Of a stretch of 34,551 nt of DNA, positions 1 through 34,551 are shown piece after piece. The number at the start of each line of letters is the position of its first letter. Position 1 is the stretch's first letter. Location: the NCBI GenBank assembly GCA_004367505.1, contig SFCB01000230.1, positions 1 to 34,551 of the forward strand. Reading direction: 5' to 3'. The stretch comes from Chloroflexi bacterium OHK40. GTDB lineage: Bacteria > Chloroflexota > Chloroflexia > Chloroflexales > Chloroflexaceae. A model generated the notes under the pieces. That model was not told the origin of the DNA. It searched no databases and saw nothing but the letters and a program-made list of their open reading frames with translations. Position numbers and translations under genes: made by a program.

Positions 1-22
1 CCCCCGCCCCCCGTCCCCTTGC

Positions 23-1696
<1,674 letters not shown>

Positions 1697-1809
1697 GCAG
1701 ACACGCTCCTTTATGGCTTCCTGACACGATATGTCACAGGCTCACCTCGCCCGAAAGCACCAGCTGTAGCCATTCTCCTCAGCCCACACCTGCCCGCCCG
1801 GTCCGCCGG

Positions 1810-2061
1810 GAACAGCGCGTCGAGCCACGACACCGCGTCCTGCTGCGTCTCCGGCAGGACGTGGGCGTAGGTGTCGGCGGTGATCGTGATCGAGCTGTGG
1901 CCCAGAATCTCCATCACCACCCGCAGATGACCCCTCTGATGGATGGGTAGTGTAGCACAAGAGCGGCGGATGTTGTGGAGGCAAGTCGTCGCGGGCAGCC
2001 CCGCCTTGCGCAGCACTCGCTTAAAGGTGACGTTGAGGTTCAGATCGAGCGCATCGAGGAG
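1810..2061 (-). pseudogene. Tyrosine recombinase / phage integrase, C-terminal remnant
   Basis: About 84 codons in one minus-strand frame match the C-terminal catalytic part of a tyrosine recombinase: FKRVLRKAGLP, then HNIRRSCATL (the HxxR box), EILGHSSITITADTY (the GH box and the nucleophile Tyr in DTYAHVLP). The N-terminal arm-binding and core-binding domains and the first catalytic Arg are missing. The loop after CATL is shorter than usual. The open frame continues on both sides (1711-2181), but those parts do not look like an integrase. I read it as a decayed relic of an integrated element next to ettA. It is unlikely to be active. Confidence 0.75.
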
Positions 2062-2159
2062 GGGCAGATCGACACCTGCGGCTCGCTGCGGTTCGCCTCT
2101 GCTCAAGGAGGCCCGCATCGCCGAAGCCCTACATCCGTGGCAGCGAAGACAAGGGGTCA

Positions 2160-2418
2160 GTGCTGGCCTACGCGACCACAAAGGAGCGGGCGGAGCGGCT
2201 GCGGAAGGAGTTTAGCCACCGCGGGCCGGTGTACGTGGCCTCTGACCTGGACGAGCTTCAACGGCTCGACAACGATCACTACGCATTTCTGTTCGTCGCC
2301 GCGGACGACGACGCTCAGCTCGCGGACCTGATCATGGGCCGCGAGAGTCTGGACCGGGTGACGATCCATCTTCACCCAGATCCCACCAGGAGGAGCCTAC
2401 CAGCTCCAGGAGGTCTGA
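2160..2418 (+). pseudogene. Unrecognised small gene, apparently frameshifted
   Basis: From GTG at 2160 a protein-like frame runs through ERAERLRKEFSHRGPVYVA and LDRVTIH to about 2369. It then turns into arginine/serine-rich shadow sequence. The +1 frame from about 2371 reads FTQIPPGGAYQLQEV and stops with TGA at 2416-2418, directly before a well-placed ATG at 2420. The simplest reading is a gene of about 85-95 codons with a one-base insertion near 2370. The frame is also open upstream of 2160 (PYIRGSEDKGS), so the true start may lie further left. I do not recognise the family. The neighbours (integrase and transposase pieces) suggest cargo of a lost mobile element. Confidence 0.4.
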
Positions 2419-2419
2419 G

Positions 2420-2511
2420 ATGGTCGTCGATGTCGATCACACCCCCCGTGGCTTCGACGTTTTGCCGCCCCTCCACCTCTTTGCGAACCCGCCGGCGCAG
2501 CAGGTCGTTAG
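2420..2511 (+). pseudogene. Unrecognised small gene cut off by an IS fragment
   Basis: ATG at 2420 follows a very good Shine-Dalgarno sequence, AGGAGGT at 2408-2414, and starts 2 nt after the stop of the preceding broken gene, as in a tight operon. The reading MVVDVDHTPRGFDVLPP continues for about 30 codons. At about 2508-2511 the sequence becomes the minus-strand transposase fragment, and the continuation to 2638 is shadow coding. The gene therefore looks truncated by insertion or deletion. Function unknown. Confidence 0.35.
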
Positions 2512-2786
2512 ATGCGCATTAGGACGCCGGATTTCGTCCACTTCTGGAAGTAGTAGCTCACGGTTGAGCGTTTGGGAAAGCTTTTGGGGAGCAGCCGCCA
2601 CTGGCAGCCTGTTCGCAGCTTGTAGCGCATGGCGTTGAATACGCGTCGCAGATCAACTGTTCGCTCCGACCCGGTCTTGGCCCGCACGTCGAGATGTGGT
2701 TGGAGCAGCTCCCACTCGGCGTCGGTCACGTCGGTCTCGTAGCGCTCCTCAAGCGGTTGGACAGGAGGCAGCGCTGGTGCTACCAT
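2508..2786 (-). pseudogene. IS5-family transposase, N-terminal fragment (DUF4096 region)
   Basis: ATG at 2786 opens a 92-codon frame. YETDVTDAEWELLQPHL, TVDLRRVFNAMRYKLRTGCQW and STVSYYFQKWTKSG match the N-terminal DUF4096 domain of IS5/IS1031-type transposases. The frame stops right after MRI, before the DDE catalytic domain, so about two thirds of the gene is missing. Two small broken genes lie beyond the breakpoint. No intact terminal inverted repeats could be assigned. The frame is open upstream to 2897, but that part lacks family similarity. Confidence 0.8.
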
Positions 2787-3075
2787 CTCGGCACCCCTTC
2801 TGGTCTGACTGGTCGGCTTCAGCAACCTCAGTCTACACCAGTAGGGGCTTTTTGTCCCGCCGAGAAGCCAAATGCTCCTAAGTGGCGTGACGCTCACATC
2901 TCCATCGTTGGAAGATTAGACAGGTTCTTAGGCCTTGACCTTGCGCCAGCGGTTTCAGGACAACGCCAACGAGAACGCAACAAGAGGGTTGGCTGGAGGG
3001 CCAGTTAGAGATGTCGAACGTTGCTCAAGCCCTGAGTCAGGTGGCGCGACTGTAGCGTAGAAAGACGAATGTGTG
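2787..3075. other. Intergenic sequence, probable IS flank
   Basis: No gene is supported. The part next to the transposase fragment (about 2787-2885) includes a run reading GGGACAAAAAGCCCC on the minus strand and is probably the outer end of the same IS. The remainder shows nothing recognisable. Confidence 0.4.
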
Positions 3076-3092
3076 GTACATTGATCATGTAC
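3076..3092. promoter_or_regulatory. Palindromic operator-like site upstream of the alcohol dehydrogenase
   Basis: GTACAT-TGATC-ATGTAC is a perfect 6-bp inverted repeat with a 5-nt centre, 81 nt before the dehydrogenase ATG. Such a compact dyad fits a dimeric repressor or activator site. No regulator gene lies nearby and no convincing -35/-10 pair could be fixed around it. Confidence 0.35.
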
Positions 3093-3120
3093 TCCCTGGC
3101 GATAACGTGACGGGATTGAG

Positions 3121-3144
3121 CATCCGGCAACAGGTGGCCGGATG
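3121..3144 (+). promoter_or_regulatory. Leader hairpin before the alcohol dehydrogenase
   Basis: CATCCGGC-N8-GCCGGATG forms a perfect 8-bp stem 28 nt before the start codon and 16 nt before the GGAGG ribosome-binding site. It may stabilise or regulate the 5' leader; no U-tract follows, so it is not an intrinsic terminator. Confidence 0.35.
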
Positions 3145-3172
3145 CTTGCTGCTGAGTGCAGGAGGTTCAACG

Positions 3173-4270
3173 ATGAAAATCACCGCCGCCGTAACACCAG
3201 GCAAGTCGCAGCCCTTCAAGATCCAGGAGTTGGAACTTGACGAGCCACGCGAGAACGAGGTCCTTGTACGGATCGTGGGTACAGGCGTGTGCCACACCGA
3301 CCTGGTCGTGCGCGACCAGTACTACCCTGTGCCGCTGCCCGCCGTGCTTGGCCACGAGGGTTCAGGGATTGTCGAGCGAGTCGGCGCGGCTGTCACAAAG
3401 GTACAGGCGGGCGATCACGTGGTCCTTTCGTACAATAGCTGCGCAAAGTGCCAGAACTGCAAAGAGGGCCACTACGGCTACTGTAACGAGCTATTCGGCT
3501 ATAACTTTGGCGCGTCGCGGCCCGACGGCTCGCCGACTCTCTCCCACAACGGCGAGGTTGTGCACGGCTCGTTTTTTGGCCAATCGTCGTTCGCTACCTA
3601 TGCTCTGGCATACGAGCGTAACGTCGTCAAAGTACCCAGGAACGCACCGCTGGAACTGCTCGGTCCCCTCGGTTGCGGCCTGCAGACAGGTGCCGGCGCT
3701 GTGATCAACGCGCTGCGCCCGCAGGCTGGCACTTCAATTGCCGTTTTCGGCACCGGCTCGGTAGGCCTGGCGGCAGTGATGGCGGCGCGGGTGGTAGGCT
3801 GTACGACGATTATCGGCGTCGATATCAATCCGCAGCGGCTCGAAATCGCGCGCGAGCTCGGGGCCACCCACACGATCCTTGCCAGCGACCACGATCCGGT
3901 GGCCGAGATCCGCCAGATCACCGGGGATGGCGCGCAGTACTCACTCGAATGCACCTCACTGCCGAAGGTCTTCCGCCAGGCGGTAGACTGTTTACGCCTG
4001 ACGGGCGTGTGCGGTTTGATTGGGGCAGCGCCCCTCGGCACTGAGGCCACCTTTGATATGAATACGATCTTGTTTGGGCGATCCATCCGCGGCATCATCG
4101 AGGGCGACAGCGTGCCCGATCTTTTTATCCCACGGCTCGTCGAGCTGTACATGCAGGGGCGCTTCCCGATCGACAAGCTGGTGAAGTTCTACACGCTCGA
4201 CCAGATCAACCAGGCGGCCGAAGACTCCGAGCGTGGCGACGTACTCAAGCCCGTGATCCGCATGGGCTAG
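3173..4270 (+). CDS. Zinc-dependent NAD(P) alcohol dehydrogenase (MDR superfamily, benzyl/aryl-alcohol type)
   Basis: 365 residues. ATG at 3173 is chosen because GGAGG (3161-3165) precedes it at 7 nt; the longer open frame from 3071 adds non-homologous sequence. Catalytic zinc ligands are Cys40 (GVCHTD), His61-Glu62 (GHEGSG) and Cys in GPLGCGLQTGAG. The structural zinc lobe is CAKCQNCKEGHYGYC with four cysteines. The Rossmann nucleotide-binding loop is GTGSVGLAAV, followed by GVDINPQRL, whose Asp suggests NAD over NADP. The family oxidises primary, often aromatic, alcohols to aldehydes. The acyl-CoA ligase downstream on the same strand suggests a route from alcohol through acid to acyl-CoA, although no aldehyde dehydrogenase is present. 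The last 20 codons are inside a 141-bp tandem duplication. Confidence 0.92.
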   Translation: MKITAAVTPGKSQPFKIQELELDEPRENEVLVRIVGTGVCHTDLVVRDQYYPVPLPAVLGHEGSGIVERVGAAVTKVQAGDHVVLSYNSCAKCQNCKEGHYGYCNELFGYNFGASRPDGSPTLSHNGEVVHGSFFGQSSFATYALAYERNVVKVPRNAPLELLGPLGCGLQTGAGAVINALRPQAGTSIAVFGTGSVGLAAVMAARVVGCTTIIGVDINPQRLEIARELGATHTILASDHDPVAEIRQITGDGAQYSLECTSLPKVFRQAVDCLRLTGVCGLIGAAPLGTEATFDMNTILFGRSIRGIIEGDSVPDLFIPRLVELYMQGRFPIDKLVKFYTLDQINQAAEDSERGDVLKPVIRMG

Positions 4271-4299
4271 TGGCCGACCACACTGATCGTGCGAGGTAA

Positions 4300-4320
4300 A
4301 GACGCCCCATCGGGGCGTCT
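4300..4320 (+). terminator. Terminator-like hairpin after the alcohol dehydrogenase, copy 1
   Basis: AGACGCCCC-ATC-GGGGCGTCT is a perfect 9-bp stem with a 3-nt loop, 29 nt after the stop codon. There is no T-run after it, so it may act with Rho or as an RNA 3'-end stabiliser. The identical hairpin recurs 141 bp downstream. Confidence 0.6.
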
Positions 4321-4440
4321 CAGCGGGATCGCGATCCAGCGACATCACCGTCAGGCGGCCGAAAATTCCGAGCGTGGCGACGTACTCAAGCTCGTGATCC
4401 GCATGGGCTAGTGGCCGACCACACTGATCGTGTGAGGTAA

Positions 4441-4461
4441 AGACGCCCCATCGGGGCGTCT
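4441..4461 (+). terminator. Terminator-like hairpin, duplicated copy 2
   Basis: Exact copy of the hairpin at 4300-4320, carried in the second unit of the tandem duplication. It gives the dehydrogenase transcript two successive hairpins before the acyl-CoA ligase gene. Confidence 0.55.
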
Positions 4462-4576
4462 CAGCGGGATCGCGATCCAGCGACATCACCGTGGCGCCCT
4501 GCTAGCACGCTTCGACCGCAACAGACCTACGGTTCTGAAATGCTGAGCACACCGATCTATCTCGTATTCGAGCAAG

Positions 4577-4603
4577 AGATTCTTCGCTTCGCTCAGGGTG
4601 ACA
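4577..4603. repeat. Dispersed intergenic repeat core (reads as VTLSEAKN on the minus strand)
   Basis: The stretch containing TCTTCGCTTCGCTCAGGGTG is a sequence I know from intergenic repeats in many bacterial genomes, where its minus strand is often mispredicted as a peptide containing VTLSEAKN. It lies between the duplicated terminator and the acyl-CoA ligase start. Its identity is from memory and not from a second copy in this window. Confidence 0.45.
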
Positions 4604-4645
4604 AATCCTGGCGCACCTGCCGCGAAGCTGCACAGGGGGGCTGTC

Positions 4646-6166
4646 ATGCTCGACAATCTGGGCCAGGTACTGCCTGCGGGTGCACGACAATACGGCGATA
4701 AACCGGCGCTGATCTTCAAAGGGCGCGCCTTCTCGTATCGTGAGCTCAACGAGCTTTCGGCGCGCCTCGCCGGAGGGCTGTGCGCGCTCGGCGTACAGCA
4801 GGGCGACCGCGTGACACTCTACACGCAGAACTGCTGGGAGTATGTGGTCAGCTACTTTGCGATCGCGCGGCTCGGTGCGGTGATTAATCCACTCAACGTC
4901 ATGCTGACGCCTGACGAGGTGCGATTTGTGGTCTCCGACTGTGGCGCCAAGGCGGTGCTGGCCTCACATGCCAAGGGCGCCGGCCTACTGGAGGCCCTCG
5001 CCGGAACGCCCGTGCGCGAGTTGATCCTGTTCGGCGACGAGGCTGTCGCTGGAACACGCTCGTTCAACGCGCTGATCGAAGAGAGCAGCCCGCTGGCTGA
5101 GGATGTGATGACTTCGCCCGAAAGCCTCTCGACAATTGGCTATACCTCGGGCACCACGGGCCATCCCAAAGGCGCCATGCAAAGCCAGCGTGCCGTGCTG
5201 CTGAACGCTGCCATGACGGCCACGATGCACGTGCGCACAGCGGCCGATACGGTCGTGAGCGCACTGCCGCTGCCCCACGTCTACGGCAACGTAGTGATGA
5301 ATAGCGCGCTGCTGTACGGCGGCACGATCGTCGTGCTTGAACGCTTCAGCGAGCAGGAAACGCTTGACTCGATCCAGCGCTATGGTGCGACGATTCTCGA
5401 CGGTGTGCCCACAATGTATATGTACTTGCTAAACTACCCCGACCTGGAACGCTATGACCTCTCGTCGCTGACGCGCTGTGCGGTGGGTGGGCAGACCATG
5501 CCGGTCAGCAAAATGCACGAGGTCGAGCAGCGTTTTGGCGTGCCTTTGCTCGAGCTGTGGGGCATGACCGAGTTGGCGGGTCTGGGCACGACGCATCCGT
5601 TTTACGGGGTGAACCGGCTCGGCTCGATCGGTGTGCCGCTGCCATATACCGAGGCCCGCATCGCCGACCTCGCCGACGCCTCGATCACGCTCGGCCCCGA
5701 CGAGTCGGGCGAGTTGCTCATCCGCGGCCCGCTGGTGATGATGGGCTACTACGGCAATGAAGAGGCAACGCGCCAGACCATCGAGCCGGACGGTTGGCTG
5801 CATACCGGCGACGTCGCGCGCATGGACAAGGACGGCTACTTCTACATCGTCGATCGCAAAAAAGACATGATCAATACGGCCGGCTTCAAGGTCTACCCGG
5901 CCGAGATCGAGCGCGTCGTGGCGGCCCACCCGGCCGTGGCTATGGTTGCCGTCGGTAGCGTGCCCGATGAGCTAAAGGGGGAACTGGCGCGCGCCTATGT
6001 GGTGCTGAAAGGTGGCGCAAGGGCGACCGAGGACGACATTCTGGCTTTCTGCAAAGAGCACCTGGCCGCCTATAAAGTGCCGCGCTCGGTGGCCTTCGTG
6101 GCTGATCTGCCCAAGACCTCGACAGGCAAGATTATGCGGCGGGAGCTGAAGAAGCTCGACCTCTGA
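4646..6166 (+). CDS. AMP-forming acyl-CoA ligase (ANL superfamily, fatty or aromatic acid substrate)
   Basis: 506 residues. ATG at 4646 follows a GGGGGG ribosome-binding stretch by 5 nt and gives the standard N-terminus; the open frame from 4598 starts in a dispersed repeat. ANL core motifs appear in order: YTSGTTGHPKGAM (phosphate loop), ELWGMTELAG (A5), GWLHTGDVARMDKDGYFYIV (A7), DRKKDMINTAGFKVYPAEIE (hinge, A8) and PKTSTGKIMRRELKKL with the catalytic A10 lysine. The enzyme activates a carboxylic acid as acyl-AMP and transfers it to CoA in the cytoplasm. The acid-binding pocket cannot be read reliably. The upstream alcohol dehydrogenase suggests a joint catabolic role. No frameshift or missing core residue is seen. 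Confidence 0.9.
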   Translation: MLDNLGQVLPAGARQYGDKPALIFKGRAFSYRELNELSARLAGGLCALGVQQGDRVTLYTQNCWEYVVSYFAIARLGAVINPLNVMLTPDEVRFVVSDCGAKAVLASHAKGAGLLEALAGTPVRELILFGDEAVAGTRSFNALIEESSPLAEDVMTSPESLSTIGYTSGTTGHPKGAMQSQRAVLLNAAMTATMHVRTAADTVVSALPLPHVYGNVVMNSALLYGGTIVVLERFSEQETLDSIQRYGATILDGVPTMYMYLLNYPDLERYDLSSLTRCAVGGQTMPVSKMHEVEQRFGVPLLELWGMTELAGLGTTHPFYGVNRLGSIGVPLPYTEARIADLADASITLGPDESGELLIRGPLVMMGYYGNEEATRQTIEPDGWLHTGDVARMDKDGYFYIVDRKKDMINTAGFKVYPAEIERVVAAHPAVAMVAVGSVPDELKGELARAYVVLKGGARATEDDILAFCKEHLAAYKVPRSVAFVADLPKTSTGKIMRRELKKLDL

Positions 6167-6208
6167 GGCCTTCCCGTCCTTGCGCCCCTGGCAGGCGATA
6201 GTGGCAGG

Positions 6209-6534
6209 CAGCCGTGGCGCCAGGTCGCAGCAGAAGCTGCCCAGGGACGCGTGCTGGTGCTGCCCGGCCACTTGCTCCCACAGCGCCCCTGGCAGGCGCG
6301 GCCCGAGCAGTTCGTGGTATCGCGTTGCCTCTGCCACCCGTCGTCGGCGGTTTCAGCGCCATCCGCCTTGGTACCGAGGAGATCACCCGCTGGGGCGTGG
6401 AGCCAGCCCATATGGGCCAGCTCGCGGAGTTGGTCGCCCGGGTGCTGGTGCGCGGTGAGGAGCCCGAGCGGATTCGCCCCGAGGTGGTAGCTTTTTGGCG
6501 GCGCTTTCAGGAACTGCGCTTTGTTCGCGCGTGA
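6209..6534 (+). pseudogene. Serine hydroxymethyltransferase-like C-terminal remnant
   Basis: From about 6340 the frame reads GGFSAIRLGTEEITRWGV, then MGQLAELVARVL and VVAFWRRFQELRFVR before TGA. This matches the C-terminal end of SHMT and SHMT-like PLP enzymes (IRLGTPxxTxRG followed by an AELIA helix). Upstream, another frame (about 6209-6300) reads EAAQGRVLVLPGHLLPQ, plausible as the preceding part, so at least one frameshift is implied. The large PLP-binding domain with its lysine is absent. It begins only about 40 bp after the ligase gene, so a deletion probably joined them. Confidence 0.5.
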
Positions 6535-6623
6535 TCGACGGGCTGTTCCCTGCCCGTCTGTAACGATCTGCCCGGCGCGGGTGAGCCGCGCTCATGGTCG
6601 CGGTGGTCGGCCGGTGAGCCGAC

Positions 6624-7538
6624 TCACAGATCGTCATCGTCGGGGGGGCGCATTATGCGGATCACGCTCCCGTCCGGCATGCGGGTCTGGTAGCCGAGCA
6701 TGCGCTCTTCGGTGCGGATGCTCTCGGGGCTGCGGCCCGTCGTGGCGAGGGCTTCGATCTCGTCGAGCGTCAGCGGCTCCACATCCGGGGGCAGCGGGAG
6801 CGCAAGCAGGAAGGGGAGCACCTGGGGGATGGCCGCGATCAGATCGATAGGCAGGCGGATCGCCTGGGACTGGTTCTGCCGCAATGCTCTCCAGACACGC
6901 TGCGCCGCCGTGCTGGCGCTTATCGCGCGCGGGGCGAGCCCACGGGCCTGCCAGAGCGAAAAGAAGCGCTCGCGCGCCTGGTCGAAGTTGCGGTATGTGT
7001 CGAAGGCCAGATCCTTGACGGCGCCCTCCCACGGTGGTTCGAAGTCGATGAGGAAGGATGCGCTGCACACCCGGCGGCGGCGCTCGTCTTCATGCCAGAA
7101 GATGGTCGGCGCGTCCTGCGAGGCCTCGCCGAGCTCGTATGCGGCGAGGAACAGGTCTGCCAGGTTAATGGGCTCCTCGGCGGCAAGACTATGCCCGCCA
7201 GCTTCGAGCAGTTGGCGGGCGAGGCTGCGGGCCGGCTCCTGAAAGGTACGGCGGTCCTCCAGGTTGTGGAGCACGGGGAGCAGCCCTCGCTCCTGGATCC
7301 ACGTGCTGAGCATGGTGTCGAGCGGCTCCCGTTGCGCCTCGGGCAGCGCCGCGAAGGTGCTGATCACAATCGGGAGGTAGGAGAGCGGTTTCAGGCCCTC
7401 GATCATCAGATCGAGCTCGGCGCGAATCGTCTGCGGGTCGCTAGCCGGGTTCGCGAGAAGCCGTGCCAAGCGCGGGCCGAGGTTTGAGAGCCTGAGCGCC
7501 GGGTTGGGCTGGGTGCCAGGGCGTGCTTTCTTTGCCAT
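6624..7538 (-). CDS. Conserved-looking protein of unknown function, 304 residues
   Basis: I do not recognise a family. ATG at 7538 starts MAKKARPGTQPNPALRLSNL; upstream there is no strong Shine-Dalgarno sequence. The protein has no signal peptide, membrane segment or cysteine cluster. It is mostly helical and rich in Leu, Ala and Arg, with a charged WHEDERRRRVC stretch in the middle, an AIPQVLPFLLALPLPPDVEP segment near residue 245 and an acidic end, PPDDDDL. It is a solitary gene: a pseudogene lies downstream and a long repeat-bearing intergenic region upstream. Codon usage matches its neighbours, which supports real coding. Cytoplasmic location is inferred only from the lack of export signals. 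Confidence 0.75.
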   Translation of the reverse strand: MAKKARPGTQPNPALRLSNLGPRLARLLANPASDPQTIRAELDLMIEGLKPLSYLPIVISTFAALPEAQREPLDTMLSTWIQERGLLPVLHNLEDRRTFQEPARSLARQLLEAGGHSLAAEEPINLADLFLAAYELGEASQDAPTIFWHEDERRRRVCSASFLIDFEPPWEGAVKDLAFDTYRNFDQARERFFSLWQARGLAPRAISASTAAQRVWRALRQNQSQAIRLPIDLIAAIPQVLPFLLALPLPPDVEPLTLDEIEALATTGRSPESIRTEERMLGYQTRMPDGSVIRIMRPPDDDDL

Positions 7539-8017
7539 CGTATTGTCGTCCGGGTTCAGGTGCGGCGCCTGTCAGGTTCGGCTGTTGCGCCGCTGCTGTG
7601 CTGACGGATCCGGGAGCGTGATGCCGCTGCTCGTCCGAGCCACAACGCTTGTTCGGCCCCGCGAACGAGCGCTGGGGGATGTGTTCCAGCAGGCAGGACC
7701 GTATGCCCGGTGTGGTCGGCGCCAGAGCTGTGGTGTCGCTAAAGATTACGCATAGTATAGCAGCGTTGCGGGAGCCGCAGTCTTGAAGGCCTCCTGCCCG
7801 AAGGGTGTGGCGTTCCATCCCGCCCGCCAGCCCACCGTGGGTGTCACCACTGCCTCGCGCTTGAGCGCCACGGCCCGCGAGGGAACCGGGGTGCCGGACC
7901 ATCCGGCACCCCTCTGCCCGGACTCGCCATTGACGATTGCCTGTGGACAGGCTACACTGCCCCTGCTCACCGAACCGTCCTACACGCCGCACTGCGTCCG
8001 GGGCGGCGCCCCTGTGT
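7539..8017. other. Long intergenic region with repeat copy A
   Basis: 479 bp without a supportable gene; minus-strand open frames across it look like shadow or repeat sequence. It contains the first copy of a dispersed repeat (7813-7881). TATACT on the minus strand (7754-7759) could be a -10 box for the 304-residue gene, but no -35 matches. Confidence 0.5.
7813..7881 (+). repeat. Dispersed intergenic repeat, copy A
   Basis: Two blocks match a second copy at 9291-9395 in the same orientation: 7813-7847 matches 9291-9325 at 29 of 35 positions, and 7853-7881 matches 9367-9395 at 25 of 29 positions (core CTTGAGCGCCACGGC against CTTCAGCGCCACGGC). The two copies bracket the acyl-CoA dehydrogenase gene. 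Confidence 0.75.
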
Positions 8018-9229
8018 ATGGTACTCCCCGAGCTTACGCCCCGTCAGCGGCGCGCCCTGGCGCTGGCCGAGGCCCTGGCCGCCCGCAACGCCGAGCGCGC
8101 CGCCACCCACGACCGTGATGGTAGCTTTCCTCACGCCAGCTACGCGGATATGCACGCGTCCGGCTATCTGCGCCTGGTGATCCCGGAGGAGTTCGGCGGG
8201 GCGGGCGCCGATCTCTTCGAGATGGTTCTGGCCCAGGAGCAACTTGGCCGTGGCGACGGCGCGACCGCGCTCGCCGCTGGCATGCTCATCCAGTTGATCG
8301 GGCGCCTCGCGGAGGAGCGCAGTTGGCCCGCGCCGCTCTTCGCCGAGGTCTGCCGGACCCTGGTGGCCGAGGGCGGCCTGATCAACTCGGTCGTCACCGA
8401 GCCGGAGCTCGGGAGCATCTCGCGCGGCGGCCTCCCCCGCACCACGGCCATACCGGCGCCCGGCGGGTGGCGCGTGAGCGGCCATAAGATCTTCGCCACC
8501 GGTGGCCCGGCGCTGCGCTTTATGGTTGTGGGCGTCACCATTCCGCCCGGCCCATCGACGCCCCACGGCGAGACAGCCAGTGTCGTCGTGCGGGCCGATG
8601 CCCCTGGTGTGCGTCTGGTTGCCACCTGGGGCGACAGCCTCGGTCTGCGCACAGCCGGCAACGACGATGTGTTCTTTGACGAGGTCTTCGTGCCTGAGGG
8701 CTGGATGGTTAGCCGGCGCCCGATCGGCGAGCCTGCGGCGCCCGGCCAGTTGCCCGGCCTCAACGCCTGGAGCCTGACGGTCGCCGCTGTCTACCTGGGG
8801 ATTGGGCAGGCCGCCTGCGACGCCGCCTGCGATTACGCCCGCAACCGCCGCCCGCCGGCACTCACCGGCCCGATCGCCGAGTTGCCACACATCCAGCAGG
8901 CCATCGGCCAGATGCAGCTACAGCTCGAAGCCGCTCGGGCCGTGCTCTACTCGGCGGCACGCACCTGGGCCGAGCACCCGGCGCTGCGCCCTGAGCTGGC
9001 CCCTCAGATCGCCGCTGCCAAGTATCTCGCCACGAACGCCGCCTGCGCCGTCAGCGAGGCTGCCCTCCGCGTCGCCGGTGGATTCAGCCTCACCCGTGCC
9101 CTGCCTCTCGAGCGCTACTTCCGCGATGCCCGCGCCGGCCTGTTTCACCCGCCCCAGGACGATCTGGCCCTCGCCATCCTGGGTCGGGCCGCTCTCGCCG
9201 CAGGCGCTGCACGTGGGCTGGCGCCTTAA
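8018..9229 (+). CDS. Acyl-CoA dehydrogenase family flavoprotein (YdbM-like)
   Basis: 403 residues from ATG at 8018 (MVLPELTPRQRRAL). No strong ribosome-binding site is visible; the open frame from 7937 adds sequence lying in the intergenic region. Family features are PEEFGGAGADLFEM, the flavin-contacting TEPELGS, the middle-domain segment VSGHKIFATGGP, and LRVAGGFSLTRALPLERYFRD in the C-terminal helical domain. In classical acyl-CoA dehydrogenases a YEGT motif with the catalytic Glu follows this last segment; here it is FHPPQDD. That variant is typical of the YdbM/SfnB-like branch, some members of which are flavin monooxygenases, so the reaction is uncertain. The gene stands alone between two copies of a dispersed repeat. 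Confidence 0.85.
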   Translation: MVLPELTPRQRRALALAEALAARNAERAATHDRDGSFPHASYADMHASGYLRLVIPEEFGGAGADLFEMVLAQEQLGRGDGATALAAGMLIQLIGRLAEERSWPAPLFAEVCRTLVAEGGLINSVVTEPELGSISRGGLPRTTAIPAPGGWRVSGHKIFATGGPALRFMVVGVTIPPGPSTPHGETASVVVRADAPGVRLVATWGDSLGLRTAGNDDVFFDEVFVPEGWMVSRRPIGEPAAPGQLPGLNAWSLTVAAVYLGIGQAACDAACDYARNRRPPALTGPIAELPHIQQAIGQMQLQLEAARAVLYSAARTWAEHPALRPELAPQIAAAKYLATNAACAVSEAALRVAGGFSLTRALPLERYFRDARAGLFHPPQDDLALAILGRAALAAGAARGLAP

Positions 9230-9290
9230 TGGCGCCGGACGAGCACTCCCGTTCGCGCAGCCGATCGGGCCGACAATTCCGGGCGCGGTG

Positions 9291-9395
9291 TCCCATCCGG
9301 CACGCCAGCCCGCCGTGGGCCTCACGGCCCTGGGAGCCCGCGCAGGCGGGCTTGGCGCATCCCTTGCCGCGCGCTTCAGCGCCACGGCACACGAG
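9291..9395 (+). repeat. Dispersed intergenic repeat, copy B
   Basis: Second copy of the repeat at 7813-7881, same strand. Its two blocks (9291-9325 and 9367-9395) are separated by about 36 nt more than in copy A. The extra sequence contains a small hairpin, AGCCCGC-GCAG-GCGGGCT (9333-9350). The rest of the 9230-9633 intergenic stretch holds only a lone TATACT (9474-9479) without a good -35. Confidence 0.75.
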
Positions 9396-9633
9396 AAGAC
9401 AGGAGACCGGGGGGCAGGCCCATCCAGCCTACCAGGACCATCCCTGCCTATGGCCCCTGGGCGCCGCCTCCGTTATACTGGGCTCATGATCGAGCGGGTG
9501 TAGCCTGACGCGCTCTGGTGGTGGTATCTCCTCGGCCAACCGCCAACCTGGCTGCTGGCGCCGCGCATTGGGTGTTGGGGGAGCGCGGAGCGGCGCATGC
9601 TGCGCCACTGCCGCGCAGCAAGCGGAGCGTGTG

Positions 9634-10263
9634 ATGATCCGTGTGCTGGTGGTAGACGATCACCCGGTGGTCCGGCACGGCCTGGCCTCGATGCTGCGCC
9701 TGACGCCCGATGTCGAGCTGGTGGGCGAGGCCGCCGACGGCCAGGAGGCCCTCGACGCCATCCTCGCCCGCGCCCCCGATGTGGTGCTGCTCGACCTGCG
9801 CATGCCGCGTCTGAGCGGGGTGGAGGTGATGCGCGCGGCCCGCGAGCGTGGTAGTACCGCCCGCTTCCTCGTGCTTACCACCTACGATACCGACGAGTAT
9901 ATTGGCCCTGCCCTCGCCGCCGGCGCCCAGGGCTACCTGCTCAAAGATAGCCCGCCCGAAGAGTTGCTGCGCGCGGTGCGTACCCTTGCCCAGGGTCAGG
10001 TAGCCCTGGAGCCCGCTGTCGTTGCGCGGCTGCTCGCCCGTGTTACGGAAGGCCCCGCGAGCGACGAACTCTCCGCCCGTGAGCTCGAGGTGATCCGGCT
10101 GCTGGTGGGCGGCGCCAGCAACAAGGAGATCGCTACCGCCCTCGGCCTTTCGGAGAATACGATCAAGACTCACCTCAGCCGCATCTTCGACAAGCTCGGC
10201 GCCCGCAGCCGCGCCGAGGTGGTCGCCATCGCGCTCCAGCGCGGTCTCCTCTCCTCCAGTTAG
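9634..10263 (+). CDS. NarL/FixJ-family response regulator
   Basis: 209 residues, the standard length. ATG at 9634 (GTG at 9631 is an alternative) follows GGAG. The receiver domain (residues 1-120) has the acidic pair in VVDDHP, phospho-acceptor Asp54 in LLDLRMP, the switch Thr in LTTYD and the conserved Lys in LLKDS. The C-terminal LuxR-type helix-turn-helix reads LSARELEVIRLLVGGASNKE, then LSENTIKTHLSRIFDKLGA. It should bind DNA as a phosphorylated dimer. The gene stands just before the MacA/MacB-like export operon, and a HisKA_3-type kinase lies convergent at the far end of that operon; the two are almost certainly partners. Likely targets are the repeated 18-bp sites at 10298 and 15842. 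Confidence 0.95.
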   Translation: MIRVLVVDDHPVVRHGLASMLRLTPDVELVGEAADGQEALDAILARAPDVVLLDLRMPRLSGVEVMRAARERGSTARFLVLTTYDTDEYIGPALAAGAQGYLLKDSPPEELLRAVRTLAQGQVALEPAVVARLLARVTEGPASDELSARELEVIRLLVGGASNKEIATALGLSENTIKTHLSRIFDKLGARSRAEVVAIALQRGLLSSS

Positions 10264-10297
10264 CTGATTGCACATCCGTCTGGGGCGTCACCGCCCT

Positions 10298-10315
10298 TCA
10301 CCCGAACGGGCGACA
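10298..10315 (+). promoter_or_regulatory. Putative response-regulator operator upstream of the adaptor operon
   Basis: TCACCCGAACGGGCGACA occurs here and, as an exact reverse complement, at 15842-15859 before the sensor kinase. The core CCCGAACGGG is a perfect dyad around AA, with outer TC and GA also symmetric. In both places it reads in the same direction relative to the downstream gene. Here a TATGCT -10-like box follows at 10360-10365, 44 nt after the site, and the adaptor ATG is at 10421. Confidence 0.6.
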
Positions 10316-10420
10316 CCCCCCTCACCGGCTCTCGTGACGCGCCGCCGCGCCCCGGCGGCTATGCTGTGTCTACGGTCTCGCAGGCCGGAGCAGCGTTCGT
10401 GACGAAGGAGCCAACCACCG

Positions 10421-12184
10421 ATGGCAGCCACTACCCTTCCCCGGCAGCGACAGTCCGGCCGGGGCCGCTGGATCGCCGGCGGCATCGCTGTGATCGTTAT
10501 CGCCATTCTCCTCGCCCTGACCCTCTTCCGCCCGGCGGCGCCCCCCGGCAGCGTCGCTGACACCACGCCCGTCGTTCGCGGCGACATCGTCGGCGCCGTC
10601 GACAGCACCGGTACGCTCGCCGCCGACCAGAGCGTCGAGCTCAGTTTCCCCGTGAGCGGCACCGTCGTCGAGGTGCTCGTTGACGAGGGCGACGTCGTGA
10701 GCGCCGGCCAGCCTCTCGCCCGCCTCGACGACCGCGAGTTGGCCCTCTCGGTGGCGAGCGCCGAGGCGAGCCTGGAGAGCGCCCGGGCCCAGCTCGCGCA
10801 GCGCCAGACTGGCAATGCCACCCCCGAGCAGATCGCCGCCGCCGAGGCGAGTGTGGCCAGCGCCGAGGCTCAGCTCACCCAGACCCGCACCGGTAACGTC
10901 ACCGCCGCCGATATCGCCGACGCCGAGGCCCAACTCCGCTCGGCCCAGGCCCAGCTCGATGAGCTGCTGGCCGGCCCCGGGAGCGAGGAACTGGCCGCCG
11001 CCCAGGCCAGCTATGACCAGGCTGTCGCCAACCTTGAATCGCAGCGGGCCAGTCTCTCAGCTGCCAAGACCCGCGCCGAATCCGAGCTGGCGCAAACCGC
11101 CAACAGCTTGCGCGACGCCCAGGACGACTATAGCCGGATCTACTGGGACAACCGGGAGCTGGAGAAGGCCCCCGGCGAGCTCTCGCAGGAGCGTAAGGAC
11201 GAGGAGGCCGCCGCTCTGCGCGCCGTGGCAAGCGCCGAGGAGAGCCTGCGCCAGGCCGAGGTGGCCCTCGAAGAGGCCCGCGAGGCTGAGCGCACCGGAA
11301 TCGCCTCCGCCGAGGCCCAGCTGCGCGACGCCGAGGAGCAACTCCGCGCCACCAGGGCCGGCGCTAGCCAGGCCGAGATTACCCAGGCCCAGGCCAGCGT
11401 GGACCAGGCCCGCGCCAATCTGCAGAAGCTGCGCCAGGGCGGTACCGCCGCCGAGGTGGCCGCCGCTCAGGCTAGCGTGGATCAGGCCCGCGCCAATCTG
11501 GCCGAGCTGACTGCACCGGCCACCGCGACCGATCTGCGCATCCAGGAGGCCAGTGTGGCCCAGGCTGAGCAATCGCTCGCACAGGCCAGACTTCAGCTCG
11601 AACAGGCCACCCTCGTCGCGCCTTTCAGCGCTATCGTCAGCTCCGTCGCGATCGTGCCGGGCAGTGTGGTCGGCAGCGGCTCGCTCGCCATCACCCTGAT
11701 CGACCGCGATCCCCTCCACGTCGACCTGCGCTTGAGCGAAAACGACGTCGCCCGCGTGGCGCTGAACCAGCGCGTCGAGCTCACGATCGACGCGCTGCCC
11801 GACAGCCAGCTGCAAGGCGTCGTGAGTTACATCGCCCCCGCCGCCGAGACTGAGAACGGCGTGGTGACCTACGGGGTGCGTGTGGCGATCAACGACGCGC
11901 CGGAGGCGGTGAAGGTAGGCATGACGGCCAACCTGCGGATCATCTACGCTGAAAAGCAAGCGGTGCTGCTGGTGCCAGCCTCGGCCCTGCTACCCAGGGG
12001 TGATGGCCGCGTGGTGCAGGTGCCGGCCAGCGATCCGCGCGGCGAACCCCAGGAGATCGCGGTGGAAACCGGCCTGAGCGATGGCAACTACACCGAGATC
12101 CTCAGTGGCCTGAGCGAAGGCCAGCAGATCATCGCCACGCCCGGCCAGTCCCGCCAGGGCCCCGGCGGCCTCTTCGGCCAATAG
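10421..12184 (+). CDS. MacA/HlyD-like membrane-fusion (adaptor) protein with extended coiled coil
   Basis: 587 residues, longer than E. coli MacA (about 370). ATG at 10421 follows AAGGAG by about 10 nt. Order: short cytoplasmic tail; one N-terminal membrane anchor (about residues 19-39); first half of a lipoyl domain (SGTVVEVLVDEGDVVSAGQP); a helical hairpin of nearly 290 residues rich in Ala, Gln and Glu with repeated AAQASVDQARANL units; second half of the lipoyl domain from about residue 396 (ATLVAPFSAIV); then beta-barrel and membrane-proximal domains. Two near-identical units lie 78 nt apart (from 11390 and 11468). It should bridge the MacB-like transporter encoded next and an exported substrate. 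No TolC-like channel is encoded here. Confidence 0.92.
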   Translation: MAATTLPRQRQSGRGRWIAGGIAVIVIAILLALTLFRPAAPPGSVADTTPVVRGDIVGAVDSTGTLAADQSVELSFPVSGTVVEVLVDEGDVVSAGQPLARLDDRELALSVASAEASLESARAQLAQRQTGNATPEQIAAAEASVASAEAQLTQTRTGNVTAADIADAEAQLRSAQAQLDELLAGPGSEELAAAQASYDQAVANLESQRASLSAAKTRAESELAQTANSLRDAQDDYSRIYWDNRELEKAPGELSQERKDEEAAALRAVASAEESLRQAEVALEEAREAERTGIASAEAQLRDAEEQLRATRAGASQAEITQAQASVDQARANLQKLRQGGTAAEVAAAQASVDQARANLAELTAPATATDLRIQEASVAQAEQSLAQARLQLEQATLVAPFSAIVSSVAIVPGSVVGSGSLAITLIDRDPLHVDLRLSENDVARVALNQRVELTIDALPDSQLQGVVSYIAPAAETENGVVTYGVRVAINDAPEAVKVGMTANLRIIYAEKQAVLLVPASALLPRGDGRVVQVPASDPRGEPQEIAVETGLSDGNYTEILSGLSEGQQIIATPGQSRQGPGGLFGQ

Positions 12185-12222
12185 CGACGCCCCGGCGGCG
12201 CGTCTCCCAGGAGCGTAACCAG

Positions 12223-12936
12223 ATGCGAACCGAACCGACGATCGCGATTAGCGACCTGCACAAGATCTACCACATGGGCGACGTGGAGGTGGCCGCCTTG
12301 CAGGGCGTCTCCTTCAGCATCGACCGTGGCGAGTTCGTGGCGATCATGGGGCCCAGTGGTAGCGGCAAGAGTACGCTCATGAACATGATCGGCTGCCTCG
12401 ATACGCCGACCGCCGGGAGCTACCGGCTCGACGGGGCCGAAGTAGCCGCACTCGGGCCCAACGAGCTCGCTGGCGTACGGGCCCGCAAGCTCGGCTTCGT
12501 CTTCCAGCAGTACATGCTGCTGCCCCGGCAGACGGCCCTCCGCAATGTCGAGATGCCGCTGATCTACCGGGGCATCCCGGCCGCGCTGCGCCGCGCTCGC
12601 GCCGCAGCTGCCCTGCAGATCGTCGGCATGGGCCAGCGTATGCACCACCGGCCTCGCGAGCTCTCCGGCGGTCAGCAGCAGCGTGTGGCGATCGCCCGCG
12701 CCCTCGCCGCTAGCCCCTCGATCCTCCTGGCCGACGAGCCCACCGGCGCGCTGGACTCCAGAACCAGCGTCGAGATCATGGCCATTCTCCAGCGCCTCAA
12801 CCGCGAGCAGGGCCTCACCGTGGTGATCGTCACCCATGAAGCTGAGGTGGCCGACTACGCCCGCCGTGTAATCACCGTCCGTGACGGCAAGCTTGTGGGC
12901 GACCGGCTCAACCAGAGTGAGAGGAGCCAGCTATGA
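12223..12936 (+). CDS. MacB/LolD-type ABC transporter ATP-binding protein
   Basis: 237 residues, normal for this class. ATG at 12223 follows AGGAG. Walker A is GPSGSGKST (43-51), the Q-loop is in FVFQQYMLLPRQTAL, the signature is LSGGQQQRVAIARALA and Walker B is ILLADEPTGALD, with the switch His in VIVTHEAEV. The TGALD form and overall length place it in the MacB/LolD/FtsE group, which drives mechanotransmission-type transporters. It starts 38 nt after the adaptor gene and its stop overlaps the permease start by 4 nt (ATGA), so the two subunits are probably made in equal amounts by translational coupling. Confidence 0.95.
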   Translation: MRTEPTIAISDLHKIYHMGDVEVAALQGVSFSIDRGEFVAIMGPSGSGKSTLMNMIGCLDTPTAGSYRLDGAEVAALGPNELAGVRARKLGFVFQQYMLLPRQTALRNVEMPLIYRGIPAALRRARAAAALQIVGMGQRMHHRPRELSGGQQQRVAIARALAASPSILLADEPTGALDSRTSVEIMAILQRLNREQGLTVVIVTHEAEVADYARRVITVRDGKLVGDRLNQSERSQL

Positions 12937-14267
12937 TCGGCGCCGAGCAGAACCAGGTGCTCGCGCCCGCCCCGCCGGTTGATGCGCCCGAGCCCATGCC
13001 TGTGCTCGAGCCACTTCCCGACAGCGGCGGCCGCGTGAGCGTGATCGAGGTGGTGCGTATGGCGTTCGATAGCCTTGTGGCCAACAAGGTGCGCTCGCTG
13101 CTAACCATGCTCGGCGTGATCATCGGCGTGGCGGCCGTGGTGGCCCTACTCTCCCTGGGCGAAGGGGCCAGCAACGCGATCACCAGCCAGATCGAGTCGA
13201 TCGGCACCAACGTGCTCACTATCCAGCCCGGCCAGCAAGGTGGCGGGCCTGGCCAGAACACCTCAGCCCAGAACCTCACCTACGCCGACGCCCAGGCGAT
13301 CGAGGCTCTCAACCTGCCGATCGTCGGCCCGGCCCCTCAGTACGGCGCCACTGCCAGCCTGGTGGCGCCCGCCGCCGACACCAGCGCGAATGTGGTCGGC
13401 GTCACACCGGCCTACCAGGAGGTGAACGCCCTCACCCTCAGTGCCGGCTCCTTCATCGGCGAGGATCAGGTGCGTAGCGCCAGCCCGGTGATCGTGCTCG
13501 GCGCCACGGTGGCGGAGGAGCTCTTCGGCAGCGGCCAGGCCGTCGGGCAGACTGTTCGCGTGGAGGGCCAGACGCTACGCGTGATCGGTGTGCTCACCGC
13601 CGAGGGTGGCGGTGGCTTCGGCTCCGTGGACGACCGGGCCTTCGTGCCGATCACGGTGGCCCAGCAGCGGCTCTTCGGCGGTCGCACGCCTGACGGCAGC
13701 GGCTACCAGGTGAGCTCGATCGCCCTCTCTGTGATCGACGCCGACGACATCGATACCGTCCAGGCGCGCATCGAGGCCCTCCTGCGTGAGCGTCACGACC
13801 TGCCGGCCGATGGGAGTGAGGACGATTTCAGTGTGCTGAACCAGGCGTCGTTCCTCGAGACGCTCACGACCATCACGTCGCTCTTTACGCTCTTCCTCGG
13901 CGCCGTGGCGGCGATCTCGCTGCTCGTCGGCGGCATCGGGATTATGAACATCATGCTCGTCAGTGTCACCGAGCGTACGCGGGAGATCGGCCTGCGCAAG
14001 GCCGTGGGCGCCCGGGGCGGCGACATTCTGCTCCAGTTTGTGGTTGAGGCCCTGGTGCTCAGCCTCACCGGCGGCCTGCTCGGTCTGCTCCTCGGCAGCG
14101 TGATCCCCCTGGCGGTCACGATCCTGGGCCTGCTCGATGCCCCGGTGACGCTGAGCGCGGCGCTAATCGCGATCGGCTTCTCGCTGGCGGTGGGGCTCTT
14201 CTTCGGGATCTATCCGGCCCGGCGCGCCGCCCGGCTCGACCCGATCGAGGCCCTGCGCCACGACTGA
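12933..14267 (+). CDS. MacB-like ABC transporter permease (FtsX family)
   Basis: 444 residues. The start ATG at 12933 overlaps the upstream ATPase stop. After about 45 cytoplasmic residues there is a first membrane segment (MLGVIIGVAAVVALLSLG). A large extracytoplasmic MacB_PCD domain follows (about 70-310), with SIGTNVLTIQPG near its start. Three C-terminal membrane segments with FtsX features come last: IGIMNIMLVSVTERTREIGL and GIYPARRAARLDPIEALRHD. Together with the ATPase and adaptor it forms a tripartite exporter of the MacAB type; these export peptides, antibiotics or lipids, but the substrate here is unknown. A kinase gene converges on it from downstream. Confidence 0.93.
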   Translation: MIGAEQNQVLAPAPPVDAPEPMPVLEPLPDSGGRVSVIEVVRMAFDSLVANKVRSLLTMLGVIIGVAAVVALLSLGEGASNAITSQIESIGTNVLTIQPGQQGGGPGQNTSAQNLTYADAQAIEALNLPIVGPAPQYGATASLVAPAADTSANVVGVTPAYQEVNALTLSAGSFIGEDQVRSASPVIVLGATVAEELFGSGQAVGQTVRVEGQTLRVIGVLTAEGGGGFGSVDDRAFVPITVAQQRLFGGRTPDGSGYQVSSIALSVIDADDIDTVQARIEALLRERHDLPADGSEDDFSVLNQASFLETLTTITSLFTLFLGAVAAISLLVGGIGIMNIMLVSVTERTREIGLRKAVGARGGDILLQFVVEALVLSLTGGLLGLLLGSVIPLAVTILGLLDAPVTLSAALIAIGFSLAVGLFFGIYPARRAARLDPIEALRHD

Positions 14268-14328
14268 GGAGGCCGCCGATTCGCTCTGTCGTCAGGCTGG
14301 ATGCGGCGCGCCCCTCCGACCCTCGTGC

Positions 14329-14349
14329 AGCGCCGGGTTACCCGGCGCT
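14329..14349. terminator. Shared terminator hairpin between convergent permease and kinase genes
   Basis: AGCGCCGGG-TTA-CCCGGCGCT is a perfect 9-bp stem with a 3-nt loop. It lies 62 nt after the permease stop, and the loop TTA is the complement of the kinase stop codon TAA. No T-run follows on either strand. It probably serves as a bidirectional 3'-end structure. Confidence 0.55.
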
Positions 14350-15681
14350 CGGCCGGGGCACGAGCGCCTCCACCCGCGCGCCCTCGCGGTTCGTCAGCTC
14401 CAGCCGCCCCCCGAGGGCGGCCAGGCGCTCGCGCATGCCGAGCAGCCCGAACCCACCCGCTGGCCCCGGCGCCGCCTCGCCCGCCAGGGCTGGCGCCGGG
14501 AAGCCGACCCCGTCGTCCTGCACCGTAAGCCGCACCCCATCGTCCTCGTAGGCCAGGGCGAGCGTCACCCGTGAGGCTCCGGCGTGCTTGCCGGCATTCG
14601 CCAGGGCCTCCTGAGCTACCCGCAGTAGCGCAAGCTCAACGGCGGGGGCCAGAGGCCAGGGTGTACCACTGCTGCTGAAGCGGGCCTCCACGCCTGGAGG
14701 GGTCTCGGCGGCCAGTTGCTCCAGAGCGTCGCCAAGATCGCCGCGCTCCAGCAGCGGCGCCCGCAGGTTCCATACCGAGCGGCGTGCCTCGGCGAGGGTG
14801 GCCCGGGCGGTGCGCTCGGCAAGCCCCAGGCTGCTGGCCAGGGCCTCGGCGGCCTGGCTGTCGCCGGCCTGCCGCGCCTCCAGCGCCATGCGCGCGGCGC
14901 CAAGTTGCACCACTACGCCGGCCAGGCCCTGGGCGAGCGTGTCGTGGATCTCGCGGGCCAGCCGCCCCCGTTCCTCCAGCATCGCCTGCTCTTCGGCCCG
15001 CGCCAGCAGTTCGGTGGTCTGCGCGGCCACTCGTGCCTCCAGTTCCTCGCTCAGGCGACGCAGATCGGCCGCGCTGCGGCGACTCTCGCGCAGGGCCCGC
15101 TGGAGCCCGCTGGAGAGCAGGTAGGTCAGCGCCGCGATCGTCCAGAAGAGGCTGATCCAGAAGGTGGCTGTGCTCACGGCCTGCCCGAGCGGCGGGATCG
15201 GTGGTGCCGGGCTGGTGACGAGCTCGATCCCGCGGACCTCCAGCCACGCCAGGCTGACGACCAGCAGGGTTGCCAGTGCTGCCAGGCTGATGCTCGCTAC
15301 GCCGTCGATCAGCAGGCCCGCCACACAGATCGGCACGATCAGCAGCGCGACGGTGTTGGAGTTGAGCCCACCGCGCAGCGCCAGGCCCACCGTCAGCAGC
15401 GTCCAGATCCCGATCAGCCCGATCGCCGAGAGGTTGGGCCGCCGCAGGCGCACCAGCACGATCAGCGCGCTGAAGAAGACCACCAGTACCAGAATCGGCA
15501 GCGCCGGGCTTGGTGGCACGTGACCCTCCAACTCCGGGGGGAGCGCGACCGTGAGCCGCAGAATGACCACCGTGATCAGGCTGACCCCGAGCGGGATGAG
15601 CATGATCGGCAGCGTTCGGAGCACCAGTGAGCCCCGGCGGCTCATCTCGTCCGGGCTGTCAGGTGGTTGTGGATCCGACAT
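14338..15681 (-). CDS. NarL-type sensor histidine kinase (HisKA_3 / HATPase_c)
   Basis: 447 residues. ATG at 15681 is chosen because AGGAG lies 6 nt upstream; the frame is open to 15759. The N-terminal half carries about six hydrophobic membrane segments and no large external sensor domain. A short coiled stretch leads into the HisKA_3 dimerisation domain with phospho-acceptor His246 (REIHDTLAQGLAG). The ATPase domain has the N-box in VAQEALANAGKHAGA and the G-boxes DDGVGFP and GFGLLGMRERL. This membrane-embedded layout fits kinases that sense membrane stress or their own transporter. It converges on the exporter operon and should phosphorylate the regulator at 9634. Its stop codon lies in a hairpin loop. 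Confidence 0.93.
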   Translation of the reverse strand: MSDPQPPDSPDEMSRRGSLVLRTLPIMLIPLGVSLITVVILRLTVALPPELEGHVPPSPALPILVLVVFFSALIVLVRLRRPNLSAIGLIGIWTLLTVGLALRGGLNSNTVALLIVPICVAGLLIDGVASISLAALATLLVVSLAWLEVRGIELVTSPAPPIPPLGQAVSTATFWISLFWTIAALTYLLSSGLQRALRESRRSAADLRRLSEELEARVAAQTTELLARAEEQAMLEERGRLAREIHDTLAQGLAGVVVQLGAARMALEARQAGDSQAAEALASSLGLAERTARATLAEARRSVWNLRAPLLERGDLGDALEQLAAETPPGVEARFSSSGTPWPLAPAVELALLRVAQEALANAGKHAGASRVTLALAYEDDGVRLTVQDDGVGFPAPALAGEAAPGPAGGFGLLGMRERLAALGGRLELTNREGARVEALVPRPSAG

Positions 15682-15814
15682 GGTGGCTCCTGGGGTTCCT
15701 TCGGCAGGGCGCGATCCAGCAGGCTGTGGATGCGCTGGCTCCAGCCTGCTCACGAGCACGCGCGCCGGGTTAGGGTTTGGGCGGCCCCTGGCCTGTGCCC
15801 CGGGTAATGCCCCG

Positions 15815-15820
15815 ATTCTA
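15815..15820 (-). promoter_or_regulatory. Candidate -10 element for the sensor kinase
   Basis: TAGAAT on the minus strand, with no good -35 at 16-18 bp. The 18-bp dyad-containing site lies directly upstream with its centre near -42 of the predicted start, a position typical of activator-dependent promoters. Confidence 0.4.
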
Positions 15821-15841
15821 CCGCATCACGCTGGCGACGTC

Positions 15842-15859
15842 TGTCGCCCGTTCGGGTGA
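15842..15859 (-). promoter_or_regulatory. Second copy of the putative response-regulator operator
   Basis: Read on the minus strand, toward the kinase, this is TCACCCGAACGGGCGACA, identical over 18 bp to the site before the adaptor operon. It lies between the divergent kinase and trpD genes, 22 nt upstream of the trpD -35 box, so it could also influence trpD. Confidence 0.6.
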
Positions 15860-15880
15860 GCGTAGCGCCACCGTGCCCGA

Positions 15881-15909
15881 TTGACCAGCAACGGCCCCGC
15901 GCGTACAAT
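15881..15909 (+). promoter_or_regulatory. Sigma70-type promoter for trpD
   Basis: TTGACC (15881-15886), a 17-bp spacer and TACAAT (15904-15909). The predicted start near 15916 gives a leader of about 30 nt with AGGAGGAG before the trpD start. The leader is too short for a classical attenuator. Confidence 0.7.
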
Positions 15910-15945
15910 GGGCACGTCCGGCGGGCTGCGAGAGGAGGAGTGGCT

Positions 15946-16965
15946 GTGAACATCCGTGATGCGATAATCGCCGTGGTAGGGCGGCGCGACCTGAGCCAGG
16001 CCGAGGCGGCGATGGTCATGGAGGAGATTATGACCGGCGAGGCCACGCCGGCCCAGATCGGTGCCTTCCTCACCGCGCTGCACCTCAAGGGCGAGACCGA
16101 CGCGGAGATCGCCGGGATGGCCGAGGTGATGCGCCTGAAGGCCACGCCCGTATATCACGACGGACCCGTGGCCGACACCTGTGGCACTGGCGGGGATGGC
16201 TCGCATACCTTCAACATCAGCACGGCCGCGGCCTTCGTGGCCGCAGGCGCTGGCCTCACGGTGGCCAAGCACGGTAACCGCGCGATGTCGAGCATCTGCG
16301 GTAGCGCCGATGTGCTGGAGGGCCTCGGTGTCAAGATCGATCTCGATGCCGAAGGTGTGGCCCGCTGCCTGCGCGAGGCCGGGATCGCCTTCATGTTCGC
16401 CCCGAAGTTCCACCCGGCCATGCGCTTTGCCGGCCCCGTGCGCCGCGAGATCGGCATCCGCACCGCCTTCAACATTCTTGGCCCCCTCACCAACCCGGCC
16501 CGGGCCCGCTACCAGGTGCTCGGGGTGGCCTCGGCGCCTCTCGCCGAGAAGCTCGCCCGCGCCCTCAGCCGCCTCGATACCATCCACGCCCTCGTGGTTC
16601 ATGGCGACGGTGGGGTGGACGAGTTGAGCCTGAGTGGCCCCAACCTGATCTTCGACGTGCGCGGTGGCCAGGAGCCGCGCCGGCTGACGATCGCCCCCGA
16701 GGAGCTTGGTCTCGAGCGCGCCGCTCCTGAGGCGCTGCGCGGCGGCGACGTGGCCACCAACACCGCCATCGTGCGCGCGGTGCTCGACGGCAGCGATACG
16801 GGTCCTCGCCGCGACGTGGTGCTGCTCAATGCCGCCGCCGCCCTTGTGGCCGGCGATAAAGTCCCCGATCTGCGCGCCGGGCTCGCCAGCGCTCGCGCCA
16901 GCATCGCCGAGGGTCGGGCCCTCGAACGCCTCACGCGCCTCGTGGCCGTCTCCAACGCTGCCTAG
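15946..16965 (+). CDS. trpD: Anthranilate phosphoribosyltransferase TrpD
   Basis: 339 residues, normal length. GTG at 15946 follows AGGAGGAG (15933-15940) by 5 nt; GTG at 15940 is possible but would sit on the ribosome-binding site, and the frame open to 15856 crosses the promoter. Motifs are the PRPP/Mg site DTCGTGGDGSHTFNIST, KHGNRAMSS, RTAFNILGPLTNP (anthranilate site) and VVHGDGGVDELS. It transfers phosphoribose from PRPP to anthranilate, the second committed step of tryptophan synthesis, in the cytoplasm. trpC follows on the same strand after a channel-like gene. trpA is 11 kb away, and trpE, trpG, trpB and trpF are not in the window. Confidence 0.96.
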   Translation: MNIRDAIIAVVGRRDLSQAEAAMVMEEIMTGEATPAQIGAFLTALHLKGETDAEIAGMAEVMRLKATPVYHDGPVADTCGTGGDGSHTFNISTAAAFVAAGAGLTVAKHGNRAMSSICGSADVLEGLGVKIDLDAEGVARCLREAGIAFMFAPKFHPAMRFAGPVRREIGIRTAFNILGPLTNPARARYQVLGVASAPLAEKLARALSRLDTIHALVVHGDGGVDELSLSGPNLIFDVRGGQEPRRLTIAPEELGLERAAPEALRGGDVATNTAIVRAVLDGSDTGPRRDVVLLNAAAALVAGDKVPDLRAGLASARASIAEGRALERLTRLVAVSNAA

Positions 16966-17139
16966 CCCGGGCCCGCGCAGGCGAAGGCCCCCACGTGGTC
17001 CGGTCGTATGCGGCTGCGGGCTCACGGCGCCCCATCGGGGCCCATTCCGCTCCGCGCGGAGCTGCCTGCCACGTCACCACGGCTTGAAACAACCTGTGGC
17101 GCCAATCTGCTCGCAGAAAGCTGCAACTTCCAACGCTCT

Positions 17140-18963
17140 GTGCTACCTGTACCCCCGCGCCCCACGGCCTCTGAGGACGAGATCCGCCTGGAGCGGCTGC
17201 GCCAGCGCCGGCGCCGCTACCCCCTCTGGCGGCTTCTGCGCGCCAATGCCCGCGATGTGTTGCTGCTCGCCCGCCAGGCGTGGCTCTCGCTGCTGCTCCT
17301 CGCCTTGCTGCTCGTCGGTAGCGCGCTCTACATCCAGCGGGCCTTCATGCCCGGCGATTTCATCCAGGCGCTCTACGCCACGATGTTGCTGCTTGTGTTC
17401 GAGAGTGCCGTGCCCTTCCCGGAAGACTGGCTGGGGCGCCTGATCTTCTTTGCCGTGCCGCTGCTCGGCCTCTTCTTCCTCCTGCAGAGCGTGGTCGACT
17501 TCGCCCGCCTGGTGTTCGACAAGGGCTCCCGCCGCGAGGGCTGGCAGATCTCCCTCGCCAGCACCTTCAGCGACCATGTCGTCGTCTGCGGGATCGGTCG
17601 GGTGGGCTACCGGGTGGTGCTCCAGTTGCTCGACGCTGGCTACGAGGTGGTTGCGGTGGAGATCGACCCCTCCAGCGAGTTTGTGCCGGTAGTGGCCCGG
17701 CTCAAGGTTCCCCTGATCATCGGTGACGCTCGTGACCCCGACGTGCTGCGCAACGCCGGCCTGCTGCGGGCCCGTGGCCTGATCGCCGCCATCAACGACG
17801 ACCTGAAGAATATCGAGATCGCGCTGACTGCTCGCCGCCGCCGTGAGGGTGTGCCCACTGTGCTGCGGATCTTCAATCGCGCCCTGGACACCAACCTGGA
17901 GCGTAGCTTCGGGCGCAATAGTGCGTTTAGCTCCTCGGCGCTGGCTGCGCCTACCTTCGCCGCCGCCGCCGTCAGCCGCGAGATCGTCCACGTGCTCAGT
18001 CTCGCCGAAGGCATGCTCGGCCTCAGCGAGGTGACCGTCGCGAGTGAGAGTAAGATCTCCGGTTTTGCCCGCGCGCTCGAGGAGCACTACAGTGTGCGGG
18101 TGATCCGCCACCGCGATTCAGCTGGACGCCCGCGCCGCCGGGGATTCATGTCGCGCGTAGAGGCCGGCGATGTGGTGTTGCTGCTCGGCACCCTCGGCGC
18201 CCTTGAGCGGGCTCGCCTCGACAATCTAGCCGGCAGCAAGCTCGGTTTTCTCTCCGCCACGCCACCCCAGCGGCCCACCGAGCGGCTGAATACGGTGATC
18301 GTCTGCGGGCTTGGCAAGATCGGCGCCGCCGTCGTGCAGTTACTCACCCGCATCGAGCCGCGCCCCGAGTTGGTGGTCATCTGCACCCCGCAGACCCCGG
18401 TGGAGGCCACCGCGCCGCTCGAGGCGCAGGGCCTGCGTGTGCTGCGCGGCGACGCGCGCGATCCCGCCACCCTCGAGGCCGCTGGCATCCAGCGCGCCTA
18501 CGCTGTCGCCTCGGTCTTCGGCGACGATCTGATGAACCTGCAGGTGGGCCTCGCGGCTCGCGGCTTGCGCCCCGACGTTCACCTGGTGCTGCGGGTCTTC
18601 AGTGATGTGCTCGCCGAGCGTCTGGCGGCCCTCTTCGGGATCAAAACCGCCTATAGCACCTCGGCTCTGGCGGCGCCTACCCTGGCTGCCGCCGCCGTGC
18701 TGCGTGAGGTGGAGCACGCCTTTGATGTTGGCGAGCAGCTCTATGCGATGGAAACGCTCCCCGTGGCCGAGGGCGATGCCCTGGCGGGGCGCAGCGTGCA
18801 GGAACTCCGCGAGCAGTATGATACGCTGGTCGTGGCGCTGCGGCGTGGCGCTGCCCGCGAGTTGCTCCCGGCCCACGCGCAGCGAATCGTGGCCGGCGAT
18901 GAGGTCGTCGTCCTTGGTGAGCTGCCGGCCCTGGCCCGGCTGCGTAGCGAGAAACAGAGGTAA
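17140..18963 (+). CDS. Double TrkA-N/TrkA-C (RCK) channel-like membrane protein
   Basis: 607 residues from GTG at 17140 (MLPVPPRPTASEDEI). The frame is open to 17008, no clear ribosome-binding site precedes either candidate, and the start is tentative. Two membrane segments flank a pore-loop region at about residues 50-120: SLLLLALLLVGSALYI and LIFFAVPLLGLFFLLQSVVD. Where K+ channels carry TVGYG, this protein reads LLVFESAVPFPEDW, so a standard selectivity filter is absent. Two cytoplasmic NAD-binding RCK units follow, with GIGRVG and GLGKIG nucleotide loops, each followed by a TrkA-C domain. The halves share the pattern SSALAAPTFAAAAVSRE / TSALAAPTLAAAAVLRE, showing internal duplication. It lies between trpD and trpC, 5 nt before trpC. 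Confidence 0.85.
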   Translation: MLPVPPRPTASEDEIRLERLRQRRRRYPLWRLLRANARDVLLLARQAWLSLLLLALLLVGSALYIQRAFMPGDFIQALYATMLLLVFESAVPFPEDWLGRLIFFAVPLLGLFFLLQSVVDFARLVFDKGSRREGWQISLASTFSDHVVVCGIGRVGYRVVLQLLDAGYEVVAVEIDPSSEFVPVVARLKVPLIIGDARDPDVLRNAGLLRARGLIAAINDDLKNIEIALTARRRREGVPTVLRIFNRALDTNLERSFGRNSAFSSSALAAPTFAAAAVSREIVHVLSLAEGMLGLSEVTVASESKISGFARALEEHYSVRVIRHRDSAGRPRRRGFMSRVEAGDVVLLLGTLGALERARLDNLAGSKLGFLSATPPQRPTERLNTVIVCGLGKIGAAVVQLLTRIEPRPELVVICTPQTPVEATAPLEAQGLRVLRGDARDPATLEAAGIQRAYAVASVFGDDLMNLQVGLAARGLRPDVHLVLRVFSDVLAERLAALFGIKTAYSTSALAAPTLAAAAVLREVEHAFDVGEQLYAMETLPVAEGDALAGRSVQELREQYDTLVVALRRGAARELLPAHAQRIVAGDEVVVLGELPALARLRSEKQR

Positions 18964-18968
18964 AGCCG

Positions 18969-19781
18969 ATGCCGGAAGAGACCATCCTGCGCACCATTCT
19001 CGCCCACAAGGCCGAGGAGGTTGCCCGCCAGCAGGCCAAAGTGCCCTTGCAAGCCCTGGAGGAGCGGGCCGCCCGCGCGCCGGCCCCGCGCCCGTTCGGT
19101 GCCGCCCTGCGGCGTCCCCCGCGCACCGCGCTAATTGCCGAGGTGAAGAAGGCCTCACCGAGCCGTGGCGTGCTGCTTGAGCCCTTCGACCACCTCGCGA
19201 TCGCGCGGATCTACGCGCAGGCCGGCGCCGCCGCCATCTCGGTGCTTACCGATGTGCGCTTCTTTCAGGGGAGCCTCAAGTACCTTGAAGGCATCCGCCA
19301 GCAACAGGAGGTGCTCGGAGGTGGGCCGCCCCTCCTGCGCAAGGACTTCATCATCCACCCCTACCAGGTGGTCGAGGCGCGGGCCTACGGCGCCGACGCT
19401 CTGCTGCTAATCGTTGGCGCGCTCGATGATGGGCAGCTACGGGATCTGCTGGCCCGGACCCACGCGCTCGGCATGGAGGCCCTGGTGGAGGTTCACAGCG
19501 AGCCGGAGCTCGAGCGGGCCCTGGCCGCCGGTGCGGCTGTAGTGGGCGTGAATAACCGCGACCTGCATAGCTTCCATACCAGCCTCGCGACAACGGCGCG
19601 GCTGGCGCGGTTGCTCCCTACCGGGCCTGGCAGGCCGGTGCTCGTGAGCGAGAGCGGGATCGGGACACCGGCGCACGTGGCCGAGGTGCGGGCCCACGGC
19701 GCCGATGCCGTGCTCGTCGGCGAGGCGCTCGTCACCGCGCCCGACATCGGCGCGCACACACGGGCCCTGGCCATGGCCTAG
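18969..19781 (+). CDS. trpC: Indole-3-glycerol-phosphate synthase TrpC
   Basis: 270 residues, the usual monofunctional length. ATG at 18969 lies 5 nt after the channel-like gene stop, with AGAGG before it, so the two are probably co-transcribed. The TIM-barrel motifs are present: the catalytic Lys in IAEVKKASPSRG, LLRKDFIIHPYQ with the second Lys, the Glu in LVEVHSE, GVNNRDL, and the phosphate-binding SESGI. It closes the indole ring of CdRP to give indole-3-glycerol phosphate, the substrate of TrpA. The usual neighbour trpF is missing downstream; a zinc-ribbon protein follows instead. Confidence 0.96.
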   Translation: MPEETILRTILAHKAEEVARQQAKVPLQALEERAARAPAPRPFGAALRRPPRTALIAEVKKASPSRGVLLEPFDHLAIARIYAQAGAAAISVLTDVRFFQGSLKYLEGIRQQQEVLGGGPPLLRKDFIIHPYQVVEARAYGADALLLIVGALDDGQLRDLLARTHALGMEALVEVHSEPELERALAAGAAVVGVNNRDLHSFHTSLATTARLARLLPTGPGRPVLVSESGIGTPAHVAEVRAHGADAVLVGEALVTAPDIGAHTRALAMA

Positions 19782-19848
19782 CGCTGCAACCTTTGGGGCC
19801 GGGGCGGCGTAGAACAGAGCGAGTGCCGACCATACAGGGAGGATTGTG

Positions 19849-20298
19849 ATGGTGTGCGCGAACTGTGGGGCGACAAGCGACCAGGGGCAGCGATTCTGTT
19901 ATAACTGTGGGGCGCGGCTGGAGCCCCAGCAGGCAACCCCAACGCTCGTGGTGCCGCCTCAGAACCAGGAACTGCCGCCGCCGGCGCCGCCGCAGCCCCC
20001 TACCTACCAGCCCGTTCCAGGCGGCTATGCGCCGGCGGTGGTGCCCAACAGCAATCTCGCCGTGATCAGCCTTGTCTCAGGGATTGTCTCGTGGGTGGTG
20101 CTGCCCTTGATCGCCGCGATCGTCGCGATCATCACCGGGCACATGGCGCGCAATGAGATTCGCCAGTCGGGAGGGAGCCTCACCGGCGACGGCCTGGCGC
20201 TGATCGGGATGGTGCTGGGCTATGCCCAGATCGCGCTGATCATCCTCGCTGTCTGTGTCGGGATCTTCTTCTTTATCGTTGTGGCCGCTGCGGCGTGA
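19849..20298 (+). CDS. Zinc-ribbon DUF4190-type small membrane protein
   Basis: 149 residues from ATG at 19849 (GTG at 19846 is possible), preceded by GGGAGG. The N-terminus is a zinc ribbon with two CxxC knuckles: CANCGATSDQGQRFCYNCGA. A proline-rich linker (about 30-65) follows. The C-terminal half is DUF4190-like, with two hydrophobic segments, AVISLVSGIVSWVVLPLIAA and a final segment ending FFFIVVAAAA, joined by the characteristic GHMARNEIRQSGGSLTGDGL. Function is unknown for the family. It sits 67 nt after trpC and converges on the CAP-domain gene. The ribbon should face the cytoplasm. Confidence 0.85.
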   Translation: MVCANCGATSDQGQRFCYNCGARLEPQQATPTLVVPPQNQELPPPAPPQPPTYQPVPGGYAPAVVPNSNLAVISLVSGIVSWVVLPLIAAIVAIITGHMARNEIRQSGGSLTGDGLALIGMVLGYAQIALIILAVCVGIFFFIVVAAAA

Positions 20299-20301
20299 GC
20301 C

Positions 20302-20321
20302 AGGCGCGGATCCTGGCGCCT
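20302..20321. terminator. Hairpin between convergent genes
   Basis: AGGCGC-N8-GCGCCT, a 6-bp stem immediately after the zinc-ribbon gene stop and abutting the CAP gene stop (20321). It probably serves both convergent transcripts; no T-run is present. Confidence 0.4.
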
Positions 20322-20902
20322 CAGCGCGGCGCTGCAAAGAGCTGCGTCCAGTAGCGGTAATAGGGCCAGTTTACCCCGGCGAGGGGCGCATCGTCTGGCT
20401 GGTAGACGAAGCCGACGCCGAGGTGGGTGTAGGCGCAGTTGAGGATGTTGTCGCGGTGGCCGGCGCTCCCCATCCAGCCGGCCATCACCGCCTCTGCGCT
20501 GGTGTAGCCGGCGGCAATGTTCTCGCCCACGGTGCGCCAGTTGTAGCCGGCGGCAGTGGCTCGCGCGCCGGGCGAACTTCCGTTACTGCCCACGTGGTCG
20601 AAAAAGTTGTTGGTGGCCATATCCTCGCTATGGGATTGCGCCGCAGCCGTAAGCCTGGTGTCCAGCGTGAGTGGGCCGCAACCGGCAGCGGCGCGCTCGG
20701 CATTCACGAGGGCGAGGATCTCAGCGGCGACTGCCGACGGCTCATCGCTCGGCGGCGTCTGGCCGCCAGTCAGGAGCGGGAGGTAGATGACCGAAGGTGC
20801 GGCCGGGGTTGGGTCGGCGTGCGCAGCACCAGCAAAAGCCAGGCTGACCAGAATCATGCCGCAGACCGCGGTGGCGAGGACGAAGGAGTGTGCGGTTCGC
20901 AT
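20321..20902 (-). CDS. Secreted CAP/SCP (PR-1-like) domain protein
   Basis: 193 residues from ATG at 20902. Residues 1-30 form a signal peptide (basic MRTAHS, hydrophobic core, AHADP cleavage region). A linker of about 35 residues follows, then a CAP domain: ILALVNAERAAAGCGPLTLD, LTAAAQSHSEDMATNNFFDH with the conserved His-Ser-Glu cluster, GENIAAGYTSAEAVMAGWM and the second His in SAGHRDNILN. Bacterial CAP proteins are extracellular; their activity is mostly unknown (ligand binding or proteolysis have been proposed). It is a single gene between a convergent zinc-ribbon gene and a long intergenic region. Two cysteines (Cys in AAGCGPL and in ILNCAYT) could form a disulfide. Confidence 0.9.
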   Translation of the reverse strand: MRTAHSFVLATAVCGMILVSLAFAGAAHADPTPAAPSVIYLPLLTGGQTPPSDEPSAVAAEILALVNAERAAAGCGPLTLDTRLTAAAQSHSEDMATNNFFDHVGSNGSSPGARATAAGYNWRTVGENIAAGYTSAEAVMAGWMGSAGHRDNILNCAYTHLGVGFVYQPDDAPLAGVNWPYYRYWTQLFAAPR

Positions 20903-20946
20903 AGGGGTCGATGGTCAATGAATAGTTAACGGTTATTCCCGCCGCA

Positions 20947-20975
20947 AGAATATCACCTCCAGCTTACCAGCCCAA
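20947..20975 (-). promoter_or_regulatory. Candidate promoter for the CAP gene
   Basis: On the minus strand TTGGGC, 17-bp spacer, TATTCT. A second overlapping option, TTGCGG-N17-TATTCA, lies closer to the gene. Both are moderate matches. Confidence 0.35.
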
Positions 20976-21106
20976 TGACTCGATGGTCCTGTCGGGTGCT
21001 ACCCCCCTGGGTCGCGGAAACAATGACGGGTGGGCCTGTGATGGGTCATGGAACGCGATCCGGCTGCCGTGGCGTAGTTCACGCTCGGGACCGCAGGGCA
21101 GCGCGA

Positions 21107-21140
21107 GGGGCGAGGCATACATGCCCCGCCCCGTTTATTT
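21107..21140 (+). terminator. Intrinsic-terminator-like hairpin with T-rich tail, no plus-strand gene upstream
   Basis: GGGGCG and CGCCCC pair around one A/C mismatch and an inner GGCA-TACA-TGCC stem, followed by GTTTATTT. This is a good plus-strand terminator, but both flanking genes are on the minus strand. It could end an unannotated plus-strand RNA in 20903-21106. Confidence 0.5.
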
Positions 21141-21584
21141 GAAAGCGTGCCCTGCGATCGGTTGCGGTTGCCAACGACGAGCGTCGCTCGTGTTCACCAG
21201 GCGCGCAGCCGACCCAACCAGCGTGGAGACACCGACCTTCCCAAAAGCCGCCGGTGGGGCCAGTATCGAGTCGGCGCAGGCCGGCTTTGCCGGGTAGGAG
21301 CCCGTGGCTTGAGTGGCCGAGCGTGCGGGACGCCCGCGTGCAGCCGCGATGCCGCCGTGGATTGCTCACACCACCTGTCGGTCCCCACCCATCGTGGCGC
21401 TCATGGCACAACCGCGACGCTCGTGGCGCGACACGATGCAGATGCTGCCGGCGCCTCCTATCAGGACGCAGCACGCTGCGGCCCTGTGCATGCCACCGAA
21501 CGATGTTTGTGGTTCGATTGAGCGTCCGGCTTCGGCTGCATGGGTCGTTTGCCCCTCACCCGGGCCGCTCTCAGGCTCACACAA
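21141..21584. other. Intergenic sequence, nothing recognised
   Basis: About 440 bp downstream of hpf. Open frames on both strands lack any recognisable domain, have poor ribosome-binding sites and skewed composition; none is supported as a gene. A small GCGGG-ACG-CCCGC hairpin near 21328-21340 is the only local structure seen. Confidence 0.4.
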
Positions 21585-22172
21585 TCAGGGCAACTCGGGC
21601 ACAATCAGGCCGTAGTTCCCGTCGCGCCTGCGGTAGAGCACACTCACCCGGGAGTTCGATGCGTCCTGGAAGACAAAGAAGTTGTGGCCGAGCAGTTCCA
21701 TCTGCTCGATCGCGTCCTCAGGGAACATCGGGCGCAGCGTAAACTGCTTGGTGCGAATGACCTGGCGCGGTGGCTCGGCCTCGGCGGCGGCGGGGGCGGG
21801 CTCGGCCTCGGCCACGGCGACGCCGGTTTCCATCTCGGCCAGGGGCTCAACGGTGCGGCGGGGCCGCCCGTGGCGCCAGAACTTCTCCTTGTAGCGCTTG
21901 ATCTGGCGGGTGAGCACGCTCTGCACCTCGTCGACGGCGCTGTAAAGATCGGGGGCCTCCTCCTCGGCACGCAGGTAGACCCCATGCTCGCCGACCAGGG
22001 TGACTTGCACGCGGTGGACTTCACCCGCGTTGCGCTGCTGTTCGGTGTGTAGCTCCACGGTGGCACTGGTGATGCCGTCCATATAGCGCGCCAGCTTGCT
22101 GAGTTTCTCTTCGATGTGCTGGCGCTGGCGCTCGGTGATCTTGCCGTTGCGGCTTTTCACGGTAAGGTCCAT
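21585..22172 (-). CDS. hpf: Long-form ribosome hibernation promoting factor
   Basis: 195 residues, the long HPF size. ATG at 22172 follows GGAGG by about 7 nt. The N-terminal S30AE/RaiA domain (1-105) starts MDLTVKSRNGKITERQRQHI and contains KLARYMDGITSATVEL and the basic QIKRYKEKFWRHGRPRR. An Ala/Glu-rich linker of about 30 residues follows. The C-terminal dimerisation domain has TKQFTLRPMFPEDAIEQMEL, GHNFFVF and YRRRDGNYGLI. Long HPF dimerises inactive 70S ribosomes into 100S particles during stress or stationary phase. A minus-strand promoter about 270 nt upstream and a large hairpin in the leader suggest post-transcriptional control. Confidence 0.96.
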   Translation of the reverse strand: MDLTVKSRNGKITERQRQHIEEKLSKLARYMDGITSATVELHTEQQRNAGEVHRVQVTLVGEHGVYLRAEEEAPDLYSAVDEVQSVLTRQIKRYKEKFWRHGRPRRTVEPLAEMETGVAVAEAEPAPAAAEAEPPRQVIRTKQFTLRPMFPEDAIEQMELLGHNFFVFQDASNSRVSVLYRRRDGNYGLIVPELP

Positions 22173-22223
22173 CGTGGTCCTCCATCGCTTGCGCGCGGGC
22201 GCGCTTGCGCCCGGCCGGACAAT

Positions 22224-22272
22224 ACAACGGCAGAGCCCTCGGACGCACGGCGCCGAGGGCTCTGCCAGTTGT
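22224..22272 (-). promoter_or_regulatory. Large hairpin in the hpf leader
   Basis: GGCAGAGCCCTCGG (22229-22242) and its exact complement (22253-22266) form a 14-bp stem with a 10-nt loop. After a one-base bulge, ACAAC (22224-22228) pairs with GTTGT (22268-22272). It ends 51 nt before the hpf start codon. No U-tract follows on the minus strand, so it looks like a regulatory or stabilising leader element rather than a terminator. Confidence 0.65.
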
Positions 22273-22440
22273 CACAGATGGTTGCGAGCCGACATCCTGC
22301 TGGGCTCTGGAGCCATCGCCTGTCACTTCCCGATCTGCCACCCACTGCGGTGTGGGGGACCTCGCGGTTGCCACGTACCTGGTGCTGCGGCTGCCTGGCA
22401 GGCGCTGCTGGTGCGCTGAGGCGATCACTTCTCAGGCCAG

Positions 22441-22469
22441 ATTGTACTACGGGCGAGGGGGCGATGCAA
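22441..22469 (-). promoter_or_regulatory. Sigma70-type promoter for hpf
   Basis: On the minus strand TTGCAT (22464-22469), 17-bp spacer, TACAAT (22441-22446). Transcription would start near 22434, giving a leader of about 260 nt that includes the hairpin at 22224-22272. Confidence 0.6.
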
Positions 22470-22501
22470 TAGCGAAAGGGTGCAAGGGGCGTAACGCAGC
22501 G

Positions 22502-22523
22502 AGCCGGGCCACTGGGCCCGGCT
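22502..22523. repeat. Intergenic hairpin
   Basis: AGCCGGGCC-ACTG-GGCCCGGCT is a perfect 9-bp stem with a 4-nt loop, between the hpf promoter and the nested inverted-repeat element. No T-run follows; it may be a factor-dependent end for the glycosyltransferase transcript. Confidence 0.45.
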
Positions 22524-22534
22524 GCGATCTGACA

Positions 22535-22643
22535 GGTGGTCTACGGCGACGCCTACCTTCCGACGAGCAGCAGGGGGACTGTTCCGACGCTCGGTGCGAT
22601 GATCTGCTCGTCGGCCCCGACGCGGCAAACACCACCGTAGACC
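22535..22643. other. Nested inverted-repeat element (candidate structured RNA or small mobile remnant)
   Basis: Three complementary pairs are nested: GGTCTACGG (22538-22546) with CCGTAGACC (22635-22643); CCGACGAGCAG (22560-22570) with CTGCTCGTCGG (22604-22614); and CCGA (22584-22587) with TCGG (22591-22594). All are perfect, and together they span about 105 nt. On the minus strand a 35-codon frame (22553-22660, MAEGGRVYGGVCRVGADEQ onward) crosses the element but has no ribosome-binding site. It could be an RNA, a cruciform-forming site or a MITE-like remnant. Confidence 0.45.
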
Positions 22644-22721
22644 CTCCCCCCTTCAGCCATACGGTACCATACTACGATGAATAGGGTCTGACAGTGCGCC
22701 GCCCCACGGATGAGTGAAGCG

Positions 22722-23999
22722 TCACGTGGGGATTGGCAGCGGGGCCAGGGTCGCGTAAAGAGTGCGGGCACGGGCGTAGACGGTCTCCCATGTGAGCTCG
22801 CGGAGCACTTTCTGGCGCCCGGCCGCTCCGAGGGCCCGGGCTCGCTGCTGGTCGTCGAGGAGCCCACCGATCGCCGCGACCAGTTCGTCGACGGCGCCGA
22901 ATGGCACCAGGATGCCGTCCACGCCGTCGGTAATCACCGCCGGAACCCCACCCGCGCGCGCCCCGATCACTGGCACCCCGTAGCACCAGGCCTCCAGGTA
23001 GGCGATGCCGAAGCTGTCGGTGCGGGAGGGCTGGGCGTACACATCGGCGGCGGCCAGGGCATCGCGCCGGGTCGCGTCACTCACGAAGCCGAGCACCCTG
23101 GTGCGGGCGCGTTCACTGGCCGGGAGCCGCGCGAGGTGCTGTTCGACATGGCTCAGGAGCGGCCCGCATTGTACCCAGGTGGCGTTGCTGCCCCGGGCCC
23201 AGAGCTGGCGCATCGCCTCTAGCACGTGCACGGTGCCTTTGTCGTAGGCGGCGGCGCCCAGGCTCAACACGACCGGGCCATCGATGCGCTGCTCGGCTCG
23301 AAAGCGTGCTCTGTCGCCCCCCAGCACTTCGGTCGGGTCTACGCCGGCTCCCACGACGTGGACCCGCTCCGGGGCTAGGCCCCGGGCCACCAGGAAGGCT
23401 CGCTCCAGGCTGGTCATCGTTGCTACGCCGCTGCACTGCCGCAGCAAGGCCAGCTGGTGGGGCATGCTGTAGTACTGCACGATCTGCCGGCTACCGGGCT
23501 CGCCCAGATGGACGAAGGGCGTGCAGAGCTGTGGAATGCCACGAGCCCGGGCCCAGCGCGCCGCCGGGATGATCGCGAAGTCCAGCGTGATGTTCGTCGT
23601 GTGTACGAGGGCGACGTCGACCAGTTCGGGGGCCGTGGCGAGGAAGCGCTCCAGTTCGGGGAGGCGCGGGGTGAGGGTGGCCATACGCGTGAGCAGTGGT
23701 GCCGCTACCCGGCCGGCACGGCCTACCTCAACCATCAGACGCCGTAGGAGCGGGTAGAGGATCGGCGGACCCGGCGCGCGCCGCACCGGAAAGCGCAGCA
23801 CCCGTACCCCGTTGTGCCAGGATTCGCGCTCGGGCAGCGTGCGCATGCCGGGGGCCCAGAAGTGCTCCAGATCCAGGGCGTCGCTGCTCAGGACCGTCAC
23901 GGTATGGCCTTCGCGCACGAGCCGCTCGCCAATTTCGATGAAGTAGCGCGAGGCGCCGCTCGCCCGGTTGTAGAGCTGGTTGATGTGCAGAACGTGCAT
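22722..23999 (-). CDS. GT4-family glycosyltransferase (GT-B fold)
   Basis: 425 residues from ATG at 23999 (MHVLHINQLYNRASGASRYF). GTG at 24017 would add six residues; neither has a good ribosome-binding site. The N-terminal acceptor domain has the family-typical GASRYFIEIGERLVREGHTV. The C-terminal GT1/GT4 donor domain has VVLSLGAAAYDKGT and VLGFVSDATRRDALAAADVY. It also has the E-x7-E region PSRTDSFGIAYLEAWCYGVP, then VIGARAGGVPAVITDGVDGI. Such enzymes transfer a sugar from a nucleotide donor to lipids or polysaccharides at the cytoplasmic membrane face; donor and acceptor cannot be read. It follows the DUF255 gene by only 39 nt and is probably co-transcribed with it. Confidence 0.9.
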   Translation of the reverse strand: MHVLHINQLYNRASGASRYFIEIGERLVREGHTVTVLSSDALDLEHFWAPGMRTLPERESWHNGVRVLRFPVRRAPGPPILYPLLRRLMVEVGRAGRVAAPLLTRMATLTPRLPELERFLATAPELVDVALVHTTNITLDFAIIPAARWARARGIPQLCTPFVHLGEPGSRQIVQYYSMPHQLALLRQCSGVATMTSLERAFLVARGLAPERVHVVGAGVDPTEVLGGDRARFRAEQRIDGPVVLSLGAAAYDKGTVHVLEAMRQLWARGSNATWVQCGPLLSHVEQHLARLPASERARTRVLGFVSDATRRDALAAADVYAQPSRTDSFGIAYLEAWCYGVPVIGARAGGVPAVITDGVDGILVPFGAVDELVAAIGGLLDDQQRARALGAAGRQKVLRELTWETVYARARTLYATLAPLPIPT

Positions 24000-24038
24000 G
24001 ACGATTGTGCGCCGCACCGTGCAACATGCAAATATGCT

Positions 24039-26156
24039 TCAGCCGAGCTGCGCTGCCAGTGCCTCCGGCTCGTTCACGGGGAGCTTACAGGTGAAGCGCT
24101 CGCAGACGTAAGCGGTCGCGCGGCCACCGATAGCTTCGCGCCCCTCCAGCAATGGGGTCAGCGCGGCGGCCTGCTCATCGCCGGGGGTGAGGTGGGCGAT
24201 CACCAGGTGGGGCCGGTAGGCCCGGTGGGCAACGGCGCGCAGGGCCTGCGTTCTGGCGTCCAGCGGATCGCCGACGATCGCGAGCTCCTGGATCGGGCCG
24301 ATGGCCAGATCGGCGGCGCAGAGCATGCGCCCGAATCCGGCAGGGAAGCGACCGATCAGCTCGGCCTGGCCGGCGATCACCTGCTCTGCATGCTGGCGGT
24401 AGTGTTCGCGACCGGTAAGGGCGGCCAGGCGCACCAGGGCCTCGGCGGCCACCGAGTGACCCGAGGGGGTGGCGTTGTCGCCCACATCACGCGGGCGCGT
24501 CACGAGGGCCGCCTGGTCGCGCGCGGTGTCGTAGAAGCCACCGACGGCGTCGTCCCAGAACAGGTCGAGCATGGCGTCGGCCAGCCCGATCGCCTCGCCG
24601 AGCCAGGCGAGCTCGCCGCCAGCGGCGTGCAGGGCGATCAACCCATCGACGAGCAGCGCGTAGTCCTCCAGGAAGGCCAGCGGTCCTGGGCGGCCGTCCT
24701 TCCACGAGCGCAGCAGGCGCCCATCAGGGCGGCGCAGGTTGGCGCGCAGAAAGCGGGCACAGCCCTCGGCGGCGGCGAGGGCTCCGGCATCACCAAAGGC
24801 CATCGCCGCTGTGGCGAAAGCGCGGATGGCCATAGCATTCCAGCTGGTGATCACCTTCTCGTCGCGGAAGGGCCACGGGCGCCGGGAGCGGGCCGCGTAG
24901 AGCTTCTCGCGGCCCCTGGCGGCCACCTGCTCCAGCCGCTCGGTGGGCACACCCGTCACTCGGGCCAGCTCGCCCGCTTCGCGGGGCAGGTGGAGGATGC
25001 TACGGCCCTCGAAGTTGCCCTGACGGCTCACACCGTAGAGCTGGGCGAAGAGGGCCGCATCTTCGCCGAGGTGCTCGCGCAGCTCGTCCGGCGTCCAGAC
25101 GTAGAACGCCCCCTCCTCGGGGTGGGGCGCGCCGGGGTAGGGCAGGCTGTCGGCGTCCTGGGTGCTGTAGAACCCCCCCTCGGGGTGGCGCATCTCGCGT
25201 AGCAGGTGGGAGAGGGTCTCCTCGGCGATCATGCGGTAGGCGGGATTGCCCGTCACCTGGTACGTTTCCACGTAGAGGCGCGCGAGGAGTGCGTTGTCGT
25301 AGAGCATCTTCTCGAAGTGGGGCACGAGCCAGCGGGCGTCCACGCTGTAGCGGTGGAAGCCGCCACCGAGCTGGTCGTAGATCCCGCCGCGGGCGAGCTT
25401 GCGCAGGGTAAGCTCAAGCATGGGCAGGGCCCGCTCGTCGCCCCGGAGATGGGCTCGCAGCAGAAACTCGAGCGTCATCGGCTGGGGGAACTTGGGGGCG
25501 CCGCCGAAGCCACCCTCACGGACGTCGAACTGGCCGGCCAGTTCGTCCACCGCCTGGCGTAGCAGCGCCGGGCCGGGGAGGGCCGCGCCGGCTCGGGAGC
25601 TCGCGCTTGCGATGCGGCTCAGGTGCTCGACAAGCTCACGACCGCTGGCGGCGAGCTCGTCGCGGCGGGCGTGATAGGCCCGGGACACCGAGCGCAGGAC
25701 CTGCTTCCAGCTCGGCATGCGATAGCGGGCGGCCTTCTCGTCCGGGGGGAAGTAGGTGCCGCCGTAGAAGGGGGTGCCATCCGGCAGGCAAAAGACGTTG
25801 AGCGGCCAGCCGCCCTGCCCCGTCATCGCCTGCACCGCGCCCATGTAGATCGTATCGAGGTCCGGTCGCTCTTCGCGGTCGATCTTAATATTGACGAAGA
25901 GCTCGTTCTGGAGGGCGGCGGTCTCCTCGTCGTCGAAACTCTCGGCGGCCATCACGCCGCACCAGTGGCAGCTCCGGTAGCCAACACTGATCAAGATCGG
26001 TTTGTCTGACCGCCGTGCGAGTTGTAAGGCCTGCTCGCCCCATGGGTGCCAGTCCACCGGGTTATGGGCGTGGGCCAGCAGGTAGGGGCTCGCCTCGTTG
26101 ATCAGGTGGTTCGTATACTTCGGGTTGCTGTGCTCGTCGCGGTGCCGCGTATCCAT
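24039..26156 (-). CDS. DUF255 thioredoxin-domain protein (YyaL / SPATA20 family)
   Basis: 705 residues, the usual length. ATG at 26156 follows AGGAGG by 8 nt. The N-terminal thioredoxin-like domain begins [20 protein letters not shown] and carries the redox-like CxxC in [18 protein letters not shown]. Most relatives have CHWCHVM, so Gly replaces a His here. [15 protein letters not shown] and [20 protein letters not shown] follow. The rest is an (alpha/alpha)6-barrel-like domain resembling GlcNAc 2-epimerases, with [20 protein letters not shown] and [14 protein letters not shown]. The molecular activity is unsettled. No signal peptide is present, so it is likely cytoplasmic. The glycosyltransferase follows in the same direction. 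Confidence 0.93.
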
Positions 26157-26189
26157 AGGCGCGCCTCCTGGTCCAACCGCCGGCCATTC

Positions 26190-26198
26190 ATTCTAGCA
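26190..26198 (-). promoter_or_regulatory. Extended -10 promoter candidate for the DUF255 gene
   Basis: On the minus strand TGC-TAGAAT, an extended -10 element without a good -35. The predicted start near 26183 gives a leader of about 27 nt containing AGGAGG. Confidence 0.4.
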
Positions 26199-26261
26199 CA
26201 GGTGGCCTGGCGGCCCCGGGGGCGCCGGGTGTGTGCAGGGCTGCTGCACCGTCGCCCGTTC

Positions 26262-26476
26262 CCCCGCACCCCGGCCCCGCTCTCCCAAGGAGAGTGGGGA
26301 AGATCCGCATCGGGAAGCACTCTACTGCCCCCTCGCCCGTTCTGGTTGAAGGGCGGACAGTACGCGCGTTTGCGTGGCGATGTGCCGCATCCTGACGGGC
26401 TGCGTCCCCTCTTCCCTGTACGTGGGAGAGTGGGGCAGGGGCCTGCTCCCGCGAAAGCGAGGGTGAGGTCAGGGAA
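26262..26476. repeat. Dispersed GC-rich repeat cluster (CTCTCCC/GGGAGAG type)
   Basis: The intergenic stretch holds two arms of a familiar REP-like repeat. One is CTCTCC-CAA-GGAGAG (26280-26294). The other is near 26409-26440, where CTCTTCCC pairs imperfectly with GGGAGAG, followed by GGGGCAGGGG and GAGGGTGAGG. Such elements are common between genes in many GC-rich bacteria. No gene is supported in 26199-26522. Confidence 0.5.
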
Positions 26477-26522
26477 GCTGGCGCGCTGCGGCTGCGTCGG
26501 GGAGGGTGCGGCCGCAGCGTGG

Positions 26523-27944
26523 CTAAAAGATGATCTGGTCGGCGTTCACCTGCTCCAGGCCACCCCAGGGCGAGCGCACCGCTCCGCTGCGCAACTGGCG
26601 GCCGAGCCGCAGCGCCAGGAGGAGCACGGTGGCGAGGGCCAGCATCGAGAGTGAGGTGGCGTAGATCGCGGTGTAGCCGAGGGCTACATCGCCGGTGGCC
26701 TGCTGCACCAGGTCGCGCCCGAGGCCGCCAGCAATCGTGCCGACGCCCTGGGCCAGCGCCTGGGTGATGCCCCAGAGCCCGATGAAGAGGCCGGCGTGGT
26801 TCTTATCCACCAGGCTCATCACCAGGGCCAGGGCGCCGACGATGAAGGCGCCACGTCCGGCGCCGATCATGGCCACGCCGGCGCGGAAGAGGCCGAGGGC
26901 AGCGCCGTCGCTGGCGAGGGTGACGGCCAGAAAGCCTCCTACGCCCAGCAGGCAGCCCCCGCTGATGAGCAGCACTGGTGAGCGCCCCCGCCAGAGCAGC
27001 GCGCCGGCCAGCGCGATGCCGCCGAGCATACCGATGCCCCATAACGCGGTAAGCCTGGTGGTCTGCGTCACACTCAGGCCAAGCACCTGGCCCCCGTAGG
27101 GCTCCAGCAGCACATCGTGGGTGGCGAAGCCGAGGGTGGCCAGGAAGAGCACCACAAAGAGGTTGCGCAGCGGCGCCTGGCGCGCCAGCAGCCGTACCTG
27201 CTCCCCGAGCGTCTCGCGCACCCGGATTGGCTCGGCCACGTCCTCCAGTTCGCCGTTCGGCTTCAGGCGCTCCTGGTTGTACATGGCCACAAAGGTGAGC
27301 GCGATAAAGACCACCGCCGAGCCCTGCATCACCTGGATCAGCCGCACGTGGCTGTACTGGAGCAGCAGCTGGCCGATCACGAGCGAGCTGGCGATCGTGC
27401 CCAGCACCAGCATGATCCAGAGCACCCCGAGCACCTGGCCCCGCTCTCGCGCCGGGGTGATGTCGCTCACCGTGGCGAGGTAGATCGTCTCGACGATGTT
27501 TACGCCCACCCCATAGGCCAGAAAGATCAGCGTGCAGACGACCATCGCCACGGGGAAGCTGAGCGCTCCGTCGCCGCTGAGGAGGATGAGCGAGAAGGGT
27601 GCGGTGGCCAGGCCGCCGTAGGTGAGCATTGCGCCGAGCACCAGGTAAGGGGTGCGCCAGTTCCCAGCGGCCCGGGCTACATCGGAGCGGTAGCCGATCA
27701 GGGCCCGCGCCGGCGAGACGAAATAGTGGATGGCGATCAGAAAGCCGACCGCCACCGCCGGGATGTGCAGTTCATCGATCAGCACCCGGTTGAGCGTGCC
27801 GGTGATCGGCGCCAGCGAGACGCCCATACCGAACTGGAAGAGCCCGAGTCGTAGCACGGCCAGCCAGCGTCGCGCCGCCGGGTGCTCCCCCAGCCAGCGC
27901 CGCACACCCCGGAGCGGCTCTCTCAGCAGCCTGCTAGCCGCCAT
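26523..27944 (-). CDS. BCH2/PucC-family MFS carrier (bacteriochlorophyll / light-harvesting assembly)
   Basis: 473 residues from ATG at 27944, chosen for the GAGGAGG ribosome-binding site about 7 nt upstream; the frame is open to 28049. About 12 membrane segments. Family features are LRLGLFQFGMGVSLAPITGT, LNRVLIDELHIPAVAVGFLI, the SPARALIGYRSD loop and a late FATHDVLLEPYGGQVLGLSV. In purple bacteria, PucC/LhaA proteins are needed to insert bacteriochlorophyll or assemble light-harvesting complexes; related BCH2 proteins occur in green phototrophs. No other photosynthesis gene is in the window. It stands alone on the minus strand, divergent from trpA. It is the best indicator that the host is phototrophic. 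Confidence 0.88.
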   Translation of the reverse strand: MAASRLLREPLRGVRRWLGEHPAARRWLAVLRLGLFQFGMGVSLAPITGTLNRVLIDELHIPAVAVGFLIAIHYFVSPARALIGYRSDVARAAGNWRTPYLVLGAMLTYGGLATAPFSLILLSGDGALSFPVAMVVCTLIFLAYGVGVNIVETIYLATVSDITPARERGQVLGVLWIMLVLGTIASSLVIGQLLLQYSHVRLIQVMQGSAVVFIALTFVAMYNQERLKPNGELEDVAEPIRVRETLGEQVRLLARQAPLRNLFVVLFLATLGFATHDVLLEPYGGQVLGLSVTQTTRLTALWGIGMLGGIALAGALLWRGRSPVLLISGGCLLGVGGFLAVTLASDGAALGLFRAGVAMIGAGRGAFIVGALALVMSLVDKNHAGLFIGLWGITQALAQGVGTIAGGLGRDLVQQATGDVALGYTAIYATSLSMLALATVLLLALRLGRQLRSGAVRSPWGGLEQVNADQIIF

Positions 27945-28083
27945 TCCTCCCCTCCTCGCCCACCTGCATGTACCGAAGTAGAGCAACCTCAGCACAACCG
28001 CGCATTGAGAGCCGAACACTGCCGCACGACAACGCGGCGCCGGTGTCACAACGGAGATGGGACCGCTATCGCACCACGATGGT

Positions 28084-28107
28084 CGTTCCGGTGCAGGCGC
28101 CGGAACG
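28084..28107. promoter_or_regulatory. Inverted repeat in the pucC-like / trpA divergent region
   Basis: CGTTCCGG-N8-CCGGAACG is a perfect 8-bp dyad, 140 bp upstream of the PucC-type gene and 236 bp before trpA. It could be an operator or a cruciform. The rest of 27945-28281 shows a TATAGT-like box on the minus strand (28150-28155) but no matching -35. Confidence 0.4.
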
Positions 28108-28281
28108 CAGCCTGTCTATGGAGTGCCGCAAGCACATCGTGGTTTCAATACTATAGCACGAGCGGCAAGGCGATTCAGCATGCCATCCACACCGCGCGGG
28201 GCTCAGTGGCCATCGTTTGCCAGGCGAGCGAGCAGACAGGCGGGACGCCAGTGGCTTCTGCCCGTGGCCAGGTATGGTATG

Positions 28282-28347
28282 ATGGCCATCAAGATCCGTC
28301 GCCCTGGGAATGACATAGCCCGCCTCCGGCGGGCGCCCGTGCCATGA
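28282..28347 (+). CDS. Possible 21-codon upstream ORF overlapping the trpA start
   Basis: ATG at 28282 opens a 21-codon frame beginning [11 protein letters not shown], with six arginines and no tryptophan. Its TGA (28345-28347) overlaps the trpA ATG as ATGA. No Shine-Dalgarno sequence is visible before it; a TATGAT box ends at 28283, so it may be transcribed without a leader or not at all. It could couple ribosomes to trpA, which itself lacks a clear ribosome-binding site. It may also be chance. Confidence 0.3.
28318..28334 (+). promoter_or_regulatory. Hairpin just before trpA
   Basis: GCCCGC-CTCCG-GCGGGC, a 6-bp stem ending 9 nt before the trpA ATG, where a ribosome-binding site would be expected. 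It could mask initiation unless opened by translation of the upstream frame. Confidence 0.4.
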
Positions 28348-29135
28348 GCCGTATCGCCGCCACATTCGCCCGCCTGCGCGCCGAGGGCCGCCTGGCGCTC
28401 ATGCCCTACGTCACCGTTGGCTTTCCTGAGCGCGAGAGCACCCTCGAGTTGCTGCCCGCCATGGAGGCCGCCGGCGCCAGCCTCTTCGAGCTTGGTGTGC
28501 CCTTCTCCGACCCGCTCGCCGATGGCGCGACCATCCAGCGCTCTGCCCAGCGCGCGCTTGCCAACGGCGTTACCTTTGCCAGCTGTCTCGCGACGGTGGG
28601 CGCCCTGCGCGCGCGGGGCGTGCAGGCCCCGCTGCTGCTCATGGGCTACTACAACCCGCTGCTGCGCTATGGCGTGGATCGCGCCTGCCGCGAGCTCGCG
28701 GCCGCCGGTGGTGATGGCTGGATTATTCCCGATATGCCCCCCGAGGAAGCCGGGGACTTGCAGGCTGCCGCTAGCGCCCACGGGCTCGACCTGATCATGT
28801 TCGTGGCCCCCACCACACCCGATGAGCGTATCGCCCAGATCGTCGCCCGCGCCAGCGGCTTCATCTATGTTGTCTCGCTCACGGGCGTCACCGGCGTCCG
28901 CCAGAGCCTCGCCGCTAACCTCAGCGATGTGCTTGCCCGGGTGCGCCGCCATACGAGCCTGCCCCTCGTCGTTGGTTTCGGGATCAGCCAGCCCGCTCAC
29001 GTCGCCGAGGTGGCCCGCCTCGCCGACGGCGCGATTGTGGGCAGCGCCCTGATCGCCCACCTGGAGCAGCTTTCGCCTGCTGATCTCGCCCCTGGCGCCG
29101 CTCGCTTCGTGCGCGAGTTGCTGGCGGGCCTGTAA
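28344..29135 (+). CDS. trpA: Tryptophan synthase alpha subunit TrpA
   Basis: 263 residues, normal length, from ATG at 28344. TIM-barrel motifs are the catalytic Glu in [18 protein letters not shown], the catalytic Asp in [13 protein letters not shown], the loop-6 SLTGVTGVR and the phosphate site VGFGIS. It splits indole-3-glycerol phosphate into indole and glyceraldehyde 3-phosphate and passes indole to TrpB. trpB is usually directly upstream but is not here; the upstream neighbour is the divergent PucC-type gene. It is therefore apart from trpD and trpC, about 8.5 kb downstream of trpC. No Shine-Dalgarno sequence precedes the start, and a hairpin and an overlapping short ORF do. Confidence 0.95.
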
Positions 29136-29469
29136 CCAGTAGTGCTATGCTAACATGCGGGCAAGGCACACGAGCCGCCCACGATACGGGGAGCGCCGGA
29201 GGGGTCTCACGGGAGCGAGTTGCGCCCGGGGGGGCTGCGGATGCGTGAACGGCTTCTCCTCCCGCGCGATCTGGCGTCAGCGGCCCTTGCGCGGTTTGGG
29301 GTGTTCCCCCGATCAGCAAGAAGGCTATCGGAGGGTTTCAGCGGCCCTCGCACTGGTGGGTCGCCTTCTGAAGCCAGGCCTCAAGTCCCCGGGACTGGGG
29401 CAAAGCAGGAAGCCGCTCATCGCCGCCTGCATATACCGGCGAGACCAGTTACTCAACGGGGAGGAACCT
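29136..29469. other. Long leader or intergenic region before the RAM-domain gene
   Basis: 334 bp with no supportable gene; the plus-strand open frame from 29155 is in frame with the RAM gene but its upstream part is Arg/Gly-rich and not protein-like. TGC-TATGCT (29143-29151) could be an extended -10, which would give a leader of about 310 nt. No known riboswitch pattern was recognised. Confidence 0.35.
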
Positions 29470-29703
29470 ATGGAGGCCAAAGCCTACGTGCTGATCGAGG
29501 CCGAGTCCGGACGGGTCGCCGAGGTGCTCGCCGCGCTCCGCGCTATCGAAGGGATGACCGCCGCCGACGCAGTGACGGGCCCGTACGATATCATTGCCAC
29601 GGTCCAGACTCCCGACCCGCGAAATATTGGCCGCCTGGTGATGAATGAGATCCAGGGCGTGGAGGGAATTAAGCGCACCGTTACCTGTATCGTGATCGGC
29701 TAA
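29470..29703 (+). CDS. Stand-alone Lrp/AsnC ligand-binding (RAM) domain protein
   Basis: 77 residues. ATG at 29470 follows GGGGAGGA. The whole protein is one RAM domain of the AsnC_trans_reg type: MEAKAYVLIEAESGRVAEVL, ALRAIEGMTAADAVTGPYDI and a C-terminal GVEGIKRTVTCIVIG. There is no DNA-binding helix-turn-helix. Such small proteins form beta-alpha-beta dimers and higher rings that bind amino acids, and may act on enzymes or full-length Lrp proteins. Citrate synthase begins 50 nt downstream on the same strand, with a hairpin between. A regulatory link to that enzyme is plausible but only inferred. Confidence 0.9.
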   Translation: MEAKAYVLIEAESGRVAEVLAALRAIEGMTAADAVTGPYDIIATVQTPDPRNIGRLVMNEIQGVEGIKRTVTCIVIG

Positions 29704-29714
29704 CTTGCTCGTAC

Positions 29715-29734
29715 CGACGCCTCGCGGGGCGTCG
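29715..29734 (+). terminator. Intercistronic hairpin between the RAM gene and citrate synthase
   Basis: CGACGCC-TCGCGG-GGCGTCG, a 7-bp stem 11 nt after the RAM stop and 19 nt before the citrate synthase start. No T-run follows. It resembles the hairpin after the alcohol dehydrogenase and may set relative expression instead of ending transcription. Confidence 0.4.
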
Positions 29735-29753
29735 CTTGCCAGAAAGGACCAGC

Positions 29754-30878
29754 ATGAGCACGGCAACGAAAGGCCTCGAGGGGATTGTCGCCGCCCAGAC
29801 TGCGATCAGCTTTATTGATGGGATAAACGGCCGCCTCTTCTACCGCGGTATCGATATCAACGAACTGGCCGAGCACTCGACCTTCGAAGAGACCACCGCC
29901 TTGCTCTGGTACGGCGATCTGCCGACCCGCAAGCAGCTCGATAGCTTCAGGCGCAAGATGGTTGAGAATCGCCTCGTGCCGAACGAGATTATCGCGCTGC
30001 TGCTGCTGCTGCCCAAGAAAACGACGCCGATGGGCGTGCTGCGAACCGCCGTCTCCGCCCTTGCCCCCTTCGACCCGGAGACAGGCGACAATTCGCTTGA
30101 GGCCAATGTCCATAAGTCCATCCGCCTCACTGCCGCGATGCCTACCATTGTGGCTGCCTGGGAGCGCATCCGCAATGGTCTCTGGCCCGTGACCCCCAAC
30201 GCCCAGCTCGACCACGCGGCCAACTTCCTCTATATGCTCACCGGCAAGGAGCCCGACCCGGCTGCGGCCCGCGTGCTCGACCAGTGTCTCATTCTGCACG
30301 CCGACCACGGGCTCAACGCCAGCACCTTTGCCGCGCGCATCACTGCGAGCACCCTCTCCAATCTCCACAGCTCGATCGTCTCAGCGATCGGTACGCTCAA
30401 GGGTCCGCTTCACGGCGGCGCCAACGAGCAGGTGATGCGCATGCTGCTGGAGATCGGCAATCTCGACCGGGTAGAGCAGTACATGCGGGGCGCCTTCGCC
30501 GCCAAGAAGAAGATCATGGGCTTTGGCCATCGGGTCTATAAGGCCGATGATCCGCGCGCGCTCTGGCTGCGGCGCCTTGCCGAGAGCCTTGCCAATAGCA
30601 GCGGTAACCGCCGCTGGTATGAGATGAGCGAGCGCATTCGCGAAATCGTCCAGGCCGAGAAGCCCTTGCCCGTGAATGTCGATTTCTACTCCGCCTCGGT
30701 CTACTATACCCTCGGCATTCCGATCGACCTCTTCACACCGATCTTCGCGATTAGCCGCGTCGCCGGCTGGACGGCCCACGTCTATGAACAATACTCGGAT
30801 AACCGCCTCATTCGCCCCGAGTCCGAGTACATCGGGCCGATGAATGTGCCCTACGTTCCGATTGACGAGCGCGAGTAA
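29754..30878 (+). CDS. gltA: Citrate synthase (short, Gram-positive type)
   Basis: 374 residues, typical of the dimeric bacterial/archaeal type. ATG at 29754 follows AAAGGA; the frame open to 29736 adds six residues over the ribosome-binding site. Active-site residues are the His in LHADHGLNASTFAAR, the His in GPLHGGANEQVMRMLLEIG (citrate-binding region), GFGHRVYKADDPRA and the catalytic Asp in NVDFYSASVYYTLGIP. It condenses acetyl-CoA and oxaloacetate to citrate. Close relatives include 2-methylcitrate synthases, which cannot be separated by sequence reading alone. The RAM-domain gene is upstream; an orphan histidine kinase follows after 70 nt. Confidence 0.94.
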   Translation: MSTATKGLEGIVAAQTAISFIDGINGRLFYRGIDINELAEHSTFEETTALLWYGDLPTRKQLDSFRRKMVENRLVPNEIIALLLLLPKKTTPMGVLRTAVSALAPFDPETGDNSLEANVHKSIRLTAAMPTIVAAWERIRNGLWPVTPNAQLDHAANFLYMLTGKEPDPAAARVLDQCLILHADHGLNASTFAARITASTLSNLHSSIVSAIGTLKGPLHGGANEQVMRMLLEIGNLDRVEQYMRGAFAAKKKIMGFGHRVYKADDPRALWLRRLAESLANSSGNRRWYEMSERIREIVQAEKPLPVNVDFYSASVYYTLGIPIDLFTPIFAISRVAGWTAHVYEQYSDNRLIRPESEYIGPMNVPYVPIDERE

Positions 30879-30899
30879 GTGGCAATCGTCCGTGCACCA

Positions 30900-30941
30900 T
30901 GCGCCATGCACCAGGAGACGGTTCGTGTGGTGCATGGTGCA
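30900..30941 (+). terminator. Long inverted repeat between citrate synthase and the histidine kinase
   Basis: TGCGCCATGCACCA (30900-30913) pairs with TGGTGCATGGTGCA (30928-30941): 14 pairs with one G-U, 14-nt loop. It starts 22 nt after the citrate synthase stop. The loop contains AGGAG, but the kinase ATG is about 30 nt further on, too far to use it. It probably ends or stabilises the citrate synthase mRNA. Confidence 0.5.
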
Positions 30942-30948
30942 TTGATCT

Positions 30949-32403
30949 ATGGCTCTTACCCTCCGCCTGACGCTCACGTATCTGCTGGTGACCCTCGCGG
31001 GGGTGCTGCTCCTGGGCGCCGGTTTTGTGGTCCTCGCTGAACGCGAGTTGGCCTCCCAGCGTGAGCGTGAGCTGAGCGCCCAGGCGGAGATCTTCGCCGC
31101 GCTGCTCGGTGAGCTCGCCACAACACCTGCGGCCCTGCGGGCGCTGGCCCCCTCGAGCCTTGGCGCCGATTTGCTCCCATCCGGCACAAGCGCCCGCATC
31201 TTCTCTACCACCGGCGCTCGCCTGGCCGGCGACCCGGATCTCGGCCCTTTCCCGAGCCGCGCCGCCCTGGAGCTTATGCGCCCCCCGCTGCCGCTCCCGG
31301 CTTCCCAAGCGTCGCTGCGCCGCTACGTAGCCGCGCCGATCGGCGGCGCCGATGGTCCTATCGGTGTCCTGGAGCTCTCCCGCGACAGCAGCGACGATCT
31401 GCGGTTCCTCGCCGGCGTGCGTCGCCTGGCTGTCCAGGCCGCCGTGGTGGCCGCCGCCGTTGTTGCGCTCGTCAGCCTGCTGGTGGCCCGCACGATCGCC
31501 GGCCCGATCGTGGCGCTCACCCGGCGCGCCGAGGCCCTCGCGGCCACGCTCGATCCGGGGGCGGCCACGAGTAGTGGCGCGCCTGCGGCCGCGATTGCTA
31601 CGCGCTGGTCTCCGGGCGCCTGGCTCGCGGGGCTCGCCCGCACCCGCGAGCTTGCGGCGCTCGATACAAGCCTCGATCGCCTGAGTAGCGGCCTGCATGC
31701 CTATATCGCCCGCATCGGCGAGTTGGAGCAGTCCCGCTCCCGCTTCTACCGTGGCGTCTCCCACGAGCTGCGCACGCCCCTCACGGCTATCAGCGCCGGG
31801 CTGGAGAACCTCGCCGATCGCGTGCCGGCAGCCCAGCGCCCCGCTCTGCTTACGCTAGAGGTGGAGACGGCCCGTTTGAGCCGCCTGGTGGACGAGCTGA
31901 TCGAGCGCAGCGCTCGCGGCGCCGACGATGGGCGCTTTACGCTCACCAACCGTAGCCCGGTGGATCTCGGCGGGCTGGTTGCCGAGGTGTGCGCGCTGCT
32001 CGAAGGGCGGGCCCGCCGGGCCGGGGTGGATCTGCGCGGCGGCGGCCCATCCCTCAAGGTGGATGGTGACCGCGATCGGCTCAAGCAGGCGCTGCTCAAC
32101 ATGGCCGACAACGCCCTGCGTGTCACGCCGCCGGGCGGCACCGTGCTGATCGCGGCTGCTCGCGCCGGTGCCCTCGCCAGGTTGGCCGTGATGGACGAGG
32201 GCCCCGGTGTGCCCGCCGAGCTGCGCGAGCGGATCTGGGAGCGTGGTGTACGCGGCGGCGATGAAGAGACGGATGGGAGCGCCGGCCTGGGCCTTGCGAT
32301 CACCCGTGAGATCGCCGCGGCCCACGGTGGCCGCGCCTACCTCGATGAGCGCTATGGGCCCGGAGCCCGCTTCGTTATCGAATTGCCGCTACTCGAAGCC
32401 TGA
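30949..32403 (+). CDS. Sensor histidine kinase with HAMP domain, no adjacent regulator
   Basis: 484 residues from ATG at 30949, with no Shine-Dalgarno sequence close by. An N-terminal membrane segment (TYLLVTLAGVLLLGAGFVVL) precedes an extracytoplasmic sensor region of about 130 residues without a recognised fold. A second membrane segment (VVAAAVVALVSLLVA) leads into HAMP (RTIAGPIVALTRRAEALA). The HisKA domain has phospho-acceptor His272 in SHELRTPLTAI. The HATPase domain has the N-box NMADNALRVTP, then DEGPGVP and SAGLGLAITREI. About 45 extra residues rich in Ala sit between HAMP and HisKA. It follows citrate synthase by 70 nt; no response regulator lies in the window near it. Confidence 0.93.
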   Translation: MALTLRLTLTYLLVTLAGVLLLGAGFVVLAERELASQRERELSAQAEIFAALLGELATTPAALRALAPSSLGADLLPSGTSARIFSTTGARLAGDPDLGPFPSRAALELMRPPLPLPASQASLRRYVAAPIGGADGPIGVLELSRDSSDDLRFLAGVRRLAVQAAVVAAAVVALVSLLVARTIAGPIVALTRRAEALAATLDPGAATSSGAPAAAIATRWSPGAWLAGLARTRELAALDTSLDRLSSGLHAYIARIGELEQSRSRFYRGVSHELRTPLTAISAGLENLADRVPAAQRPALLTLEVETARLSRLVDELIERSARGADDGRFTLTNRSPVDLGGLVAEVCALLEGRARRAGVDLRGGGPSLKVDGDRDRLKQALLNMADNALRVTPPGGTVLIAAARAGALARLAVMDEGPGVPAELRERIWERGVRGGDEETDGSAGLGLAITREIAAAHGGRAYLDERYGPGARFVIELPLLEA

Positions 32404-32431
32404 TGCGCGGTGTGCCGCGCTACGAAACGCC

Positions 32432-32707
32432 ATGACGAGCTCAGACCCTACTCGACGCCGCCGTCGCCAATGGGCGCTCCGCGGCGCGCTCATCCTCGCT
32501 GCTCTCGCCATCCTCCTCGGGACCACCTTCAACGTGCTTGTCGCCGTTGCGATCGGTGAGGCCACCACCGACTCTGGGACCGCCTACTGGGCGTGGCTGC
32601 TACTGCGCTCCGTGGTGCTCTGGGGCGTCGGCGCCCTCCCCTTCGGCGCCATCCTCGGCGTGTTTGCCTCGATGATCTGGCGGGATGACGATGCTGGTCA
32701 GATTTGA
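32432..32707 (+). CDS. Small two-segment membrane protein, unknown function
   Basis: 91 residues from ATG at 32432 (MTSSDPTRRRRRQWALRGAL), 28 nt after the kinase stop, so probably in the same transcript. A basic N-terminus is followed by membrane segment 1 (ALILAALAILLGTTFNVLV) and membrane segment 2 (LLLRSVVLWGVGALPFGAIL). It ends with the acidic tail WRDDDAGQI. The positive-inside rule places the N-terminus in the cytoplasm. I do not recognise a family. It may be an accessory to the kinase. Its stop codon overlaps the -35 box of the tRNA promoter. No ribosome-binding site is obvious. Confidence 0.65.
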   Translation: MTSSDPTRRRRRQWALRGALILAALAILLGTTFNVLVAVAIGEATTDSGTAYWAWLLLRSVVLWGVGALPFGAILGVFASMIWRDDDAGQI

Positions 32708-32732
32708 CTCAACCGCCCCAACGCGCTATAAT
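32704..32732 (+). promoter_or_regulatory. Sigma70 promoter for tRNA-Pro
   Basis: TTGACT (32704-32709), 17-bp spacer, TATAAT (32727-32732), a near-consensus promoter. Transcription would start about 7 nt before the mature tRNA 5' end. The -35 box overlaps the stop codon of the small membrane protein gene. Confidence 0.85.
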
Positions 32733-32745
32733 CGAGCGCGTTGCT

Positions 32746-32822
<77 letters not shown>

Positions 32823-32830
32823 GCACACGA

Positions 32831-32863
32831 AGCGCGATACATCTACGGATGTGTCGCGCTTTT
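32831..32863 (+). terminator. Intrinsic terminator of tRNA-Pro
   Basis: AGCGCGATACATC-TACG-GATGTGTCGCGCT: a 13-bp stem with one U-G pair and a 4-nt loop, running into TTTT. It begins 8 nt after the tRNA CCA. Confidence 0.85.
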
Positions 32864-32973
32864 GCATGTGTAATCAGGCTGTGATAGCCCTGTGCTATGC
32901 TCGATCAACACGAGTAAATGGTTTTTCCCGCCTCTCCGCTCACAAGCACACGAGCGAAATACCGCCCAAACCC

Positions 32974-33003
32974 TTGACACCAGCTCCATCTTCGCTTTAT
33001 ACT
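32974..33003 (+). promoter_or_regulatory. Sigma70 promoter for the TPR gene
   Basis: TTGACA (32974-32979), 18-bp spacer, TATACT (32998-33003). It gives a leader of about 100 nt before the ATG at 33109. The interval 32864-32973 shows nothing else. Confidence 0.75.
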
Positions 33004-33108
33004 TTACACATTATCCTGGGCCAGGCTTGCGCTCGCAATCCTGCGCCCCCCGCACCGTAAACCCTTCCCACCCCCACCGCTCTGCAAGGGATAGCAGGAG
33101 GCGTGAGC

Positions 33109-34551
33109 ATGGCTACGATGAGCCTGCAAGCCGCATACGATCAGGCCCGCAGCTACCTGGAGGCCAATAGGGTCGAGCAGGCGATCGGCGTGGCGCAGCA
33201 TATTCTCGAGCACTTCCCCGAGAACCTGGAGGCGCACCGCATTCTCGGTGAGGCCCACCTCGCCAGCCGCCAGTACGACCAGGCCGAGGCCGCCTTCACG
33301 CGTGTGCTGCTCGCCGATCCGGAGAATATTCCCGCCCACGTCGGCCTCGGCTTCACCTATGAGCGCCAGGGCAAGCTTGATCAGGCGGTCACGGAGCTGG
33401 AGCAGGCGCTCGAGGTGCGCCCCGATATGCCCGAGTTGCGGAGCCACCTGCTGCGCCTCTACACCGATATCTGGGGTGCGGAGGGTGCGACACTGCGCCT
33501 CAGCCGCCCTGGCCTCGCGCGCCTCTACGCCAAGGGCCATATGCTTCCCCAGGCCATCCAGGAGTTCCGCAGCGTGATCGAGGAGCAGCCTGGCCGTTTT
33601 GACGCGCGGGTTGGCCTCGCTGAGGCGCTCTGGCGCGATGGCCAGGAGCAGGCCGCCGTCGAGGTCTGCGAGGAGATTCTTGCCGAGCGCCCCGATGTGC
33701 TGAAGGCGAACCTGCTCCTTGGCTATATTAAGCTCGCCAATAGTGATGTGGGCGGTGAGGTGTACTGGCGCCACGCCCAGCAGCTCGACCCGTATCAGGC
33801 CGTTGCGCGAGCCCTCTTCGAAACGCTCCCCGATCTTCCTGGCCCCGATCTCCAGGTGCCCGCGTGGGATGAGGATGCCTGGGCCGCGCGCCGACAGCGT
33901 GAGGCCGAGGAGCGCCTGGCTGTCGAGGCCGCGCCCGCCGCCGCTCCTGCCGCCGCCGCTCCTGCCGCCGCCGCCGTCGCCGAGGAGGATGATCTTTTCG
34001 GCGCCTCGTGGCTTGATGCCGCCGTGGAGCAGCCGGCCGCGCCTCGGAGCGAGTCAGGTGGCACGACCGGCGATTACGACGATTTTCTCGCCAGCCTTCT
34101 GGCCAGCGACACGACGCCCTCCCTTCCGGCTGAAGAGGGCGCCGCGTTTGACCCAGCCGCCGAGATTACTCCCTTCAGCTTCGACGAGCTTGATTTCGAG
34201 CCCGCCCACTCGCCTGCCGCCACCCGGCCGGTGAGCGTCGATGAAGAAGCACCCGCCGCACCGGCGGCACGTGAGGAGCCGGCGCTGGAGCCGTTCTCGC
34301 TGGCGGACCTGGGGCTGAGCGAGGAGGAGATCGCCGAACTGGAGGCGCCCGCCGCACCGGCGGCACCTGAGGAGCCGGCGCTGGAGCCGTTCTCGCTGGC
34401 GGACCTGGGGCTGAGTGAGGAGGAGATCGCCGAACTGGAGGCGCCCGCCGCACCCGCCGCACCGGCGGCACGCGAGGAGCCAGCGCTGGAGCCGTTCTCG
34501 CTGGCGGACCTGGGGCTGAGCGGGGAGGAGATCACCGAACTGGAGGCACCC
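33109..34551 (+). CDS. TPR-repeat protein with tandem LADLGLSEEEI-type repeats (3' end outside window)
   Basis: At least 481 residues; the frame is open at the window edge. ATG at 33109 follows AGGAGG by 7 nt and a TTGACA/TATACT promoter. Residues 1-230 are TPR-like helical pairs, e.g. ILGEAHLASRQYDQAEAAF and HVGLGFTYERQGKLDQAVTE. An Ala/Pro-rich acidic linker follows, with short motifs such as DDLFGASWLDAA and YDDFLASLLAS. From about residue 389 a unit reads EEPALEPFSLADLGLSEEEI, AELEAPAAPAA and repeats at least three times. No signal peptide or membrane segment is present. TPR domains bind proteins; the repeats look like copies of a short interaction motif on a flexible tail. The function is unknown. 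Confidence 0.9.
   Translation, partial: MATMSLQAAYDQARSYLEANRVEQAIGVAQHILEHFPENLEAHRILGEAHLASRQYDQAEAAFTRVLLADPENIPAHVGLGFTYERQGKLDQAVTELEQALEVRPDMPELRSHLLRLYTDIWGAEGATLRLSRPGLARLYAKGHMLPQAIQEFRSVIEEQPGRFDARVGLAEALWRDGQEQAAVEVCEEILAERPDVLKANLLLGYIKLANSDVGGEVYWRHAQQLDPYQAVARALFETLPDLPGPDLQVPAWDEDAWAARRQREAEERLAVEAAPAAAPAAAAPAAAAVAEEDDLFGASWLDAAVEQPAAPRSESGGTTGDYDDFLASLLASDTTPSLPAEEGAAFDPAAEITPFSFDELDFEPAHSPAATRPVSVDEEAPAAPAAREEPALEPFSLADLGLSEEEIAELEAPAAPAAPEEPALEPFSLADLGLSEEEIAELEAPAAPAAPAAREEPALEPFSLADLGLSGEEITELEAP
34273..34551 (+). repeat. In-frame coding tandem repeat, about 96-105 bp units
   Basis: Units begin at 34273, 34369 and 34474 (periods 96 and 105 bp). They are almost identical at the DNA level; the second is 9 bp longer because of one extra Ala-Pro-Ala triplet (CCCGCCGCA). 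The third is cut by the window edge. Such near-identity shows recent expansion or ongoing gene conversion. Confidence 0.95.

Follow-up and report, generated by a model that had tools for sequence, protein, structure and literature searches.

A TPR protein with arrays of repeated acidic motifs, encoded beside a roadblock/LC7 gene in one order of Chloroflexota

The window, i.e., the whole stretch of 34,551 nucleotides that was analyzed, is contig C162 of a 6.93-Mb assembly of 301 contigs, and position 34551 is the last base of that contig. A large gene, whose product is called here the scaffold, runs into the contig end. Its reading frame is open from either of two possible starts (GTG 33103 or ATG 33109) up to the end of the window, and the position of this start matches that of the orthologues both in the comparison of loci and in the family alignment. 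The features of the gene are collected in Table 1.

Table 1. Features of the scaffold gene within the window.
Feature	Positions	Strand	Basis	Remarks
Scaffold gene, 5′ part (481 codons)	33109..34551	+		Cut by contig end; alternative start GTG 33103
N-terminal TPR domain, about residues 1–240	33109..33828	+	Pfam TPR_19 2e-24, TPR_2 8.1e-20; model; family alignment	
Acidic Ala/Pro-rich linker	33829..34272	+	Sequence and single-sequence model	
Short motif form PFSFDEL	34171..34191	+	Sequence	Degenerate fourth element
Motif copy 1, PFSLADLGLSEEEIAELE	34291..34344	+	Sequence, TRF, copy comparison	
Motif copy 2, PFSLADLGLSEEEIAELE	34387..34440	+	Sequence, TRF, copy comparison	
Motif copy 3, PFSLADLGLSGEEITELE	34492..34545	+	Sequence, TRF, copy comparison	Final copy ahead of contig end

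The unit EEPALEPFSLADLGLSEEEIAELEAP is present in three full copies, with their first bases at 34273, 34369 and 34474, and the third copy has two substitutions. The spacings between units are 96 and 105 nt, which correspond to 32 and 35 residues, the pairwise DNA identities of the 72-nt units are 98.6, 94.4 and 93.1%, and the 96-nt array has a TRF score of 470. An earlier note on this DNA had described a TPR protein with at least three near-identical units of 32–35 residues, a description that is confirmed by Pfam, by TRF and by the 93–99% DNA identity; this same identity agrees with the recent expansion of the array that was also claimed. Since the array is interrupted by the contig end, and the 3′ end of the gene is on another contig (at the edge of contig C278, of length 9066, where it is matched by the C-terminal block of an orthologue), the copy number in the window genome is at least three, with the true total hidden by the contig break. 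No middle part of the gene was found in the window assembly: the mid-domain of an orthologue, used as query, gave no match other than the N-terminal end of an RpoD-type sigma factor (36% identity, E 2.1e-8). Contig C96 was considered as the missing middle and rejected, its end encoding, as judged by eye, a lipoyl-type domain with an Ala/Pro linker.

Assemblies do break within the scaffold gene, as 7 of the 40 orthologue loci fetched run off their contig, and loci L043, L045, L046 and L048 contain runs of N, which were read as X. An origin of the array as an assembly artefact, the doubt that the earlier note had raised against itself, was rejected because three single-contig genomes (G029, G033 and G042) carry motif arrays with 23, 23 and 13 copies, respectively, by a strict pattern, and because in five genomes searched for the motif every significant match is located in this one gene.

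Other elements of the window can be mentioned here. A perfect 15-bp repeat of the TRF tandem type (2.7 copies of CCGCCGCCGCTCCTG, at 33935–33974) encodes an Ala/Pro stretch of the linker, and it may be a further site of gene-length variation. At 4211–4492, a 141-bp unit occurs in two tandem copies (97% matching) that cover the 3′ end of the ORF 3071–4270 and, by eye, a GC-rich terminator-like inverted repeat. Upstream of the scaffold gene there is a tRNA-Pro gene (32746–32822) and, upstream of the latter, a small membrane-protein-like frame (about 32434–32707) that resembles, by eye, an upstream ORF common to eight orthologue loci. The histidine kinase encoded farther upstream (30949–32403, Pfam) was rejected as a partner: by eye, nothing similar was seen among the ORF clusters that at least five loci have in common in the 3 kb preceding the scaffold gene.

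The scaffold is near-universal in its order. With its N-terminal 334 residues as the query, a match was obtained in all 61 genomes of the order (E up to 0.001), and a strong orthologue (E below 1e-40) in 58 of them, the window genome included, the matches in G006, G034 and G052 being only weak or partial. Among the 40 orthologue loci fetched, 33 have a complete 3′ end, and these encode proteins of 813–2150 amino acids with an N-terminal TPR domain, motif arrays and a C-terminal block. The assignment to the TPR proteins is based on TPR_19, TPR_2, TPR_16 and other families above the Pfam cut-off. The NCBIfam TPR models that best match the N-terminal domain, those of MamA and PEP-CTERM PrsT, gave scores far below their cut-offs (65.8 against 200 and 85.4 against 312.2, respectively), which amounts to generic TPR similarity only. 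The combination of repeated short motifs, a predicted-disordered chain and folded end blocks is the architecture of a multivalent condensate scaffold. A search for related loci in contigs of other genomes returned ten loci with distant TPR proteins of other phyla (best-segment identity 22–40%), which were not used. Concerning the literature, no paper on the scaffold protein was found in the open literature that was searched, as judged from listings.

The motif was studied in 41 proteins, i.e., the 40 fetched orthologues plus the window protein. A pattern search yielded 372 long motifs, present in 38 of the 41 proteins, the window protein among them, so that the absence of the motif from orthologues, contemplated in the earlier note, is not what was found. 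The three proteins without the long motif were L079 and L080, with neither the long nor the short form, and the contig-cut L082, with two short forms. The weighted profile of the motif reads E-P-E-[LM]-x-P-F-S-L-x-[DE]-L-G-L-S-x-[ED]-E-I-A-x-L, and the consensus, a putative docking motif, is xPFSLx[DE]LGLSx[ED]EIAxL. Across the 372 copies, the motif is far better conserved than its flanks, a difference partly built in by the search pattern, which requires the F and restricts nine more of the thirteen positions. Conservation is also seen at positions that the pattern leaves free, namely the preceding P (98%), an A following the I (90%) and then an L (83%). Apart from the long motifs, 38 of the 41 proteins, that of the window again included, contain a short form, [LVIM]xPF[S..][LF..][DE..][DE]. 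The linkers themselves are repetitive: in the 31 complete motif-bearing orthologues, 4-mers found three or more times make up a share 6 to 137 times as large as in shuffled linkers, a ratio that is inflated in a few orthologues by runs of X derived from N. When the motif was searched for in other proteins of five genomes, as the earlier note had suggested, matches with E below 0.01 were confined to the scaffold gene; the only two outside matches had E values of 0.07 and 0.7, and the idea of the motif as a general docking signal elsewhere was rejected.

The window protein was modelled with AlphaFold2 from its single sequence, and the model (mean pLDDT 59.6, pTM 0.36) shows local tendency only. 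The block means of pLDDT were above 90 over residues 11–70, 76–88 over residues 71–110, and lower beyond. The linker that precedes the array was mostly unstructured, except for helices near residues 257–276 and 323–334. At each of the three motifs, a GLS turn parted two short helices; the block means of pLDDT there were 67, 66 and 74, and the linkers between the motifs stayed below 50. The amphipathic helix-like motif of the earlier note is therefore helix-prone, but in the model it is a pair of short helices joined by a turn, not a single helix. Its Ala-Pro linkers were borne out, as the motifs sit in Ala/Pro-rich stretches that are probably disordered, judging from the low-confidence model and from composition. 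Concerning the multivalent binding tail proposed there, the region does look multivalent, but it is not a tail, because the arrays lie between the TPR domain and the C-terminal block. The motif also looks like the turn of DNA-binding helix-turn-helix units, but DNA binding by it is unlikely because of the charge of –9 per motif unit. A possible resemblance to a FliM-like CheY-binding motif was considered too, and this reading was dropped in favor of the roadblock link considered next.

A roadblock/LC7 gene was found downstream of the scaffold gene in 30 of the 33 loci with a complete 3′ end. Its start lies 22–165 bases past the scaffold stop in 29 loci, and in L045, where the scaffold frame holds runs of N, it lies 2.8 kb after an early scaffold stop. 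The downstream protein was assigned to roadblock/LC7 by Pfam (PF03259, 63.8 bits against 23), and it scored 17.6 bits against 200 with the MglB model NF052242, which by its name may cover one MglB type. LAMTOR2 was among its weak PDB sequence matches (E about 0.006). The downstream roadblock proteins of the 30 loci are 83–98% identical to that of the window genome, compared with 41–85% for the TPR domain of the scaffold (13 orthologues), which fits a much-used surface. A nucleoside diphosphate kinase (NDK) is also encoded downstream of the scaffold gene, in 32 of the 33 complete loci; it is the most constant neighbor of the scaffold, and it is present at L078 and L080, where the roadblock gene is missing.

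The loci without a downstream roadblock gene were three: L078 (genome G040), L079 (G058) and L080 (G039). The search for the roadblock orthologue in the 61 genomes gave matches with E 2.2e-30 or better in 55 of them (that of G008 at only 51% identity), weak paralogues only in G022, G024 and G031, and no match in G039, G040 and G058. In a genome-wide search of 20 genomes for any Robl_LC7 domain, none was found in G039 and G058 (98 and 92% complete, respectively), one was found in G040, and one to eight in each of the other 17. Among the 33 complete loci, those of G039 and G058 alone have neither the long nor the short motif; their linkers have no repeated 4-mers, they give no match to the sigma-1.1-like domain described below, and their TPR blocks are kept. 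As these two genomes form one lineage, the co-loss of motif and roadblock is perhaps one event. G040, without the roadblock orthologue, yet with three long and four short motifs, has another roadblock gene. In family f2, the roadblock gene adjoins the scaffold gene in four of the five loci, and the proteins have 2–4 long and 4–7 short motifs, the sigma-1.1-like domain being absent. So, within the order, the motif tracks the roadblock gene rather than the sigma-1.1-like domain, on the basis of one loss only.

Concerning small GTPases, an MglA-like homologue was found in 54 of the 61 genomes and was absent from G002, G039, G040, G043, G046, G058 and G059. The three genomes with a complete locus devoid of the roadblock gene (G039, G040 and G058) are all without MglA-like GTPase. 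G002, G043, G046 and G059 (75–96% complete) have the roadblock orthologue and no GTPase match; G022, G024 and G031 (85–97% complete, fragmented) have the GTPase and no strong roadblock match. With the Arf model, matches were obtained in all 10 of the genomes examined and in 12 of the 14 controls, which leaves only short frames as informative: matches in frames of 265 aa or less occurred in 7 of the 10 genomes, none of them in G039, G040 or G058. Within genus g10, the distance between the scaffold gene and an MglA-like GTPase gene carried by the same contig is about 10–14 kb in G009, G021 and G036, about 32 kb in G029 and about 42 kb in G033.

Outside the order, the N-terminal profile (E up to 1e-30) matched 150 genomes of a phylum sample of 400, of which 40 belong to the order and 110 do not. 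Twenty of the outside loci were fetched, and 18 were judged for neighbors, because in L173 and L174 the contig ends at the locus. Of these 18, 8 have a roadblock frame no more than 300 bases downstream (that of L171 being weak, at 16 bits), 13 have NDK at up to 900 bases, and 7 have both. Many of these linkers carry other repeated elements, chiefly PDWL-type tryptophan motifs: L162–L167, L179 and L180 have 13–27 copies of a PDWL/PEWL-type motif by a loose pattern, in a TPR-linker-TPR layout, and PF-type elements were seen in L161, L171 and L172, which are of the same class. L177 has an adjoining roadblock gene and a short linker without repeats, and is a case against strict coupling.

From these observations we propose, as a tentative reading held with less than firm confidence, that the protein is a multivalent scaffold, that its motifs would serve as docking sites for the dimer of the adjacently encoded roadblock protein, and that it may act on a small GTPase. 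It would be a large, probably cytoplasmic protein in which TPR-type folded end blocks enclose a long, acidic, probably disordered middle displaying the docking motifs. Each motif would dock on the dimer of the roadblock protein from the downstream gene, and one scaffold would then gather many such dimers. With still less assurance, the roadblock dimers may regulate an MglA-like small GTPase, with the neighboring NDK helping to supply GTP, and the TPR blocks may anchor the assembly to another partner. Synteny, the high identity among the roadblock proteins, the joint loss in G039 and G058, and the precedents of RomR-MglC and p18 make docking possible rather than probable. Charge lends it partial support, as the roadblock protein has a net charge of –3 with a basic part limited to its last 25 residues (+4), and one motif unit has –9.

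The first of these precedents is the RomR/MglC/MglB module of Myxococcus xanthus, in which a long disordered region is combined with a helix docking a roadblock dimer in a Ras-like GTPase module; MglC, the roadblock dimer, has a positively charged cleft into which the C-terminal helix of RomR docks with a KD of 2.6 nM (PMC12719032). Unlike RomR, the scaffold has TPR blocks, up to 23 motif copies and a sigma-1.1-like domain, and while RomR is described as having a receiver domain (PMC6785124), none was among the Pfam families listed for the scaffold. Because of that receiver domain, it is of interest that in family f3 the scaffold gene is immediately preceded by a small gene that looks, by eye, like one for a response regulator, e.g., L089:11961–12353, in a cluster of five loci. 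The other precedent, p18 of the eukaryotic Ragulator, is not known to have such a repeat array. It is an extended protein whose short helices wrap roadblock dimers (PMC5680233), and it is likened to the scaffold by analogy. MglA- and Rup-type GTPases were placed in Chloroflexi by a 2014 survey (PMC4316618), and gliding in filamentous Chloroflexota figures as an additional reported case in a review (PMC13104615); links of the scaffold to GTPases and to motility are conjectured here.

A different interpretation has the TPR groove as the binding site of the motifs, on either the same scaffold molecule or a neighboring one; a meshwork or condensate would form, to which the product of the roadblock gene would be a separate client. 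Motif arrays between folded ends are typical of condensate scaffolds, and the TPR-linker-TPR layout is kept, by eye and by Pfam, in the complete proteins inspected, including relatives outside the order with another type of motif. However, the TPR blocks are maintained in G039 and G058, where there is no motif for them to bind, and we consider self-association unlikely.

It seems even less likely that the array is mainly a product of slippage, serving as an acidic and flexible spacer whose function depends little on its sequence. The copy number varies from 0 to 23 by the stricter pattern, so the variable copy number claimed in the earlier note holds between species, which were what was compared, rather than strains of one species. 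Copies also turn over: in L051, L054 and L055, of one genus, they are more alike within a gene (means 0.86–0.90) than between species (0.79–0.81), and those of the window gene are, as said, 93–99% identical in DNA. On the other hand, the motif core is kept across families while the linkers change, and L068–L070 keep orthologous copies, with a mean best match of 0.96 and 0.88 between species versus 0.77–0.78 within a gene. For the 17-codon core, the median pN/pS between copies is 0.26; of the 38 genes, 37 stay under 0.5, and only the window gene exceeds it, with 0.72 on very few differences. This favors constraint on the motif copies without proving it, because the pairs are non-independent, because the copies were chosen by a protein pattern, and because gene conversion depresses both pN and pS.

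The sigma-1.1-like domain suggests another interpretation, namely that it contacts RNA polymerase while the arrays recruit transcription or regulatory partners. Sigma70_r1_1 (PF03979) was above the cut-off of 22.5 bits in four of five full-length proteins (28.9, 27.5, 25.9 and 24.9 bits), with no match in L074 or L079. A profile of nine domains run against the PDB retrieved SigA and RpoD chains, with a best E value of 1.6e-4, and all 17 rows with E below 0.01 were sigma factors; in the window genome, as mentioned, the domain of an orthologue matches only the N-terminus of a sigma factor. A profile derived from the order located the domain in 25 of the 33 complete proteins, and in 25 of the 26 outside family f2 and genus g21, the exception being L045, with its long runs of N. 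In the inspected proteins that have the domain, motifs lie on both sides of it, and in the window gene the region of any such domain falls in the assembly gap. Pfam and the PDB profile search thus agree that the scaffold carries a region homologous to region 1.1 of sigma-70 factors, but, unlike in those factors, it lies among motif arrays, and none of sigma regions 2, 3 and 4 was among the Pfam families listed for five full-length proteins (the best 25 for two of them). To our knowledge, a sigma-1.1 domain outside a sigma factor is unusual. Here it may serve to contact RNA polymerase, or it may be an acidic fold put to a new use. Against a transcription-linked scaffold, the profile found the domain in none of the five proteins of family f2 (L074–L078), which keep the motifs, in neither of the two of genus g21 (L079 and L080), and, beyond the order, in none of 20 relatives. 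The lack of regions 2–4 among the families listed points the same way, and we regard this interpretation as improbable. A decayed sigma-1.1 stretch in G058, an impression by eye, was not confirmed by Pfam or by the profile.

The broadest proposal, a Chloroflexota-wide TPR scaffold with roadblock and NDK as a Ragulator analogue, in which lineage-specific aromatic-acidic motif arrays (PFSL..LGLS in this order, PDWL in several other classes) would collect roadblock dimers and MglA-like GTPases, and a captured sigma-1.1 domain would couple it to transcription in this order, is very unlikely to be right as a whole.

The scaffold has a strong orthologue in 58 of the 61 genomes of its order, its TPR domain recurs in 110 further genomes of the phylum sample, and, as far as searched, it is undescribed. 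Its tie to roadblock proteins, the preferred reading, and perhaps to small GTPases, would, if true, be a concrete entry point, and its fast-changing arrays offer a natural series for how valency tunes a scaffold.
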